From Zhihengliuella salsuginis (GTDB lineage: Bacteria > Actinomycetota > Actinomycetes > Actinomycetales > Micrococcaceae): 64,000 nucleotides of DNA. A model generated the notes under the pieces. That model made no database searches. It was not told the origin of the DNA and worked only from the letters and a program-made list of their open reading frames with translations. Location: positions 1 through 64,000 of the forward strand of contig NZ_BMXK01000003.1 of NCBI RefSeq assembly GCF_014651715.1, in the 5' to 3' direction. Position 1 is the first letter of the stretch, and each line of letters starts with the position of its first letter. Positions 1-64,000 of the stretch are shown piece by piece. The position numbers were made by a program, and so were the translations under genes.

Positions 1-803
1 GGCGCCACACCAGGCGTGGCGACAAGTACGTCACCGTGATCATCGACCTCACCCCGGTCCGCGATGGGGCCGGCCCAGCAAGGCTGCTGGACATGGTCGA
101 GGGCCGGTCGAAGACGGCGTTCAAGACCTGGCTCGCCGACCGCGACGACGCCTTCCGTGACGCGGTCGAGGTGGTCGCGATGGACGGCTTCACCGGGTTC
201 AAGACCGCCGCTGCAGAGGAGATCCCGGACGCGGTCACGGTGATGGATCCCTTCCACGTCGTGCGCTTGGCCGGTGACGCCCTCGACAGGTGCCGGCGCC
301 GGGTCCAACTCGCGATCCACGGGCACCGTGGGTTCAGGGACGACCCGCTCTACAAGTCGCGGCGCACGCTGCACACCGGCGCGGACCTGCTCACCGACAA
401 GCAGAGCGACAGGCTACGCGCACTGTTCGTTGATGACGCTCACATCGAGGTCGAGGCGACCTGGGGTGTCTACCAGCGCATGATCGCCGCCTATCGCCAC
501 GAGGACCGGCAACGTGGCCGCGAGCGCATGGAGAAGCTGATCACCGACCTCAGCGCCGGCATCCCCAAGGTGCTCACCGAGCTCACCACCCTGGGCCGGA
601 CCCTGGAGAAGCGAGCCGCTGACGTGCTCGCCTACTTCGAACGACCCGGCACCAGCAACGGGCCGACCGAGGCGCTCAACGGACGGCTCGAACACCTGCG
701 CGGCTCCGCACTCGGGTTCCGCAACCTGACCAACTACATCGCCCGAAGCCTGCTCGAGACCGGCGGCTTCAGACCCCAACTCCTACACCCCCGATTGGGA
801 TGA
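1..803 (+). CDS. ISL3-family transposase, C-terminal part (cut by window edge)
   Basis: This is the DDE transposase of an ISL3-like insertion sequence, the enzyme that would cut and paste the element. The frame is open to the left edge (it reads RHTRRGDKYVTVIIDL before the first internal start at 36), so the N-terminal zinc-finger and HTH part lies outside. Visible acidic positions fit the family: the Asp in VVAMDGFTGF, the Asp in VTVMDPFHVV and the Glu in TSNGPTEALNGRLE. About 266 residues are present of a usual 400-440. No frameshift is seen. A perfect 18-bp hairpin follows the stop. The terminal inverted repeat could not be assigned because the other end is missing. Confidence 0.85.
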   Translation, partial: RHTRRGDKYVTVIIDLTPVRDGAGPARLLDMVEGRSKTAFKTWLADRDDAFRDAVEVVAMDGFTGFKTAAAEEIPDAVTVMDPFHVVRLAGDALDRCRRRVQLAIHGHRGFRDDPLYKSRRTLHTGADLLTDKQSDRLRALFVDDAHIEVEATWGVYQRMIAAYRHEDRQRGRERMEKLITDLSAGIPKVLTELTTLGRTLEKRAADVLAYFERPGTSNGPTEALNGRLEHLRGSALGFRNLTNYIARSLLETGGFRPQLLHPRLG

Positions 804-811
804 GCCCAGAA

Positions 812-851
812 ACACAGAACGACGGCGGCACGCGCCGCCGTCGTTCTGTGT
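812..851. terminator. Perfect 18-bp stem-loop between transposase and dehydrogenase
   Basis: ACACAGAACGACGGCGGC (812-829) is followed by a 4-nt loop and its exact reverse complement (834-851). It lies 8 nt after the transposase stop and 18 nt after the leftward dehydrogenase stop at 870. It probably works as a bidirectional terminator. There is no clear U-tract on either strand. Confidence 0.7.
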
Positions 852-869
852 CCCAGCTGCCGTCCGGCG

Positions 870-2468
870 TCAGCCCGCCGGCGTCACCTGGCCGTCGATC
901 TGCCGGGTGAGGCGGCGCGGGTTGGCCTCCTGGAGGTCCTCCGGCAGCAGCGCAGCCGGCAGGTTCTGGTAGGCCACGGGCCGCAGGAAGCGGTCGATCG
1001 CGAGGCTGCCGACCGACGTCGTCCGGCTGTCCGACGTCGCGGGGAAGGGCCCGCCGTGGACCATCGCGTGGCCCACGTCCACGCCCGTCGGCCAGCCGCC
1101 CGCCAGGATGCGCCCGACCCGGCGCTCCAGCACGGGGAGCAGGGCGGAGGCCGCCGCGTGGTCGTCGTCACCCAGGTGGAGGGTGGCGGTGAGCTGGCCC
1201 TCGAGCCGCTCGGCCGCCGCGACGAGCTCCTCCGTGCTCGAGTAGCGGATGACCAGCGAGGCCGCGCCGAAGATCTCCTCGTGCAGGACCGGGTTGGCCA
1301 GGAAGGTCGGCGTGTCCGTGCCGTAGACCACGGGGGCCGGCGCGTTGGCGGTGGCGCCGTCGCTGCCCCGGCCGACCACCTCGACCCCGTCCTGTCCGCC
1401 CAGCGCGTCGGCGCCGGCGGTCCACGACTCGGCGATGCCGCGGGTCAGCATGGTCTGGCCGGCGTGGGCCGCCGCCGCCCGGCCGATCGCCTCGACCAGC
1501 GCGTCGCCCTGCGCCGAGGCGGGCACGAACACGAGGCCGGGTGAGGTGCACAGCTGGCCGCTGGAGCCGGTGACCGACCCCAGGTAGGCGGTGGCGAGCG
1601 CGTCGAGGTCGCCGGTCAGGGCCCCGTCGAAGAAGAACACCGGGTTGATGGAGCTCATCTCGGCGTAGACCGGGATCGGCTCGGGGCGGGCGGCGGCCGC
1701 CTGCATGAGGGAGGTGCCGGCACCGCGGGAACCGGTGAATCCCACGGCCTTGATGGCCGGGTCGGTCGCGAGGGCCTGGCCGATGGTCGAGCCGGGGCCG
1801 TAGATCAGCGAGAACACGCCCACGGGCAGGCCGAACTCCTCGACGGCGGACGTGATGGCCGCGCCGACCAGCTCGCTCGTGCCCGGGTGCGCGTTGTGGG
1901 CCTTGAAGACCACGGGGCAGCCGGCCGCGAGGGCGCTGGCGGTGTCGCCGCCGGCAGTCGAGAACGCGAGCGGGAAGTTGCTGGCGCCGAACACCGCGAC
2001 CGGGCCCAGCGGGATCTTGCGCTGGCGGATGTCCGGACGGGGGAGCGGGGCGCGGTCGGGCAGCGCCGGGTCGACTCGGACGCCCCGGTGGTTCCCGGAC
2101 CGCACGACGCCGGCGAAGAGGCGCAGCTGGTTGGCGGTGCGGCCGCGCTCGCCGACCAGGCGGGCCTCGGGGAGGCCTGTCTCCTCCATGGCGCGGGCGA
2201 CGATCGCGCTGCCCGCGGCCTCGATGTTCTCCGCGATCTTCTCGAGGAAGGAGGCGTGGGTTTCGACGTCGAGGCTGCGGAACGCGTCGAACGCGTCGGC
2301 GGCTGCGGCGGTGGCGGCTGCGAGCTGCTCGGCGTCGATGAGCGAGTAGGCCGGCTCGAGTGGCTCGTTGGTGGCCGGGTTGAAGCCGTTGACGCTCTTG
2401 CCCGTGCCGGGGGTCGTAACACCGGCGATGATCGAGTGGCCCGTGAGGGTGATATTCGTGGTGGGCAT
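870..2468 (-). CDS. Alpha-ketoglutarate semialdehyde (2,5-dioxovalerate) dehydrogenase
   Basis: Aldehyde dehydrogenase of 532 residues that should oxidise 2,5-dioxopentanoate to alpha-ketoglutarate with NAD(P)+, the last step of oxidative aldarate or pentose catabolism. Seen: the nucleotide-binding GFTGSRGAG, the general-base Glu in YAEMSSINP (about residue 268) and the nucleophile Cys in SGQLCTSPG (about 306). The GASNFPLAFSTAGGDTASAL stretch and length fit the KGSADH branch rather than generic ALDHs. It starts at ATG 2468 with AGGAG about 8 nt upstream, 67 nt after kdgD. Its place directly after kdgD supports the assignment: KdgD makes exactly this substrate. Confidence 0.88.
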   Translation of the reverse strand: MPTTNITLTGHSIIAGVTTPGTGKSVNGFNPATNEPLEPAYSLIDAEQLAAATAAAADAFDAFRSLDVETHASFLEKIAENIEAAGSAIVARAMEETGLPEARLVGERGRTANQLRLFAGVVRSGNHRGVRVDPALPDRAPLPRPDIRQRKIPLGPVAVFGASNFPLAFSTAGGDTASALAAGCPVVFKAHNAHPGTSELVGAAITSAVEEFGLPVGVFSLIYGPGSTIGQALATDPAIKAVGFTGSRGAGTSLMQAAAARPEPIPVYAEMSSINPVFFFDGALTGDLDALATAYLGSVTGSSGQLCTSPGLVFVPASAQGDALVEAIGRAAAAHAGQTMLTRGIAESWTAGADALGGQDGVEVVGRGSDGATANAPAPVVYGTDTPTFLANPVLHEEIFGAASLVIRYSSTEELVAAAERLEGQLTATLHLGDDDHAAASALLPVLERRVGRILAGGWPTGVDVGHAMVHGGPFPATSDSRTTSVGSLAIDRFLRPVAYQNLPAALLPEDLQEANPRRLTRQIDGQVTPAG

Positions 2469-2535
2469 CTTCTGCTCCTTCGTGTGCGCGTTCGTCAGTT
2501 GGCCGGCGGATCCGGGCGGCCCGGATGCCGGACGT

Positions 2536-3483
2536 CTAGGCGTTCTGCAGGGCCGCGGCCGACGGCCGGATTCCAGCCGCCTCGATCAGCGCGGACAGAT
2601 CGGCGGCGTCGCGTTCGGTCAAGTCCTGCAGCGGCGGGCGGACGCTCCCGGCGTCGCGGCCGACGGCCTGCAGCCCGGCCTTGACGATCGAGACGCCGTA
2701 GCCTTTCACGCGGTCGCGGATGTCGAGGTAGGGCAGCACGAAGCGGTTCAGCTTCTCCGTCACGGCCACGCGGTCCTGGCGGCGGACGTCGGCGTAGAAC
2801 TCGAGGGCGAACTCCGGGACGAAGTTGAACATCGCCGAGGAGTAGGTGCTCATGCCCAGCTGCAGCATCGGCAGGGCGAAGGTCTCGGCCGTGGGCAGGC
2901 CGCCCAAGTAGAACAGTCGGTCGCCGTTTTTGGCGACCACACGCGTGACGGCCTCGATGTCGCCGGTGGCGTCCTTGAAGCCGATGAAGTTCGGGTGCCG
3001 GTCGGCCAGCGCCGCGACCGTCTCCGCACTGTAGATGGCGTTGGCCCGGTTGTAGACGATCACGCTGACGTTCGTGGCCGCGCAGACCGCGTTGGCGTGG
3101 GCGAGCAGGCCCTGCTGGTCGCACTCGGTCAGGTAGGGCGGCAGCAGCAGCAGGCCCTCGGCACCGGCGGCCTCGGCGGCGCGGGCGTTCTCGACCGCCT
3201 GGCAGGTCGCTCCTCCCGCGGACGCGAGGACCGGCGTGCGGTCGCCCGCCTCCTCGACGGCCATCGCGACGACGCGGGCCGACTCTTCGGGTGAGAGGCT
3301 GAAGCCCTCACCGGTGCCCCCGGCGGCGAACAGGCCGGCGACGTCGAATCCGGCCTGCCAGTCGAGGTGGCGCCGGTAGGCCTCCTCGTCGACGTTCAGA
3401 TCGGCGTCGAATGCGGTGACGGGGAACGAGAGGAGGCCGTCCTTGAGTCTGGCGGCAAGCTCGGCAGGCGAGTACTGGGTCAC
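2536..3483 (-). CDS. kdgD: 5-dehydro-4-deoxyglucarate dehydratase
   Basis: A 315-residue DapA-family class I aldolase-like enzyme that dehydrates and decarboxylates 5-keto-4-deoxyglucarate to alpha-ketoglutarate semialdehyde. Seen: GGTGEG at 55-60, the proton-shuttle Tyr144 in VIVYNR and the Schiff-base Lys170 in [10 protein letters not shown], the usual positions for this family (about 300-315 residues). It sits between the LysR gene and the semialdehyde dehydrogenase, both leftward. The 155-nt gap upstream holds an inverted pair ATGCCT (3593-3598) / AGGCAT (3634-3639), a possible LysR-type site; this last point is inference. Confidence 0.9.
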
Positions 3484-3638
3484 GAGAATCCGTCCTTGGG
3501 GGTGGTTGCGTGCGGGATGGCCCGCCCGGCAGGCTGGCGAACCGCCCGCAGTGCAGGTGGTGCTGTCACCGTCAGCCTAGGCGGGGCCGTTCATGCCTGT
3601 CCAAGCCCGAAATTAGATGGGTGGATACCGTCAAGGCA

Positions 3639-4535
3639 TCATGCTCGGGCGGGCTGGCCGTCGCGGGAAAGCAGATCGGTCAGGCGGCGCAGCGCCGGAT
3701 TCTTGGCCCCGCGGCGCCAGATGGCGTGCAGCTCGACGGCGTTCGCGGCCTCCCCGGCGATCGGCAGGTAGCGCACGCCCTCGATCCCGAGGCGCCTCGC
3801 CGACTCCGGAACGAATGCGACGCCGCGACCGGCCGCTACGAGCGAGACCATGGTCAGGATCTGGCTGACGGTGTGCACGACGTTCCCGTGCTCGACGGGC
3901 ATGTGCCGGATCGCCAGATCGTAGAAGTACCGGGCCTTGATCGGTGAATGCATGATGAGCGGCACGGACCGCAGGTCCTGAGCGGTGACGGGGTGGGCGG
4001 CCTCGGCCAGGCGGTGGTTCTCCGGCACGGCGAGCAGCAGGGACTCGGCGAGGAGCAGTCGGGAGGCGAACTGCTCCGTGTCGAACGGCGGGCGGGCCAG
4101 CCCCACGTCGAGCTCCCCGTCGGCCAGGGCCTGCAGCTGCTCGCTGGTGACCTGTTCGCGCAGGTCGAGGTCCACATCGGGCAGCGCGCGGCCGAGGCGG
4201 GCCAGCAGCGTGCCGAGCACGCTGAAGCCGGACGTCGCCGTGAAGCCGATGCGCAGCACGCCGGCCTGGCCCTGCGCGATGCGCCGGGCGGTGGACGGCG
4301 CCTGTTCGGCGGCGACAAGGAGCTTGCGCGCGTCCTGGAGGAAGGCGTTCCCTGCCGCCGTGAGGGCGACCTTGCGGTTGTCGCGCTCGACGAGCTGCAC
4401 GCCGACGGTCTTCTCCAGTTTCTGGATCTGCCGGCTCAGCGGCGGCTGCGTCATGTTCAGGCGCTCGGCGGCGCGGCCGAAGTGGAGCTCCTCCGCGACG
4501 GCGACGAAGCTCTTGATCTGGTCCAACGTAAACAC
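3639..4535 (-). CDS. LysR-family transcriptional regulator
   Basis: A 298-residue LysR protein. The N-terminal winged HTH (FTLDQIKSFVAVAEELHFGRAAERLNMTQPPLSRQIQKLE) is typical of the class; residues from about 90 form the effector-binding fold. It starts at GTG 4535 with GGAG about 6 nt upstream, just after the GntR stop at 4584. Embedded between the GntR gene and kdgD and read in the same direction, it most likely controls kdgD and the semialdehyde dehydrogenase with an aldarate or its breakdown product as effector. The inducer cannot be read from the sequence. Confidence 0.88.
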   Translation of the reverse strand: MFTLDQIKSFVAVAEELHFGRAAERLNMTQPPLSRQIQKLEKTVGVQLVERDNRKVALTAAGNAFLQDARKLLVAAEQAPSTARRIAQGQAGVLRIGFTATSGFSVLGTLLARLGRALPDVDLDLREQVTSEQLQALADGELDVGLARPPFDTEQFASRLLLAESLLLAVPENHRLAEAAHPVTAQDLRSVPLIMHSPIKARYFYDLAIRHMPVEHGNVVHTVSQILTMVSLVAAGRGVAFVPESARRLGIEGVRYLPIAGEAANAVELHAIWRRGAKNPALRRLTDLLSRDGQPARA

Positions 4536-4583
4536 TATGCACTCCGGGTATCGAAGAAGGCGCGAGGGGTCTGACTGTGCATC

Positions 4584-5261
4584 CTATCGCGGAGTGTGGC
4601 CGGCCTCACGTCTGAGTCGCCGACGGCTGGCCGTCAGATGGGTGCGCATGGCGGCCGCGGCGCCGGCCGGGTCGCCGTCGCGCAGGGCGTCGAGGACCGC
4701 TCGGTGCTCGGCGCCGGCGCCGGAGCCGGCGGCGGTCTCCAGTCGGGCGCGCGGCATCGCGATCATGACGGCGCCCAGCTTGTCGACCGCGTCGAGCAGG
4801 AACGCGTTGCCCGTCGCGGCGGCGATGCCGCGGTGGAAGGCGAAGTCGTGACCGACTGCCTCGGCCGGATTCCCGGCCGAGGCCTCGCACAGCACGACGG
4901 CGTCCGCGAGCACTGCGAGCTCCGGCCCGCTGATGCGCGCGGCGGCCAGGGCGGCGGACTCGGACTCGAGGGCGATCCGGTACTCGAGCAGGGCCAGCCG
5001 GTCCTCGAGGGTGCGGACCGCCGGCAGCGACGCGGTCGGTTCGGGCGGAGGGGTGAGGGCGAAACTGCCGGCGCCCCGCCGCGTGTGGACGAGCCCCTCG
5101 GCTTGCAGCCGGGCCAGCACCTCGCGCACCGCGGACCGGCCGAGCCCCCAGGTCTCGATCAGCGCCGATTCGCTCGGCAGCTTCTCGCCCGGGGCGATCC
5201 GCCCGTCCACGATCCGACGGCGCAGGTCGCTGTGGAGTTCGGCGGGCCGGCTCCGCGTCAC
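4584..5261 (-). CDS. GntR/FadR-subfamily transcriptional regulator
   Basis: A 225-residue GntR regulator: N-terminal winged HTH (ELHSDLRRRIVDGRIAPGEKLPSE, then LGRSAVREVLARLQAEGLV) followed by an all-helical FCD effector domain with the metal-ligand-like H in DFAFHRGIAAATGN. The frame runs further upstream, but GTG 5261 is preferred. It lies 2 nt after the dehydratase stop, and the residues from it onward match the family start. It is therefore translationally coupled to the dehydratase. It probably represses the cluster through the palindromic site upstream of the dehydratase (6399-6435). Confidence 0.88.
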   Translation of the reverse strand: MTRSRPAELHSDLRRRIVDGRIAPGEKLPSESALIETWGLGRSAVREVLARLQAEGLVHTRRGAGSFALTPPPEPTASLPAVRTLEDRLALLEYRIALESESAALAAARISGPELAVLADAVVLCEASAGNPAEAVGHDFAFHRGIAAATGNAFLLDAVDKLGAVMIAMPRARLETAAGSGAGAEHRAVLDALRDGDPAGAAAAMRTHLTASRRRLRREAGHTPR

Positions 5262-5263
5262 GG

Positions 5264-6397
5264 TCAGGACCGGCCGAACTCGACCGAGTCGGTCGTCCAA
5301 GCGCGCGCCTGCTCGCTCAGCGTCACGCCCAGTCCGGGGCGGTCCGGGACGATCATGCGCCCGTCGCGGGTCTCGAGCCGCTCGTTGAACAGCGGGTCCA
5401 GCCAGTCGAAGTGCTCGACCCACGGCTCCCGCGGGTAGCAGGCCGCCAGATGCAGGTGGATCTCCATGGCGAAGTGCGGCGCCAACTCGAGGCCGGCGTG
5501 GTCGGCGAGTGCGGCGAGGCGGAGGAAGTTGGTGATGCCGCCGACGCGCGGGGCGTCCGGTTGGATGATGTCGCACGCGCGGGCCTCGATCAGGTGGACG
5601 TGCTCGGCGACCGAGGAGAGCATCTCACCCGTGGCGATCGGGGTGTCGAGGCGCCGCGTGAGATCGGCGTGGCCCTCGGCGTCGTAGGCATCGAGCGGTT
5701 CCTCGATCCACACCAGGTCGAACTCCTCCAGACGGCGGCCCATGCGCAGGGCCGTGGCACGGTCCCATTGCTGGTTCGCGTCCACCATGAGCGGCACGTC
5801 GGCGCCGAGGTGCTCGCGCACAGCACTCACCCGGCGCAGATCTTCGCGCGTGTCCGGCAGCCCGACCTTCATCTTGATGCCGCCGATGCCGGCCTCCAGC
5901 GACGCCGTGGCCCGGTCCTTGATCTCCTCCACGCCCGCGTGCAGGAAGCCGCCGGAGGTGTTGTAGGTGCGGACGGAGTCGCGGTGTGCGCCGAGGAGTT
6001 TCGCCAGCGGCAGGGACGCCCGCTTGGCCTTCAGATCGTAGAGCGCGATGTCGATCGCGGCCAGCGCCTGGGTGGCGACGCCGGAGCGGCCGACCGAGGC
6101 GCCGGCCCAGAGCAGCTTGGTGTAGATCTTTGCGATGTCGCTGGGGTCCTCGCCGATGGCCGGCTCGGCGACCTCGGCGGCGTGCGCGAACTGGGCCGGC
6201 CCGCCGGCGCGCTTGGAGTAGGAGAAGCCGAGCCCCTCGTGGCCTTGTTCCGTGCGGATCTCGGCGAAGAGGAAGACGACCTCCGTCATGGGCCGCTGGC
6301 GGCCGGTGAAGACCTTCGCGTCGGAGATCGGCGTGGCCAGGGGGAGCGTGGCGGTGGAGAGGCGGACGTGGCGGATGGTGTCTGGTGTGGTGGTCAT
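5264..6397 (-). CDS. L-talarate/galactarate dehydratase (enolase superfamily)
   Basis: A 377-residue mandelate-racemase-type enzyme that removes water from galactarate (or L-talarate), giving 5-keto-4-deoxyglucarate for KdgD. Seen: the base pair K175-x-K177 (GGIKMKVG), Mg ligands D206 (VDANQQW), E232 (WIEEPLD) and E258 (ATGEML), and the acid/base H308 (APHFAMEIH). The stretches TPISDAKVFTGRQRPMTEV and GFSYSKRAGGP closely match remembered talarate/galactarate dehydratases. That argues for this specificity over D-glucarate dehydratase. ATG 6397 is chosen over an upstream in-frame TTG at 6412. First gene of the leftward cluster. Confidence 0.85.
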   Translation of the reverse strand: MTTTPDTIRHVRLSTATLPLATPISDAKVFTGRQRPMTEVVFLFAEIRTEQGHEGLGFSYSKRAGGPAQFAHAAEVAEPAIGEDPSDIAKIYTKLLWAGASVGRSGVATQALAAIDIALYDLKAKRASLPLAKLLGAHRDSVRTYNTSGGFLHAGVEEIKDRATASLEAGIGGIKMKVGLPDTREDLRRVSAVREHLGADVPLMVDANQQWDRATALRMGRRLEEFDLVWIEEPLDAYDAEGHADLTRRLDTPIATGEMLSSVAEHVHLIEARACDIIQPDAPRVGGITNFLRLAALADHAGLELAPHFAMEIHLHLAACYPREPWVEHFDWLDPLFNERLETRDGRMIVPDRPGLGVTLSEQARAWTTDSVEFGRS

Positions 6398-6398
6398 G

Positions 6399-6435
6399 AA
6401 CCTATCGTTCAAGTTCGCAACTTATCGGACAAGTG
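6399..6435. promoter_or_regulatory. Candidate GntR operator upstream of the dehydratase
   Basis: Two related sites lie 20 bp apart, on the same helix face: TATCGTTCAAGTT (6403-6415) and TATCGGACAAGTG (6423-6435). The second sits in a near-perfect palindrome ACTTATCGGACAAGT (6420-6434, 13 of 15 symmetric). This form is typical of FadR-type GntR operators. The site lies 2-38 nt upstream of the dehydratase ATG, so binding would block transcription or initiation. The link to the GntR protein is inference. Confidence 0.6.
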
Positions 6436-6500
6436 TTCCGTCCGCATCAGCATGACCGGATGCCGGGTGGGTATGGTGCGGGCGCGACCGGGCACGGACA

Positions 6501-6529
6501 GCGGCGGGCCCCGTCACGGGACCCGCCGC
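6501..6529 (-). terminator. GC-rich hairpin downstream of the LVIVD gene
   Basis: GCGGCGGGCCCCGT (6501-6514) pairs with ACGGGACCCGCCGC (6516-6529), 13 of 14 pairs. It lies 35 nt beyond the leftward stop at 6564. No U-tract follows, so termination is plausible rather than proven. Confidence 0.5.
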
Positions 6530-6563
6530 CGTCGTGCTCCTCACCGGGTGAGGCGCGGGGTGC

Positions 6564-8027
6564 TTAGAACCGCTGCTGCTGCTGCGGGTTGAGCTCCTTC
6601 AGCTTCTTGGCCTTGTCGTCGATCGACGGATCCAGCTGGAACGTGTCCAGGCCGAGGTCCAGATCGTTCGAGTAGACGTAGCCGTTGTAGTAGTACGACG
6701 ACCAGGTGCCGCCGTCGGAGACGCCCTCGCCGCGGTCGAACCAGGCGACCTCCTTCGGGTTCTCGGCATCGGTGAAGTCGAAGACCGACGTGCCGCCCTG
6801 GTACCAGGACTGCACCATGAGGTCCTTGCCCTTGACCGGGATCAGCGAGCCGTTGTGGGCCACGCAGTTCTCGTTCTCGGTGTTCATGCGCGGGATCTTG
6901 TAGTACGAGGCGAAGTCGAGGCCGTCGTCCGTGATCTCGTAGATCGCGTTCGCGCCCAGCTCCGGTCCGAACTCCTCCGTGCAGGTGGCCCAGCCGCCGC
7001 CGCCGAGCTCGTCGGTGAAGACGACCTTGGTGGCGTCGTTGTTGAACGTGGCCGAGTGCCAGAACGCGAAGTTCTCGGTGTCGCGGACGCGCTCCGTGAC
7101 CACGGGGTTCTCGCGGTCGGAGATGTCCATGATGATGCCGTCGCCCATGCAGGCGCCGGCGGCGAGGTCCTTCTCGACGTAGGTCGTGATGTCGTGGCAG
7201 CCGGAGGTGGCGCTGCCGTTGCCGCCGCCCTCGTAGCCGCCGTCCGGGAACAGGGACGGCTCGGACACGACGGCGGCCGACGCCGGATCCTTCACCGGCA
7301 CCTTGACGACCGAGATGAGGTCGTGCGGGGGCTGGCAGTTGGACAGAGCGGAGTTCGGCGAGTACGAGGAGACGTAGACGTACAGGTCCTGGCCGTTCTT
7401 CGACGGCGCCATCGAGTTGGTGTGCGATCCGCACTTGGTCTCGACGGCCTGCACGTACTGCGGCGAGGCCGGGTCGCTGATGTCGAAGACGCGGACGCCC
7501 TCCCAGTAGTTCTCCGGATCCGAGGTGCGCTCGCTGCCGCAGGACGAATCGGCCATGCGGGCGTCCACGGACGCGATGAGGATGTCGCCGTAGACGGAGA
7601 CGTCGTTCTGCGCGCCGGGGCAGTAGACCTCGGTCAGCTTGGCCGGCTGCTCGGGGTTCGACAGGTCGTACACGGTGAAGCCGTCGTAGTTGCCGGCGTA
7701 GGCGTAGTCGCCCTGGAATGCCAGGTCGGACCCGGTCCCCTGCAGGGTGCCGTCCATGGGGATGTTGCCCAAGTGCTCCATGTTGGAGCTCTCGACCTCG
7801 CCGGGGGCCACGTCCGGGGCCGCGGCTTCCTCCTGGGCCGAGAACTGCCGGGCGGACGGGTTCTGGGCGTCCTGGGGGACCGAGTAGTTGAGCTCGAACG
7901 GGTCGTCTTCAGCGGGGACAGCGTGGGCGGGGGCCGTGATGGCGGCCGCCGACCCGGCCAGCAGCAGGGTTGCTGCGGCTGCCAGTGCGGTGCGCCCCCT
8001 CGAGCGCGTGATGTCGTTTAGACGCAT
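6564..8027 (-). CDS. Secreted LVIVD-repeat protein
   Basis: A 487-residue exported protein. A twin-Arg-free signal peptide (hydrophobic ALAAAATLLLAGSAAA, cleavage likely after AHA near residue 36) is followed by repeats of the LVIVD type, seen as DGFTVYDLSNPEQPAKL, VRVFDISDPASPQY, IIMDISDRENPVV and TSVFDFTDAENPKEV. These repeats probably form beta-propeller blades. At least eight cysteines in the mature part suggest disulfides outside the cell. The C-terminus is lysine/glutamine-rich. AGGAGG lies 12 nt before ATG 8027. It is divergent from a DUF305 lipoprotein. No enzymatic motif is recognised, so the molecular role is unknown. Confidence 0.72.
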   Translation of the reverse strand: MRLNDITRSRGRTALAAAATLLLAGSAAAITAPAHAVPAEDDPFELNYSVPQDAQNPSARQFSAQEEAAAPDVAPGEVESSNMEHLGNIPMDGTLQGTGSDLAFQGDYAYAGNYDGFTVYDLSNPEQPAKLTEVYCPGAQNDVSVYGDILIASVDARMADSSCGSERTSDPENYWEGVRVFDISDPASPQYVQAVETKCGSHTNSMAPSKNGQDLYVYVSSYSPNSALSNCQPPHDLISVVKVPVKDPASAAVVSEPSLFPDGGYEGGGNGSATSGCHDITTYVEKDLAAGACMGDGIIMDISDRENPVVTERVRDTENFAFWHSATFNNDATKVVFTDELGGGGWATCTEEFGPELGANAIYEITDDGLDFASYYKIPRMNTENENCVAHNGSLIPVKGKDLMVQSWYQGGTSVFDFTDAENPKEVAWFDRGEGVSDGGTWSSYYYNGYVYSNDLDLGLDTFQLDPSIDDKAKKLKELNPQQQQRF

Positions 8028-8142
8028 GGTGCGTCTTCACCTCCTGTATCGGGTGTCTGTAGTGTGTCCTGTAGCACACAGGTTCGTCCACCCCTTTTCA
8101 AAGGTTGGGCACAGCGAGGCAGGAAAACAGGAGGATTCGGGC

Positions 8143-8892
8143 ATGGAACATGACGCTCCTAGTCAAGGTACAAGATTCAAGCAATCGACACGGAGGCGCC
8201 CTGGCCGGCTCCGCTCCATCGCCGCGGGTCTGACCGCGGCTGTTCTGAGCCTCGTGCTCGCATCGTGTGTCTCCGCCGGCGCCGCTCCGGCCGACAAGGA
8301 GTCGAAGAAGAAGCCCAAGCCGACGGCGACCGCAACGGCCCCGGCCGTCGTCGTGCCGGGCGCCCCCGGCGGGGGCAACGAGACCGGCGCCCCGGAGACG
8401 GGGGACCCGGACGAGGGGCCGCAGTGGAACGAGGCGGACGCCGAGTTCATGACGATGATGGTCCCGCACCACGCGCAGGCCGTGACCATGACGGACATGG
8501 TGCCCGGGCAGGCGGCCTCGGAGGAGCTGAAGAACCTCGCGCACCGGATGAACCTGGAGCAGGGTGCCGAGATCCAGTACATGGTCGACTGGCTGACCGC
8601 GCGCGGCCTCGACGTTCCGGCGGAGGCCGAGGACGGCTGGGCCCCGGGCGGGATGCACATGCACGGGATGCTGACCGACGAGGAGATGGCCGCGCTCGCC
8701 GACGCCGAGGGCGCCGAATTCGACCGGCTCTTCCTCGAGGGCATGATCAAGCACCACGAGGGCGCCATCATGATGTGCGACGTGGCGCAGATCGAGGGCA
8801 TCGACGAGACGGTGCAGCAGATGTCGACGCACATGTCCTCGAGTCAGTCGGCCGAGATCGGCCGCATGCAGGACCTGCTCGACGGCCTCTAG
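8143..8892 (+). CDS. DUF305 lipoprotein
   Basis: A 249-residue protein with a lipobox (LVLASC, Cys about residue 45), a Lys/Pro/Thr-rich spacer and a DUF305 domain. The domain shows two His-rich helices, MMVPHHAQAVTM and MIKHHEGAIMMC, plus a Met/His patch GGMHMHGM. DUF305 proteins are ferritin-like four-helix proteins often linked to copper or other metals; metal binding here is inference from His/Met content. ATG 8143 is preferred over upstream in-frame starts because of GGAGG 7-11 nt before it. It is transcribed divergently from the LVIVD gene across 115 nt. Confidence 0.8.
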   Translation: MEHDAPSQGTRFKQSTRRRPGRLRSIAAGLTAAVLSLVLASCVSAGAAPADKESKKKPKPTATATAPAVVVPGAPGGGNETGAPETGDPDEGPQWNEADAEFMTMMVPHHAQAVTMTDMVPGQAASEELKNLAHRMNLEQGAEIQYMVDWLTARGLDVPAEAEDGWAPGGMHMHGMLTDEEMAALADAEGAEFDRLFLEGMIKHHEGAIMMCDVAQIEGIDETVQQMSTHMSSSQSAEIGRMQDLLDGL

Positions 8893-8916
8893 GATCCCCG
8901 TTCGGCCCGGGGCGGG

Positions 8917-10098
8917 CTACTCCGCCCGGGCCGGCTCCTCGTCGGTCTCCCGGTCCGAGCGGCCGGTCCAGACCTTGACCACGGCCCACACGGCGGCCGT
9001 CAGCGGCACCGCGAGCACCGCTCCGACGAGCCCGCCGACCACGGTGCCCATCGTCAGGGCGAGCAGGATGACGAGCGCGTGCAGGCTCAACGCGCGGGCC
9101 ATGACGATCGGCTGCAGGAAGTTGCCCTCGAGCTGGTTGACGAGGATCACGACGCCGAGGACCACCAGCGCGATGATCCAGCCGTTGGCGACGAGGGCCA
9201 CGAGGGTGGCGAGCACGCCGGCGATCGTGGCGCCGACCATGGGGATGAACGAGGCGAGGAAGACGATCACGGCCAGCGGCAGGGCGAGCGGGACGCCGAG
9301 GATCGCCAGGGCGATGCCGATGCCGAGCGCGTCCACGGCCGCGATGATCGCCGTGCCGCGGATGTAGCCGCCGAACGTGTCGACGGTCTCCGCGCCGGAG
9401 GCGCGCCAGCGCGGCAGGTGGCGCTCCGGGACCCAGGAGAGGAAGAACTCCCAGATCCGGTCGCCGTCCTTGAGGAAGAAGAAGAGGATGACCAGCAGCA
9501 GGATGGTGCCCGCGACGAAGCTGCCGGCGGCGGAGATCCCGCTGATGGCGCCCGCGCCGAACTGGCTGCTGGTCAAGAAGTCGGCCACGGAGTTCACCGC
9601 GTCGTCGACCGCCTTGTTCACCTCGTCCTGGCTCAGGTTGAAGGGCAGGTCCTCGGAGACGTGCTGGAGCATCCCCTGCACCTGGCCGAAGCCCTCGACC
9701 GCCTGCTGGACCAGCCGCGGCCATTCGTTGATCACGGAGACCACCAGCCCCCAGCCGATGCCGCCGAGCACCGCGATGGCCGTGACGAAGACCGACCACG
9801 CCGCGAGCAGGGGGCTCATGATCTTCCGGAACAGGCGCACCAGCGGCCACAGGGCGCACGCCAGGATGAGCGCGATGAGCAGCGGCAGCACGGCCAGGCT
9901 GACCTGGCGGAAGCCCATGGCCGCCACCAGGATGACGGCGAGGACGAGCAGCAGCTGGGCCGATCGGGTGGCGGTGATGCCGAGGAAGTCGCCCCACATG
10001 CCGACAACCCGGCCGGCAGCCTGCTTCCGTTCCGGGCGGTCGATGCCCGGGCGGGTGTCGGCCTCCATGCGGCGGCGTCGGAAAAGACCGAATGACAT
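8917..10098 (-). CDS. AI-2E family transporter
   Basis: A 393-residue polytopic membrane protein of the AI-2 exporter superfamily (PerM/YhhQ-like). It has about eight predicted hydrophobic segments (LLLVLAVILVAAMGF, LAVLPLLIALILACALW, LLAAWSVFVTAIAVLGG, FVAGTILLLVILFFFL and others) and the conserved late motif NQLEGNFLQPIVM. The substrate cannot be assigned: members export AI-2, ions or nothing known. Start ATG 10098 has AAGGAG 5 nt upstream, so the frame's further upstream start is rejected. It converges with the DUF305 gene; a GC-rich imperfect hairpin at 8904-8932 overlaps its stop. Confidence 0.85.
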   Translation of the reverse strand: MSFGLFRRRRMEADTRPGIDRPERKQAAGRVVGMWGDFLGITATRSAQLLLVLAVILVAAMGFRQVSLAVLPLLIALILACALWPLVRLFRKIMSPLLAAWSVFVTAIAVLGGIGWGLVVSVINEWPRLVQQAVEGFGQVQGMLQHVSEDLPFNLSQDEVNKAVDDAVNSVADFLTSSQFGAGAISGISAAGSFVAGTILLLVILFFFLKDGDRIWEFFLSWVPERHLPRWRASGAETVDTFGGYIRGTAIIAAVDALGIGIALAILGVPLALPLAVIVFLASFIPMVGATIAGVLATLVALVANGWIIALVVLGVVILVNQLEGNFLQPIVMARALSLHALVILLALTMGTVVGGLVGAVLAVPLTAAVWAVVKVWTGRSDRETDEEPARAE

Positions 10099-10196
10099 GG
10101 CGCTCCTTCGTTGGTGGGGAGATTCGACGGCGATCCCGCCCCCGGGGATCACCACAGGGTGGATAAACCTGTGATCAGGTTACAGGGTGTTCGGGG

Positions 10197-11699
10197 CTAG
10201 AAGCTGGAGGACGATCCGGCACCGGAGAATCCGCCGCTGCCGGAGCCGTACCCCGTGCTCGTCCCCTCGGACCGGGTCGCGTCCACCGCGGACGTCCCGC
10301 TGGCGTGCCAGCTGCTGAACGCGGCGCCGTGGAAGAGGAAGAGGGTCGGGAACGACACGTCGAGGATGTTCGCGTGGGAGCCCGTGTAGGAGCGTCGGGT
10401 CGAGGCCATCTCCTCCTGCATCTTCTCCCGCTCCTCGCTGGTCTGGGCGTAGGAGTCGATCACCACGAGCGAGTACCGCTCGAACAGGTCGGAGAGCTCC
10501 GTGCGCAGCCTCTGCAGCTCGTCCAGGGCCAGCTCGGCGGTGATCTGCCGCGCCGTCAGACGTGACCCGACCGAGCTCAGCTCGACGCGGGCGCGCCCGG
10601 CGACGTCCAGCAGATCGCCGGCCTCGGCGGTTCCGGCCGCGTCCGGCTCGAGGTCCACGATTCCCGGCACGGCGTCCAGATCCTCGCGGAACCCGGCCGC
10701 CTGCCGCTTCCACGCCGCCTGCCACTGGCCGGTCATCGACAGCAGGTCGGCGGCGTCCGCGACGACGTCGTCGAACGCGTCCAGCCGCGCCGCGCGATCC
10801 GCCCACGCCTCGGCGCGCACCGCGGCCGCCTTCTCGGAGCGCGCGCGCACGTCGAGGGCCTCGAGTTCCTCGCGCTCGGCGAGGACGCCCCGGTAGTCGT
10901 CCACGAACGTCGCGTACTTCGCGAGCACCCTCTTCCCGTACGACGACGTCGCCGGGATCCGTCCGGCGTTCGCCTCGGTGGCCCCCAGGTCGGAGGCCAC
11001 GCTGGAGCGGTGCCCGTCGCCGCGGACGAGGGCCGCCTCGACCCGCTGGCGGCAGCCCCGCCGGGTGAAACCGATGGCGAGGGTGGTGACGAGTCCGCCG
11101 AGGACGAGGAGGAGGCCGAGGACGAACACGCCGGGGTGCTGGTACCACGGCCGGCCGATCAGCCCGGCCGCCTCCTCGACGCCGGCGACGGCGCCCTCCT
11201 CCCAGCGGTTCTTCCGGAAGTCGCCCTTGGTGGCCTCCTGGATGCTGTCCTGGGCGGCCTGCGAGACCTCGCGGTCGTCGCCGAAGTAGGTGCCGACCTG
11301 GCGCCCGCGCGGGTCGACCGCCAGGATGAAGAGCCCGTCGGACCAGTTCTCGCCGTCCCCGGAGATCCAGGCCGGGCTGCTGGCCCGCGCGTAGTCCAGG
11401 ACCGCCTCGTTCAGGTGGTTCGCGCCGCGCCCGTCGAGAGTCAGCACGACGACGTCGGTCGCCACGTGGAAGTCCAGGTCGCGGATCGACTCGGCGACGG
11501 CGGCGTCGTCGAGGACGTCGGACGTGTCCACGACCTCCACGCCGGCCGGCGCCGCGGCCGCGGCGGGGCCGGCCGCGGAGACGAGCCCCGCCGTCGACAG
11601 CCCGCAGGCGACCAGCAGCGCGGCGAGGACCGCGACGACCGGGCGGGCCGTCGTCGTGCTCCGCGTGGCGGAACCGTGCCGGGGGCGGGACGCTGCCAT
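10197..11699 (-). CDS. TPM-like/DUF5129 membrane-anchored protein
   Basis: A 500-residue exported protein. An N-terminal signal segment (VVAVLAALLVACGLSTAGLVSA) is followed by a TPM-like domain (about 55-185: DVLDDAAVAESIRDL, ATDVVVLTLDGRGAN, DGLFILAVDPRGRQVGTYFG), one transmembrane helix (about 195-215, VFVLGLLLVLGGLVTTLAI), a long helical, Ala/Glu-rich region and a Gly/Ser tail ending GSGSGGFSGAGSSSSF. TPM domains occur in proteins of envelope and photosystem maintenance; the DUF5129 combination is common in Micrococcaceae. No catalytic role is known. It ends 8 nt before the aldo-keto reductase stop region and may be co-transcribed with it. Confidence 0.72.
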   Translation of the reverse strand: MAASRPRHGSATRSTTTARPVVAVLAALLVACGLSTAGLVSAAGPAAAAAPAGVEVVDTSDVLDDAAVAESIRDLDFHVATDVVVLTLDGRGANHLNEAVLDYARASSPAWISGDGENWSDGLFILAVDPRGRQVGTYFGDDREVSQAAQDSIQEATKGDFRKNRWEEGAVAGVEEAAGLIGRPWYQHPGVFVLGLLLVLGGLVTTLAIGFTRRGCRQRVEAALVRGDGHRSSVASDLGATEANAGRIPATSSYGKRVLAKYATFVDDYRGVLAEREELEALDVRARSEKAAAVRAEAWADRAARLDAFDDVVADAADLLSMTGQWQAAWKRQAAGFREDLDAVPGIVDLEPDAAGTAEAGDLLDVAGRARVELSSVGSRLTARQITAELALDELQRLRTELSDLFERYSLVVIDSYAQTSEEREKMQEEMASTRRSYTGSHANILDVSFPTLFLFHGAAFSSWHASGTSAVDATRSEGTSTGYGSGSGGFSGAGSSSSF

Positions 11700-11706
11700 G
11701 GGGGCG

Positions 11707-12765
11707 TCAGACCTCGGACTGGGAGCGCCAGAGGTCGACGCCGGGCTCGCCCGCAGTGATCCGGTCGATCAGCTGGAGCTCGGCGTCGGTGAACCGCGTG
11801 TTGGCGAGGGCGCCGAGGTTGTCGTCGAGCTGGTTGGTCGAGGAGGAACCGATGAGCACCGAGGTGACGCCGCCGGAACGAAGCAGCCACGCGATGGACA
11901 TCTGCGCGAGCGTCTGCCCGCGCTCGGCGGCGAGGCGGCCGAGGTTCTTGACGATCGCGAGGTTCTCCTCCGTCAGACCGGCCAGCGAGCTGCGGCCGCC
12001 CGACGGGGTCGCGTCCGGGTTCTCCAGGTACTTGTTGGTCAGCAGCCCCTGGGCCAGCGGGGTGAACGCGATCGAGCCCATGTTCTCGCGCTCGAGGGTC
12101 TCGAGCAGCCCGTCCTCGACCCAGCGGTTCAGCAGCGAGTACGAGGGCTGGTGGATGACGAGGGGCGTGCCCAGCCGGCGCGCGATCTCGGCGGCCTCGG
12201 CCGTGCGCTCGGGCGAGTAGGAGGAGATGCCGACATAGAGCGCCTTGCCCTGGCGGACGAGGGTGTCGAGCGCGCCGATGGTCTCCTCGAGGGGGACGTC
12301 GGGGGTGGGCCGGTGCGAGTAGAAGATGTCGACGTAGTCCAGGTTCATCCGCTGCAGGGAGGCCTCGGCCGAGGCGAGGATGTACTTGCGGGAGCCGCCG
12401 AGGCCGTACGGCCCCGGCCACATGTCGTACCCGGCCTTCGAGGAGACGACGATCTCGTCGCGGTACGGTGCGAAGTCCTTGACCATCATGCGGCCGAAGT
12501 TCTCCTCGGCGCTGCCGTACGGCGGGCCGTAGTTGTTGGCCAGGTCGAAGTGGGTGATGCCGCGGTCGAACGCGTGGCGCAGGATCTCGCGCTGGGTGGC
12601 GAACGGCCGGTTGTCGCCGAAGTTCCACCACAGTCCCAGGCTCAGCGGCGGCAGCACCAGTCCCGAGCCGCCGACCGGGCGGTACGCGATCGAGTCGTAG
12701 CGGTCCTCGGCGGCCGCGTAGGGCCGGTGCGTCTCGTGGGTGCGGTCGATGCGGTGCTCGGGCAC
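11707..12765 (-). CDS. Aldo-keto reductase, L-glyceraldehyde-3-phosphate reductase type
   Basis: A 352-residue NADPH-dependent reductase of the YghZ/Kv-beta branch. Seen: Asp-Tyr catalytic context ITHFDLANNYGPPYGSAEE, the Lys in VSSKAGYDMWPGPYG, and the strand SPERTAEAAEI typical of the subgroup; the N-terminus YRPVGGSGLVLPPLSLGLWWNFGD is also characteristic. The family reduces L-glyceraldehyde 3-phosphate or detoxifies methylglyoxal; the exact substrate is not decided by sequence. Transcribed leftward, just upstream of the TPM/DUF5129 gene (7 nt). The gap to its right holds the first RNA element copy. Confidence 0.85.
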   Translation of the reverse strand: MPEHRIDRTHETHRPYAAAEDRYDSIAYRPVGGSGLVLPPLSLGLWWNFGDNRPFATQREILRHAFDRGITHFDLANNYGPPYGSAEENFGRMMVKDFAPYRDEIVVSSKAGYDMWPGPYGLGGSRKYILASAEASLQRMNLDYVDIFYSHRPTPDVPLEETIGALDTLVRQGKALYVGISSYSPERTAEAAEIARRLGTPLVIHQPSYSLLNRWVEDGLLETLERENMGSIAFTPLAQGLLTNKYLENPDATPSGGRSSLAGLTEENLAIVKNLGRLAAERGQTLAQMSIAWLLRSGGVTSVLIGSSSTNQLDDNLGALANTRFTDAELQLIDRITAGEPGVDLWRSQSEV

Positions 12766-12883
12766 GTGTCCTCCTGGATCGTGGCGGCGGATCCCGGGGT
12801 GAGCCGGGACACGTCGGGGTCGTCATCATGCTATCGGGTATCGGCGTCCGGTGGAGGTTCGCGCCGGGTCCGCGTCGGGGTGT

Positions 12884-12972
12884 TAAAAGAGCGAAGCACC
12901 GACCGCTGCGGACAAGGAGGCGATAAACCGCCGCGGTCGGTGCTTCATGATCACTCGCACCTTGAGAAGGTG
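12884..12972 (-). ncRNA. Structured RNA element, copy A (CCTCCTT loop)
   Basis: On the minus strand a TAGGCT box (12978-12983) lies 5 nt before a hairpin (CACCTT-GAG-AAGGTG, 12958-12972). The linker GAGTGAT and a 12-bp terminator-like hairpin follow (arms 12934-12945 and 12894-12905), then CTCTTTT (12885-12891). The apical loop reads TTTATCGCCTCCTTGT, containing CCTCCTT. The upstream block AAGGTACGGCCCCTAG matches those of the other two copies. Together these suggest a short sRNA of about 85 nt with its own promoter. No -35 hexamer is recognisable. It lies in the 333-nt gap between the aldo-keto reductase and the 52-residue protein. Confidence 0.6.
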
Positions 12973-13098
12973 ACTTCAGCCTAGGGGCCGTACCTTGAGA
13001 TCACCTGAGTGCGAGGTAGGAAGCCACTGAGGTTCCAGCGAATTGCAGGTGAACTCGGACCTGGGCGGCCCGACTTCCTGCCGTCTCGCATGGGCGCT

Positions 13099-13257
13099 CT
13101 AGTAATTCGAGGGCGGGTCGGAGGCCGGGAAGGACTCCTCCTCCCACTCATCGACCATCTCGTCTTCGTGGTCGTGCTTCTTCTTCTTCGCAATCTCCTC
13201 GTCGGTGCCCTGGGCTGACTCGGCGCTGACGCCGTTGCCGGATTCGGTGGCCGTCAT
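13099..13257 (-). CDS. 52-residue acidic protein with C-terminal EEESFPASDPPSNY
   Basis: A small gene (ATG 13257, stop 13099) preceded by GAGAGGAGC about 7 nt upstream. The product is highly charged: a Ser/Glu/Gly N-terminus, a Lys/His patch (AKKKKHDHED), then EMVDEWEEESFPASDPPSNY up to the stop. I recognise the ending as a recurrent C-terminus of small actinobacterial proteins of unknown function. No signal peptide, membrane segment or cysteine is present, so it is probably cytoplasmic and mostly disordered. It lies between RNA element copies A and B on the same strand. Confidence 0.75.
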   Translation of the reverse strand: MTATESGNGVSAESAQGTDEEIAKKKKHDHEDEMVDEWEEESFPASDPPSNY

Positions 13258-13354
13258 GACTCTGCTCCTCTCGGATCGGATACCCCCAGTCTGCTGTGTG
13301 GAAGCCGCTTTGGCCAGTGTTTTCGGTGGCCGCGCCGCTGGGGCCGGCCGGCCG

Positions 13355-13439
13355 TTAAACGACGAGCACCGGCCGGATGGTTCGGGGGGAAACCATTTCT
13401 CCGACCGGTGCTCTCATCACTCGCACCTTCATGAGGTGC
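13355..13439 (-). ncRNA. Structured RNA element, copy B (CCCCCC loop)
   Basis: Minus strand: TAGATT (13445-13450), 5 nt, hairpin GCACCT-CATGA-AGGTGC (13423-13439), linker GAGTGATGA, then a hairpin with a 13-bp outer stem (13401-13413 with 13364-13376), inner stem ATGGTT/AACCAT and loop TCCCCCCG (13383-13390), ending in a T-rich tail (CGTTTAAC). One outer pair is C-A on the plus strand but U-G on the minus strand, which favours minus-strand RNA. The upstream block CAGGTTCGACCCCTAG is shared with the other copies. Resembles actinobacterial 6C-type sRNAs in its C-loop. Confidence 0.65.
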
Positions 13440-13547
13440 TTAAAAATCTAGGGGTCGAACCTGTGCCGGGACTGTGCTGTCGCTTCGGTGGCGGTGGGGA
13501 TCGTCTGGGAATCGCCGCAACCCGCCGGCGCCCGGGCGGAAACGGGA

Positions 13548-13633
13548 TCGAACGAGTCGAGCACCGGTCGGCGGCTTGGGGGGAAACCGTTGATCCGACC
13601 GGTGCTCGCATCACTCGCACCTTCATGAGGTGC
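13548..13633 (-). ncRNA. Structured RNA element, copy C (CCCCCC loop)
   Basis: Minus strand: TAGGGT (13639-13644), 5 nt, hairpin GCACCT-CATGA-AGGTGC (13617-13633), linker GAGTGATG, then a perfect 14-bp stem (13595-13608 with 13558-13571), inner stem CGGTT/AGCCG and loop TCCCCCCA (13577-13584). The inner stem differs from copy B (ATGGTT/AACCAT) yet still pairs, which is covariation. One inner pair is C-A on plus but U-G on minus. The tail CTCGACTCGTTCG is only weakly T-rich. It lies 63 nt downstream of the acyl-CoA dehydrogenase stop, on the same strand. Confidence 0.65.
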
Positions 13634-13706
13634 TCTGAACCCTAGGGCTTCAACCTGAGGATTGGCTGCGTAATTCTCATTAAGCGAGTGTGAATCAGGC
13701 CGTTGA

Positions 13707-14978
13707 CTAGGATGCGAAGGCGGAGATGCCCGTGATCGAGCGGCCGATGATCAGGGCCTGGACCGTCTCGGTGCCCTCGTAGGTGTGGATGGCCTCGATG
13801 TCGGCGAAGTGGCGGGCGACCCGGTGCTCGAGGAGGATCCCGTTGCCGCCGAGCAGGTCCCGGGCGTTGGCGGCGATCCGGCGGGCGGCACGGGTGCACG
13901 TGTACTTGGCCAGCGAGGCCTGCTCCGGGGTGAGTGTTCCGGCCTCCTCGCGGCCGGTCATCTGGCGGACCATGAGCTGCATGGAGACGAGCTCGGACTG
14001 CATGCGCGTCAGGCGCTCCTGGACGATCTGGCTCGCCGCGAGCGGCCGCCCGAACTGCGTGCGCTGCCCGGCGTACTGGACCGCGGTCTCGTAGCACGCG
14101 GTCGCGTGGCCGACGGCGGACCAGGCGACGCCCAGCCGGGTGGCGAAGAGGACGCGGGCCGTGTCCTTGAAGGTGGACGAGCGCTGGAGCACGTGGCTGT
14201 CGGGGACGAACACGTCGTCCATGCGGATGTGGGCCTGCCAGATCGCCCGCAGGCTCAGCTTGTTCTCGATGGTCGTGGCGGCGTAGCCGCCCCACTCCTG
14301 CTGGACGATGAAGCCGCGCACGTTGCCGTCGTGCTCGCCGCCGTCGACCCGCGCCCAGACCACGGTGATGCCGCCCTCGGGGGTGTCGGCCAGCGAGGCG
14401 TTGCCGATCCACTTCTTCTCGCCGCTGAGCAGGTAGCCGCCGTCGACGGGCGTCGCCCTGGTCTCCAGGGAGACCGAATCCGAGCCGTGGGTCGGCTCCG
14501 TCAGGGCGAACGCGCCCCAGACCTCCGCCCGCGCCAGCTTCGGGACCCACGTCTCGATCTGCTCGGGCGTTCCGCACTGGGCGATCGACCGCAGGGCCAG
14601 GCCGGCCTGGACGCCGCAGATGGTGCCGACCGATCCGTCCGCCCGGGAGAGTTCCATGTTGACCAGGCCGGCGGCCAGCGTGCTCATGGGGGAGTGGCCG
14701 GCGATGTCGACGCCGTCGCGCAGGAGGTCGAGCTCGCCGAGGCGGCGCCCCAGGTGGAGCGGGTAGTCGGCGCGGTTCCAGTAGTCGTCGATGACCGGGG
14801 CCACCTCGTCGCGGCCGAAGGCGCGGGCGGTGTCCCAGTAGGCGCGGTCGGCGTCCGGGACGTCGGCGAACACGCCCGCGGGGTCCACCTCGACGTCGCC
14901 CCACACCTCGTAGGCGGGCGCCGTGACGCCGTCGGGGAAATCGGTGGCGGGCTTCTCGGAACTGGTCTCAGCAGGCAT
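13707..14978 (-). CDS. Acyl-CoA dehydrogenase (glutaryl-CoA dehydrogenase-like)
   Basis: A 423-residue FAD flavoenzyme that introduces a double bond into an acyl-CoA. Seen: the FAD/substrate signature FALTEPTHGSDS, GYLLSGEKKWIGNA, the quinone-side R in QRTQFGRPLAASQ, and the C-terminal HTYEGTETVQALIIGRSITG, whose Glu is the expected catalytic base. The length and SDSV/GRSITG pattern fit the glutaryl-CoA dehydrogenase/ACAD-8-like branch; chain specificity is not certain. Single leftward gene with its own promoter (15018-15056). RNA element copy C follows its stop. Confidence 0.85.
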   Translation of the reverse strand: MPAETSSEKPATDFPDGVTAPAYEVWGDVEVDPAGVFADVPDADRAYWDTARAFGRDEVAPVIDDYWNRADYPLHLGRRLGELDLLRDGVDIAGHSPMSTLAAGLVNMELSRADGSVGTICGVQAGLALRSIAQCGTPEQIETWVPKLARAEVWGAFALTEPTHGSDSVSLETRATPVDGGYLLSGEKKWIGNASLADTPEGGITVVWARVDGGEHDGNVRGFIVQQEWGGYAATTIENKLSLRAIWQAHIRMDDVFVPDSHVLQRSSTFKDTARVLFATRLGVAWSAVGHATACYETAVQYAGQRTQFGRPLAASQIVQERLTRMQSELVSMQLMVRQMTGREEAGTLTPEQASLAKYTCTRAARRIAANARDLLGGNGILLEHRVARHFADIEAIHTYEGTETVQALIIGRSITGISAFAS

Positions 14979-15017
14979 GGTTGGCTCCCGGGTGTCGCGA
15001 CGGCTGTGGTGGACACC

Positions 15018-15056
15018 ACTATGTGCTGAAACTCAGTCCCACGTCAAGAAACCGAG
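15018..15056 (-). promoter_or_regulatory. Acyl-CoA dehydrogenase promoter with flanking repeats
   Basis: Minus strand: -35 TTGACG (15042-15047), 18-nt spacer, -10 CATAGT (15018-15023), 40 nt before the ATG. GAAACTCAG (15028-15036) and GAAACCGAG (15048-15056) are direct repeats 20 bp apart that bracket the -35 on one helix face, a good position for a repressor. Confidence 0.55.
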
Positions 15057-15075
15057 TTCCACGGGTGTTGCCCGC

Positions 15076-15609
15076 CTACTCCCCGGTGCCCCCGTCGTGG
15101 AGCTCGCGCACGATGTCCAGATGGCCGGCGTGCCGGGCGTACTCCTGCAGGACGTGGAACCCGATCCACAGCAGGCTCGGCGCCGGATCGTCCCCGGTGA
15201 ACCGCCCGCCGAGCGCGCCCCGCGTCTCGAGCGGCGTCGAGGCCAGGATCCCGCTCGTCCGCCGCCCGGTCGCGTGCAGCCGTTCGAGCAGCCCGTCCGC
15301 GAAGGCCCGCCCCGCGTCGGCCGGGACGGCCCAGCGCCCGCCGTCCGCCCCGCCGGCGTGGTCGCCCCACGGCTCCGCCACGTCCTCGGCGAGGAAACCC
15401 CAGACGAACCACCGCTGCTCCATGTGCACGAGGTGCGCGAGCAGCTCCAGCGGCGTCCACCCGGACGGCAGGCGCGAAGTGCGCAGCGCCCGGTCGTCCA
15501 GACCGTCCAGCTTCCGCTCGATCGAGGCCCGGTAGTAGTCGAGATAGGCGGCGAGCTGCGCCGCGGGATCCGGCGAATCGAGCCGGGGCTCCCGCGCCGT
15601 GACCGCCAT
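15076..15609 (-). CDS. DinB/DUF664-family protein
   Basis: A 177-residue four-helix-bundle protein of the DinB superfamily. The metal-ligand histidines typical of the family are visible in LLAHLVHMEQRWF and in HVLQEYARHAGHLDIVRE. These proteins bind a divalent metal; actinobacterial members often act as mycothiol-dependent transferases, a role that is inferred, not shown. The ATG (15607-15609) shares one base with the TetR stop (TGATG), so the two genes are translationally coupled. It is the last gene of the leftward PhzF-MFS-TetR-DinB run. Confidence 0.8.
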   Translation of the reverse strand: MAVTAREPRLDSPDPAAQLAAYLDYYRASIERKLDGLDDRALRTSRLPSGWTPLELLAHLVHMEQRWFVWGFLAEDVAEPWGDHAGGADGGRWAVPADAGRAFADGLLERLHATGRRTSGILASTPLETRGALGGRFTGDDPAPSLLWIGFHVLQEYARHAGHLDIVRELHDGGTGE

Positions 15610-16325
15610 CAGGCGCCCGGCCCGCGGCCGAGCGCGCGCAGCTGGTCCCGCACGGCGTCCAGGACCGCGGCCTCGCCGTCCGGCGCCGGCTGCACCACGG
15701 TGACGACGACGGCGCCGCCGCCCGCGCGCGGCGCCCCGGACGCCGTCGTACGGTCTGCGGCGTCGCCGGAGGGCGGGTCGACCACCTCGGCGTAGCGGCG
15801 GCAGAGCCGGCGCACGTCGGCCTCCAGGGCGGTCCGCGGTTCGGGACCAGGCGCCGCCAGCCAGCGGCGCAGGTGGTAGTTGTGCAGCGCGACGACGGCG
15901 GCGCTGTAGGCGACGGACGCGCTCTCCTCGTCCGCGAAGACGTCCGCCAGGCCGTGCCGGAAGGCGGACTCGAAGCGGTGCGTGCTCACGAGCTCGCGGT
16001 CGCGCAGCGCCGGAACCGCCGCGAGCAGCTGGCGGCGCAGGTCCGCCCGCTCGGCGTCCGCGGTCAGATGGTCGAAGACGCCGAGGGCGGCCCGCACGAC
16101 GACGTCGGCGGTGGAGCGCGCGTCGCGCTCGCCGAGGCGCTCGGAGACGGAGTCGATGACCCGCTCCATGTCGGCGAAGACCATGCCCTCCTTGGAGCCG
16201 AACCGGCGGAAGAAGGTGCTGCGGCTCATGCCCGCGGCGGCCGCGAGCTGGTCCACGCTGGTCGCGTCGAAGCCCCGGTGCACCAGCAGCCGGAGGGCGT
16301 CGACGGGGATTGCAGAGGTGGTCAT
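15609..16325 (-). CDS. TetR-family transcriptional regulator
   Basis: A 238-residue repressor-type protein: N-terminal TetR HTH (about 5-50, GFDATSVDQLAAAAGMSRSTFFRRFGSKEGMVF) and a helical ligand-binding domain. The C-terminal 50 residues (PPSGDAADRTTASGAPRAGGG and following) are an Ala/Gly-rich extension, longer than usual. It lies between the MFS transporter (25-nt gap) and the DinB gene (1-nt overlap), all leftward, so it most likely controls the MFS exporter and its own run. Its ligand is not predictable. Confidence 0.87.
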   Translation of the reverse strand: MTTSAIPVDALRLLVHRGFDATSVDQLAAAAGMSRSTFFRRFGSKEGMVFADMERVIDSVSERLGERDARSTADVVVRAALGVFDHLTADAERADLRRQLLAAVPALRDRELVSTHRFESAFRHGLADVFADEESASVAYSAAVVALHNYHLRRWLAAPGPEPRTALEADVRRLCRRYAEVVDPPSGDAADRTTASGAPRAGGGAVVVTVVQPAPDGEAAVLDAVRDQLRALGRGPGA

Positions 16326-16349
16326 GGCGGCGAATCTAGCACGTCGGGC

Positions 16350-17840
16350 TCACCCGGCGTGGTGGGAGGAGCGGCGGAACCCGAGGCACAGTGCGCAGCC
16401 GAGCAGCGCCGCCGCGCCCGGCAGGAAGAGGGCCTCGCCGAGGCCCGAGGAGACGGCCGAGGACACGGCCTCCGGGACCCGGCCGGACATGACGGCGCCG
16501 AGCCCGCCCGATCCCGAGTCCGGGCCGGCGAGGTGCGCGGCGATGCGGGACTCGATCAGTGCGGCCATCATCGCCGAGCCGAGCACCGCGCCGAGCTGCC
16601 GGGTCGTGTTGTAGACGCCGGAGCCGGCGCCGGCGTTCTCGGGTCCGAGGTCGCGCGTGGCCGTCAGCGAGACCGCCGGCCACACCAGGGCGCTCGAGAC
16701 CCCCATGACCGCGGCCGGGACCAGCAGCCACAGCACCGGCAGGCCGGTCGGCAGCAGCAGGCCGTAGGCGACGATCATGACGCCGAAGCCGAAGAACCCG
16801 AGCGCAGCCTGGCCCCGCGGGTCCCGGCGGTTCACGCGGACTCCGGCGAAGCGCGCGAGGAGGGCGCCGGTGATGGCCATCGGCGCGATCAGCAGCGCCG
16901 CCTGCGTGGGGGTGAGCCCGCGCACCGACTGCAGGTAGAACATGATCGGGATGTTCAGCGTGGTGATGACCAGGCCCATGCACGTGATCGCGCTCGCGGC
17001 CAGGGCGAAGTTCCGGTCCCCGAAGAGGGAGAGCGGCAGCAGCGGCTCCGTCCGCGTGAAGCGCTGCCACAGGATGAAGGCGGCCATGACCAGCACGCCC
17101 AGCGCGATCATGTGCCAGATGCCGAACCAGCCGATCACCGGGCCCCAGCCGAACGTCTCCGCCTCCTGGAAACCGAAGACGATCAGGAAGATGCCGATCG
17201 CCGAGAGCACCACCCCGGGCACGTCGAAGCTGCGCGCGTGCGTGGGCAGGTGCGGGACCTTGAGCCGGACCCGCCAGAAGCTGACCGCACCGATCGGCAG
17301 GTTCACGAAGAAGATCCACTCCCAGCCGAGGGTGTCGGTCAGGACGCCGCCGAGCAGCGGTCCGGCCAGGGTGGCGATGCCGGCCACCGCGCCCCAGATC
17401 CCCATGGCGGCCCCGCGGCGGTGGGCGGGGAAGAGGCGGGTGATGAACGTCATCGACTGCGGCGTCATGAGCGCGGCCCCGAGCCCCTGGGCCACGCGGG
17501 CGGCGACGAGGTTTCCCAGGTCGGGGGCCAGCCCGCACCAGAGGGAGGCCAGCGTGAAGACGGCCAGACCGATCAGGTACAGGTTCTTCGGGCCGAAGCG
17601 GTCGCCCATGCGCCCGGTCACGAGCAGCGGCACGACGAACGCGAGCAGGTACGAGCTGTGGACCCAGACGACGCCGGAGACGCCGGTGTCCAGCCCGGCC
17701 ATGATCGCGGGCATCGCGGTCGTGACGATCGTCGAGTCGACGAGGATCATGAAGAAGCCGATGGCCAGGGCCCACAGGGCGCCCCACGCCTGCCGTTCCT
17801 CGGGCGTCCGCTCCTTCGTCTCCGTGCGCTGTCCGGTCAC
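16350..17840 (-). CDS. MFS drug/metabolite exporter, DHA2 (14-TM) family
   Basis: A 496-residue major facilitator with about 14 hydrophobic segments. Seen: the acidic residue in TM1 (FMILVDSTIVTTAMPAI), motif A in loop 2-3 (TGRMGDRFGPKNLY), motif B (ARVAQGLGAALMTP) and the antiporter motif C in TM5 (AGIATLAGPLLGGVLTD). These define proton-coupled DHA2 drug/proton antiporters (EmrB/QacA type). The PhzF stop lies 5 nt upstream of its ATG and TetR follows, so it is mid-operon. Substrate unknown; export of a toxic compound is the likely role. Confidence 0.87.
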   Translation of the reverse strand: MTGQRTETKERTPEERQAWGALWALAIGFFMILVDSTIVTTAMPAIMAGLDTGVSGVVWVHSSYLLAFVVPLLVTGRMGDRFGPKNLYLIGLAVFTLASLWCGLAPDLGNLVAARVAQGLGAALMTPQSMTFITRLFPAHRRGAAMGIWGAVAGIATLAGPLLGGVLTDTLGWEWIFFVNLPIGAVSFWRVRLKVPHLPTHARSFDVPGVVLSAIGIFLIVFGFQEAETFGWGPVIGWFGIWHMIALGVLVMAAFILWQRFTRTEPLLPLSLFGDRNFALAASAITCMGLVITTLNIPIMFYLQSVRGLTPTQAALLIAPMAITGALLARFAGVRVNRRDPRGQAALGFFGFGVMIVAYGLLLPTGLPVLWLLVPAAVMGVSSALVWPAVSLTATRDLGPENAGAGSGVYNTTRQLGAVLGSAMMAALIESRIAAHLAGPDSGSGGLGAVMSGRVPEAVSSAVSSGLGEALFLPGAAALLGCALCLGFRRSSHHAG

Positions 17841-17844
17841 GGGT

Positions 17845-18849
17845 CTACGGGACGAGGACGGATCCGTCGATGCACGTCACGGCGTGCCCGGCGATCCAGA
17901 TGCCCTCGTCGTCGCGGCTTGCGAACACGTCGCCGGCCCGGCCGACGCGCGTGCCCTGGCGCACCGTGTAGTTCGGCTCCGCCATCTTCTCGGAGATCAG
18001 CCAGCGCGCGAAGCCCGCGTTGAGGCTGCCCGTCACCGGGTCCTCCGGCATGGCCTCGCCCGGGCAGAACGCGCGGACCTCGAAGTCGGCCGGAACCTGC
18101 GCGATCGCGGAGGCGAACGCCCCCATGCTGATCGCCCCCGTGTCGGGCAGCGGCTCCAGCTCGGCGCGGGCGCCGGTCGGCCGCTTCGCCTCGTCGCGCG
18201 GGTCGCGCCCGGTGAGGATGTTCTCCGACGGCGTCGCCAGATGCGGGCCGATGACCCCGACCTCGAGTCCCTCGAGCGACGGGAAGTCCGGATCGAGCCG
18301 CAGGACCGTCTCCGCGTCGCGGAGCAGCAGCCCGGCCCAGTTGGGCCCGTTCACCAGCCACTGGTGCGCGACGACGTCGTCCGGGTGCAGCCCCAGCCCG
18401 GTGATCGCCCACTCGAGCACGTCCGGTTCGAGCGGCCCGGTCCGGGTGAGCTCGGGCGTCTTCAGCGCCAGGCGCGGCGCGACGCCGTCGTTCTCGTCGA
18501 TGCGCACCTGGATCAGGCCCGCCCCGCACTCCTGGACGACGACGTCGCTGCTCGCGGGCACGCCGCCGGACTCGAGCCAGGCGTGCGCCGTGCCCAGGGT
18601 GGGGTGGCCGGCGAAGGGGAGCTCCGTCGTCGACGTGAAGATCCGGACGCGGTAGTCGGCGCCCGGCTGCGTGGGCGGGAGGACGAACGTCGTCTCCGCG
18701 AGGTTCGTCCACTTCGCGAACGCCTGCATGGCATCGGTGTCGAACCCGGTCGCGTCGAGGACCACCGCCAGCGCGTTGCCGAGGTAGGGGACGGCGGAGA
18801 ACACATCGACCTGCTTGAACGGGACATGCTGAGGGGAGACGTCGGCCAT
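17845..18849 (-). CDS. PhzF-family epimerase/isomerase
   Basis: A 334-residue protein of the PhzF (diaminopimelate-epimerase-fold) family. Seen: the N-terminal FKQVDVFSAVPYLGNALAVV, the general-acid Glu context KWTNLAETTFVLPP, the pocket ELPFAGHPTLGTAHAW and the C-terminal AMPEDPVTGSLNAG with the conserved Asp-Pro-Val-Thr-Gly. Most PhzF relatives outside phenazine clusters have no known substrate, and no phenazine genes are nearby. ATG 18849 is chosen because the long upstream extension of the frame lies in the divergent mscS-like gene. First gene of the leftward operon with the MFS exporter. Confidence 0.85.
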   Translation of the reverse strand: MADVSPQHVPFKQVDVFSAVPYLGNALAVVLDATGFDTDAMQAFAKWTNLAETTFVLPPTQPGADYRVRIFTSTTELPFAGHPTLGTAHAWLESGGVPASSDVVVQECGAGLIQVRIDENDGVAPRLALKTPELTRTGPLEPDVLEWAITGLGLHPDDVVAHQWLVNGPNWAGLLLRDAETVLRLDPDFPSLEGLEVGVIGPHLATPSENILTGRDPRDEAKRPTGARAELEPLPDTGAISMGAFASAIAQVPADFEVRAFCPGEAMPEDPVTGSLNAGFARWLISEKMAEPNYTVRQGTRVGRAGDVFASRDDEGIWIAGHAVTCIDGSVLVP

Positions 18850-18988
18850 GGTTGAATCGTGGCACATCCGGAGGCGCGCGGGGGCGAATGCGCGCGAACG
18901 TGACCAGACGTTTCGCCGGCGGCGGAGCGCGCCGCCGCACACGCGTCCCGCCCAGCGCGCGCCGGGGGTGCTGTGGCAGTCTGGAGGC

Positions 18989-20134
18989 ATGCGTTCTCCT
19001 GTACTGACTGCCGCGAGCGAATCCCCGACTCCCGTCGTCGATCCGGACCGTGTCGTGCCCGACGACGGCGGCATGGGCGAACTGACCCAGTCCGCCGTCT
19101 CCGGCCTGCCGGCCTTCCTGCAACCCCTGGTCGGCGCCGCGATCGCCGTCGTCGTGGCGTTCATCGTCACCTGGATCGGCGCCTTCCTCGTCAGGCGCGT
19201 CCTGCACCGCAAGCCGGAGCTCCGGGACGACGTGGGGCGCGCCCGCTGGCCGATCTTCTTCCTTCTCACTTTCGCCGGGACCATGGGCTCGCTCCGGGTC
19301 ACGGCCCCCGACGCCGGCTGGCGCGACGCCGCCAACTTCCTGCTGCTGGCCGGCATGATCGCGATGTTCGCGTGGCTGCTCGTCGTCCTGCTGCACCTGG
19401 TCGAGTCCGTGCTGCTGTCGAAGTACCGCGCGGAGAAGTCCGTGGACGCGCGCCGCATGGCCAAGCTGCGCACCCAGGTGGGACTGCTGCGCCGGGTCGC
19501 CGTCGCCGTCGTGCTGGTGGTCGCCGTCGCCGGCGTCCTGCTGCTCATCCCGTCGGTGCGCGCGCTGGGCGCCGGAATCCTCGCGTCCGCCGGCCTGATC
19601 TCGGTCATCGCCGGCATGGCCGTGCAGTCCACATTGTCGAACGTGTTCGCCGGCCTGCAGATCGCGTTCACCGACTCCCTGCGGGTCGAGGACACGGTGT
19701 TCGTCGAGGGCGCGCGCGGCAACGTCGAGGAGATCACGCTGACCTACGTGGTCGTGAACCTGATCGACGACGTGCGGCTGATCCTGCCCTCCATCTACTT
19801 CACGACGACGCCGTTCCGGAACTACTCGCGCGGGACCAGCGAGGTCTCCGGCGGGATCTCGCTGGAGCTCACGTGGAAGGCGCCCGTCGACGTCCTGCGG
19901 GCGAAGCTCGACGAGGAGCTCGGCCGGAACGAACTCTGGGACGGGAGAGCCTCCGACCTCTCCGTCACCGATGCCAAGGGCGGCCTGATGACCGTCTTCA
20001 TCTGGCTGAGCGCGCGCAACGCAGGGGAGCTCTGGGACCTGCACAACGCCGTGCGCGAGGTGCTCGTGACCGAGCTGCAGCAGAACCACCCCGACTCGCT
20101 GCCGCAGCCGGTGATCCGGACCGGAAACGCCTAG
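18989..20134 (+). CDS. MscS-family mechanosensitive ion channel
   Basis: A 381-residue membrane protein. Three or four N-terminal TM helices (LVGAAIAVVVAFIVTWIGAFL, FLLLAGMIAMFAWLLVVLL, VAVAVVLVVAVAGVLLLIP) precede the pore helix/beta domain region LASAGLISVIAGMAVQSTLSNVFAGLQIAFTD, the hallmark Ala/Gly-packed TM3 of MscS. This is followed by DTVFVEGARGNVEEITLTYVVV and a C-terminal alpha/beta part. The channel would open under membrane tension to release solutes during hypo-osmotic shock. ATG 18989 follows TGGAGG at a 3-nt gap; alternative in-frame starts lie further upstream. Confidence 0.85.
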   Translation: MRSPVLTAASESPTPVVDPDRVVPDDGGMGELTQSAVSGLPAFLQPLVGAAIAVVVAFIVTWIGAFLVRRVLHRKPELRDDVGRARWPIFFLLTFAGTMGSLRVTAPDAGWRDAANFLLLAGMIAMFAWLLVVLLHLVESVLLSKYRAEKSVDARRMAKLRTQVGLLRRVAVAVVLVVAVAGVLLLIPSVRALGAGILASAGLISVIAGMAVQSTLSNVFAGLQIAFTDSLRVEDTVFVEGARGNVEEITLTYVVVNLIDDVRLILPSIYFTTTPFRNYSRGTSEVSGGISLELTWKAPVDVLRAKLDEELGRNELWDGRASDLSVTDAKGGLMTVFIWLSARNAGELWDLHNAVREVLVTELQQNHPDSLPQPVIRTGNA

Positions 20135-20200
20135 CCGGACGACGGTCCATCCGCGCGATCGGGCCCCGGCGGCGTTGGCTGCCGGGGTCCGGGGCCGTCC

Positions 20201-20953
20201 ATGGGGCAGAATGGTCGGGTGCCATTCGACGAGACCGCCCCGCAGCCGCCCGCCCGACAGCCGGCGGAACCGGGAGCCGGCGTCGTCCCGGGCGTCCCGC
20301 TGCGGCCGACGCCGGCGGAGCACCTGTGCATGGCACGCGTCGTGGCCGACTCGAGCGACCGCGTGAACTGGCTGCGGGCGCGGACCCGCGGGATCACGGC
20401 GACCGACGCCGCCAAGCTCTCCACGCCGCGGAGCATCGAGGCGGCCGCCGACTCGAAACTGAACGGATCCGGATTCGCCGGGAACCCCTACACGGAGTAC
20501 GGCCGGCGGCGCGAGCCCGTGATCGCCGCGTGGGTGCAGGAGCACTTCGGGATCGAGCCGAGCTCCCTGCTGTTCCACTCCGCGGACGAGGTGCGCCACC
20601 TGGCCACCCCGGACGGCATCGCGCTGCGGCCGGACGGCCGGGTCGAGCTCGCCGAGATCAAGACCACCAACAAGGCGTGGGGCCGGATCCCCAAACACTA
20701 CCTGCGCCAGGTCTGGTGGCAGCAGTACGTGATCGGCGCCGAACGCACACTCATGGTGTGGGAGGAGCACCGCGACTTCCGGCCGCTGCACGACGTCCCG
20801 AAGCACGTCTGGGTCGACCGCGACGACTCGGCCATCGCCGATCTCATCGCCAATGCGAACCGCCTGATCGACCTGCTGCACGCCAGGACCCAGGTGGCGC
20901 GGGAGCGGGCGGCGCAGCGGGCGGACTACGGCCCGGCGGCACTCAACTACTGA
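20201..20953 (+). CDS. YqaJ-like (lambda exonuclease fold) nuclease
   Basis: A 250-residue protein with a PD-(D/E)xK nuclease core of the YqaJ/viral recombinase type. Seen: WLRARTRGITATDAAKL at the start of the domain (about 57-73), YGRRREPVIAAWV, HLATPDGIAL with the metal-ligand Asp, and AEIKTTNKAWGRIPKHYLRQVWWQQYV carrying the E-x-K and the late Gln. Such enzymes are phage-type 5'-3' exonucleases or recombination helpers. No recombinase or phage gene lies nearby, so it may be a domesticated or host version. Start uncertain: ATG 20201 or GTG 20219. Confidence 0.75.
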   Translation: MGQNGRVPFDETAPQPPARQPAEPGAGVVPGVPLRPTPAEHLCMARVVADSSDRVNWLRARTRGITATDAAKLSTPRSIEAAADSKLNGSGFAGNPYTEYGRRREPVIAAWVQEHFGIEPSSLLFHSADEVRHLATPDGIALRPDGRVELAEIKTTNKAWGRIPKHYLRQVWWQQYVIGAERTLMVWEEHRDFRPLHDVPKHVWVDRDDSAIADLIANANRLIDLLHARTQVARERAAQRADYGPAALNY

Positions 20954-21099
20954 GCGTCGGGGCGCCGCCGCCGTCGTACTGCCCGCCGCGGCCGAGGTAC
21001 TCCCTGCCGGGGCCGACGGGCCGCCCATACCGGGGAGGTTGTCCACAACCCGCCGGCGAGGCGAGCGCGGGCGCCGCGCCCCGGACGATGCTGGGGGAC

Positions 21100-22071
21100 A
21101 TGGACAACGAACTCGTGAGGTCCCGAGACGAAGCATCGGACCGGGCGTACAACATGCAGTTGCGGCAGAGGTTCCAGCGCGGGGAGCTGCTGCGATTGCG
21201 GCCCGGCTTCTACTGCTCGGCGGGGTCGTGGAAGGCCGCCTGGCCTGAAGACAGGTACCGGCTCTTCGCACGGGCGGTCGGGGAGGAGACCCCGGGGCGG
21301 ATGGTCATCGCCGAATCCGCGGCCCTCCTGTGGGGCTACCCCGTGGTCAGGCCCCCGGCGGCGGTGGTCGTCCAAGCGGAAAGCGCGAGCCGGTCGGGCA
21401 CCACGCCGGCGCGCAGCATCGTGCCGCCGGGCGCACCGGCCAGGATGCGCGGGTTCGCCGTGCGGCGTCGAGCCGTGCCCGTGCTCCCCGCCGTCCAGCT
21501 GCCGGACTCGGGCGTTTCCGTGCCGTCGCGGCTCGGCACGGTAGTGCAGTGCGCGCAGTACCTGGATTTTCCGGACGCCGTGGTCGTCATGGATGCGGCG
21601 CGGCGCCCGGGGAGCACGCTTCACTTGGAGGACACGGATCTCCGGCGGGCCATCGACGCCATCGCCAGCGCGCGGAACCGGCGGCGCGCCCGCAGAGTCT
21701 TCGAGTTCTCGACTCCGGAGTCCGAGTCTCCGGGAGAATCGCTCGGCCGCGTGCTGATCTACCAGCTGGGCTTCGCCCCGCCCGTGCTGCAGTACAAGAT
21801 CCGGGAAGACGGACGGGTGTTCGCCAGAAGCGACTACTACTGGGAGGCCGTGCGGACAGTTGGCGAGTTCGACGGCCGTGTGAAGTACGGGCGCGCGGCC
21901 GCGAAGGCGGGGATGTCGGAGGGCGACATCGTGGCGGCCGAGAAGAAGCGCGAGGACCGCATCCGGCGAACCGGCCGCCCGGTGGTCCGCTGGGTCTGGG
22001 AGGACTTGATGCGGCCCGAGAGGCTACGGCGGATCCTGACAGGAGCGGGTATTCCACGACGGGGTCGCTAG
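21100..22071 (+). CDS. AbiEi-like antitoxin / DUF559-type protein
   Basis: A 323-residue protein resembling actinobacterial AbiEi-type (type IV toxin-antitoxin) proteins. The N-terminal part (about 1-80, QLRQRFQRGELLRLRPGFYCSAGSW) looks like the AbiEi winged-helix with its conserved RGELxRLRPGFY turn. A middle segment follows (ESAALLWGYPVV), then a C-terminal nuclease-like part (FSTPESESPGESLGRVLIYQLG ... GEFDGRVKYG) typical of DUF559/Vsr-like folds. No AbiEii toxin is adjacent, so it is an orphan or works alone. Start uncertain (21088 or 21100). A TTGTCCACAA palindrome precedes it. Confidence 0.62.
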   Translation: MDNELVRSRDEASDRAYNMQLRQRFQRGELLRLRPGFYCSAGSWKAAWPEDRYRLFARAVGEETPGRMVIAESAALLWGYPVVRPPAAVVVQAESASRSGTTPARSIVPPGAPARMRGFAVRRRAVPVLPAVQLPDSGVSVPSRLGTVVQCAQYLDFPDAVVVMDAARRPGSTLHLEDTDLRRAIDAIASARNRRRARRVFEFSTPESESPGESLGRVLIYQLGFAPPVLQYKIREDGRVFARSDYYWEAVRTVGEFDGRVKYGRAAAKAGMSEGDIVAAEKKREDRIRRTGRPVVRWVWEDLMRPERLRRILTGAGIPRRGR

Positions 22072-22387
22072 CTCCCCGCTCTGGTGCGAGACTCCCCGGG
22101 CGGCTACCGGTCGCGAATCGTCCCCGGTTCCTGCTCCCCGGTTGATATCAGAACTCCCCGGGTCAACTGGACCGGTTCTCGCTGGACCAGCGTTCACTCT
22201 CCTCGTGGCGCACTCATTCTCGGGGTCATGACCCAGAGAAAACTGCAGCTGGTAGGGGACTGAGCGAGGTCGGGCCGGAATGTGGTCTGCGCAGGCCGGG
22301 GAGCGGCGACATGACTAGGGGAGTGAGGCGCATGCGGGGGTGGTGCGGGTGAGTCGACCGGGGAGCGGCGACTTGACTAGGGGAGTG
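22072..22387. repeat. Field of CTCCCC / GGGGAG motifs with a 30-bp direct repeat
   Basis: A 347-nt stretch without a gene. On its left side CTCCCC or TCCCCGG occurs at 22072, 22092, 22121, 22134 and 22154; on its right side the reverse form (GGGGA) occurs at 22255, 22298, 22318, 22360 and about 22380. A 30-bp unit beginning CCGGGGAGCGGCGAC is present at 22296-22325 and 22358-22387 with 29 of 30 identical bases. The motif polarity switches near the middle (about 22200). Function unknown. It lies between the convergent AbiEi-like and ABC ATPase genes. Confidence 0.7.
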
Positions 22388-22418
22388 GGGGTGCTTGCGG
22401 GCGCTCGGGCGCAGCGGG

Positions 22419-23177
22419 TCAGAGGTCGAAGACCGCGGTGGGGCGGCCGTCGATCTCGTGCACGCGCACGCCGGTGTCGAAGACGTCCGTGAGCACGGCG
22501 TCGCGCATGATCTCGCGGGGTTCGCCCGCGAACGCGATCTGGCCGCCGCGCAGGGCCACGATGTGGTCGGCGTAGGCGGCGGCGAAGTTGATGTCGTGGA
22601 TGACGATCACGATCGTCTTGCCGAGCTCGTTCGCCGCGCGGCGCAGCTGGCGCATCATGAGCACCGCGTGCTTCATGTCGAGGTTGTTCAGCGGCTCGTC
22701 GAGCAGGATGTACTCCGTGTCCTGGGCGAGGACCATGGCGACGTAGGCGCGCTGGCGCTGGCCGCCCGAGAGCTGGTCCATGAACCGCTCCTGCAGCCCG
22801 GTCAGGTTCAGGAACTCGAGGGCCGAGTCGATCGCCGCGTGGCAGCCGGGTGACAGCCGGCCCTTCGAATGCGGGTACCGGCCGAAGCCCACCAGATCCC
22901 GCACGGTCAGGCGCGCCGTCATGTGGTTCTCCTGGCGCAGGATCGACATCAGCTTCGCCAGGTCGGCGCTCCTGGTCGTCGAGATGTCGTTGCCCTTGAC
23001 CGTGATGTGCCCGGCCGTCGGATCCAGGAGGCGCCCGATGATCGTCAGCAGGGTCGACTTGCCGGCGCCGTTGGGGCCGATGAGCGCCGTCATCCCGCCG
23101 GAGGCGATCCGGCCGGTGACGGGCCCCAGGACGGTCGATTCGTTGTAGGCCTTGTGGACCTCGGTGAAGGTGATCAC
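22419..23177 (-). CDS. Iron-siderophore ABC transporter, ATP-binding protein
   Basis: A 252-residue FecE-type ATPase that powers import of a ferric siderophore. Seen: Walker A (GPNGAGKSTLL, about 34-44), Q-loop (SILRQENHM), signature (LSGGQRQRAYVAM, about 137) and Walker B (YILLDEPLNNLD). The start is GTG 23177, which overlaps the permease stop (GTGA), so the frame's long upstream extension is rejected. It is the last gene of the leftward four-gene uptake operon. The closest remembered relatives are petrobactin/enterobactin-type FatE/CeuD ATPases; the ligand is not certain. Confidence 0.88.
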   Translation of the reverse strand: MITFTEVHKAYNESTVLGPVTGRIASGGMTALIGPNGAGKSTLLTIIGRLLDPTAGHITVKGNDISTTRSADLAKLMSILRQENHMTARLTVRDLVGFGRYPHSKGRLSPGCHAAIDSALEFLNLTGLQERFMDQLSGGQRQRAYVAMVLAQDTEYILLDEPLNNLDMKHAVLMMRQLRRAANELGKTIVIVIHDINFAAAYADHIVALRGGQIAFAGEPREIMRDAVLTDVFDTGVRVHEIDGRPTAVFDL

Positions 23178-24250
23178 ATCTTGCCCTTTCGCAGCAGGAT
23201 CAGCAGGAAGAGCGCCCCGCCGACGAATTCGATGATGACGGTCAGGAAGCCGCCCGCGTAGAAGACGTGCTGGAGCACGAACTGGCCGGCGACCAGCGTG
23301 AACAGCCCCAGCAGGAACGCCATCGGCAGCACGAAGCGGTGCTCGTGGGTCCCGGCGACCTGGTAGGCGAGCGTCGCGACGATGAAGCCGAAGAACGTCA
23401 TCGGTCCCGCGAGCGCGGTGGAGAACGCCACCATGACGGCGATGAGGATCAGCATGAGCGTCAGCTCGCGCTTGTGGTCGATGCCGAGGCCCTGGGCGGT
23501 GTCGCGGCCGAGCAGCAGGACGTCGAGCCGGTACCGGCGGCGCCACAGGACCCAGCCGACGCCGGCGCAGACCGCGAACGCCCACGGGAGGTAGGAGGCG
23601 TCGACGGCGCTCATCCGGCCCATCAGCTCGACCGAGAGCATGTCGTAGTCGGTCGGGTTCAGCAGGCGCTGCATGAAGGTCGAGATCGAGTCGAAGGCCA
23701 TGCCGAAGACGACGCCGACGAGCAGCAGGATGTAGAGGCTGCCGAACTTCCCGGAGAACAGCCACCGGTAGAGCACCGTCGCGAAGACGACCATCGCGGC
23801 GGTCTGGCCCAGCAGCATCGGGATGCCCTCCGCGTCGGCGAGGAACAGCCCGCCGAACACGGCGACGAGGACCGTCTGCATGAACGTGTAGATCGAGTCG
23901 AACCCCATGATCGAGGGGGTGAGGATCCGGTTGTGCGTGACGGTGTGGAAGACGACGGTGCCGACGCCCTGCGTGAAGGCGACGACGACCATCGTCCCCC
24001 ACATGGTCAGCCGGCGGTCGAACGCGAACTCGAACGATCCCCGGATGAACAGGAGCAGGAAGCAGGCGGAGGCGGCGGCGACGAGGCCGGCCGCGATCGC
24101 GATCCGCGCGCCGGGGGAGAGCCGCCGCTTCTGCTGCGCGGTCTCGCTCCGGGGCCCGGGAGCCCCGCCGGATGGCGGCGGGACGGCGGTGGCGGGCGCC
24201 GGCGTCGTGCGGGCGGCCGGGGAGGTCGTGGGTGAGCTAAGCGTTGACAT
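23174..24250 (-). CDS. Iron-siderophore ABC transporter permease (second)
   Basis: A 358-residue FecCD-type permease. About 45 Pro/Ala-rich cytoplasmic residues are followed by roughly nine TM helices. The family motif region appears in LLLGRDTAQGLGIDHKRELTLML and the conserved ALAGPMTFFGFIVATLAYQVAG, which contacts the ATPase. It overlaps the preceding permease by 14 nt and the following ATPase by 4 nt, so the products are made together. It would form the heterodimeric channel with the 24237-25211 product. Confidence 0.87.
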   Translation of the reverse strand: MSTLSSPTTSPAARTTPAPATAVPPPSGGAPGPRSETAQQKRRLSPGARIAIAAGLVAAASACFLLLFIRGSFEFAFDRRLTMWGTMVVVAFTQGVGTVVFHTVTHNRILTPSIMGFDSIYTFMQTVLVAVFGGLFLADAEGIPMLLGQTAAMVVFATVLYRWLFSGKFGSLYILLLVGVVFGMAFDSISTFMQRLLNPTDYDMLSVELMGRMSAVDASYLPWAFAVCAGVGWVLWRRRYRLDVLLLGRDTAQGLGIDHKRELTLMLILIAVMVAFSTALAGPMTFFGFIVATLAYQVAGTHEHRFVLPMAFLLGLFTLVAGQFVLQHVFYAGGFLTVIIEFVGGALFLLILLRKGKM

Positions 24251-25211
24251 ATCGGCGCTGCCTGAGAACGAGGGCGATGAAGGCCGCGGCGCCGATGACG
24301 CCGAGGATGACGGAGGCGGGCAGTTCCATCGGCATGATGATGGTGCGCCCGATCAGGTCGCACGTCAGCAGGAAGACGATGCCGAGCGCGGCGACCCAGG
24401 GGAGGTTCCTGCGGAGGTCGTCGCCCAGGATCATCGAGACGAGGTTCGGCACGATCAGCCCGAGGAACGGGATGAAGCCGACGACGACGGTCGTCACGCC
24501 CGTCGCCAGCGCCACCATCGTGACGCCCAGGAAGACGACGCGGCTGTAGTTCAGGCCCACGTTGGTCGCGACGTCCTTCCCGAGGCCGGCGACGGTGAAG
24601 CGGTCGGCGACGAAGTAGGCGGCGACGCAGACGACGGCGGCCAGCCACAACGGCTCGTAGAAGCCCTCGACGATCCCGCTGAAACCGCCCGAGCGCCACG
24701 CCGACATGGTCTGCAGCAGGTCGAAGGTGCCCGCGAGGAAGGTCGAGAACGCGCCGACGACCGCGCCGAGCATGATCCCGACGAGCGGGACCACCAGCGA
24801 GTTTTTCACCCGCACGCGGTTCAGGAACGCGATGAAGACCCACGTGCCGGCGAACGCGAAGACGATCGCGACGGCCATCTTGGCCAGGGGCGCGGCGCCC
24901 GGGTCGACCAGCATGATGGCGAGCATGCCGAGACCGGCCCACTGGGCGGTGCCGGCGGTGGTCGGCTCGACGAACTTGTTCTGCGTGATCAGCTGCATGA
25001 TCACCCCGCACACGCTCATGGCGGCGGCGGCGAAGACGAGGGCGAGGGTCCGCGGCACGCGCGAGACGAGGAACATGTGCTGGGCGGCGGGGTCGTGCAG
25101 CAGCTTGTCGATCGTGATGCTGTAGCCGCCGACGAGCAGGGAGGCGGCGATCAGCCCGACCGCTGCGACGACGGTCGCGGCGGGGAAGAGCCGGGTGGAG
25201 AGGGTGCGCAT
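24237..25211 (-). CDS. Iron-siderophore ABC transporter permease (first)
   Basis: A 324-residue FecCD-type permease with about nine or ten TM helices. Seen: RVPRTLALVFAAAAMSVCGVIMQLITQNKFVEPTTAG (the conserved RxPR and gated helix), LGKDVATNVGLNYSRVVFLG and VGFIPFLGLIVPNLVSMILGDDLR, the ATPase-coupling loop. The RVKNSLVVPLVGIMLGAVVG segment fits the FatD/CeuB branch. It follows the binding-protein gene after a 90-nt gap that contains a strong hairpin (25259-25281), which may set the ratio of binding protein to membrane parts. Confidence 0.87.
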   Translation of the reverse strand: MRTLSTRLFPAATVVAAVGLIAASLLVGGYSITIDKLLHDPAAQHMFLVSRVPRTLALVFAAAAMSVCGVIMQLITQNKFVEPTTAGTAQWAGLGMLAIMLVDPGAAPLAKMAVAIVFAFAGTWVFIAFLNRVRVKNSLVVPLVGIMLGAVVGAFSTFLAGTFDLLQTMSAWRSGGFSGIVEGFYEPLWLAAVVCVAAYFVADRFTVAGLGKDVATNVGLNYSRVVFLGVTMVALATGVTTVVVGFIPFLGLIVPNLVSMILGDDLRRNLPWVAALGIVFLLTCDLIGRTIIMPMELPASVILGVIGAAAFIALVLRQRRYVNA

Positions 25212-25258
25212 GGAGGCCTTGGTCTGTGGTGGTGCGCCGCGTGAACGACGGCGGCCGT

Positions 25259-25281
25259 CCGGCGCCGTGGGCCGGCGCCGG
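25259..25281 (-). terminator. Intra-operonic hairpin after the binding-protein gene
   Basis: CCGGCGCCG (25259-25267), a 5-nt loop, and CGGCGCCGG (25273-25281) form a perfect 9-bp stem inside a larger GGCCG/CGGCC context. It lies between the binding-protein stop (25302) and the permease start (25211). It probably attenuates or stabilises, so that more binding protein than permease is made. Confidence 0.5.
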
Positions 25282-25301
25282 GCGGCCGTGTCTCGCGTCG
25301 C

Positions 25302-26285
25302 CTACTTGGTGAACGCCTCGGCGATCTGCCCGTAGGCGGCGGTGTAGGCCTCGATGCCCTCGGTGACGTAGAAGTACTTCTCGAGGTAGATGATCTGGTC
25401 CTCCGAGAAGAACGTCGTGTCGGCCCAGACATTGTCGAGAGCGCCGATCAGGGATTCGGCCGGGGTGAACTCGTCGTCGGCGGTGGAGACGGCGGCGTCG
25501 CGGTCCATGACGATCATCCAGTCCGGGTCCGCCTCGGCGACGGTCTCCGGGGCCAGGCCGGAGTCGTTGTGCACGGACTCGCCGTCGAGGTCCTCGCTGG
25601 CGAACGAGTCCTCGAGGTCGAGGCCCTCGAGCAGGCGGCCGATGCGGCCTGCGCCGTTGTCGATCTTGCCGCCGGAGGCGTTGGCCAGGAAGACGGTCTC
25701 GCCGCCGGTGGCCTCGCCGGCTGCAGCCTGGGCCTCGTCGAGGGCCGCGACGAGCTCGCCGGCCGCCTCCTCCTCGTCGAAGATCTCGCCGAGGACCTCG
25801 GTCTGGTGGCGCAGGCCGCCGACCCACCCGTCCTCGGACTCCTCGTCCGGCTGGACGTCGACGACCGGGGCGATCTTCTCCAGCTCCCCGGTGTACTCGG
25901 CGAAGCGGCCGCCGCCGATGATCAGGTCGGGAGCGGCCTCGCTCACGGCCTCCAGATCGGCCTCGCGGTGCGAGCCGGCATCGAAGATCGCCTCGTCGGA
26001 CTCCCAGTCCTCGTAGCCCTCGTTCGGCAGCAGCGGCTTCGGCACGGCCACGGGGTCGATGCCGAACGACTTCAACGTGGCGAAGGTCGTGTTGTTGAGA
26101 ACTGCTACGCGCTCCACGTCCGCCGGGATGTCGACCGGTCCGTTGTTGGTCTCGACGGTGATGGTCTCCGCGGTGGCTTCGTCGCCGCCCTCCGCCGCGC
26201 TGGTGCTGCCGCCGCACGCCGTCAGTGTCACGAGTGCGGCCGCTGCGGCTCCGCTGGTCAGCGCGGACTTGAGGGAAATCTTCAT
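25302..26285 (-). CDS. Siderophore-binding lipoprotein (FatB/CeuE-like)
   Basis: A 327-residue substrate-binding lipoprotein: lipobox LVTLTAC (Cys about residue 24), then a two-lobed PeriBP fold with DIPADVERVAVLNNTTFATLKSFGI, APDLIIGGGRFAEYTGELEKIAPVVDV and the long connecting helix near 160. It would capture a ferric siderophore outside the membrane and hand it to the permeases downstream. Motifs fit the FatB/CeuE group (catecholate/petrobactin binding), not proven. ATG 26285 has GGAGAAGAAG directly upstream; the upstream in-frame start at 26327 is less likely. Its promoter region carries an IdeR-like box. Confidence 0.88.
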   Translation of the reverse strand: MKISLKSALTSGAAAAALVTLTACGGSTSAAEGGDEATAETITVETNNGPVDIPADVERVAVLNNTTFATLKSFGIDPVAVPKPLLPNEGYEDWESDEAIFDAGSHREADLEAVSEAAPDLIIGGGRFAEYTGELEKIAPVVDVQPDEESEDGWVGGLRHQTEVLGEIFDEEEAAGELVAALDEAQAAAGEATGGETVFLANASGGKIDNGAGRIGRLLEGLDLEDSFASEDLDGESVHNDSGLAPETVAEADPDWMIVMDRDAAVSTADDEFTPAESLIGALDNVWADTTFFSEDQIIYLEKYFYVTEGIEAYTAAYGQIAEAFTK

Positions 26286-26381
26286 CTTCTTCTCCAGAGG
26301 ACGGACGAGCGACCACGGGTCGCCCATCTAATTAGCGAATGAATGTATTACGAAAATGTGTGCTCGAAGATGAAGCTATAG

Positions 26382-26399
26382 GAAGGGTTGCCTTAGTTC
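26382..26399. promoter_or_regulatory. Candidate IdeR/DtxR box for the leftward siderophore operon
   Basis: GAAGGGTTGCCTTAGTTC resembles the IdeR consensus core (AGGTTAGCCTAAC) at about 9 of 13 positions. It lies 97-114 nt upstream of the leftward binding-protein ATG. Iron-loaded IdeR would repress here. It is weaker than the neighbouring box. Confidence 0.45.
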
Positions 26400-26469
26400 A
26401 AATCCGAAGGACGTCACGCGCCCCGACCCCGGTAATTCGGCTACGTTTGTTTTGCGTAATGCGGCTCAC

Positions 26470-26486
26470 TGAGGCTAGCCTTACTT
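26470..26486. promoter_or_regulatory. Candidate IdeR/DtxR box for the rightward binding-protein gene
   Basis: TGAGGCTAGCCTTACTT matches 13 of 17 positions of the IdeR/DtxR consensus and keeps its AGGCTAGCCT core. It ends 51 nt before the rightward ATG at 26538. It supports iron-repressed expression of that gene. Confidence 0.65.
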
Positions 26487-26537
26487 CGACGGCCCTCGTG
26501 GCCCACCCGCAATCACTACAGACCCCAAGGACTTCCC

Positions 26538-27575
26538 ATGGCCTTCACCCGCCGCGCCGGCCTGCTCGCTGCAGCAGCTGCCACCGTCCTCGCCGCCTCC
26601 GCCTGCTCGGGTGCGTCGACGGCCTCCTCAGATTCCTCGGACGCCGCCTCCGGGGGCTTCCCCGTGTCCGTCGAGAGCATCTACGGCGAGACCGAGATCC
26701 CGGCCGAGCCGGAACGCGTCGTCACGTTGTCGTGGGTCAATGCCGACACCGCGCTCGCCCTCGGCGTCGTACCCGTCGGGATGCCCGAGGTCACCTGGGG
26801 TATGAACGAGAACGGCTCGACCGACTGGAACGACGCGAAGCTCGAGGAGCTCGGGGCCCCGATCGGCTCCGAGGACGGGCCGGAGCTCTACAGCGAGGCC
26901 GACGGCGTGAACTTCGAGGCCATCGCCGAGCTGCAGCCGGACGTCATCCTGGCCGGCTACTCGGGCCTGACGCAGGAGGACTACGACAAGCTCTCCAAGA
27001 TCGCGCCCGTCGTCGGCCCGCAGAAGGAGAACTACCTCGCCTCCTGGCAGTCGGTCACCGAGGCCACCGGCAAGGCCCTGGGCAAGCAGGACGAGGCCGC
27101 CGCGGTCATCGAGGACGTCGAAGCGCAGATCGCCGCCGTCTCCGAGGAGCACCCGGCGCTGACGGAGACGACCTTCATCGCCTCCAACCTGGACACGGCG
27201 CAGAACGTCATCAGCCTCTACACGGGCGACGACACACGCCCGCGCTTCTTCAAGGCCCTCGGCATGACCGAGGCTCCCGTTGTCGCGGAGAACGCCCCGG
27301 AGGGCGAGTTCTACTTCGACTGGTCCTCCGAGCGCGGCGACGAGCTCGACTCCGACGTGATCTACACGTGGATCCCGGCCGGCAGCGACAACGCCGACAT
27401 CGAGGGCAACGACCTCTTCAAGCAGATCCCGGCCGTCGCCGACGGCGGCCTGTTCACCACCAACGACGACCACACCACGCTCTCCATCTCCGCCGCCAGT
27501 GCGCTGAGCCTGCCGTGGGCGCTGGAGAACTACGTCCCGGAGATCGTCGAGACCGTCGAGTCCGTCAAGGAATAA
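26538..27575 (+). CDS. Iron-siderophore-binding lipoprotein (FepB/FecB-like)
   Basis: A 345-residue binding lipoprotein, unlike its divergent neighbour in sequence. Lipobox VLAASAC (Cys about residue 23), a Ser-rich linker, then the PeriBP fold: IPAEPERVVTLSWVNADTALALGVVPVG, LQPDVILAGYSGLTQEDYDKLSKIAPVVG and the C-terminal ALSLPWALENYVPEIVETV. It fits the FepB/FecB-type group for catecholate or mixed siderophores. AAGGA lies 5 nt before ATG 26538. Its likely partner permeases begin 966 nt downstream, beyond an opposing metallo-hydrolase gene. Confidence 0.88.
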   Translation: MAFTRRAGLLAAAAATVLAASACSGASTASSDSSDAASGGFPVSVESIYGETEIPAEPERVVTLSWVNADTALALGVVPVGMPEVTWGMNENGSTDWNDAKLEELGAPIGSEDGPELYSEADGVNFEAIAELQPDVILAGYSGLTQEDYDKLSKIAPVVGPQKENYLASWQSVTEATGKALGKQDEAAAVIEDVEAQIAAVSEEHPALTETTFIASNLDTAQNVISLYTGDDTRPRFFKALGMTEAPVVAENAPEGEFYFDWSSERGDELDSDVIYTWIPAGSDNADIEGNDLFKQIPAVADGGLFTTNDDHTTLSISAASALSLPWALENYVPEIVETVESVKE

Positions 27576-27593
27576 CGGCGCCCGAATGAACGA

Positions 27594-28451
27594 CTACCGG
27601 TGATCCCCGCCGCGCAGGTACGCCAGCTGGGCGGCCACGGAGTGCTCCGCAGCCGACCGGACCGAGGGGTCGACGTCCGCATAGACGACGTCGGCCACCT
27701 CGGCCACGGTCGCCGCTGCGGGGCTCCCGGCGTTCGCACGGGAGGACTCCACCTGCGCGACGGCGGCGCGCACCTGGGCGAGCCGCTCCTCGCGGTGCGT
27801 CCGGTACGCCCGGGCGATCGACGCGAGGCTCGGGAGGGTCCCGCCGTGGGCGGGCAGGACCGTCGCATCGCCGAAGCCGGCGAGCAGGTCGAGGGTTTCG
27901 AGGTAGTCGCCGAGGGTCCCGTCCGGGAAGTCCAGGATGGTGGTGCCCCGGCCCAGGATCGTGTCGCCGGTGATCATCGCGCCGTGGGTTCCGTCCTCGG
28001 GCAGGAAGAAGCTCATCGAGTCGGAGGTGTGCCCGGGCGTCGCCAGGACCTTGATGTCCACGCCGGCCTCCGTGATCAGCTCGCCGTGGCGCAGCGGGTC
28101 GCCGAAGCCGACGGCGGTGTCGTGGGCCGGGGGCCCGGCGGCGGCGGGCCGGCAGAACTCTGCCGCGGCGGCGCGCACGGGGGCCCCGGTCAGCTCGTGC
28201 AGCCGGTCGATGCCGGCGGTGTGGTCGGCGTGGCGGTGCGTGATCAGGATCAGCGCGACGTTGCCGAGCGCGGCCAGCGCCTCCAGGTGCGGGTCGTCGG
28301 CGGGTCCCGGATCGACGATGACGACCGACTCGTGGCCCGGGAACCGCACGGCGTAGGATTGCGTGCCGTCGAGCGTCATCGGCGACGGGTTCGGCGCCAG
28401 CAGCATCGAGGCGTACGCGGACAAGGGCGTTGGCTGAGGAGAGTCGACCAT
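27594..28451 (-). CDS. MBL-fold metallo-hydrolase
   Basis: A 285-residue metallo-beta-lactamase-fold hydrolase. The zinc motif ITHRHADHTAGIDRL (H-x-H-x-D-H), the later His in LATPGHTSDSMSFFL and the Asp in MITGDTILGRG are present. The C-terminal helix region (SIARAYRTHREERLAQVRAAV) resembles the LACTB2-like winged helix. Family members hydrolyse thioesters, lactones or RNA; no specific substrate is evident. It is transcribed against the surrounding iron-uptake genes and ends 18 nt from the binding-protein stop, so its link to iron uptake is unproven. Confidence 0.82.
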   Translation of the reverse strand: MVDSPQPTPLSAYASMLLAPNPSPMTLDGTQSYAVRFPGHESVVIVDPGPADDPHLEALAALGNVALILITHRHADHTAGIDRLHELTGAPVRAAAAEFCRPAAAGPPAHDTAVGFGDPLRHGELITEAGVDIKVLATPGHTSDSMSFFLPEDGTHGAMITGDTILGRGTTILDFPDGTLGDYLETLDLLAGFGDATVLPAHGGTLPSLASIARAYRTHREERLAQVRAAVAQVESSRANAGSPAAATVAEVADVVYADVDPSVRSAAEHSVAAQLAYLRGGDHR

Positions 28452-28540
28452 ATGACCAGTCTAGAGAGAACGACGACGGCGCCGACAGGTGCGCGTCGCA
28501 CCTCCGGCTCCGATCGCCGGACGTCGGAGAGGTTGAGCGC

Positions 28541-29620
28541 ATGACCGAGACGCTTCGCTCCCGTGACGCGGGGCCGCGGCCGGCCGTGCCCGCCTCGGGG
28601 CGGACCGCGCCGCCGAAGCGGGTCGACGTCAGCCGCGCCGTGGTCGTGGGACTCGTGCTGGCCGCGGGCGTCGTCGTCCTGGCCGGGCTGTCCCTGGCCG
28701 TCGGCGCGCGGGCGACCAGCCTGCCCGTCGTTTGGGACGCGCTGGTGGACTTCGATCCCGCGAACACCGATCACGTCGTCATCCACACGCGCATCCCCCG
28801 GACGGTGACCGGCATCGTCGTCGGCGCCGCACTCGCCCTCGCCGGGGCCGCCATGCAGGGCATCACGCGGAACCCGCTCGCGGACCCCGGCATCCTCGGC
28901 CTCAACGCGGGCGCCGCGCTCGCCGTCGTCCTCGGCATCCACCTCTTCGGCATCGGAACCGTCACCGGCTACATCTGGTTCGCGTTCGCCGGGGCGGCCT
29001 TCTCGGCGGTCGTGATCTACCTCGTCGCGAGTCTCGGCCGCGAGGGCGCGACGCCGGTCAAGCTCGCGCTTGCCGGTGCCGCGCTGGCCGCCGGGCTGAT
29101 GTCCGTCATGCACGCGATCCTGCTCATGGACCAGGCCGCCCTTGACGGGTTCCGGTTCTGGCAGGTCGGCGTCCTCGGCGCCCGCAGCCTCTCCGACGTG
29201 GCGACGCTGCTGCCGTTCTTCGCCGCCGGGGCACTGCTCGTGTTCGCGTCGACGCGCCTCTTCAACGCGCTGGCCCTCGGCGACGACGCCGCCACCGGAC
29301 TCGGCGTGCGCGTCGGGCGCGGCCGGATCACGGCGGGCCTCGGCGTCGTCCTGCTCGCCGGCGGGGGCACCGCGCTGGCCGGTCCCATCGCGTTCCTGGG
29401 CCTCGTCATCCCGCACGCGATCCGGCTGCTCACCGGGGCCGACTACCGGAGCCTCATGCCGCTGAGCGTGCTCGCCGGGCCGGTGCTGCTGCTCGGGGCC
29501 GACGTCCTGGGCCGCATCATCCTGCCCCCGAGCGAGGTGCAGGTCGGCGTCATGACGGCCGTGATCGGCGCGCCCGTGTTCATCTGGCTGATCCGGACCC
29601 GGAAGCAGGTGACCCTCTAG
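28541..29620 (+). CDS. Iron-siderophore ABC transporter permease (FecCD family)
   Basis: A 359-residue permease with about nine TM helices. Seen: HTRIPRTVTGIVVGAALALAGAAMQGITRNPLADPGILGLNAGAALAV (RxPR and the NPLADPxILG signature of the family), ALGDDAATGLGVRVGR and ALAGPIAFLGLVIPHAIRLLTG. It fits FepD-type. ATG 28541 follows GGAGAGGTTGAG; upstream extension of the frame is rejected. Its stop touches the next permease start at 29621 with no gap. First gene of the rightward permease-permease-ATPase/SIP run. Confidence 0.9.
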   Translation: MTETLRSRDAGPRPAVPASGRTAPPKRVDVSRAVVVGLVLAAGVVVLAGLSLAVGARATSLPVVWDALVDFDPANTDHVVIHTRIPRTVTGIVVGAALALAGAAMQGITRNPLADPGILGLNAGAALAVVLGIHLFGIGTVTGYIWFAFAGAAFSAVVIYLVASLGREGATPVKLALAGAALAAGLMSVMHAILLMDQAALDGFRFWQVGVLGARSLSDVATLLPFFAAGALLVFASTRLFNALALGDDAATGLGVRVGRGRITAGLGVVLLAGGGTALAGPIAFLGLVIPHAIRLLTGADYRSLMPLSVLAGPVLLLGADVLGRIILPPSEVQVGVMTAVIGAPVFIWLIRTRKQVTL

Positions 29621-30718
29621 ATGCTCAAACGTGCCGACACCGCCCCGGCCACGGCCCCCGCGGACGCGAACGCCTCCCGGGAGGCCGCGCTCAGCGCCAG
29701 CATCGGCGCCGATTCGAGCGCCGCCCGCGGCACCGGGCGCCGCGTGCGCCGCGTGGGAGCTGTCCTCGCGGGCGCCGTCGTCGTGCTCTTTATCGCCCGG
29801 GTGGTCCTCGGCAGCCCGGTGGTCTACCTCGATCAGCTGGCGCAGATCCTCGCGGGCGAGACGGTTCCCGGGCTCAGCTTCATCGTGCTGGAGCACCGGC
29901 TGCCCGCCGCATCAGTCGGCGCGATGGCCGGCGCGGCGCTGGGCCTGTCCGGCACGGTCTTCCAGACCCTGTTGCGCAACCCGCTGGCCAGTCCGGACGT
30001 CATCGGCGTCGGCTACGGCGCGGCGACGGCCGCGGTGACCGGCATGCTCGCGTTCGGGCTGGCCGGGCCGCTGCTGAGCGCTGTCGCGTTCGCCGGCGGC
30101 CTCGTGGTCGCGCTCTTCGTGTACTTCATGGCGGACTCCGGCAAGCACACGGGCGGCAGGTTCATCCTGATCGGCATCGGCGTCGCCGCCATGCTGCAGG
30201 CCGTCTTGAACTACCTGCTGACCCGCACGGACGTCCGCGCCGCCGGCGACGCGCTGCACTGGCTCGTCGGATCCCTGTCCTCGAGCACGTGGGAGCGGGC
30301 CGGGACGATCCTGCTCAGCCTGGTGGTGCTCGTGCCGCTGACCGCCCTGGCCGTGTCCAAACTGAAGATCCTCGAGCTCGGCGACGACGCGGCCAGCGGG
30401 CTCGGGCTCGACGTGCGCCGCACCCGCGCCGCGCTCGTCGTCCTGGGCGTCGCGCTGAGCGCCTGCACCATCGCGGTGACCGGCCCGATCGCGTTCGTCG
30501 CGTTCCTGGCCGGGCCCCTGGCCCGCCTGCTGGCCGGCCGCACCAACTTCGCGTGCTCGGCGTTCGTCGGCGCGGCCCTCGTGCTGGCCGCCGACTTCGC
30601 CGGAGCCAACCTCTTCGGCGACATCAGTCTCCCGGCGGGAGTGATCACGGGCGCCCTCGGCGCCCCGTTCCTCCTCTGGCTGCTGGTGCGCTCCAACAAA
30701 CAAGGAATGGGAGGCTGA
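29621..30718 (+). CDS. Iron-siderophore ABC transporter permease (FecCD family, second)
   Basis: A 365-residue FepG-type permease: a variable N-terminus (about 50 residues), then about nine TM helices. Seen: LEHRLPAASVGAMAGAALGLSGTVFQTLLRNPLASPDVIGVGYGAA, ELGDDAASGLGLDVRRTRAALVVLG and AVTGPIAFVAFLAGPLARLLAG. The canonical RLPR reads RLPA here. It pairs with the preceding permease to form the channel. It begins right after the previous stop and ends 1 nt before the fused ATPase gene, so translation is coupled through the operon. Confidence 0.88.
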   Translation: MLKRADTAPATAPADANASREAALSASIGADSSAARGTGRRVRRVGAVLAGAVVVLFIARVVLGSPVVYLDQLAQILAGETVPGLSFIVLEHRLPAASVGAMAGAALGLSGTVFQTLLRNPLASPDVIGVGYGAATAAVTGMLAFGLAGPLLSAVAFAGGLVVALFVYFMADSGKHTGGRFILIGIGVAAMLQAVLNYLLTRTDVRAAGDALHWLVGSLSSSTWERAGTILLSLVVLVPLTALAVSKLKILELGDDAASGLGLDVRRTRAALVVLGVALSACTIAVTGPIAFVAFLAGPLARLLAGRTNFACSAFVGAALVLAADFAGANLFGDISLPAGVITGALGAPFLLWLLVRSNKQGMGG

Positions 30719-30719
30719 C

Positions 30720-32660
30720 ATGGCCCAACTTACTGCCCGGTCGCTGAGCCTGGGATACGACAAGTCCACCATCGTCGCCGACCTGTCACTGGAGCTGCCG
30801 GCCGGCGAGGTGACGATGATCGTCGGCGCCAACGGCTGCGGCAAGTCGACCCTCCTGCGCGGGATGTCCCGGCTGCTCAAGCCGTCCGGCGGGTCCGTCG
30901 TCCTCGACGGCAAGGACATCCACGCCCAGCCCGCGCGCGAGATCGCCAAGGTCCTCGGCCTGCTGCCGCAGACGCCGATCGCGCCCGACGGCATCACGGT
31001 GCGCGAGCTGGTCGGCCGCGGCCGCTACCCGCACCAGGGCTGGTTCCGCCGGTGGTCCTCCGAGGATGACGACGCCGTCGCGCGCGCCATGCACGCCACC
31101 GGCACCGAGGAGCTCTCCGACCGGCCGATCGACGAGCTCTCCGGCGGCCAGCGCCAGCGCGTCTGGATCGCCATGGCGCTCGCCCAGGAGACGGACCTGC
31201 TGCTGCTCGACGAGCCGACCACCTACCTCGACGTCGCCCACCAGCTCGAGGTCCTCGACGTCGTCGCCGACCTCAACCGCCGCCGCAACACCACGGTGGC
31301 GATCGTCCTGCACGACCTGAACCTCGCCGCCCGCTACGCCGACCACCTGGTCGCCCTCAAGGACGGCGAGATCTACGCGCAGGGCCACCCGGCCGCCGTC
31401 GTGACGGAGACGATGGTCCACGACGTGTTCGGCATGCCGTCCCGCGTCATCCCGGACCCGGTGGCCGGCACGCCGCTCGTGCTGCCGATCGGCCGCAACC
31501 GCGTGGTGCGCGACATCAACCACGACGAGAACGCGGCCCGCGCCGCCGCCGGCCGCCCGACGGGGACGCTGCCGCCGGTCCCCGCGGCGGCGGCCGCCGG
31601 GGAGGGGGTCCGCCCGGCGGACGGCGACGACCGGCAGTCGGGGGGCGACGGCGTCGTACCTGCCGAGGGCGCCGGACTGCGTCCGGCCCTCGAGGCGTGC
31701 CCCACGCTCGCCTACACCCTCACCGCCGTGGCCGCGACGACCCTCAGCCCGAGCTACCGCCGCGTGACGTTCACGGGCGAGGACCTGGCGCACTTCGGCA
31801 CCGGCGGGCACCCGCTGGACCTGCGCATCAAGCTCGTCATCCCGGGGGAGGGCGGGGGAGTCGACCACTTCGCGGCGCTGCGCCCTGACGGCCGGATCGC
31901 CGACGCCGACGTGACCGGCTGGTACCGCAACTGGCTGCAGATCGACCCGGCCGAGCGCGGGTGGCTGCGGACCTACTCGATCCGGTCCTTCCGCCCGGCC
32001 GGGCACCCCGGAAACATGGGCGGGCACGCGGAGATCGACGTCGACTTCGTCCTGCACGTCAAGCGGGAGGACGGAAGGCTCGTCGGCGGGCCGGCGTCGG
32101 TGTGGGCGGCGACGGCTGAGCCCGGGGACACGATCACGATGCTCGGCCCGAACGCGAACCGCTGCGGGCCCGACTACGCGGGCATCGAGTTCCGGCCCGG
32201 CTCCGCGCGGCGCATCCTGCTCGCGGGCGACGAGACCGCCGCCCCCGCGATCTGCTCGATCCTGGAGACGCTGCCGCCGGGCATGACCGGCAACGCGTTC
32301 ATCGAGGTCCCGACCGTCGACGACATCCAGGGGTCCTTCACGCGCTCGGGCGTCTCCGTGCAGTGGCTGCCGCGCGGCTCCAACCCGCACGGCGAGATGC
32401 TGGACAACGCGGTGCGCTCCGCGGTCGCGATCCCGGCGGCCGGCGCAGTCGTCGCCGGCCGGGAGCCGGAGGACATCGACGTCGACGAGACCATCCTGTG
32501 GGAGACGGCCGGCGGCGGCAACCAGCCGTTCTACGCGTGGCTGGCGGGCGAGGCCGGGACCATCAAGGAGCTGCGCCGGTACCTGGTCCGCGATGCCGGC
32601 ATGAACCGCAAGCAGGTCTCCTTCATGGGCTACTGGCGCCGCGGCAAGTCGGAGATGTAG
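30720..32660 (+). CDS. Fused ABC ATPase and siderophore-interacting reductase
   Basis: A 646-residue fusion. Residues about 1-262 are a complete FecE/FepC ATPase (Walker A GANGCGKSTL at about 37, signature LSGGQRQRVWIAM at about 140, Walker B LLLLDEPTTYLD). A Pro/Ala/Gly-rich linker spans about 285-345. Residues about 350-646 are a SIP/ViuB flavin reductase: RRVTFTGEDLAHF, the FAD motif RTYSIRS (about 417), GPASVWA, GDETAAPAI (about 502) and a C-terminal YWRRGK. The frame is open throughout. The ATPase would power import and the reductase would release iron from the imported siderophore with NAD(P)H, tethered at the membrane. Confidence 0.87.
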   Translation: MAQLTARSLSLGYDKSTIVADLSLELPAGEVTMIVGANGCGKSTLLRGMSRLLKPSGGSVVLDGKDIHAQPAREIAKVLGLLPQTPIAPDGITVRELVGRGRYPHQGWFRRWSSEDDDAVARAMHATGTEELSDRPIDELSGGQRQRVWIAMALAQETDLLLLDEPTTYLDVAHQLEVLDVVADLNRRRNTTVAIVLHDLNLAARYADHLVALKDGEIYAQGHPAAVVTETMVHDVFGMPSRVIPDPVAGTPLVLPIGRNRVVRDINHDENAARAAAGRPTGTLPPVPAAAAAGEGVRPADGDDRQSGGDGVVPAEGAGLRPALEACPTLAYTLTAVAATTLSPSYRRVTFTGEDLAHFGTGGHPLDLRIKLVIPGEGGGVDHFAALRPDGRIADADVTGWYRNWLQIDPAERGWLRTYSIRSFRPAGHPGNMGGHAEIDVDFVLHVKREDGRLVGGPASVWAATAEPGDTITMLGPNANRCGPDYAGIEFRPGSARRILLAGDETAAPAICSILETLPPGMTGNAFIEVPTVDDIQGSFTRSGVSVQWLPRGSNPHGEMLDNAVRSAVAIPAAGAVVAGREPEDIDVDETILWETAGGGNQPFYAWLAGEAGTIKELRRYLVRDAGMNRKQVSFMGYWRRGKSEM

Positions 32661-32679
32661 CCGCGGCCGGTCGGAACCA

Positions 32680-32708
32680 TTGACATATGCAGGCAATCGA
32701 CTGCATAT
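32680..32708 (+). promoter_or_regulatory. Promoter and ArsR-type operator
   Basis: TTGACA (32680-32685) and GCATAT (32703-32708) are spaced 17 nt. A perfect inverted repeat ATATGCAG (32685-32692), 8 nt, CTGCATAT (32701-32708) spans spacer and -10. The GTG start follows 8 nt later, so the mRNA is nearly leaderless. A self-repressing operator for the downstream ArsR-type protein is the simplest reading. Confidence 0.65.
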
Positions 32709-32715
32709 TGGGTGT

Positions 32716-33510
32716 GTGAGCGGGGACACGGACCGGATGGACGCGGCGTTCAAGGCGCTGGCCGATCCCACGCGCCGTCGTCTCCTCGATCGACTGCGGG
32801 AGCAGAACGGGCAGACGCTCAGCGCGCTGGGCGACCGCCTGGACATGCGACGCCAATCGGTGACCCGGCATCTGGACATCCTGATCGGCGCCGACCTCGT
32901 GACCGTCGTCCGGCACGGACGGGAACGACTCCACTACCTCAACCCGGCCCCGATCCACGAGATCGACGAGCGGTGGATCTCCGGATTCGACCGCCCCCGG
33001 CTGGATGCCCTGCGTGCCATCAGGAACACCGCGGAGGAGAACGCCATGAGCACCGAAGAAACCGTTCCGAACTACGTGTACGTCACCTACATCGCCGCCA
33101 GCGCCGAGGACGTCTGGAAGGCGCTGACCGACGACGACCTCACCGAGCAGTACTGGGGGCACGCGAACGTCTCCGACTGGCAGGAGGGCTCCATCTGGGA
33201 GCACCGCCGCGCCGGGGAACCCGGGACCGTGGACGTCGTCGGGCGCGTCCTCGAGAACGCGCGGCCGCACCGGCTCGTGATCACCTTCGAGGACAGCCTC
33301 GACGAGGTCGAGAAGCGCGAGGCCTCGGTGGTCACGTTCCTCATCGAGCCGCACGAGGACATCGTGAGGCTGACCGTCACGCACGAGAAGCTGCCGAACC
33401 GCGACATGTACAACGGGATCGCCAAGGGCTGGCCCGCTGTCCTCGCGAACCTCAAGTCGCTGCTGGAGACCGGCAAGGTCCTCCCGCAGCAGCCGTGGGA
33501 GGTGGCGTGA
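32716..33510 (+). CDS. ArsR-family HTH fused to an SRPBCC (AHSA1-type) domain
   Basis: A 264-residue two-domain protein. Residues about 5-95 form an ArsR winged HTH (FKALADPTRRRLLDRLREQNGQTLSALGDRLDMRRQSVTRHLDILIGADLV) without the metal-binding ELCVCDL box. Residues about 118-260 form an SRPBCC/AHSA1 lipid- or ligand-binding fold (VYVTYIAASAEDVWKALTDDDLTEQYWG ... GWPAVLANLKSLLETGK). In many actinobacteria these are separate neighbours; here they are one chain, so ligand binding could directly drive DNA release. The start is GTG 32716 (alternative ATG 32737). The next gene overlaps by GTGA. Confidence 0.8.
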   Translation: MSGDTDRMDAAFKALADPTRRRLLDRLREQNGQTLSALGDRLDMRRQSVTRHLDILIGADLVTVVRHGRERLHYLNPAPIHEIDERWISGFDRPRLDALRAIRNTAEENAMSTEETVPNYVYVTYIAASAEDVWKALTDDDLTEQYWGHANVSDWQEGSIWEHRRAGEPGTVDVVGRVLENARPHRLVITFEDSLDEVEKREASVVTFLIEPHEDIVRLTVTHEKLPNRDMYNGIAKGWPAVLANLKSLLETGKVLPQQPWEVA

Positions 33511-33995
33511 GCGTGGAGACGCAGACGCTGGAGCGCGCCTACGACGCGTTCCTCGCGACGGCGGAGCGCGTCGTCGCCGAGCGGGACGTCTCCCGCCCGG
33601 GTGACGACGGCGGGTGGAGCGCCGAGCAGGTCCTGGCCCACGTCGCACTCGTGGACGCGGCGACCCTGGAGGCCGCCGCGCGGATCGCCGCCGGCGGGCG
33701 GGCCGTCTACGACAACCGGGTCTCGCTGGACGCGTCGACGATCGGGGCGACCATCGCCGCGGCCGGCGGGGCCGCGGGCCTCATCGAGCGCATCCGCAGC
33801 CAGGGTGCGGCCCTGGGCCTGCTCGTGGGATCGGTGCTGTCCGATCCGGAACTGGCGCGGAAGGTGCCCGCCCTGCTCGTCTCGGGCGACGACGTCGTGC
33901 TGGACGCGACGCTGACGCTCGAGGAGATCGTGGGCGGGCTGGCCGCCGACCACCTGCCGCGCCACGGCGAGCAGCTGGAGGCCGCGGGGGCTTGA
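33507..33995 (+). CDS. DinB-superfamily protein
   Basis: A 162-residue helical protein with the DinB-like N-terminal pattern DDGGWSAEQVLAHVALVDAATLEAAARI and a late His in ADHLPRHGEQLEAAG. The middle of the family metal site is poorly preserved, so activity is doubtful. Its GTG start overlaps the stop of the ArsR-SRPBCC gene (GTGA), making the two a coupled pair under the same operator. Function unknown; a mycothiol- or metal-related role is only an inference from the superfamily. Confidence 0.62.
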   Translation: MSVETQTLERAYDAFLATAERVVAERDVSRPGDDGGWSAEQVLAHVALVDAATLEAAARIAAGGRAVYDNRVSLDASTIGATIAAAGGAAGLIERIRSQGAALGLLVGSVLSDPELARKVPALLVSGDDVVLDATLTLEEIVGGLAADHLPRHGEQLEAAGA

Positions 33996-34005
33996 GGCCC
34001 GCCGG

Positions 34006-35379
34006 TCAGCGCGTGCTGGACCAGTTGTCCGGCCCCTGCGAACCGGCCGGGTAGGTCTCCAGCTCGACGTCGTCGCGCTCCCACGCGTCGAGGACGGGCT
34101 CGACGATGCGCCAGCATTCCTCGGCCGCGTCGCCGCGCACGGCCAGCCGCGGGTTGCAGTCCAGCATCGAGGAGAGGACCTCGCCGTAGGGCTCCAGCTG
34201 GCTGCCCCCGAGCTCGCCGACGAGGTCGGTCCGGCCCAGCGTGAAGGCGTCGCCGGCGCCGTTGGTCGTCAGCGAGAGCGTGAAGGTGTCGGGGCGCAGG
34301 TCGATCGTCAGCGTGTCCGGGGTGTCGCGTCCCAGCAGGCCGTCGGGCACGTGCGCCGGCGGCTTGAAGTGGACGACGACCTGCTTGCGCACCCGGCCGA
34401 AGGACTTGCCGCTGCGCAGGATGAACGGGACGCCGGCCCACCGGTGGTTGGCGATCTCCACCTCGACCTCCGCCAGCGTCTCGGTGCCGAGGTCCGGGTC
34501 GACGCCCTCCTCGGCCGCGTAGTCGGGGACCCGGCGGTCGCCGATGGAGCCGGCGGTGTAGCGGGCGCGGCGGGAGCACGCGACCGGGTCCACGACCGTG
34601 GCCGCGCGCAGGATCTGGCCGATCGCGTCGCGCAGGTCCCGCTGGCCGACGCTCGCGGGCGGGTCCATCGCCACGACGGCCATGACCTGCAGGAGGTGCG
34701 ACTGGATCATGTCGCGCAGGGCGCCCGCCCGGTCGAAGTAGCCGGCACGCCCCTCGAGGGTGACGGTCTCGTCGTAGAAGATCTCCACCTTCTCGATCGA
34801 ATCGCGGTTCCACACGGGCTCGAGCAGCCGGTTGGCGAACCGCAGCCCCAGCAGGTTCAGCACGGTGTAGAGGCCCAGGAAGTGGTCGATCCGGAACACC
34901 CGGTCCTCCGGCACGGACTGCGCGAGCAGCTCGTTGAGCTCCTTGGCGGACTGCGCGTCGTAGCCGAACGGCTTCTCGAGGGCGAGCGTCGTGTTGGCCG
35001 GCAGGTCGATGCCCGCCAGCGTCGTGCAGACCTTGGCGCTGACCTGCGGCGGCAGGGCGAAGTAGACGACCAGCGGGTTGTCGGCGTCGACGTCGAGGGA
35101 GCCGATCAGGCCGGCCAGCGTGTCCCGGTCCGTCGCGTCGCCGGCGACGTAGCGGGTGTCGTCGAGCACGCGGGGCAGGGCTTCCGCGGCCTTCGCCGCT
35201 TCGAACGACGACGTCACGCGGGCCTCCCACGCGTCCGCGGTCATCTCGGGCAGGTCTGAGCCCACGACCGTGACGCTGCGCTCGCCTTCGACGGTCAGCA
35301 GGGTGGCCAGCCCGGGCAGGAGCAGGCGCGAGGTCAGGTCGCCGGAGGCGCCCAGGATCAGCAAGGTGGTACCTGTCAT
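34006..35379 (-). CDS. Glucose-6-phosphate dehydrogenase-like protein lacking the conserved lysine
   Basis: A 457-residue protein of the G6PDH family (NADP-dependent oxidation of glucose 6-phosphate to 6-phosphogluconolactone). Seen: the nucleotide fold ILGASGDLTSRLLLPGL, EKPFGYDAQSAKEL, a changed active-site motif RIDHFLGLYTVLNLL (about 161), retained AGALRDMIQSHLLQ with its catalytic His, and FILRSGKSFGRVRK. The family has RIDHYLGK; the Lys that holds the substrate phosphate is Leu here, so the substrate may not be phosphorylated glucose. It is shorter than the usual 490-510. ATG 35379 is preferred over the long upstream extension. No zwf-operon partner genes are adjacent. Confidence 0.75.
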   Translation of the reverse strand: MTGTTLLILGASGDLTSRLLLPGLATLLTVEGERSVTVVGSDLPEMTADAWEARVTSSFEAAKAAEALPRVLDDTRYVAGDATDRDTLAGLIGSLDVDADNPLVVYFALPPQVSAKVCTTLAGIDLPANTTLALEKPFGYDAQSAKELNELLAQSVPEDRVFRIDHFLGLYTVLNLLGLRFANRLLEPVWNRDSIEKVEIFYDETVTLEGRAGYFDRAGALRDMIQSHLLQVMAVVAMDPPASVGQRDLRDAIGQILRAATVVDPVACSRRARYTAGSIGDRRVPDYAAEEGVDPDLGTETLAEVEVEIANHRWAGVPFILRSGKSFGRVRKQVVVHFKPPAHVPDGLLGRDTPDTLTIDLRPDTFTLSLTTNGAGDAFTLGRTDLVGELGGSQLEPYGEVLSSMLDCNPRLAVRGDAAEECWRIVEPVLDAWERDDVELETYPAGSQGPDNWSSTR

Positions 35380-35487
35380 ACGCCTACTTTTGCACGCCGG
35401 CCCGCCAGCGGTCACCGCCACGCCGGGAATCGGGCGCACGACGACGCCGCTTCCGTTCCGCGGGCGCCCAGCGGGTAAAGTTTCAGC

Positions 35488-35973
35488 ATGCTCCCGTCCC
35501 TCCTGCCGGCGCCAGACGTGCCGCTGAAGAAGTTCGTCGCCCGCCAGTGGTGGGCCCTCGCCGCGAGCCTGGCCGGCGCGCTTCTCGTCGGCGCGACGAC
35601 CACCGGGTCGCTCGTCGTCCTGACCCTGTTCCTGTCCGCGGGCTACTATGTGGCCCACCTCGTGCTGCTCATCGCGTCGCGGCCGCTGCTGCTGAAGCGG
35701 GCGGAGGAGCTGCGGACCTCGCGCAAGCGCCGGCTGCTCACCGTGCTGACGACGACGGCCGTCGCCTACGCGCTCGGATTCGTCATGTGGCTGCTGCAGT
35801 TCTCCGCGGGAACGATCGTCACCGGGGCGCCGATGATGTGGCCCGACGGCCAGACCTGGGGCTGGGTGGCGTACGCGATGACGCTGCCGGCGACGATCCA
35901 CGTCCTCGCGGCCTGGCTGCTGGAATGGTTCGGCCGCCGCCCGGAGGCCAAGCAGCAGGGAGTGGAATCGTGA
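35488..35973 (+). CDS. Small integral membrane protein of unknown function
   Basis: A 161-residue protein with about four hydrophobic segments: WWALAASLAGALLVGA, LVVLTLFLSAGYYVAHLVLLIAS, LLTVLTTTAVAYALGFVMWLL and a weaker one near WVAYAMTLPATIHVLAAWLLEW. A basic cytoplasmic loop (KRAEELRTSRKRR) separates the second and third. I do not recognise the family. It is divergent from the G6PDH-like gene and its stop overlaps the GTG of the next gene (GTGA), so it is translated together with the CMD-family protein. Confidence 0.65.
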   Translation: MLPSLLPAPDVPLKKFVARQWWALAASLAGALLVGATTTGSLVVLTLFLSAGYYVAHLVLLIASRPLLLKRAEELRTSRKRRLLTVLTTTAVAYALGFVMWLLQFSAGTIVTGAPMMWPDGQTWGWVAYAMTLPATIHVLAAWLLEWFGRRPEAKQQGVES

Positions 35974-36437
35974 GCCGGCACCTGTTCCTCGACAAGGCCG
36001 ACCCCGCCAGCTGGAAGGCCATCTCCGCCCTCGGCGAGGAGGTCGCGCGGACCGTGGCGGCGGCCGGCATCTCCAAGCGCTGCATGGAGCTCGTGAACCT
36101 GCGCGTCTCGCAGATCAACGGCTGCGCGTACTGCCTCGACCTGCACACCAAGCGCGCGCTCAAGGCCGGCGAGACGAGCCGGCGGCTCGGCGTGCTGGCC
36201 GCCTGGCGCGAGACCGACCCCGGCGACGGCCTGTTCGACGCCACGGAGCACGCCGCCCTGGCGGTTGCCGAGGCGGCGACGCGGCTGCCGCTGTCCGAGG
36301 AGTCCCACGCCGACCTGGCCGCGGCCCGCGGCGTCCTCGGCGACCAGGCCTTCGCCGCCGTCGAATGGCTCGCGCTGGCCATGAACGCGTTCAACCGCAT
36401 CTCGATCCTCAGCGGCCACCCGGTCCGGCCCGAGTAG
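35970..36437 (+). CDS. Carboxymuconolactone decarboxylase (AhpD-like) family protein
   Basis: A 155-residue AhpD-like protein. The redox motif is clear: ELVNLRVSQINGCAYCLDLHTKRALKAGE, with the C-x-x-C pair and the following His of the catalytic relay. Members act as alkylhydroperoxidases or peroxide-linked reductases. Helices continue with the VEWLALAMNAFNRISI ending typical of the family. Start GTG 35970 overlaps the upstream membrane protein stop. Together with the later pirin, FMN reductase and GST-like genes it adds to a stretch of oxidative-stress functions, though the genes are not one operon. Confidence 0.85.
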   Translation: MSRHLFLDKADPASWKAISALGEEVARTVAAAGISKRCMELVNLRVSQINGCAYCLDLHTKRALKAGETSRRLGVLAAWRETDPGDGLFDATEHAALAVAEAATRLPLSEESHADLAAARGVLGDQAFAAVEWLALAMNAFNRISILSGHPVRPE

Positions 36438-36537
36438 GCGCCGGCGCCCGCCGCACGCGGGGAGCCCGGCATCCGCGCGGCGTGCTCGGACCGCGCTGTC
36501 TGCTGACGGCGCCGCCGGTGCCGGTTAGGCTGGCACC

Positions 36538-37551
36538 ATGAGCGACCTCCAGACGGCCCCCGACGCCGTGATGTGCGAAGCCGGCGACTCGTGCGACGGC
36601 GTGATCTTCCTGGAACCCCGCGAGGTTCCGCTCGGCGGCCCCCGGCACATGAACGTGCGCCGGACCCTGCCGCAGCGGAACCGCAGCCTGATCGGCGCGT
36701 GGTGCTTCCTGGACCACTACGGCCCGGACCGCGTGTCGGCGTCCGGCGGCATGAACGTCCCCCGCCACCCGCACACCGGCCTGCAGACGGTCAGCTGGCT
36801 GTTCACCGGCGCGATCGAGCACAAGGATTCGGCCGGGTACCAGGCGGTCGTGAAGCCGGGGGAGGTCAACCTGATGACTGCCGGCCGCGGCATCAGCCAC
36901 TCGGAGTTCTCGACCCCGGAGACGGACACGCTGCACGGGGCCCAGCTGTGGCTCGCGCTGCCGGATGCTGCCCGCCAGATGGAGCCGACCTTCGAGCACT
37001 ACGAGCCCGAGCCCGTCACCGGCGAGGGCACCGAGCTGCGCGTCTTCCTCGGCTCGCTGGCCGGCAGCACGTCCCCGGTCACCACGCACCACCCCACGCT
37101 CGGCGCCGAGATCCTGATCGAGGCGGGGCAGGAGATCGTCCTGGACCTGGACCCCTCGTTCGAGTACGGGATCCTGCTCGACGCGGGCGACCTGTCGCTC
37201 GACGACACGGAGCTGCCGAAGGACCACCTGGCGTATCTGCCCACCGGACGCGACGGGCTCGTGCTGAGCGCGGGCGCGGAGAGCGTGCGCGCGCTGGTCA
37301 TCGGCGGCACCCCGTTCGAGGAGAAGATCATCATGTGGTGGAACTTCGTCGGCCGCGAGCACGAGGAGGTCATCGCCTACCGTGCGGCCTGGCAGGCGGA
37401 GATCGGCGCCGAGCCGGCGCCCGCCCCCGCGGGCGGATCGTACGACGACGGCGCCCCCTACCCGCGGTTCGGCACCTTCCCCGAGGGCGAGCCGGACGCG
37501 CTGCCCGCACCCGTCCTGCCCAACGCGCGCCTGCGCTCCCGTGAACAGTAA
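36538..37551 (+). CDS. Pirin-family protein
   Basis: A 337-residue bicupin of the pirin family. The N-terminal cupin holds the Fe ligands: HPHTGLQTVSWLFTG (two His), GEVNLMTAGRGISHSEFS (His and the following Glu). The C-terminal pirin domain (about 190-290) ends with EEKIIMWWNFVGREHEEV, which is characteristic. The tail (PAGGSYDDGAPYPRFGTFPEGEP) is a proline-rich extension. Bacterial pirins act as quercetinase-like dioxygenases or regulators; which applies cannot be told. Start ATG 36538; the next gene follows after 16 nt. Confidence 0.88.
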   Translation: MSDLQTAPDAVMCEAGDSCDGVIFLEPREVPLGGPRHMNVRRTLPQRNRSLIGAWCFLDHYGPDRVSASGGMNVPRHPHTGLQTVSWLFTGAIEHKDSAGYQAVVKPGEVNLMTAGRGISHSEFSTPETDTLHGAQLWLALPDAARQMEPTFEHYEPEPVTGEGTELRVFLGSLAGSTSPVTTHHPTLGAEILIEAGQEIVLDLDPSFEYGILLDAGDLSLDDTELPKDHLAYLPTGRDGLVLSAGAESVRALVIGGTPFEEKIIMWWNFVGREHEEVIAYRAAWQAEIGAEPAPAPAGGSYDDGAPYPRFGTFPEGEPDALPAPVLPNARLRSREQ

Positions 37552-37567
37552 CCCCCGAGAGGACAAC

Positions 37568-37918
37568 ATGACCGAGCATGATGAGAACGCCGCCATCCTG
37601 GCGCAGAACAACACCGAGAAGCACCGCTACGAGCTCGTGGACACCGGGGCCGAGGGGCGCCCGGTCGTCGGCGAGACCTACTACGTGGGACACGGCGAGG
37701 ACGAGCGGATCTTCTACCACACGGTGGTCGACGAGTCCTACGGCGGGCGCGGGCTGGCCGGCATGCTAGCGAAGTTCGCGCTGGATGCGACCGTGGAGGC
37801 GGGCCTGAAGATCGTCCCCGTCTGCCCCTACATCAAGAAGTACGTGACGCGGCACAAGGACGAATTCGGCGAGCACGTCGTCTCCGTGAAGCCGGCCCAC
37901 CTCGATGCGCTGAAGTAG
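37568..37918 (+). CDS. GNAT-type N-acetyltransferase (YjdJ-like)
   Basis: A 116-residue minimal GCN5-related acetyltransferase. Seen: RIFYHTVVDESYGGRGLAGMLAKFALDATVEAGLKIVPVCPYIKKYV, where GGRGLAG is the acetyl-CoA pyrophosphate-binding turn and CPYIKKYV is the hallmark of the small YjdJ/YidJ type. The substrate is unknown. ATG 37568 has GAGAGGA 6 nt upstream, 16 nt after the pirin stop, so the two are probably co-transcribed. Confidence 0.82.
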   Translation: MTEHDENAAILAQNNTEKHRYELVDTGAEGRPVVGETYYVGHGEDERIFYHTVVDESYGGRGLAGMLAKFALDATVEAGLKIVPVCPYIKKYVTRHKDEFGEHVVSVKPAHLDALK

Positions 37919-38001
37919 GCGCAGCGGCCCCGGCTGCCTGTAGATGCAAAAACATGTAAATTGATCCGCGAACGGATTCTGTTTCGATCGAGGAGATTCG
38001 C

Positions 38002-38571
38002 ATGACCAGGATCGCCATCCTGACCGGGTCCACGCGCCCCGGCCGCCTGAATCCCCAGGTGGCCGAGTGGGCGCTGGCCGAGGCCGAGCGGGCTGTGCCC
38101 GACGTCGAGTTCGAGCTCGTCGACATCGCCGACTACTCCCTCCCGCTGCTCGACGAGCCCTATCCGGCCTCCGCCCGGAAGTACCAGAACGAGCACACCA
38201 AGGTCTGGTCGGCGAAGATCGCCGCCTTCGACGGCTTCGTGTTCGTCACGCCGGAGTACAACCACTCGCTGTCGCCGGCCCTGACCAACGCCGTCGACTA
38301 CCTGTACTACGAGTGGGCGGACAAGGCCGCCGGCATCGTCTCCTACGGCGGGGTCAAGGGAGCGCGCTCGACCGAGGTCCTGCGCGGCCTCCTCTCCGCC
38401 GTCGGCATCGCCCACGTCCAGAGGACCGTCATGTTCGCACTGGGGACCGATTTCACGGACGGGGTCTTCACCCCGTCGGAGCGGGCGGCGGACGCCCTGT
38501 CCAAGATGCTCGAACAGGTCGTCGCATGGACCAGAGCCCTCGAAACAGTACGAAAGCAGGCGAGACCATGA
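38002..38571 (+). CDS. NAD(P)H-dependent FMN reductase
   Basis: A 189-residue flavodoxin-fold reductase. Seen: ILTGSTRPGRLNPQVAEW (phosphate-binding loop for FMN), FVFVTPEYNHSLSPALTNAVDYL (the P-x-Y-N-x-S motif) and AGIVSYGGVKGARSTEVLRGLL. It would reduce FMN, quinones or azo compounds at the cost of NAD(P)H. GAGGAG lies 7 nt before ATG 38002. Its stop overlaps the next gene (ATGA), so it is coupled to a glutathionyl-hydroquinone-reductase-type enzyme. Both fit quinone handling. Confidence 0.85.
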   Translation: MTRIAILTGSTRPGRLNPQVAEWALAEAERAVPDVEFELVDIADYSLPLLDEPYPASARKYQNEHTKVWSAKIAAFDGFVFVTPEYNHSLSPALTNAVDYLYYEWADKAAGIVSYGGVKGARSTEVLRGLLSAVGIAHVQRTVMFALGTDFTDGVFTPSERAADALSKMLEQVVAWTRALETVRKQARP

Positions 38572-39695
38572 CAGAGAACCAGAACGCGACCGGCGCCGAC
38601 TTCTCCACCCGGGGAGCGTACGTCACCGGTGGCGAGTTCACCCGCGACACCAACTACATCGAGGACCGCATCGTCGCCGACGTCGGCGCGGTCTCGGCCC
38701 TGCCGACCGCCGAGTCCAGCACGATCGGTCAGCCCGGGGGCGGGCTGACCGAGGGGGCGCAGGCCTGGCCGGCCGAGCCCGGGCGGTACCGGCTCGTCGC
38801 GGCGCGCGCGTGCCCGTGGGCCAACCGGGCGATCATCGTCCGCCGCCTGCTCGGCCTCGAGGACGCGATCTCGATGGGCACGCCCGGCCCGACCCACGAC
38901 GTCCGCTCCTGGACGTTCGACCTGGACGAGGGCGGGCGGGACCCGGTGCTCGGGACCGAGCGGCTGCAGGAGAACTACTTCGCCCGCTTCCCGGACTACC
39001 CGCGCGGCATCACCGTCCCGGCCGTCGTGGATATCGACTCCGGCGGCGTGGTCACCAACAACTACCCGCAGATGACCCTGGACTTCTCGACCGAGTGGAG
39101 GCGGTTCCACCGCGAGGGCGCCCCGGACCTGCTGCCGCAGGACAAGATGGAGGAGATGCTGCCGGTCATCAAGCGCATCTTCACCGAGGTCAACAACGGC
39201 GTCTACCGCTGCGGGTTCGCCGGCAGCCAGGAGGCCTACGACGACGCCTACGACCGCCTCTGGACGGCCATGGACTGGCTCGAGGAGCGGCTGTCCACGC
39301 AACGCTACCTGATGGGGGAGACCATCACCGAGGCGGACGTCCGCCTCTTCACCACGCTCGTGCGCTTCGACCCGGTCTACCACGGCCACTTCAAGTGCAA
39401 CCGGAACAAGCTCGAGCAGATGCCGGCGCTCTGGGGGTACGCCCGCGACCTGTTCCAGACGCCCGGATTCGGCGACACCGTGGACTTCGAGCAGATCAAG
39501 CGGCACTACTACGAGGTGCACGAGGACATCAACCCGACCGGGATCGTCCCCAAGGGCCCGGAGCTGTCCGGCTGGCTGACCGAGCACGGCCGCGAGACGC
39601 TCGGCGGCACCCCGTTCGGCGACGGCACCGCGCCGGGTCCCGTCCGCGAGGACGAGCGCGTCGCCGCCGGCTGCAACCCGCTCTACCCCGCCTAA
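38568..39695 (+). CDS. Glutathionyl-hydroquinone-reductase-type transferase (xi-class GST-like)
   Basis: A 375-residue Omega/Xi-class GST-like enzyme (Ecm4/YqjG type). Seen: the N-terminal thioredoxin-fold active site ARACPWANRAIIVRRLLGLED with the catalytic Cys, TVPAVVDIDSGGVVTNNYPQM, and the C-terminal helical part with YDRLWTAMDWLEERLSTQRYLMGETITEADVRLFTTLVRFDPVYHGHFKCN. The family reduces S-conjugated hydroquinones; actinobacteria lack glutathione, so mycothiol is the likely thiol here (inference). ATG 38568 overlaps the FMN reductase stop by 4 nt, consistent with a quinone-detoxification pair. Confidence 0.87.
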   Translation: MTENQNATGADFSTRGAYVTGGEFTRDTNYIEDRIVADVGAVSALPTAESSTIGQPGGGLTEGAQAWPAEPGRYRLVAARACPWANRAIIVRRLLGLEDAISMGTPGPTHDVRSWTFDLDEGGRDPVLGTERLQENYFARFPDYPRGITVPAVVDIDSGGVVTNNYPQMTLDFSTEWRRFHREGAPDLLPQDKMEEMLPVIKRIFTEVNNGVYRCGFAGSQEAYDDAYDRLWTAMDWLEERLSTQRYLMGETITEADVRLFTTLVRFDPVYHGHFKCNRNKLEQMPALWGYARDLFQTPGFGDTVDFEQIKRHYYEVHEDINPTGIVPKGPELSGWLTEHGRETLGGTPFGDGTAPGPVREDERVAAGCNPLYPA

Positions 39696-39702
39696 CAGCG
39701 TC

Positions 39703-39859
39703 ACCGCCGCCAGTTTCAACTAGTGTTTTCGCGCAGTACTAGGCGGAACTGACGGCGACCGGGCTCGCCCCGGTGGCTGACGCGCAAAAGCCGGCGTGCC
39801 GGCGTCGTACCTGATCGGTACGACGCCGGACCGCTGGCTTCTCGCGTGTGCGAGTGATG
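39703..39859 (+). other. Multi-hairpin intergenic element between convergent genes
   Basis: After the stop at 39695 there are stacked inverted repeats: GCCGCCAGTT with AACTGACGGC around CTAGT/ACTAG (39705-39757), ACCGGG/CCCGGT (39758-39774), a perfect 13-bp stem with 5-nt loop (39799-39811 with 39817-39829) enclosed by AAGCC/GGCTT, and CTCGC-GTGT-GCGAG (39841-39854). The string GTGCGAGTGATG (39848-39859) also occurs in the three-copy RNA array near 13 kb. It could be a transcript end region or a small RNA. No gene is seen in it. Confidence 0.5.
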
Positions 39860-39892
39860 CCCGCGCGCCCCGTGATGAGCGGGGCGCGCGGG
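39860..39892. terminator. 13-bp terminator hairpin between convergent genes
   Basis: CCCGCGCGCCCCG (39860-39872), loop TGATGAG, CGGGGCGCGCGGG (39880-39892): a perfect 13-bp stem ending 7 nt before the leftward symporter stop at 39899. It serves the symporter and probably also the rightward transcript. Confidence 0.65.
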
Positions 39893-39898
39893 ACGGGC

Positions 39899-41437
39899 CT
39901 ACAGCTTGGCCGGTTCCTTGTCGCGGTCCACCTTGTAGGTCTCCCAGAACGTGGCGCCCGTGATGCTCAAGGCCTTCGGGTCGAAGACCGGGTCCAGGCC
40001 CAGCTTCTTCTGCGCCTCGAAGTCCTTCAGCGCCTTGAACGCCGGCTGCTGCAGGATCAGGATGCCGATGATGTTCAGCCAGGCCATGAGGCCCACGCCG
40101 ATGTCGCCCATCGCCCACGCGTCCGAGGCCGTGTTGACGCAGCCGAAGGCGACGGCGATCAGGATGGCGACCTGCAGGGCCATCGTGGTCACGCGGCCGA
40201 CGGAGGCCTTGACCCCCGGGATGACCGTCTTGGACGACTTCCCCACGAGGAAGCGGAGGTTGGTCTCCGCCATGTAGTAGTACGCGATGATCGTCGTGAG
40301 GCAGAAGAACATCAGCGTGACGGCGATGAACGAGGCGCCGAAGCCGGCGAAGACGCTGTCGAAGCCGGCCTGCACGAACTGCGGGCCCGCGACGGCGGAC
40401 GTCGAGAGCAGGCCGCCCTCGGCGAGCACCGGGCTGTCCGCGTCGCCGCCCTCGAAGACGCGGTAGGCGCCCGTCGAGAGGATCAGGAAGCCCGTGGCCG
40501 AGCAGACGAACAGGGTGTCGATGTAGACGGCGAAGGACTGCACCAGTCCCTGCTTGGCCGGGTGCGAGACCTCGGCCGCCGCGGCGGCGTGCGGGCCCGT
40601 GCCCTGGCCGGCCTCGTTCGAGTAGACGCCGCGCTTGACGCCCCACATCACGGCCAGGCCGACGACCGCGCCGAACGCGGAGTCCATGCCGAACGCGCTG
40701 CGGAAGACCATGGCGATCATGTTCGGCAGCTCGGCCGCGTTCACGAACACGACGACCAGGGCCAGGATGATGTACGCGACCGCCATGAACGGCACGACGA
40801 AGGCCGCGAAGTTGGCGATGCGCTTGACGCCGCCGATGATCACGAACGCGAGCACGATGACCGCGCCGACGGCGACGGTCCACGACGGGACCGCCCAGGC
40901 GCCGTCGATGGCGGTGGCCATCGAGTTGGCCTGCACGCCCGGCAGCAGCAGGCCGCAGGCGAGCACGGTCACGGCGGCGAAAACGTAGCCGTAGACCTTG
41001 AAGAAGCCGGCGCCCTTGGTGTGGGCGAGCGCGCGGGAGAGGTAGTAGGCCGGGCCGCCGCGGTACTCGCCGGTCAGCGGGTCGCGGGTCTTGTAGATCT
41101 GGCCCAGGGTCGACTCGATGAAGGAGGTGGAGGCGCCGAGGAAGGCGACCATCCACATCCAGAACAGGGCGCCGGGGCCGCCGAAGGCGATGGCGGTGGC
41201 GACGCCGGCGATGTTACCGGTGCCGACGCGTCCGGACAGGGACATGGCCAGGGCTTGGAACGACGAGACACCGGACGGCGAACGCTCGCCGCGGACCAGC
41301 TGCTCGAGCATCCCCTTGACGTGCCGCACCTGTAGGAAGCGGGAACGTACGGAGAAGTAGACACCGGTAGCGAGGCAGAGGTAGACCAGCCAGTCGCTCC
41401 AGATGACCTTGTTGATTTCGGATAAGACTTCGCTCAT
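39899..41437 (-). CDS. Sodium:alanine symporter (AGCS family)
   Basis: A 512-residue AGCS transporter with about eleven TM helices that brings in alanine, glycine or D-amino acids with Na+. Seen: SLSGRVGTGNIAGVATAIAFGGPGALFWMWMVAFLGASTSFIESTLGQIYK, a family hallmark, and GVKRGVYSNEAGQGTGPHAAAAAEVSHPAKQG, the family signature (NEAGxG). The start is ATG 41437; GGAGG lies 13 nt upstream and an alternative start at 41455 is possible. A perfect CRP/GlxR-type site lies 89 nt upstream. Convergent with the hydroquinone reductase gene, a terminator between them. Confidence 0.9.
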   Translation of the reverse strand: MSEVLSEINKVIWSDWLVYLCLATGVYFSVRSRFLQVRHVKGMLEQLVRGERSPSGVSSFQALAMSLSGRVGTGNIAGVATAIAFGGPGALFWMWMVAFLGASTSFIESTLGQIYKTRDPLTGEYRGGPAYYLSRALAHTKGAGFFKVYGYVFAAVTVLACGLLLPGVQANSMATAIDGAWAVPSWTVAVGAVIVLAFVIIGGVKRIANFAAFVVPFMAVAYIILALVVVFVNAAELPNMIAMVFRSAFGMDSAFGAVVGLAVMWGVKRGVYSNEAGQGTGPHAAAAAEVSHPAKQGLVQSFAVYIDTLFVCSATGFLILSTGAYRVFEGGDADSPVLAEGGLLSTSAVAGPQFVQAGFDSVFAGFGASFIAVTLMFFCLTTIIAYYYMAETNLRFLVGKSSKTVIPGVKASVGRVTTMALQVAILIAVAFGCVNTASDAWAMGDIGVGLMAWLNIIGILILQQPAFKALKDFEAQKKLGLDPVFDPKALSITGATFWETYKVDRDKEPAKL

Positions 41438-41525
41438 TGTGTGAGGTTCCTCCATGAAGGGCCGAGTGATGCGTCCCATGATGCACGTCTTTGATGTCAT
41501 CTATGTTGCACACCACAGCAAAACC

Positions 41526-41541
41526 TGTGAAGCTTCTCACA
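41526..41541. promoter_or_regulatory. CRP/GlxR binding site between symporter and RNase H genes
   Basis: TGTGAAGCTTCTCACA matches the full CRP/GlxR consensus TGTGA-N6-TCACA without a mismatch. It lies 89 nt from the leftward symporter start and 110 nt from the rightward RNase H start, so it may act on either promoter. Confidence 0.72.
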
Positions 41542-41650
41542 TTTTCCATGGAGGCGTCCAGTCGCCCACCGCACCGGGATCCCTCCCGGCCGCCGGCGGT
41601 GAACCGGCCGGCCACTCGTTCTGCGGGGCCGACATGGCAGGATTGACGCC

Positions 41651-42589
41651 ATGACGATCACCGCTGCAGCAGACGGATCCGCGCTCGGCAACCCGGGTCC
41701 GGCCGGGTGGGCCTGGTACATCGACGACGCGAACTGGCGCGCCGGCGGCTGGGACCACGGGACCAACAACATGGGCGAGCTGATGGCCGTCCTGGATCTC
41801 CTCCACTGCACCGCCCACCGCCCCGACGAGCCGCTGCACATCCTCTGCGACTCGCAGTACGTCATCAACTCGGTCACCAAGTGGATGCCCGGCTGGAAGA
41901 AGAAGGGCTGGAAGAAGAAGGACGGCAAGCCGGTCCTCAACGTCGAGCTGCTCAAGCAGATCGATGCGGCCCTCATCGGGCGCACCTACGAGTTCGAGTG
42001 GGTCAAGGGCCACGCCGGGCACGACTTGAACGAGGCCGCCGACGACCGCGCCCGCGCGGCCGCCACCGCCCACCAGCGCGGCCTCGCCCCGGAGGCGGGT
42101 CCCGGTCTGGCCGGCGGTCCGGCCCCCGTGGCCGCCGCGAGCACGACGACGGCACCGGCCCCCGCGCCGGCGTCGCCCGCCGGACCCGCACCCGCCGAGC
42201 CCGATCTCTTCACCTCGTTCGAGGACGTCCAGGAATCCGGTACGGGCGAGGCGAAGCTGGACGCCGTCGTCACGCTCGAGCGCGAGCTGCTCGAGCCCGA
42301 GGTTCGCGCCGACGCATCGGCCGTGTCCTACCTCCTGCACGCCGATTTCCGGCAGATCGGCTCCCGCGGTCACGTGCACGACCGCGACACCGCGATCTCG
42401 GTGCTCGAAGAGACCGCCTCCGCGCCGGCCGGAACCTTCGAGCTGCTCGACGCGGCCGCCGTCGATGACGCCGTGATGATCACCTACCGGCTCTCCGGCA
42501 CCGGGTACGCGAGCGTCGTCGGCTCCCTCTGGGTGCAGGCGGAGGGGCGCTGGCGCCTGCGCTTCCGCCAGTCGACGCCCGAACGCTAG
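41651..42589 (+). CDS. rnhA: Ribonuclease HI with a C-terminal DUF4440 (NTF2-like) domain
   Basis: A 312-residue fusion. Residues 1-135 form RNase HI, which removes RNA from RNA-DNA hybrids; the catalytic residues are D8 (ADGSALGNPGP), E43 (NNMGELMAV), D67 (LCDSQYVINSV) and D131 (NEAADDRARAAA), with the GWKKKGWKKKDG basic protrusion. A Pro/Ala/Gly linker (about 140-190) leads to a DUF4440/SnoaL-like fold (about 200-312: LERELLEPEVRADASAVSYLLHADFRQIGSRGHVHDRDTAISVLEE). All four catalytic residues are present. The added domain normally binds small ligands; why it is joined to RNase H is unclear. Confidence 0.85.
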   Translation: MTITAAADGSALGNPGPAGWAWYIDDANWRAGGWDHGTNNMGELMAVLDLLHCTAHRPDEPLHILCDSQYVINSVTKWMPGWKKKGWKKKDGKPVLNVELLKQIDAALIGRTYEFEWVKGHAGHDLNEAADDRARAAATAHQRGLAPEAGPGLAGGPAPVAAASTTTAPAPAPASPAGPAPAEPDLFTSFEDVQESGTGEAKLDAVVTLERELLEPEVRADASAVSYLLHADFRQIGSRGHVHDRDTAISVLEETASAPAGTFELLDAAAVDDAVMITYRLSGTGYASVVGSLWVQAEGRWRLRFRQSTPER

Positions 42590-42673
42590 AGCCACCGCCC
42601 GCCGCCGACGCCTCCGGAAGGGGGATCCGTGACGCCGACCGACCCGTCCACCACGCTTCTGCAAGGAGAACCC

Positions 42674-43882
42674 GTGACGCCGACCGACCCCCGCTTCGCC
42701 CCCGTCGCCGAGCTGTTCGAGCGCTTCGCCCAGGAGGACCCGGCCTACGCCGGGCAGCTGGCCCTCTACTACCGGGGCGAGCCCGTGCTCGACCTCTCCG
42801 TCGGCCCGGACCGGGCCCCGCAGGCCCGGCCCGAGCCGGGCGGGGACGGCGGAGCGGAGGACCCGGCCTTCACGCGGGAGGTCATGACAGGCGTCTTCTC
42901 CTGCAGCAAGGGGGCGGCCGGCGTGGTCATGGCGCTGCTCGTCCAGGACGGCGTCTTGGACCTGGACGCGCCCGTCGCGGCCTACTGGCCCGAGTACGGG
43001 CAGGCCGGCAAGGAGGCGACGACGGTCCGCCAGGCCCTCAGCCACCAGGCCGGTTCCCTCGGCGTCGCCGGCGGATTCACCGTCGAGGAGTACAACAACT
43101 CCCAGCTCGCCGCCGCCAGACTCGCGGCCGCGCCGCCCAACTGGCGCCCCGGGGCCGTCTTCTCCTACCACGGGCTGAGCATCGGCATCCTCATGGAGGA
43201 GCTCGTCCGCCGCATCACGGGGAGCACCCTGCAGGAGGTCTACGAGGAGCGCATCCGCGCCCCGCACGGCATCGACTTCTACCTGGGCCTGCCCGAGTCG
43301 GAGGAGCCCCGCTACCGGGACGTGCTCAAACCCGAGGCCGGGCCGCTGCCCTTCATCGACCCCTTCGGGTACCTCGGCACGGCCTTCAACTCGACCGGCG
43401 GATTCACCCGGGAGGACGGCGAGCCCGGCGAGCTGCTCGACCTGCCGAACGACCGCGCGATCCGCGCGGCCGGCATGTCCTCGGCCGGCGGCGTCGCCAA
43501 CGCCCGCGGACTGGCGAGGCTGTACGCGGCGGCGAGCACCGGCATCGTGGGGGAGGACGGGACGCGCAGCGAACCGCTGCTGACGGAGCACACGCAGACC
43601 ATCATGGCCGAGGACCAGGTGTTCGGGCCGGACCGGGCCGACGGCCTCGTCAAGGCGTTCGGCGTGGTCTTCATGAAGCCGACGCCCGAGAAGGACTTCG
43701 GCTCCTGGCGCGTGTTCGGCCACGAGGGCGCCAACGGCTCCTTCGGGTACGCAGACCCGTCCTACGGCATCGCGTTCGGGTACGTTCCGGCCCGCGGCGA
43801 GGACGGCGGCACCCTCTCCCGCAACGGGCAGCTGAGCGTCCGCGTTCGGCAGGCCGTCCTGCAGGCGCTCGCCGGCGGGTAG
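42674..43882 (+). CDS. Serine hydrolase (beta-lactamase/EstB-like esterase)
   Basis: A 402-residue class C beta-lactamase-fold hydrolase. Seen: the nucleophile motif S-x-x-K in VFSCSKGAAGVVMALL, the catalytic Tyr in SYHGLSIG, and the late HEGANGSFGYADP (in place of the KTG box), a pattern typical of EstB-type esterases rather than true beta-lactamases. It is likely cytoplasmic, as no signal peptide is visible. GTG 42674, preceded by AAGGAG at a 6-nt gap, is preferred over GTG 42629. The first 17 bases after each start are the same, a local duplication. Confidence 0.83.
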   Translation: MTPTDPRFAPVAELFERFAQEDPAYAGQLALYYRGEPVLDLSVGPDRAPQARPEPGGDGGAEDPAFTREVMTGVFSCSKGAAGVVMALLVQDGVLDLDAPVAAYWPEYGQAGKEATTVRQALSHQAGSLGVAGGFTVEEYNNSQLAAARLAAAPPNWRPGAVFSYHGLSIGILMEELVRRITGSTLQEVYEERIRAPHGIDFYLGLPESEEPRYRDVLKPEAGPLPFIDPFGYLGTAFNSTGGFTREDGEPGELLDLPNDRAIRAAGMSSAGGVANARGLARLYAAASTGIVGEDGTRSEPLLTEHTQTIMAEDQVFGPDRADGLVKAFGVVFMKPTPEKDFGSWRVFGHEGANGSFGYADPSYGIAFGYVPARGEDGGTLSRNGQLSVRVRQAVLQALAGG

Positions 43883-43963
43883 CGGGCCGAATCCCACTGA
43901 TGCCGGCCGGATTGCAGCCAAGAGTTTCGATATCGCGTGAGGATCGGCGCGAGGTGGTCTAGG

Positions 43964-44743
43964 GTGAACCACGTGGATTTCGAGAAACGGTACGTGGCCA
44001 TAGGGGATTCGTTCAGCGAGGGCGTCGGGGACCCGGCGCCGGACCGCCCGAACGGGGTGCGCGGCTGGGCCGACCGCGTCGCGGAGCAGCTCATCGCCGC
44101 CGATCCGGCCTGGGGCTACGCCAACCTGGCCATCCGCGGCAAGAAACTGCCGCAGATCGTCGCCGAGCAGGTGCCGCAGGCGATCGCGCTGAAGCCGACG
44201 CTCGTGACCATCTCCGCCGGCGGGAACGACATCCTCCGCCCCCGCGTCGACGTCGAGGGCATCGCCGCCCAGCTCGACGGCGCCCTCCAGCAGCTCAAGA
44301 CGACCGGCGCGGACGTCGTCGTCTTCACCGGGTTCGACGTCTCCACCTCGCCGATCTTCAGCCCGACCCTCGGCCGCGTGGCCCTCTTCAACGAGCGCCT
44401 CCGGGAAATCGCCGACCGGCACGGAATCGTGATCGCCGACTACTGGCGGTGGCGCGAATTCCAGAACTACGGCTACTGGGACGAGGACCGGCTGCACATG
44501 AACACCTACGGCCACCGCCTCATGGCCACGCGGATCCTCGACCTGCTGCGCCGCGACCACACGATCGAGGTGCCCGAGCTGCACACCCCGGCCTCGCGCG
44601 GCCGCGTCGACCACATCAAGCAGAACGCCCAATGGGCCAGGACGCACCTGCTGCCGTGGGTCCAGCGCCGCCTGACCGGCAAGAGCTCCGGCGACCACAT
44701 GGAGCCCAGATACCCCGACTACGTGCAGGTGTCCCCGGACTAG
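43964..44743 (+). CDS. SGNH/GDSL-family hydrolase
   Basis: A 259-residue SGNH hydrolase. Block I (VAIGDSFSEGVGDP) carries the Ser, block II the Gly in NLAIRGKKL, block III the Asn in SAGGNDILRPR, and block V is DRLHMNTYGHRLMA with the D and H. It has no signal peptide, so it is probably cytoplasmic. The C-terminal 60 residues (RGRVDHIKQNAQWARTHLLPWVQRRLTG) are a family extension of Micrococcaceae members. GTG 43964 is chosen; GTG 43973 is possible. A CCCCCG/CGGGGG hairpin follows the stop. Confidence 0.85.
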   Translation: MNHVDFEKRYVAIGDSFSEGVGDPAPDRPNGVRGWADRVAEQLIAADPAWGYANLAIRGKKLPQIVAEQVPQAIALKPTLVTISAGGNDILRPRVDVEGIAAQLDGALQQLKTTGADVVVFTGFDVSTSPIFSPTLGRVALFNERLREIADRHGIVIADYWRWREFQNYGYWDEDRLHMNTYGHRLMATRILDLLRRDHTIEVPELHTPASRGRVDHIKQNAQWARTHLLPWVQRRLTGKSSGDHMEPRYPDYVQVSPD

Positions 44744-44750
44744 GGGAGAA

Positions 44751-44771
44751 CCCCCGGCCGCGCCTCGGGGG
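44751..44771 (+). terminator. Short GC hairpin after the SGNH hydrolase
   Basis: CCCCCG (44751-44756), a 9-nt loop, CGGGGG (44766-44771), 8 nt after the stop at 44743. No U-run, so a weak terminator candidate. Confidence 0.4.
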
Positions 44772-44845
44772 AGTGCCCGAAATCAGTTGGGGTTCGCCCT
44801 GAGATCCGCGGAAAGGCCTTGGCCGCGGCGGGGCGGCGGAGAAGC

Positions 44846-45745
44846 ATGAGAGCCATGAGCACCCCACCGCTGACCGCACCGCCCTCCGCGCCCCGGCTGT
44901 CCTTCGAGCCCGGCCGGCGTCTTCCTGCCTGGGCTCCGCGATTCCTCATCGTCTTCGCGGTCCTGATGCTGGCGCTCGTCGGCGCCCTCTGCGCGCCGGC
45001 GCTCGCCGGGGCCGGCTCGGCCTATCTGGAAGTGCTGACCCCGGTGGTGATGTGGGCACCCGCGGTCGCGGTGGTGATCCTGCACTTCGCGTTCGGCCGG
45101 CCCGTGCCGCTGCTGACCTGGGCCGGGCTGCGCGGCGCCCCGTTCAAGCGGATCGTCGGCGGGATCGCCGCCCTCCTCGTCCTCATGCTGGCGGTCCCCG
45201 CCGCCGTCATCGGCCTGGCGGCCGCCTTCGGGTTCGTCGAGTTCTCCCCGTCCCCGGAGGCCAGCGGGCTGGCCGTGTGGGTCCTGCCGCTGATCGCAGC
45301 GACCATGCTCTTGACCCTCGGCGAGGAGTTCGCGTGGCGCGGCTACCTCGCCTCGACGCTCGCCCCCTGGGGCTTCTGGCGCTCGGCAGCCGCGATCGGC
45401 GCGTTCTGGGCCCTCTGGCACCTGCCGCTGACCGCCGCCTACGCGGTCGGCGGCGTCTCCTCCTGGCGCGAGGTCGCCGCCACGACGGTCAACCTCTTCC
45501 TGGCGGCGCTCGTCCTCGCGGGCGTGCGCTACCTGACCCGCTCGGTCTGGCCGGCGGTCGCCGGCCACGCGATGCTCAACACGGTGCTGGTCTTCGCCTA
45601 CTCGAACCTCATGACGGATGCCGCCGCGCTGCCCGCCGGCGCGTACTGGGGGTACAACGCCGTCAGCTGGGCGGTGTGGGGCGCCGCCGCCGTGCTGGTC
45701 GGCTCCCTCGCGGCCCGGCGGGCGCGCAACAGGGCGACCAGCTGA
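44846..45745 (+). CDS. CPBP-family intramembrane metalloprotease
   Basis: A 299-residue CPBP (CAAX protease/bacteriocin-processing-like) membrane protein with about seven or eight TM helices. Seen: the first motif LGEEFAWRGYLASTLAP (EExxxR), the FWALWHLPLT motif with its His, and GHAMLNTVLVF with the later His and Asn. The glutamates and histidines form the metal site in the membrane. The physiological substrate is unknown; the family includes prenyl-protein proteases and immunity proteins. GGAG lies 4-7 nt before ATG 44846; ATG 44855 is an alternative. Confidence 0.83.
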   Translation: MRAMSTPPLTAPPSAPRLSFEPGRRLPAWAPRFLIVFAVLMLALVGALCAPALAGAGSAYLEVLTPVVMWAPAVAVVILHFAFGRPVPLLTWAGLRGAPFKRIVGGIAALLVLMLAVPAAVIGLAAAFGFVEFSPSPEASGLAVWVLPLIAATMLLTLGEEFAWRGYLASTLAPWGFWRSAAAIGAFWALWHLPLTAAYAVGGVSSWREVAATTVNLFLAALVLAGVRYLTRSVWPAVAGHAMLNTVLVFAYSNLMTDAAALPAGAYWGYNAVSWAVWGAAAVLVGSLAARRARNRATS

Positions 45746-45794
45746 GGTCCCCGCGTGGCGCGGCCGCGCGGCAGGCGGCTAGGATCTTGAGCCG

Positions 45795-46424
45795 ATGTCC
45801 ATGCTCATTCTCGACCTCCTCGGCACGTTCTTCTTCGCCGTCTCCGGCTCCCTGCTGGCGGCGCGCAAGAAGTTCGACGTCGTGGGCTCGCTGCTGCTCG
45901 CCTCGCTCGTCGGCCTCGGCGGCGGTGTCAGCCGCGACGTCATCATCGGCCAGGTGCCCAACGCGTTCCTCCAGCCCGTCTACCTCGTCCCGCCCCTGCT
46001 GGCGACGATGCTCGTGGCGACCCGCCTCGTCCGCGAGACGCGGGTGCGCCGGCCCCTCCTGCTGTTCGACGCCGCCGGGCTGGCCCTGTTCTGCATCGTC
46101 GGCACGATCACGGCGCACCAGGCCGGTCTCCACGCGGTGTCGGCCGCGCTGCTGGGCTTGACCACCGCCGTCGGCGGCGGCGTCATGCGCGACGTCGTCG
46201 CCAACGAGGTGCCGCAGGTCTTCAATCCGCGCGGCGTCTACGCGATCCCGGCCATGCTGGGTTCGTCCCTGACCGTTCTGACGCTCGAGCTCGGCTGGTT
46301 CGGCGTCGTGGCCGGCTGCCTGATCGCCGTGTTCGTCTTCGTCCTGCGGGTGCTCTCCATCCGGCTCGAATGGCACGTGCCGCTGGCCGGCGGGGGAACC
46401 ATCCGGAACGACGATTCGCGCTAG
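45795..46424 (+). CDS. TRIC-type cation channel family protein (UPF0126)
   Basis: A 209-residue protein with about seven TM helices in two inverted halves (FAVSGSLLAARKKFDVVGSLLLASLVGLGGGVSRDVII and AALLGLTTAVGGGVMRDVVANEVPQVF). The repeated GGGV-[SM]-RD-V signature is characteristic of YicG/UPF0126. Bacterial homologues form trimeric K+ channels (TRIC); transport in this organism is inferred. It ends inside the leftward AsnC gene by 4 nt (tail-to-tail). Confidence 0.85.
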   Translation: MSMLILDLLGTFFFAVSGSLLAARKKFDVVGSLLLASLVGLGGGVSRDVIIGQVPNAFLQPVYLVPPLLATMLVATRLVRETRVRRPLLLFDAAGLALFCIVGTITAHQAGLHAVSAALLGLTTAVGGGVMRDVVANEVPQVFNPRGVYAIPAMLGSSLTVLTLELGWFGVVAGCLIAVFVFVLRVLSIRLEWHVPLAGGGTIRNDDSR

Positions 46425-47455
46425 GGCGTGAGCCGCGACCAGACGTCGCCGGGACCGACGGTCCGACCGGTCGCGAAGCCGTGGGGGTCGAGCTCCCAGC
46501 CCACGCGTTTGGGGATGTTCGTGATGACGGCGCTCTCGACGAGGTCGAGTTCCGGCAGGTGCCTGCCGACGTAGCTCTCGACCTCCATGACGTCGGCGGC
46601 CGAGCGCAGCCACATCATGAACATGAAGTTGGCCGTTCCGGTGATGGAGGCGCAGATGCGCAGGGTGCCCAGGCGCGCCAGGGCGCGCGCCGCGTCGTCG
46701 TGCAGGGTGGCCGGGAGGCGTCCGAACCACTGGCAGACGACCGGGAATCCCGCCGCGCGGTGGGCGACCTCGCAGCGGAAGGCCAGCGTGCGCGAATCGA
46801 GGACGCGCTGCAGCTGGCGGCGCGCCGTGGCCGGGTGCAGGCCGGTGGCCCCGGCGACGTCCGCGGCGGTGGCGCGCCCGTTCGCGTTCAGCAGGGCGGC
46901 GATCTCGGCGTAGTGGCTGGGGAGCGGTCCGCGGGCGGGCGGCGACCCCGGCGCGGCGCGCTGCAGCGACGCCTCCTCCCGCTTGGAGAGCGCGTTGATC
47001 CGCCAGTCGTACGCGCCGCGGTGCAGCTTGGTGCAGAACGAGGTCTCGTAGCGGGTGATGCCCTCGACCGCGTCGAGCTGCGGGTAGACGGACTCCGTCA
47101 TCCAGGTCGGGTACGGGGTGACGACGGTGAGCATCAGATCGCGCGCCCGCGAGCACTCCTCGATGCTGAACACGTCGGTCATCGCCACCAGCTCGCGCAC
47201 CACCCGGCTGCGCGTGCGCGGCTCGCACTGGACGTCGAGGAAGGCGAGCGACATCTGGTTCGGGTCCCCGATCGGGTGGCAGGAGATCCAGGCGAGGCCG
47301 CGCTCGACAAGCCGGTTCCAGCGCTTGGCGAGGGACGTGGGGTGCTGCCCGAGCACGTCGCCGAGCACCGTCCAGGTCTGCCGCGGGTGGATCTGCAGCG
47401 CGTTGATGAGCCGCAGATCCTCCTCAGCCAGCAGATTCTGAAGATAAGTGTTCAT
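46421..47455 (-). CDS. Lrp/AsnC-family regulator with two HTH-ligand units
   Basis: A 344-residue regulator that carries two AsnC-type units in tandem. The N-terminal HTH (EEDLRLINALQIHPRQTWTVLGDVLGQHPTSLAKRWNRL) is followed by a RAM-like domain, then a second HTH (YAEIAALLNANGRATAADVAGATGLHPATARRQLQRVL) and RAM (LGTLRICASITGTANFMFMMWL). It is about twice the usual 150-residue length. It is divergent from the DUF5058 operon across 127 nt, where a GTAAATTTAC palindrome lies. It most likely controls that operon in response to an amino acid or peptide. Confidence 0.85.
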   Translation of the reverse strand: MNTYLQNLLAEEDLRLINALQIHPRQTWTVLGDVLGQHPTSLAKRWNRLVERGLAWISCHPIGDPNQMSLAFLDVQCEPRTRSRVVRELVAMTDVFSIEECSRARDLMLTVVTPYPTWMTESVYPQLDAVEGITRYETSFCTKLHRGAYDWRINALSKREEASLQRAAPGSPPARGPLPSHYAEIAALLNANGRATAADVAGATGLHPATARRQLQRVLDSRTLAFRCEVAHRAAGFPVVCQWFGRLPATLHDDAARALARLGTLRICASITGTANFMFMMWLRSAADVMEVESYVGRHLPELDLVESAVITNIPKRVGWELDPHGFATGRTVGPGDVWSRLTP

Positions 47456-47480
47456 TTCCTGTCCAAATGTGGGGATCAGT

Positions 47481-47490
47481 GTAAATTTAC
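47481..47490. promoter_or_regulatory. AT-rich palindrome in the AsnC/DUF5058 promoter region
   Basis: GTAAATTTAC is a perfect 10-bp palindrome in an otherwise GC-rich gap, 26 nt from the AsnC start and 93 nt from the DUF5058 start. AsnC-type proteins favour AT-rich sites of this kind. Confidence 0.5.
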
Positions 47491-47582
47491 TGCGATTCTA
47501 CGCTGGTGACGGGCATCACACCACAATCGATAGCAGCTCTCCGGCGAGTTCGAACGGCTCGTCGTCCCCTACGGAGGTACCC

Positions 47583-48335
47583 ATGCAATCGCCATCACTC
47601 GACGGGCAGTCGACCGACGTCCTCGCCGCGGCCAACCATCCGTTCCTGTGGGCCTGTGCGCTCGGCGTCTTCGTGGTGATCATCGTGCAGTCCGTCATCT
47701 ACATCCGGGCTGCCCGCAAGGCCGCCCCGAGCGTCGGTCTGAGCGGTTCGCAGCTCTTCTCCGCCTACCGCTCCGGCGCCGTGGCCGCGATCGGACCGTC
47801 CCTCGCCGTCGTCATTGTGGCCGTCGCCCTGCTGGCGGTCTTCGGCACGCCGGCGACGCTGGTCCGCATCGGGTTGATCGGGTCCGCCGCCTTCGAGACC
47901 GGAGCGGCCAACATCGCGGCGGGCGCTGCCGGCGCCACCCTCGGCGGGGACGACTACACGCAGTCGGTCTTCGCCGTCGCCTTCTTCTCGATGAGCCTGG
48001 GCGGCGCCATGTGGATGGTGGCGACGCTCATCATGACTCCGCTGCTCAAGCGCGGCGAGGACAGGATGGAGAAGGTCAACCCGGCCGTGCTGACCGTCGT
48101 CCCGGGCGCGGCCCTGATCGCCGCGTTCGCGTCCCTCGGCATCGGCGAGGTCCCCAAGTCCGACGCGCACCTCGTGACCCTCGTGGCCGCCGCCGCCAGC
48201 ATGGCCCTCTTCGGACTCGTCGCGGCCAAGGCGAAGATGCCGTGGCTGCGCGAGTGGGGGCTCGGCCTCTCCATCATCATCGCCCTCGCTGCGGCCTACT
48301 TCTCCCACACCGCGGGCCTCGGCCCGGCGGCCTGA
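47583..48335 (+). CDS. DUF5058-family membrane protein
   Basis: A 250-residue protein with about seven hydrophobic segments (FLWACALGVFVVIIVQSVIYI, VAAIGPSLAVVIVAVALLAVFG, MSLGGAMWMVATLIMTPLL, AALIAAFASLGI, WGLGLSIIIALAAAYFS). I recognise it as the DUF5058 family only by pattern; no substrate is established. It is followed after 26 nt by a second polytopic protein and then by an M20 hydrolase, which together suggest a two-part importer whose substrate is cleaved by the hydrolase. GGAGG lies 6 nt before ATG 47583. Confidence 0.7.
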   Translation: MQSPSLDGQSTDVLAAANHPFLWACALGVFVVIIVQSVIYIRAARKAAPSVGLSGSQLFSAYRSGAVAAIGPSLAVVIVAVALLAVFGTPATLVRIGLIGSAAFETGAANIAAGAAGATLGGDDYTQSVFAVAFFSMSLGGAMWMVATLIMTPLLKRGEDRMEKVNPAVLTVVPGAALIAAFASLGIGEVPKSDAHLVTLVAAAASMALFGLVAAKAKMPWLREWGLGLSIIIALAAAYFSHTAGLGPAA

Positions 48336-48361
48336 ACGCACGCGTCGAAAGGAACAACAAG

Positions 48362-49090
48362 ATGAGCACGCAGACTCCGCCGGCCGCCGTGGCCACCGGC
48401 ATGGCAGCCTTCGACCGGACGACCAGCCGCTGGGGCCGCCTCACGATGCTGATCGGGCTGGTCGTCTCCCTCTCGGGATCCGTCTACCTCGGCTTCTTCA
48501 GCGGCCTCGACATCGAACCCTCGCTCCTCTTCACCGGCTTCGCGGTCGTCGCCAGCACGTTCTTCGTGATCTGGCTCGTCGAACCGGTCACCTACTTCCC
48601 GATCCTGGGCCCGGCCGCAATGTACCAGGCCTTCATGATCGGCAACATCTCCAACAAGCTGCTCCCGTCGGCGCTGGTCGCCCAGGCCAACCTGGGCGTC
48701 AAGGGCGGCACCCCCAAGGGCAGCCTCGCCGCCGTCATGGCCATCTGCGGCGCGGCGACCATCCACCTGACCTCGCTGCTGGTCTTCGTCGGCATCCTCG
48801 GCACGTGGCTGATCACGGTCGTCCCGCCCGAGATGATGGAGGTCGTGCGGACCTACATCTCGCCGGCGATCTTCGGCGCAGTGTTCGTCCAGGCCGTCAT
48901 GACCGTCAAGCAGGTCCGCCCGGTGGTCATCGCCGTCGCCATCGCCCTGATCGTCCAGCTCGTGCTGGTCCCCGCAGTCCCGTCCCTGTGGCTCGCGGCC
49001 ACCGGCATCGTCGTCATCACGACGGCGGTCGTCGCCTGGTTCGCCCGCGACCGCCGCGCAGAGAAGAAGGAGAACACCCTTGCCGAATAA
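48362..49090 (+). CDS. Polytopic membrane protein, partner of the DUF5058 protein
   Basis: A 242-residue protein with about seven TM helices (LTMLIGLVVSLSGSVYLGFFSG, SLLFTGFAVVASTFFVIWL, TIHLTSLLVFVGILGTWLITVV, VVIAVAIALIVQLVLVPAV, ATGIVVITTAVVAWFA). Conserved-looking polar stretches are EPVTYFPILGPAAMYQAFMIGNISNKLLPSA and GVKGGTPKGSLAAVMAICG. The family is not recognised with certainty. Its close spacing after DUF5058 (26 nt) and overlap with the amidohydrolase (11 nt) argue for a shared function. Confidence 0.65.
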   Translation: MSTQTPPAAVATGMAAFDRTTSRWGRLTMLIGLVVSLSGSVYLGFFSGLDIEPSLLFTGFAVVASTFFVIWLVEPVTYFPILGPAAMYQAFMIGNISNKLLPSALVAQANLGVKGGTPKGSLAAVMAICGAATIHLTSLLVFVGILGTWLITVVPPEMMEVVRTYISPAIFGAVFVQAVMTVKQVRPVVIAVAIALIVQLVLVPAVPSLWLAATGIVVITTAVVAWFARDRRAEKKENTLAE

Positions 49091-50309
49091 CGACCTCGTC
49101 CTCACCGACGGCATGCGCGAGCGCATGCACGACGTCTACCGCCACCTGCACCGCAACCCGGAGTTGTCCATGCAGGAGTTTCGTACCGCGGAGTTCATCG
49201 AGGAGCGCCTCTCCGCCCTCGGCGTGGAGCACTTCCGCTGCGGCGGGACCGGCGTCGTGGGCGTCGTCCGCAACGGCGACGGCCCCGTGGTCGCCTTCCG
49301 GGCCGACAGCGACGGCCTGCCCATCGCCGAGGACACCGGGTTCGAGTACGCGAGCGAGGCCACCGGCCGGCTCGAGGACGGGACCGAGGTCCCGGTCATG
49401 CACGGCTGCGGGCACGACACCCACGTCGCGAGCCTGCTCGCCGCGACCGAGGTCTTCGTTTCCGCCCCCGATGCCTGGACGGGGACGCTCGTGCTGATCT
49501 TCCAGCCCGGCGAGGAGACCGGCGCCGGCGCCCGCGCCATGGTCGACGACGGCCTCTGGGACCGCGCCCCGCGCCCGGCCGTGGTGCTCGGCCAGCACGT
49601 CATGCCCGGGCTCGCCGGGACGGTCCAGTACCCCCGTGGCAGCGCGATGAGCTATGCCGACTCGTGGAAGGTCACGCTGCACGGCCGGCAGTCGCACGGG
49701 TCGCAGCCGCAGGACGCGATCGACCCGATCGTGCTCGGCGCGCACATCGTCACCCGGCTCCAGACGGTGGTCTCCCGGGAGATCGACGCCCGCGAAGCCG
49801 CCGTCGTCACCGTCGGGACGTTCCACGCCGGGCTGAAGGAGAACATCATCCCCGCCAGCGCGGAGTTCACCCTGAACATCCGGACCCTCGACGACGCCGT
49901 ACGCGAGCGCGTCCTGGCCGCCGTGCGCCGCATCATCACGGCCGAGGCCTCCGTCTCCGGCGCGCCCGAGCCGGTGATCGAGGAGCTGTACCGCTTCCCG
50001 CGGAACTTCAACGACCCGGAGGCCACGGACGCGCGGATGGCCGACGTCGCGGCGGAGCTCGGCGCCGACGCCGTCACGGAGGTCCGCCCGCTCATGGGCT
50101 CCGAGGACTTCGGGGCGCTCGCGACGGCGATCGACGTGCCGTCCGTGTACTGGTTCTTCGGCGGCTACACCGCCGAGCAGCTCGAGGCCGACACCGTTCC
50201 CGTGAACCACTCGCCGGAGTTCGCCCCGGTCATGGAACCCACGCTGACCACCGCCGTCCGCGCCGCGACGGCGGCGATCGCCGGCGCGCTGGGAGGCGCC
50301 GGCGTGTGA
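49080..50309 (+). CDS. M20-family amidohydrolase (N-acyl-amino-acid hydrolase type)
   Basis: A 409-residue zinc peptidase/amidohydrolase of the HipO/AbgA branch. Seen: VAFRADSDGLPIAEDTG, MHGCGHDTHVASLLAATEVF (metal-binding Cys/His-Asp-x-His), FQPGEETGAGARAMVDDG (catalytic Glu-Glu), HGRQSHGSQPQDAIDPIVLGA and PLMGSEDFGAL. It should cleave N-acylated amino acids or hippurate-like amides to free the amino acid. The start is TTG 49080, overlapping the previous gene by 11 nt, with GGAG 8 nt upstream; ATG alternatives lie well inside the domain. Confidence 0.88.
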   Translation: MPNNDLVLTDGMRERMHDVYRHLHRNPELSMQEFRTAEFIEERLSALGVEHFRCGGTGVVGVVRNGDGPVVAFRADSDGLPIAEDTGFEYASEATGRLEDGTEVPVMHGCGHDTHVASLLAATEVFVSAPDAWTGTLVLIFQPGEETGAGARAMVDDGLWDRAPRPAVVLGQHVMPGLAGTVQYPRGSAMSYADSWKVTLHGRQSHGSQPQDAIDPIVLGAHIVTRLQTVVSREIDAREAAVVTVGTFHAGLKENIIPASAEFTLNIRTLDDAVRERVLAAVRRIITAEASVSGAPEPVIEELYRFPRNFNDPEATDARMADVAAELGADAVTEVRPLMGSEDFGALATAIDVPSVYWFFGGYTAEQLEADTVPVNHSPEFAPVMEPTLTTAVRAATAAIAGALGGAGV

Positions 50310-50399
50310 TGGACAACCCGGTGGTGTTGGCCGCGTCTCCGCGGCCAACTACACTGGGATTGTGCTCGGCGGTTCACGCCGCCGTGCGCACGCTTTCGA

Positions 50400-50625
50400 C
50401 ATGCGGCGGGAGAGCCCCGGCCGAAGCCACGGTCGGGCGCCGTAGGAGCAATTTCCTCCCCGGGAATCTCTCAGGCCCCCGTACCGCCGCGGAGAGGCGA
50501 CTCTGGAAAGCAGTGGACCCTGCCGCGCCCAGCGCGGCCGGCGGTGCCACTCACCGAAGGTGCAAGCGGGCCGTGCGGCCCGCGGAAACTCTCAGGTCCA
50601 ATACAGAGCGGGGAGGGAAAGCCTC
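50400..50625 (+). promoter_or_regulatory. Tandem glycine riboswitch
   Basis: Two glycine aptamers in series, 62 nt before gcvP. Aptamer 1 (about 50400-50512): GCGGGAGAG ... CGCCGTAGGAGCAA ... GGGAATCTCTCAGGCCCC ... GCGGAGAGGCGACTCTGG. Aptamer 2 (about 50520-50622): TCACCGAAGGTGCAAGC ... GCGGAAACTCTCAGGTCC ... ATACAGAGCGGGGA. The GGAGAG, CCGAAGG-GCAA and CTCTCAGG landmarks match the known glycine riboswitch. Glycine binding would switch on the glycine cleavage genes. Confidence 0.93.
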
Positions 50626-50687
50626 CGGTGTCCGGTTCGGACGCCGGTCGAAGCGCCCGACCGCCACGTAGACCAGGAAGTCCCTCG

Positions 50688-53603
<2,916 letters not shown>

Positions 53604-53623
53604 CCGAGAGGAAACGCGCAATC

Positions 53624-54730
53624 ATGACGCAGAAAACCGCGCTCTACGAAGAACACGACGCCCTCGGTGCCTCGTTCACGGACTTCGGCGGCTGGGACAT
53701 GCCCCTGAAGTACGCCTCGGAACTGGCCGAGCACCAGGCGGTCCGCGAGGCAGCCGGCCTGTTCGACATCTCGCACATGGGCGAGATCTGGATCGAGGGC
53801 CCGGCCGCCGCCGCGTTCCTCAACTACGCCCTCGTCGGCAACCTGGCCGCGGTCAAGGTCGGCAAGGCCAAGTACACGATGATCGTCAACGCCTCCGGCG
53901 GCATCATCGACGACCTGATCGTCTACCGCCGCGGCGAGGAGAAGTATCTGGTCGTCGCCAACGCCGGCAACGCGCCGACGGTCGCCGCCGACCTCTCGGA
54001 GCGGGCCGCGAACTTCGAGGTCGAGGTGCGGGACGCCTCCGCCGAGACCTCGATGATCGCCCTCCAGGGGCCGGCGGCGGAGGCGATCCTCCTCTCGCAG
54101 GTCTCCGGTGATCAGGCCGGCATCGTCACCGAGATGAAGTACTACGCGGCCGACGACGTCGCGGTCGCCGGCATCGACGTGCTGCTCGCGCGCACCGGCT
54201 ACACGGGCGAGGACGGGTTCGAGCTCTACGTGGGCAACGATGACGCCGTCGCGCTGTGGAAGGCGCTGCTGGAGGCCGGTGCAGGCTCGGGACTCATCCC
54301 GGCGGGTCTGGCCGCGCGCGACTCGCTGCGCCTGGAGGCCGGCATGCCGCTCTACGGCAACGAGCTGTCCCTCGAGACCACGCCGTACGACGCCGGCCTC
54401 GGCCCCATCGTCTCCCTGAAGAAGGAGGACGACTTCGTCGGGCGCGCCGCGCTCGAGGAGGCCAAGGCGGCCGGGACGAGCCGCAAGCTCGTCGGGCTCA
54501 AGGGGCTCGGCCGCCGCGCCGGCCGCTCCGGCTACCCGGTCCTCAAGGACGGCGCCGAGGTCGGCGTCGTCACCTCGGGGCAGCCGTCGCCGACGCTCGG
54601 ATACCCGGTCGTCATGGGCTACGTCGACACCGAATTCGCCGAGACCGGCACCGCGCTGGACGTCGACCTGCGCGGGAAGCCGCAGCCGTTCGAGGTCGTG
54701 TCCCTGCCGTTCTACCGGCGCGAGAAGTAA
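53624..54730 (+). CDS. gcvT: Glycine cleavage system T-protein (aminomethyltransferase)
   Basis: A 368-residue tetrahydrofolate-dependent T-protein that releases ammonia from the aminomethyl-lipoyl H-protein and makes methylene-THF. Seen: LGASFTDFGGWDMPLKY, GLFDISHMGEI, GKAKYTMIVNASGGIIDDLIVYR (the family core), RTGYTGEDGFELYV and AARDSLRLEAGMPLYGNEL (with the catalytic Asp). 21 nt after gcvP, with GAGAGGAAA before ATG 53624; 53 nt before gcvH. The frame extends upstream within gcvP and that part is rejected. Confidence 0.96.
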   Translation: MTQKTALYEEHDALGASFTDFGGWDMPLKYASELAEHQAVREAAGLFDISHMGEIWIEGPAAAAFLNYALVGNLAAVKVGKAKYTMIVNASGGIIDDLIVYRRGEEKYLVVANAGNAPTVAADLSERAANFEVEVRDASAETSMIALQGPAAEAILLSQVSGDQAGIVTEMKYYAADDVAVAGIDVLLARTGYTGEDGFELYVGNDDAVALWKALLEAGAGSGLIPAGLAARDSLRLEAGMPLYGNELSLETTPYDAGLGPIVSLKKEDDFVGRAALEEAKAAGTSRKLVGLKGLGRRAGRSGYPVLKDGAEVGVVTSGQPSPTLGYPVVMGYVDTEFAETGTALDVDLRGKPQPFEVVSLPFYRREK

Positions 54731-54782
54731 CGTAGAAGCACCCCCGTCGTCTTCAAGCACCACCTACCGAAAAGGAACGCCC

Positions 54783-55163
54783 ATGAGCAAGGTTCTCTCC
54801 ACCCTCCGCTACTCCGCCGAACACGAGTGGGTCGACGCGGCCTCCCCGACGAAGGTCGGCATCTCCCAGATCGCCGCCGACGCCCTCGGTGACGTCGTCT
54901 ACGTCGACATGCCCGAGGTCGGCGCCGAACTGACTGCCGGCGAGCCGTGCGGCGAGGTCGAGTCCACCAAGTCGGTCTCCGAGATCTTCTCCCCGGTCAC
55001 GGGCAAGGTCGTCGAGGTCAACCAGGAGCCCGTCGACAACCCGGCCGTCCTCAACGAGGACCCGTACGGCACCGGCTGGCTGTTCACGGTCGAGGTCTCC
55101 GAAGAGGGCCCGCTGCTCTCCGCCGAGGAGTACGCCTCGAGCAACGGCGGGGACGTCGAGTAG
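54783..55163 (+). CDS. gcvH: Glycine cleavage system H-protein
   Basis: A 126-residue lipoyl carrier of the glycine cleavage system. Seen: YSAEHEWVDAASPTKVGISQIAADALGDVVYVDMPEVG and the lipoylated Lys in GEVESTKSVSEIFSPVTG (about residue 64). The C-terminus DPYGTGWLFTVEV is conserved. It ends the gcvPTH operon; AAAGGAA lies 6 nt before ATG 54783 and a strong stem-loop follows. No lipoamide dehydrogenase or lipoyl ligase is in the window. Confidence 0.96.
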   Translation: MSKVLSTLRYSAEHEWVDAASPTKVGISQIAADALGDVVYVDMPEVGAELTAGEPCGEVESTKSVSEIFSPVTGKVVEVNQEPVDNPAVLNEDPYGTGWLFTVEVSEEGPLLSAEEYASSNGGDVE

Positions 55164-55223
55164 GACCCCCGCACCACCGCGGACGGTGCCGCGGACGACC
55201 TCCGGCGCCGCACGCACCCCTGT

Positions 55224-55258
55224 CGACGACGCCGGCGCCACCACCGCCGGCGTCGTCG
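55224..55258 (+). terminator. Terminator hairpin after gcvH
   Basis: CGACGACGCCGGCG (55224-55237), 7-nt loop, CGCCGGCGTCGTCG (55245-55258): a perfect 14-bp stem, followed by TGACTTAA. It separates gcvPTH from sdaA, which starts 41 nt later. Confidence 0.7.
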
Positions 55259-55298
55259 TGACTTAACGACCCGCACCCCTCTCGTTAGGACCCTCCCC

Positions 55299-56723
55299 AT
55301 GGCACTCAGCGTTTTCGACCTCTTCAGCGTCGGGCTCGGCCCGTCGTCGTCCCACACCGTCGGCCCCCTGCGGGCCGCCGCGGGGTTCGCCCGGCACCTG
55401 GCCGACACGGACGTGCTCGGCCGGCTCGCCGGCCTGCGCATCGACCTCTACGGGTCGCTCGCCGCGACCGGGCGCGGGCACGGGACGTTCACCGCGATCC
55501 TGCTGGGTCTGGAGGGCTACGCCGCGGAGGACGTCCTGCCCGCGGAGGCCGAGGCGCGGATGGCGGCGCACGCGGAGACCGGCCGGATCGACGTCGCCGC
55601 ACAGCTGGACGGGCCCGCGGTCACCCTGGACTACGGCGTGGCGGACATGGTCCTGCACCCGCTGACCGTGCTGGAGCGCCACACGAACGGCATGCGGTTC
55701 ATCGCGCTCGACGCCGACGGCGGGCAGCTCGCCGACGAGACCTACTTCTCGATCGGCGGCGGCTTCATCGTGCGCGAGGGTGAGGAGGACGCCGTGGTGC
55801 AGGAGATCGAGGAGGACCTGGCGAGCGTCCCGCACCCGTTCCGCACCGCCGTCGAACTCCTGGGCCACTGCCGTGAGCAGGGGGCGAGCATCAGCTCGAT
55901 CATGCTCGCCAACGAGTCGTCCATGCGCGATGCCGACGAGGTCCGCGCCGGGGTCCTGCACCTGTGGGACGTCATGGAGGCGTCCAAGGACAACGCGCTC
56001 GAGCGCACCGGGCTGCTGCCCGGCGGGCTCAGCGTACGACGCCGGGCGCCGGCCTGGCACGCCCGCCTCACCGGGCAGGACCCGGACCGGGACCCCGGCT
56101 ACTGGCAGGAGTGGGTCAACCTGGTCGCGCTCGCGGTCAACGAGGAGAACGCCTCCGGCGGCCGGGTGGTGACGGCCCCGACGAACGGCGCCGCCGGCAT
56201 CATCCCCGCGGTGATGTTCTACGCGACGCACTACTCGCCGGCGATCCGCGACGCGGCCGACGAGGAGCTGGAGGCGGTCAAGCGGGACGTGATCGTGCGC
56301 TTCCTGCTCACCTCCGCCGCGATCGGCGTGCTCTACAAGGAGCAGGCGTCGATCTCCGGGGCCGAGGTCGGGTGCCAGGGCGAGGTCGGGTCGGCGTCGT
56401 CCATGGCGGCCGCGGGGCTGGCCGAGATCCTCGGCGGGACGCCGGAGCAGGTGGAGAACGCGGCGGAGATCGCGATGGAGCACAACCTGGGCCTGACCTG
56501 CGATCCCATCGGGGGCCTGGTGCAGGTCCCGTGCATCGAGCGGAACGCGATCGCGGCCGCGAAGGCGATCAATGCGGCGAAGATGGCGCTGATGGGCGAC
56601 GGCGACCACCGGGTGAGCCTCGACGAGGTCATCGTGACCATGCGCGAGACCGGCAAGGACATGAGCCACAAGTACAAGGAGACGGCGCTCGGGGGCCTGG
56701 CGGTCAACGTCGTCGAATGCTGA
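55299..56723 (+). CDS. sdaA: L-serine ammonia-lyase (single-chain, Fe-S)
   Basis: A 474-residue single-chain L-serine dehydratase that converts serine to pyruvate and ammonia. Seen: [23 protein letters not shown] (N-terminal beta part) and the cysteines for the 4Fe-4S cluster in [46 protein letters not shown] (about residues 350-420). It needs no PLP. Its place after gcvPTH links glycine and serine breakdown: glycine cleavage gives methylene-THF, which with glycine makes serine via SHMT (not in this window). Possibly a separate promoter after the 55224 terminator. Confidence 0.95.
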
Positions 56724-56796
56724 TCCGCCCTAAAGACCTAGTCAAACATGGCCGTTTCCCAGCGCAACCATCCCGAGGTGTGTCAGAATTGAGCTC

Positions 56797-57282
56797 ATGA
56801 CGGAACCACGCTGGTTGACGCCCGAAGAGCGGGAGGCATGGCTGGCGCTCTGGGCCGTGATGCTGAAGCTCCCCAGTACGCTGGACAGCGAGCTGCACAA
56901 GCAGGCCCGGCTGACGATCTTCGACTACAACGTGCTCGCGATGCTCTCCGAGCAGGACGACCGGACGCTCACGATGAGCCAGCTGGCCGGCAAGACCAAC
57001 GCGTCGCTGTCGCGGCTGAGCCACGTGGTCAAGAAGCTGGAGAACCGCGGCTGGCTCGAACGGAAGCAGTCCCCGGTCGACGCGCGCGTGACGATGGCGA
57101 TCCTCACCGACGAGGGGATCGCCTCCGTGGAGGCGCTTGCTCCCGAGCACGTCGAGTCGGTGCGCCGGCTGATGTTCGACCAGCTCGACGCCCAGGACGT
57201 CTCGGACCTGACCCGCATCGGCCAGAAGGTCGTGCGGGGCCTCGACTCCGACCACTGGATCTTCCACGACCAGGGTGACTGA
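56797..57282 (+). CDS. MarR-family transcriptional regulator
   Basis: A 161-residue winged-HTH regulator: LTIFDYNVLAMLSEQDDRTLTMSQLAGKTNASLSRLSHVVKKLENRGWLERKQSPVDARVTMAILTDEGI covers the recognition helix and wing, including the D-x-R of the wing tip. A C-terminal helix gives dimerisation. Such proteins sense phenolic or other stress compounds. Neighbours are sdaA upstream (73 nt) and the ribosomal genes downstream; neither is an obvious target, so the target is unknown. An orphan position with its own promoter is likely. Confidence 0.85.
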   Translation: MTEPRWLTPEEREAWLALWAVMLKLPSTLDSELHKQARLTIFDYNVLAMLSEQDDRTLTMSQLAGKTNASLSRLSHVVKKLENRGWLERKQSPVDARVTMAILTDEGIASVEALAPEHVESVRRLMFDQLDAQDVSDLTRIGQKVVRGLDSDHWIFHDQGD

Positions 57283-57300
57283 GCGTACTCCCGGCTCGTT

Positions 57301-57651
57301 TTGCGCTGGACGCCCCGGCGAACTAGGATAGTAAGGCGTTAAGTCATGCCTGCGCTGTGCGCGGACCTCGTTCGTGCGAGCAGGCATGGTTGCCCGTAAA
57401 CCGAATAAAGCGACCTGTGGGATAGGGAAACATCGAAAGGTGATCCCGCGGGTTTGCCGAATTCACCGTAAATCGCGCAAGACAGGGCGCTTCGGTTGGA
57501 TCTCACCCAGCCTGGTTACCTTCAAGCAGTAAAGAACGGTGTCACAACTGGTGGCGGGACGCTTCAACGCAGTATCAGGCACGAGCCGCTTCCGTGGCGC
57601 GCGCCTGTTTGAAGAGTACCGCCGTTTGACTACTACTACTGAGGAGTGATC
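57301..57651 (+). promoter_or_regulatory. Promoter and long leader of rpmB-rpmG-rpsN
   Basis: TTGCGC (57301-57306), 17 nt, TAGGAT (57324-57329) looks like a good housekeeping promoter, which would make a leader of about 315 nt. A CATGCCTGC/GCAGGCATG stem (57345-57353 with 57380-57388) is the clearest structure. The rest shows no gene. Leaders of this length before ribosomal genes often bind the product, but no known r-protein leader is recognised here. No Zur box is seen. Confidence 0.5.
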
Positions 57652-57888
57652 ATGGCAGCAGTTTGCCAGGTGACCGGTGCAGTGCCGAACTTCGGCCACA
57701 GCATCTCCCACTCGCACCGCCGCACGAAGCGTCGGTTCGACCCGAACATCCAGAAGAAGCGCTACTGGGTTCCGTCCCTGCGCCGCAACGTCACGCTGAC
57801 GCTGTCGGTCAAGGGCATCAAGACCATCGACGTCCGCGGAATCGACGCCGTGGTGACCGAGCTGCTCGCGAAGGGAGTGAAGCTCTAG
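57652..57888 (+). CDS. rpmB: 50S ribosomal protein L28
   Basis: A 78-residue L28: [44 protein letters not shown]. Only one cysteine (Cys5) is present, so the zinc-binding pairs of the C+ form are absent. ATG 57652 follows GAGGAG; a GTG six bases earlier is rejected. First gene of a tight L28-L33-S14 cluster. Known from other actinobacteria as the zinc-sparing set, though here no Zur site is found. Confidence 0.95.
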
Positions 57889-58055
57889 TGGCTAAGGACA
57901 AGGACGTACGTCCGATTATCAAGATGAAGTCCACCGCTGGGACCGGCTTCACCTACGTGACCCGCAAGAACCGTCGTAACAATCCGGACCGCATGGTCCT
58001 GAAGAAGTACGACCCGGTCATCCGCAAGCACGTCGAATTCCGAGAGGAGCGCTAA
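57888..58055 (+). CDS. rpmG: 50S ribosomal protein L33 (cysteine-free)
   Basis: A 55-residue L33: [47 protein letters not shown]. The C-x-x-C pairs of the zinc-binding form are absent. The GTG start overlaps the rpmB stop by 1 nt (TAGTG), giving translational coupling. 3 nt before rpsN. Confidence 0.95.
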
Positions 58056-58058
58056 GAC

Positions 58059-58364
58059 ATGGCCAAGAAGTCCAAGATTGCCAAGAACGAGCAGCGCAAG
58101 GTCATCGTCGAGCGTTACGCCGCAAAGCGTGCCGAGCTGAAGAAGACCCTGGTTGACCCGACGGCCACCGAGGAAGCCCGCGAAGAGGCACGCCTCGGCC
58201 TGCAGAAGCTGCCGCGCAACGCCTCGCCCGTGCGCGTCCGCAACCGCGACGCCATCGACGGCCGCCCGCGCGGTACGTTCCAGAAGTTCGGCATCTCCCG
58301 TGTTCGCTTCCGCGACATGGCCCACAAGGGCGAGCTGCCGGGCATCACCAAGTCCTCCTGGTAA
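58059..58364 (+). CDS. rpsN: 30S ribosomal protein S14 (cysteine-free, long form)
   Basis: A 101-residue S14 of the long, zinc-free type: [20 protein letters not shown] at the start and [28 protein letters not shown] in the core, where the zinc form would have C-x-x-C. 3 nt after rpmG. A 17-bp terminator hairpin follows at 58421. Confidence 0.95.
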
Positions 58365-58420
58365 GCCGTTCACGCACTTCGGTGCGCGAGCCGCAGCGCT
58401 AGCTGCCGGCTGATCCGGAA

Positions 58421-58458
58421 ACGGAAGGCCCCCGCTGATCACAGCGGGGGCCTTCCGT
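58421..58458 (+). terminator. Terminator of the ribosomal gene cluster
   Basis: ACGGAAGGCCCCCGCTG (58421-58437), 4-nt loop, CAGCGGGGGCCTTCCGT (58442-58458): a perfect 17-bp stem 57 nt after the rpsN stop. The following T-run is weak, but stem strength makes termination likely. Confidence 0.8.
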
Positions 58459-58521
58459 GCGTTGAAGCCGCCGGGCGGCAGGTTGGCCCGGGGCCCCTGC
58501 GGCGGCCGGCGGGAACACGGA

Positions 58522-58554
58522 AGAGCGGTCCACGACTACCAGCCGCGGACCGCT
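58522..58554 (-). terminator. Terminator of the subtilase gene
   Basis: GAGCGGTCC (58522-58530), a 15-nt loop, GGACCGCTC (58546-58554): on the minus strand this is a 9-bp stem 35 nt beyond the protease stop, followed by TTCC. It ends the leftward protease transcript. Confidence 0.6.
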
Positions 58555-58588
58555 CAACTCTGCCTCTGGGCAGGAACAACCTACCTGC

Positions 58589-61500
58589 TCAGTTGTCGAC
58601 TCCGTAGAAATGCTCGATGGTCTGATCGATCGAGGTGCCGTTGGCGTCCTCGATGTTCAGACGCAGTGTCACGAAACCGTTCACCGCGGCCGTGTTGTCC
58701 ACCAGGACCTTCCACTGCCCATCCTGTTCGACGACCCTCGCCTCGTTCCACTCGAAGTCCTCGACCGGCACGTCGTCGATCGCTTGATGCTTCTCGTAGT
58801 CGACCTGAGCGGTCATGGTGGCGATGCCGCCCGGGTCGTAGCCGTTCTGACCCTGCAGGCTGACCGAGACCGGGAACTCCGCCTCGGACGGAGCCCGGTT
58901 GAAGCCGTCCACCCCGGCATCCAGCTTCGGCAGTGCGATCGGCAGCGGCACGATCTCGTCGCCGGCAGGGGCCTGCGTGTCGAAGCTGAACGACGTGCGG
59001 GTCCGCAGGCTCAGGTCCCAGTAGTTGTCGCGGCGCAGCCGGCGCTGGTCGACGACCGCGGTCACCTGGGAGCTCTCGTGGGCGAGCTGCGCGATGCCCG
59101 AGGGAACCGGAAGGTCCTGGAGCAGTCGACCGTTCTCGTAGATCGACAGGTTGCCGACGTCGGCGAGGCCGCCGAGTCCGACGCGGCCGGCCTCGGAGTC
59201 CTTCCACTGCGGGAAGCTGAAGCCCACGAGATTGCCTTGTCGCTCGGCGACTCGGCCTGGCTCGCCGGTATCAGTCACAGCCATTCCGGTGTTCGTGGGC
59301 AGCTTGAACCAATCCAGAGTCGACCGCGCCCCGGCCTGGTAGCGGCGTACCGGATCGAACCAGATTTCGGGGAACTGGTTGAGCTGTCCCGACTGGGCCA
59401 GCTGCTGCCAGGGCAGGTCCGCGGTGTAGTAGGCGGTGCGCTTCATCGGGGCAGTCAGCGGCGACCCGACGGAGGTGAAGAAGGGGCCGGTGTCGGCATC
59501 TTCGGGCATGACACGCGTCCAGTCCTGCGCCTTCCAGGGTTCGGCCCCCTGGGCGTACCAGCTTTCCTCGACCGAACCGAGAGCCGAATCGGGGACCTCG
59601 TGGCTCTGGTCCTTGGATACCCTGTCCTCTTCGGTGAAAGCTAGGTTGTAGACGTAGGCGCTTGCTTCAGTGGCCTCCGCCGGGTCGAAGGTGCGCAGGA
59701 AGCTGCCGAAGCTGAATTCGCCGTTCTTGACCTTGTCTGTGGGGGAGGCGTAGAGCTCGGTCGTCGTCCCCGCGGTGAACGAGTTGGCCAGCCGCCACTT
59801 GTCGTCCCAGTTCCTGTCGATACTGAGCGAGCCGGAGCGAATCTCCATCGGGCGGTCGCCGGAGGCCTCGACCGGGACGGCCTGCCTGGCGTCGAGCACC
59901 ACCGTGGTGTCTTCGGTCAGGCTCATCTCCGGGTCGCCCACGTAGGCGTAGGACCTCGGTCCTTCTTCGCCTGTGGTGCCGATGAACGAGGAGACGACGT
60001 AGTCTCCGGCGCGTACCCGCAGGGTGAGATCCTCGCCGGAGAAGTAGTTCACGGTGCGGGCCGGCTGGTGCATGTCGGTGAGGTCGAGATAGCCGTTGAC
60101 GGCGGGCTCGCCGTTGCGGTCGATGCCCTTGACGGTCACGTTGACGGTCTCCGGTTCCAGCCAGAAGCCGACGGAGGTGGTCGCGCGGGCCTCCTCGTCG
60201 CCTGCCTGGGTGGCCAGAATACGTGCGCCGATCTCGCCGTAGGCCTCTTCGCGCAGATTCTTCGCGTCGCCGCTGGCGGTGACCTCCACGCCCGCGCTGC
60301 CGTTGGCCGGAACGGTGATCTGTCTGGCACCGAGCTTGATCAGGTGCGCCGGGACCGATCGGCCGTCGGCACCCGCGAGGTCTTCGATCTTCAGGTTCAG
60401 CGTGACCGGCTTGTCGGAGGTGTTGGTGTAGGTGACGTCCTCGGTGGAACGCTGGGATTTGCCGTGCGGCCAGTCGAACGTGCCGAGTTCCACGCTGACG
60501 TCGCTGGTCAGTTCGGTTGTAATGGCGCCCGGGGCCCACAGCTCACCGGAACCTTGGGCGTAGACGTCGCCTGCGGCGTCGGGCTTGGCGGAGGAGACCA
60601 GGGCCGCCTTGAGCTGCTGTGCGGAATAGCCGGGGTGGGCCTGACGCAGCAGTGCTGCGGCTCCCGCCACGTGCGGCGCGGCCATCGAGGTGCCGGACAT
60701 CTTCACGTAGGCACCACCCTCGGCACCGCCGGCTTTGGCGCCCAGGATATCCACTCCGGGGGCCGCCAGGTCGGGCTTGACGTTGTGTCCGCCCAGGGTT
60801 GCTCCGCGGCTGGAGAATGCTGCCGGATCGCCCTCGGCGTCCACTGCTCCCACAGTGAGTATCCCTTCGGCGCAGCCCGGGGCGCTCACCGTTTCGCGAG
60901 CGCCGGCGTTGCCGGCCGCCGCGACGAACAGGGTCGTGCCCTGCGCGGAGAGTTCCTCGCCGGCCAAGGACAGCGGATCGGTGCAGTCGGTCGGCTGGGT
61001 CGAGCCGAGGCTCATGTTGACTACGTCGGCCTCCTCCTCAACGGCCCATTCCATGCCGGCGATGATCCAGGAGGTCTGGCCTCCGTAGGTGCCGAGTACC
61101 TTGCCGATCAGCAACTCTGATTCCGGCGCCATGCCCGTCTTGGAGGCGTCGGAGGCCCCGGACCCGCCGATGGTGGAGGCCACGTGGGTGCCGTGTCCCT
61201 GACTGTCGTCGATACCTTCGCCGGTGAAGTCCTTGGCGTCGGTGACCTGGTCGGCCAGGTCCGGGTGATCGGAATCGTAGCCGGTATCCAGCACGGCGAC
61301 CTTGGTCCCTCGACCGTTGAAGCCCAGGTCCCAGGCATCGGCGGCACCGGCCTGCTCCACGCCGGTGGCGGGATCCAGGGCTATTTCGCTTGGCTCCACG
61401 CGCGCATCCAGCCAGACCTTCGTGATGGCGTTGCTGCTGAAGGCCTTGGCGCCCAGCAGCTGTTGGTAGCTCCGGGCCGCGGTTTCCTTGTCCATCGTCA

Positions 61501-61972
61501 GGGCGGTCGCATCGATGGAATCGAGAGTGGTCACGACGTCGAGCCCGGCGGTACGGGTGAAGGCGGAAGTTGTGCCCTGCATGATCAGCGGCAGCGAATC
61601 GGACTCGGCATCCGCATACCCCTGTCGGATCAACCCGGTGACATTGAAGAGCTCGCTGTCCAACTGGCCGGAGGCGATGAGGCCCTGGGCATCAGAGGGG
61701 ACTACGTAGAGGTCCTCGTTGACGATGCGTGTGAAGTAGTCGCTTCCGCTGGGCACGATGGCCGTTGGGTGGCCCTCGGACGTCGTGCTGACGAGGATCG
61801 TGTCGCCGTTGATCAAGGTCACGCCCTGCGGTTCTCCGGCGGCGTCGTGACCGACGATCGTGTCTTCCGGACCCTGCGGGGTGGCCGTCGCTGCGGGCGC
61901 GGCCAGACCCAGCAGGCTGGCGCCGAGGGCCAGCGCCGCGACGCCGGCCCCTGATCGTTTGATTCTGGACAT
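58589..61972 (-). CDS. Secreted S8 (subtilisin-like) serine protease
   Basis: A 1127-residue exported protease. Signal peptide (GAGVAALALGASLLGLAAPAATA, cleavage near residue 31), a propeptide-like part up to about 200, and the S8 domain with the triad Asp (VAVLDTGYDSDHPDL, about 229), His (GHGTHVASTIGGSG, about 260) and Ser (MSGTSMAAPHVAGAAALLRQ, about 430), with oxyanion Asn in VAAAGNAGA. About 650 C-terminal residues hold beta-rich modules (fibronectin-like after 500) of unknown function. It would degrade extracellular protein. It is divergent from a probable regulator across 138 nt. Confidence 0.9.
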   Translation of the reverse strand: MSRIKRSGAGVAALALGASLLGLAAPAATATPQGPEDTIVGHDAAGEPQGVTLINGDTILVSTTSEGHPTAIVPSGSDYFTRIVNEDLYVVPSDAQGLIASGQLDSELFNVTGLIRQGYADAESDSLPLIMQGTTSAFTRTAGLDVVTTLDSIDATALTMDKETAARSYQQLLGAKAFSSNAITKVWLDARVEPSEIALDPATGVEQAGAADAWDLGFNGRGTKVAVLDTGYDSDHPDLADQVTDAKDFTGEGIDDSQGHGTHVASTIGGSGASDASKTGMAPESELLIGKVLGTYGGQTSWIIAGMEWAVEEEADVVNMSLGSTQPTDCTDPLSLAGEELSAQGTTLFVAAAGNAGARETVSAPGCAEGILTVGAVDAEGDPAAFSSRGATLGGHNVKPDLAAPGVDILGAKAGGAEGGAYVKMSGTSMAAPHVAGAAALLRQAHPGYSAQQLKAALVSSAKPDAAGDVYAQGSGELWAPGAITTELTSDVSVELGTFDWPHGKSQRSTEDVTYTNTSDKPVTLNLKIEDLAGADGRSVPAHLIKLGARQITVPANGSAGVEVTASGDAKNLREEAYGEIGARILATQAGDEEARATTSVGFWLEPETVNVTVKGIDRNGEPAVNGYLDLTDMHQPARTVNYFSGEDLTLRVRAGDYVVSSFIGTTGEEGPRSYAYVGDPEMSLTEDTTVVLDARQAVPVEASGDRPMEIRSGSLSIDRNWDDKWRLANSFTAGTTTELYASPTDKVKNGEFSFGSFLRTFDPAEATEASAYVYNLAFTEEDRVSKDQSHEVPDSALGSVEESWYAQGAEPWKAQDWTRVMPEDADTGPFFTSVGSPLTAPMKRTAYYTADLPWQQLAQSGQLNQFPEIWFDPVRRYQAGARSTLDWFKLPTNTGMAVTDTGEPGRVAERQGNLVGFSFPQWKDSEAGRVGLGGLADVGNLSIYENGRLLQDLPVPSGIAQLAHESSQVTAVVDQRRLRRDNYWDLSLRTRTSFSFDTQAPAGDEIVPLPIALPKLDAGVDGFNRAPSEAEFPVSVSLQGQNGYDPGGIATMTAQVDYEKHQAIDDVPVEDFEWNEARVVEQDGQWKVLVDNTAAVNGFVTLRLNIEDANGTSIDQTIEHFYGVDN

Positions 61973-62006
61973 GATGACCTTTCGGGAACCAGATGTGGAT
62001 GTGCGG

Positions 62007-62024
62007 TTGACACAAATGTGTCAA
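62007..62024. promoter_or_regulatory. Inverted repeat between protease and regulator genes
   Basis: TTGACACA, 2 nt, TGTGTCAA is a perfect 8-bp inverted repeat in the middle of the divergent gap. It contains a TTGACA -35-like hexamer on each strand, so binding would affect both promoters. Confidence 0.6.
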
Positions 62025-62051
62025 ACATGAGTAGCATCCACAATGGCGGAT

Positions 62052-62068
62052 AAGTGCCATGGCCACTT
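62052..62068. promoter_or_regulatory. Second inverted repeat AAGTG-N7-CACTT
   Basis: AAGTG (62052-62056) and CACTT (62064-62068) flank 7 nt, 43 nt before the regulator ATG. It could be a second site for the same regulator. Low information content. Confidence 0.35.
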
Positions 62069-62110
62069 TCTGTCATCATGTGGGGCAAGGGCCGATGTCG
62101 TAAAGGTGCA

Positions 62111-63088
62111 ATGATGCTGAGCGTGCTGGGACTAACCGAATTGCAGGAGCTCGTCTATCGCGAGCTCGTGGCGATGCCCTCTGCCGCGGCGGAGGGGCTC
62201 GCCCATGAATTGGGCGTGGGCCTCGGCGACGTGCGCCTGACCCTGGAATCGTTGGAGTCTCTGGGGCTGGTGGCTCGTTCGGTGGCAACCCATGATCATT
62301 TCATCGCCTCGCCGCCGGAGCTTGCCCTTGGTTCGCTCATCGTCGAGCGGCAGCAGGACATCCGCAGGGCCGAGCTCGAGCTCCACGCGTTGACCGATCT
62401 CTTCCACAAGTCGGCGACCGGACGGGTCAGTCTGGATGTCATCGACGTGGTCCGTGGACCTCAGGCGGTGGCCCAGCATTTCGCGCAGCTTCAGCGCGGG
62501 GCCAAGCGGTCGGTATGGGCCATGGTCAAGCCCGATGTGCTGGTTGTGGATTCTGCCGAGAACGTGGACGAAGCGGCCGCGATCGCGCGCGGGGTCGACT
62601 ACCGTGTGATCATCGAGGCGCAGGCGCTCAACAAGCCGGGATTCGCACATCAGGTGGCTGTCACCGCGGCCTCCGGCGAAGAAATTCGCGCGGTCGAGGT
62701 ACTGCCCCTGCGCATGGTGATAGCCGACAAGGAGCTTGCCCTGCTCCCGCTCGCGAGCGAATCGTCCAATGGTGATGAAGTCGGTGCGTTGCTGTTGCGG
62801 CCCAGCGGACTGCTCGACGCCATGTGCGCGCTCTTCGAGTTGAGCTGGCAGCGGGCTCAGCCGACCTATCTGCCCCCCGAGCGGGTTGCCGAACGTCCCG
62901 ACCTCGACGATGTGGACCAGCACCTGCTCGTGCTGCTGCGCGCCGGCCTGACCGACAAGGCGATCGCCGGGCAGCTCGGCATGAGCCTGCGCACCGTGCA
63001 GCGGAGGCTGCAGCTGCTCATGACCAAGGCGGAAGTCGCCACGCGTTTCCAGCTGGGGGTGGCCGCCGCCAGCAAGGGATGGATCTAG
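62111..63088 (+). CDS. TrmB/LuxR-type transcriptional regulator beside the protease
   Basis: A 325-residue regulator. The N-terminus (LGLTELQELVYRELVAMPSAAAEGLAHELGVGLGDVRLTLESLESLGLV) is a TrmB-like winged HTH, a central segment (about 85-245) is a sensor-like domain, and the C-terminus (VDQHLLVLLRAGLTDKAIAGQLGMSLRTVQRRLQLLMTKAEVATRFQLGVAA) is a LuxR-type HTH. Two DNA-binding domains in one chain are unusual outside this actinobacterial group. Divergent from the S8 protease; it likely controls it. ATG 62111 follows AAAGGTGC; upstream in-frame starts are rejected. Confidence 0.82.
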   Translation: MMLSVLGLTELQELVYRELVAMPSAAAEGLAHELGVGLGDVRLTLESLESLGLVARSVATHDHFIASPPELALGSLIVERQQDIRRAELELHALTDLFHKSATGRVSLDVIDVVRGPQAVAQHFAQLQRGAKRSVWAMVKPDVLVVDSAENVDEAAAIARGVDYRVIIEAQALNKPGFAHQVAVTAASGEEIRAVEVLPLRMVIADKELALLPLASESSNGDEVGALLLRPSGLLDAMCALFELSWQRAQPTYLPPERVAERPDLDDVDQHLLVLLRAGLTDKAIAGQLGMSLRTVQRRLQLLMTKAEVATRFQLGVAAASKGWI

Positions 63089-63116
63089 CGGTGCATCCGT
63101 TGGCCGCCGCCGGTCG

Positions 63117-63806
63117 TCAGGCCCAGGGGATCCAGCGGCGCAGGCGGCGGGAACGGCGCTCGGCGCGTTCGCGGTCCGCGAGGTCCTGCTGCCTGCGGCG
63201 CTCGGCGTCGGCTGCCGCTGCGGCCGACTCGCGTCGCTGCCGCCACTGCAGGACCTCCTCGTCGACATCGCGCGTCGGCGTCACCACGGGAGGCCCGCCG
63301 AGCAGCTGCCGCCGGGCCTCGACGACGCGGTCGTTGAAGTCCCGCAGCGCGTCGCGGACCTGCCCCTCGCTGCCGAGGCGGTCCAGCCGCTCGGCCAGTC
63401 CGGCGGACTCCTGCCGCAGGGAGATCGCCGGCGGCCCCAGCCCGCTGATGTTCTCGCGCTCGATCAGCCCCTTGACCCACCAGTCGGGATCGTGTGTGCC
63501 GCCCGGGTTCGGGAGGGGTTTGCCCGCGTAGGCGAGGTTGTCGAAATCGCTGCGGGCGACCGCCTGGTCGACGGCGCCCGTCGCCACCTCGCCGACGTCG
63601 TCGTTCCGGCGGAACGTCGGATGGATCTCCGGGGCGGTGTGCCCGGGGCCGATGTCGACGCGCGGCGAGTCGTCCTCGAAGCGGCGGGCGGCCGGGGCGT
63701 CGTCGAGATCCTGCTGGTCCTGGTACCGGGCCGCGCGCAGCAGTGGGTCGGTGTCCCGCAGCGGCGGCTCGCCGTCCCGGTCCTCGTCGTCGTGCCGTGC
63801 CCGCAC
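63117..63806 (-). CDS. DUF1992-family (DnaJC28-like domain) protein
   Basis: A 229-residue protein with the DUF1992 core in the middle (about 85-150): GAVDQAVARSDFDNLAYAGKPLPNPGGTHDPDWWVKGLIERENISGLGPP, whose FDNLxxxGKPL and DPDWWVKxxIERE are typical. The N-terminus is acidic and disordered; the C-terminus is Arg/Glu-rich and probably coiled coil (ADAERRRQQDLADRERAERRSRRLRR). Members relate to DnaJ homologues, but the function in bacteria is unknown. GTG 63806 follows AGGAGG at a 6-nt gap. No J-domain is present. Confidence 0.78.
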   Translation of the reverse strand: MRARHDDEDRDGEPPLRDTDPLLRAARYQDQQDLDDAPAARRFEDDSPRVDIGPGHTAPEIHPTFRRNDDVGEVATGAVDQAVARSDFDNLAYAGKPLPNPGGTHDPDWWVKGLIERENISGLGPPAISLRQESAGLAERLDRLGSEGQVRDALRDFNDRVVEARRQLLGGPPVVTPTRDVDEEVLQWRQRRESAAAAADAERRRQQDLADRERAERRSRRLRRWIPWA

Positions 63807-64000
63807 CGCGCACCTCCTGCACAGGGTGTCTGATGGTGGTCAGTCTAACGCTGCCCGTGGGGGAGAGCGAGGGTCGGTGCGCGCCGGATCCCGGGCGGAG
63901 GAGGGGCGACCTGGACCGAACCGGGGCGGTCGTTTCAGGGCGAAAAGGCCCCCGAACCTCCAAAAACCCTTGGAATTCCGCGGAAAATCAAAAAAATCCG

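Follow-up and report, generated by a model that had tools for sequence, protein, structure and literature searches.

Three minus-strand elements of an apparently undescribed multi-copy family of predicted sRNAs in Micrococcaceae, with promoter repeats suggestive of a PhoP-type regulator

The 6C RNA (RF01066) of Actinobacteria is defined by two hairpins with a run of C in each loop, and these C-rich loops are said to have been found by Mai et al. in 2019 to bind mRNAs. Streptococcal csRNAs, on the other side, are siblings driven by a response regulator and carry a short conserved string, to which no role is assigned (PMC3091779). In Mycobacterium tuberculosis, the sRNA Mcr7 is the strongest entry for combined PhoP ChIP-seq and RNA-seq in a table of its report, where it is also predicted to hide a ribosome-binding site (PMC4038636). 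PhoP of the same species binds TCACAGC-N4-TCACAGC with a spacing of 11 bp, the tests including three and four such motifs in succession (PMC4832192).

The DNA analysed here, a stretch of 64,000 nucleotides from Zhihengliuella salsuginis (the window), contains three homologous elements, A, B and C, which appear from their sequence to belong to an apparently undescribed multi-copy sRNA family of the Micrococcaceae. They lie on the minus strand within 12860–13700, in the transcription order C, B, A, between genes for an acyl-CoA dehydrogenase and an aldo/keto reductase. Each is laid out as a -10 box and a 5' hairpin, after which come the near-invariant GGUGCGAGUGAU and a long hairpin rich in G and C. 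The sequence AAGGTGCGAGTGAT, which comprises the right arm of the 5' hairpin and the bases after it, is identical in all three; the window contains exactly 3 occurrences of it, and the whole genome contains 6. Between B and C, identity is 84% across 85 nt. The individual features are as follows.

13655–13690, minus strand: putative operator of copy C, an 11-bp tandem repeat upstream of the -10 box, units CAC, TGA, CAG, CAG
13639–13644, minus strand: -10 box TAGGGT of copy C
13558–13633, minus strand: predicted sRNA of copy C, its ends placed from the fold
13633–13617, minus strand: 5' hairpin of copy C, then GAGUGAU at 13616–13610
13608–13558, minus strand: 3' hairpin of copy C, with the C6 loop at 13583–13578
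13461–13496, minus strand: putative operator of copy B, units CAC, AAG, CAG, CAG (CACAG-N6-CACAG)
13445–13450, minus strand: -10 box TAGATT of copy B
13364–13439, minus strand: predicted sRNA of copy B
13439–13423, minus strand: 5' hairpin of copy B, then GAGUGAU at 13422–13416
13413–13364, minus strand: 3' hairpin of copy B, with the C6 loop at 13389–13384, then TTTAAC at 13359–13354
13099–13257, minus strand: small acidic ORF of 52 aa that ends ESFPASDPPSNY, between B and A, a syntenic neighbour outside the RNAs
12994–13029, minus strand: putative operator of copy A, units CAG, TAC, CAG, AAG
12978–12983, minus strand: -10 box TAGGCT of copy A
12893–12972, minus strand: predicted sRNA of copy A
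12972–12958, minus strand: 5' hairpin of copy A, then GAGUGAU at 12956–12950
12946–12893, minus strand: 3' hairpin of copy A, with the anti-Shine-Dalgarno sequence CCUCCUU at 12920–12914

A sequence-only reading of this DNA had placed three copies on the minus strand at these positions, each with a TANNNT box 5 nt ahead of a hairpin, followed by GAGTGAT and a GC-rich hairpin; the positions, the strand, the boxes and the order of parts were all borne out in every copy, as were the loops of six C that it had seen in B and C. Copy A has no C6 loop and carries CCTCCTT, and this anti-Shine-Dalgarno loop, the tandem response-regulator operator and the size of the family go beyond what that reading had described. 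The 52-aa ORF, which matched nothing in Pfam or NCBIfam, recurs in several genera, again directly upstream of copies of the A type.

The genome holds six copies, three in the window and three on contig 13. The first sets of homologues were selected by the 14-mer that these six copies share. Of 99 genomes searched with it, 39 of the 61 Micrococcaceae contain it and none of the 38 that represent other families of the order does, a reversed-pattern control giving 1 match. A covariance model, R1, which spans from the -10 box to the end of the string and comprises 89 rows, was then searched against the Micrococcaceae, where it matched 356 of 395 genomes, representing 31 of 32 genera, and as many as 9 times in a single genome. 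Among 248 genomes drawn from the order, an uncounted share of them from other families, the 17 that match all belong to the Micrococcaceae. Sampled genomes from other families of the order gave no match with either the 14-mer or R1. The named carriers are Micrococcus lylae and Glutamicibacter creatinolyticus, both of which the taxonomy puts in the Micrococcaceae, together with an Arthrobacter and a Micrococcus MAG. Of 111 distinct cores, the underlying alignment, A2, keeps 89; the other 22 rows, which were near-identical, tandem-duplicated or odd, were removed by hand, and two loci with chance matches from other phyla (L002, L003) were excluded from the scripted counts.

Among 18 copies picked by the model, which was itself trained on the string, GGTGCGAGTGAT is kept in 17 and the remaining copy ends GAG, while the loop and flanks vary; a variant of the string with AAGATG also exists (L068), and in one copy (L060, 4404–4462) the conserved string is tandemly duplicated. 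At the gathering score, no Rfam family matched the elements, either in the window or at 12 related loci, where the sole Rfam matches are riboswitches located elsewhere; a glycine riboswitch lies at 50397–50496 of the window on the plus strand (61.7 bits). A search of a plasmid collection gave no match, and a literature search of partial coverage, with few subscription journals, returned no description of this RNA family.

The predicted structures fold well on both strands. Against shuffled sequence, the fold z-scores are -7.4 (C), -6.4 (B) and -4.7 (A) for the minus strand and -4.7 (C), -4.2 (B) and -6.5 (A) for the plus strand, the latter being expected for inverted repeats, so that the strand is not given by fold energy alone, least of all for A. 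In alignments of homologues, tested against shuffles that leave kinship between rows, 98.6% of cells were paired and 11 cells were changed on both sides for the B/C type (21 copies), and 95.3% were paired with 14 double-changed cells for the A type (13 rows, 11 distinct), with 0 of 500 shuffles as high in either case. The pairs changed on both sides numbered 3 for the B/C type, a value seen in 5 of 500 shuffles, and 4 for the A type (161 of 500); the number of pair types did not exceed that of the shuffles in the B/C- and A-type alignments. The pair-keeping changes in the 5' hairpin are C-G/U-G and A-U/G-U, which pair only when read on the minus strand, and the RNA is therefore likely to be the minus strand; the outermost pair of this hairpin is present in 38 of 89 rows. 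Because selection by the 14-mer fixes the right arm, the shuffle control for these changes is void (500 of 500). B and C do differ in their inner stems, and the minus-strand U-G pairs, from which the sequence-only reading had argued its strand, are real. Taken across the homologues, compensatory changes support the hairpins, and the G-U pairs favour a minus-strand RNA.

Downstream of the string, four layouts can be told apart by eye, namely the B/C type, the A type, a short-terminator type and a three-hairpin type; the three copies on contig 13 are of the short-terminator type and lack a C-loop. Within the 81 nt after the string, a span in which some loops may fall past the RNA end, 70 of 145 distinct copies place CCCC in the loop of a hairpin as against 10.5% per copy in dinucleotide shuffles, 9 of 145 place CCTCC there (2.0% in shuffles), and 78 of 145 one or the other (11.9%), leaving 67, those on contig 13 included, with neither. 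The A-type stem varies among copies; the A-type set was picked by CCTCCTT, so that this string is fixed by selection and the stems are not. In genus g22, the A-type loop reads CACCUCCUU, which we take to be the 3' end of 16S rRNA, and some relatives (e.g., L008 and L009) bear two C-rich loops. A TTTAA or TTAAS sequence occurs 25–110 nt past the string in 80 of 145 copies, compared with 2.7% of same-length, mostly coding background windows; it is rare in this GC-rich DNA, and after the 3' hairpin it is perhaps a termination or processing site. The classic U tail is absent, and neither a consensus terminator scan nor a standard promoter scan found anything.

The promoters, by comparison, reveal a regular repeat. 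When 140 distinct promoters were aligned on the -10 box, with those lacking a recognisable -10 box or stem omitted, CAG was found at -46, -35, -24 and -13, each in 45–46% of them. Exact CAG units average 1.84 per promoter, as against at most 0.11 with offsets shifted by 1–5 bases, and information peaks recur at lags of 11 and 22; a -35 box was not seen across the aligned set. From the end of the -10 box to the stem [AG]CC, the distance is 6–7 nt in 112 of 122 matches, a count that contains 7 without a recognisable box or stem and in which repeat copies from overlapping loci were left in. Copies A, B and C each have two of the four units as exact CAG, and all four are exact in one of the copies on contig 13. 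The conserved upstream block noticed earlier from the sequence proved to contain the last unit of this 11-bp repeat operator. Tandem repeats that end about 10 bp before the -10 box are typical of OmpR/PhoB-family activators, and direct repeats at 11-bp spacing, as expected of a PhoP-type regulon and resembling those that PhoP of M. tuberculosis binds, are present; searched across the genome, a two-unit pattern showed no enrichment (23 matches vs 37 in the reversed control). An operator of PafBC (DNA damage), the motif of which has a short spacing to TANNNT, was considered for the short distance seen here and dropped because the repeats are CAG at 11 bp.

Two PhoP-type regulators are encoded in the genome, P1 on contig 10 and P2 on contig 1, the latter adjoining a histidine kinase gene. 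Their best solved-structure match is PhoP of M. tuberculosis, with 288 and 223 bits, the next best other protein reaching 179 bits for P1 and 181 bits for P2. At the positions of the PhoP residues reported to contact DNA (N212, V213, E215, S216, Y217 and Y220; PMC4832192), the alignments read S, I, E, S, Y, Y in P1 and N, I, E, L, Y, Y in P2. A conserved winged-helix protein, which ends HPEVV.WAAPEYSI or similar, adjoins the P2 gene in this genome and in G026 (L139, L200). A matrix derived from the sRNA promoters gave 165 matches above 14 in 1.57 million positions of sampled DNA, of which 161 precede the family string, 1 precedes its AAGATG variant and 3 lie outside the family; column-permuted matrices gave 2 to 4 matches. 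Two of the three outside matches stand just upstream of P2-type regulator genes and the third in an unrelated locus; the P2-upstream match runs in the direction of the gene, 18 bp before its start, in this genome and points away from the gene in G006 (L174).

It is unlikely, judging from the upstream regions of these regulators, that the elements are genuine sRNAs under another OmpR-family protein and that the CAG repeats at PhoP-type genes reflect coincidence or cross-talk. Such a reading can draw on the 10 OmpR-family DNA-binding domain matches in the genome, seven of them above 80 bits, on MtrA of M. tuberculosis, which binds a motif similar to the CAG repeats, and on a distribution of P1 and P2 that does not follow the RNA. 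A P1-like protein (48–56% identity to P2) occurs in 58 of 59 sampled genomes, including where the RNA is absent; P2 (at least 59% identity) occurs in 27 of 37 Micrococcaceae genomes, and 8 of the 10 without it carry the RNA, so that the test of P2–RNA co-occurrence failed and co-occurrence does not fix the regulator. However, the matrix without its -10 part scored above the 95th percentile of background in the DNA preceding 25 of the 32 P1 genes and 21 of the 25 P2 genes (P2 starts, of approximate position, were located in 25 of 30 loci, 22 from Micrococcaceae and 3 from others, with 5 unparsed), whereas 0 of 24 RegX3-, MtrA- and CseB-type regions did so, GlnR-type regions being left out. The 99th percentile was exceeded in 9 of 32 P1 and 13 of 25 P2 regions; for P1 outside the Micrococcaceae, 4 of 8 passed the 95th percentile and 3 of 8 the 99th. 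When these upstream regions were read on the reverse strand, the 95th percentile was passed in only 5 of 32 (P1) and 6 of 25 (P2), and 4% (P1) and 12% (P2) of shuffles passed it. Base composition adds something, since a neighbouring regulator of the ERT type, with A/T-rich upstream DNA, also scored above the threshold in 2 of 9 regions; in a smaller control set with the RegX3, MtrA, CseB and ERT types, P1 passed in 4 of 9 and P2 in 2 of 7. The names RegX3, GlnR, CseB and 'ERT' are assigned labels, MtrA alone having passed the curated cut-off among four proteins scanned. The reverse-strand, shuffle and other-regulator controls strengthened the link of the operator to PhoP-type genes. As P1-like proteins are near-universal and P2 is missing in some carriers of the RNA, P1 would be the simplest candidate regulator and P2 a possible partner.

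Readings in which the elements are not a new set of sRNAs fare worse, and were rejected on scores, next-gene strand and stem compensation. The C6 loops of B and C led the sequence-only reading to the 6C RNAs, and copy C does score weakly against that model (20.8 bits, the best obtained); yet descent from or membership in the 6C family, with action through the C6 loops, is very improbable, since the gathering score of RF01066 is 47 bits, neither the window nor any of 12 related loci attains it, no 6C match occurs in the genome at E <= 0.001, and B and C have one C-loop and A none. G009 (genus g6) and G014, furthermore, carry separate 6C-like RNAs with no core motif nearby. What survives of the 6C idea is a plausibly similar mode of action, without the kinship. 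In genus g6, of which none of the listed genomes matched R1, a 6C-like RNA just under the gathering score is followed by more C-rich stretches (L217, about 1423–1600). That the elements serve as 5' leaders or attenuators, acting in cis on the following gene, is likewise improbable, if a shade less so: the aldo/keto reductase gene after A and the small ORF after B are on the same strand and the 3' hairpin is terminator-like, but among 138 copies with a callable next gene, this gene lies on the same strand in 68 and on the opposite strand in 70 (ORFs were called by a simple composition rule and copies near locus ends were skipped), and 6 further copies lie inside a predicted opposite-strand ORF. 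With the next gene on either strand, the elements are not leaders. It is scarcely credible that the string marks small ORFs, with AAGGTG as ribosome site and GTG or ATG as start; AAGGTGCGAGTGATG does resemble a ribosome site and a start, and nearby in-frame stops can be seen by eye in A and B, but the sequence after ATG varies freely among homologues, with no shared peptide seen by eye, and the stems compensate. The earlier proposal of three related, independently promoted minus-strand sRNAs, in turn, is well supported computationally by the homologues, the compensatory changes, the strand-specific G-U pairs, the promoter-like block of each copy and the random orientation of the next gene.

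Computation gives the homology, structure, likely strand, promoter repeats and spread of the elements, and from these we infer their transcription, regulator, pairing and targets. A, B and C are probably PhoP-type-activated sibling sRNAs, three of six in the genome, which share a common 5' module and block ribosome-binding sites with their 3' loops. An OmpR-family regulator of the PhoP type would bind the tandem 11-bp CAG repeats that end 10 bp before the -10 box, at a promoter that each copy would own and that works without a -35 box; upon its signal, the PhoP-type system would switch on several siblings together. Transcription is predicted to begin at the base of the 5' hairpin, to pass GGUGCGAGUGAU and to stop at the strong GC hairpin. 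The common module, made up of the 5' hairpin and GGUGCGAGUGAU, may protect the RNA or bind a protein, and the changeable part would be the 3' hairpin, which shows a poly-C loop in B and C and the anti-Shine-Dalgarno core CCUCCUU in A. These 3' loops would pair with G-rich or perfect ribosome-binding sites, as a result of which translation would be blocked.

It is further possible, though offered tentatively, that the 5' module docks an RNA-binding protein with the role of sRNA chaperone in this lineage, in which Hfq is not known to occur, and that the 3' hairpin can be exchanged as the targeting part; the A type, with the anti-Shine-Dalgarno tail of 16S rRNA on display, could then damp the translation of all mRNAs with a strong Shine-Dalgarno sequence when the PhoP-type system fires. 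If the proposed mechanism holds, the Micrococcaceae would possess, across the family, sRNAs that are linked to a two-component system of the PhoP type and that parallel the csRNAs of streptococci, members of another phylum. The 5' module, being near-invariant, would make the sRNA-binding protein in Actinobacteria a directly testable question, and the anti-Shine-Dalgarno loop would offer a simple, testable route to broad translation control.

Compared with described systems, the elements are most readily set beside the csRNAs of the CiaRH system in Streptococcus, which likewise comprise several siblings per genome with two stem-loops, a short conserved string past the first stem-loop, anti-Shine-Dalgarno sequences and promoters with an 11-bp direct repeat, there for CiaR (PMC8186281, PMC3091779). 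The present elements combine two stem-loops and a string after the first with an anti-Shine-Dalgarno sequence in the A type and poly-C in B and C. Unlike the csRNAs, they belong to another phylum, have CAG units at an 11-bp period upstream of the -10 box in place of TTTAAG-N5-TTTAAG, and hold the anti-Shine-Dalgarno sequence in the loop of the 3' hairpin rather than in an unpaired stretch; the two sets of sequences were compared via Rfam alone. Mcr7 is similar as an actinobacterial sRNA under PhoP (PMC4038636), and is likened here by regulation and predicted action, not by sequence. The 6C RNA is also an actinobacterial sRNA with C-rich loops, but the copies in the window differ from it in their 5' module, in a score far under gathering and in having one C-loop or none where 6C RNA has two. 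LhrC1–5 of Listeria resembles the elements as a family of sRNAs in several copies that is under a response regulator, in this case LisR, and differs in being a Firmicute family, the sequence comparison again running through Rfam alone. Because they fall outside the 6C, csRNA and Rfam families, the elements are classed with the response-regulator-controlled sibling sRNAs, and it is plausible that they act in the manner of csRNAs and 6C RNA while belonging to neither.
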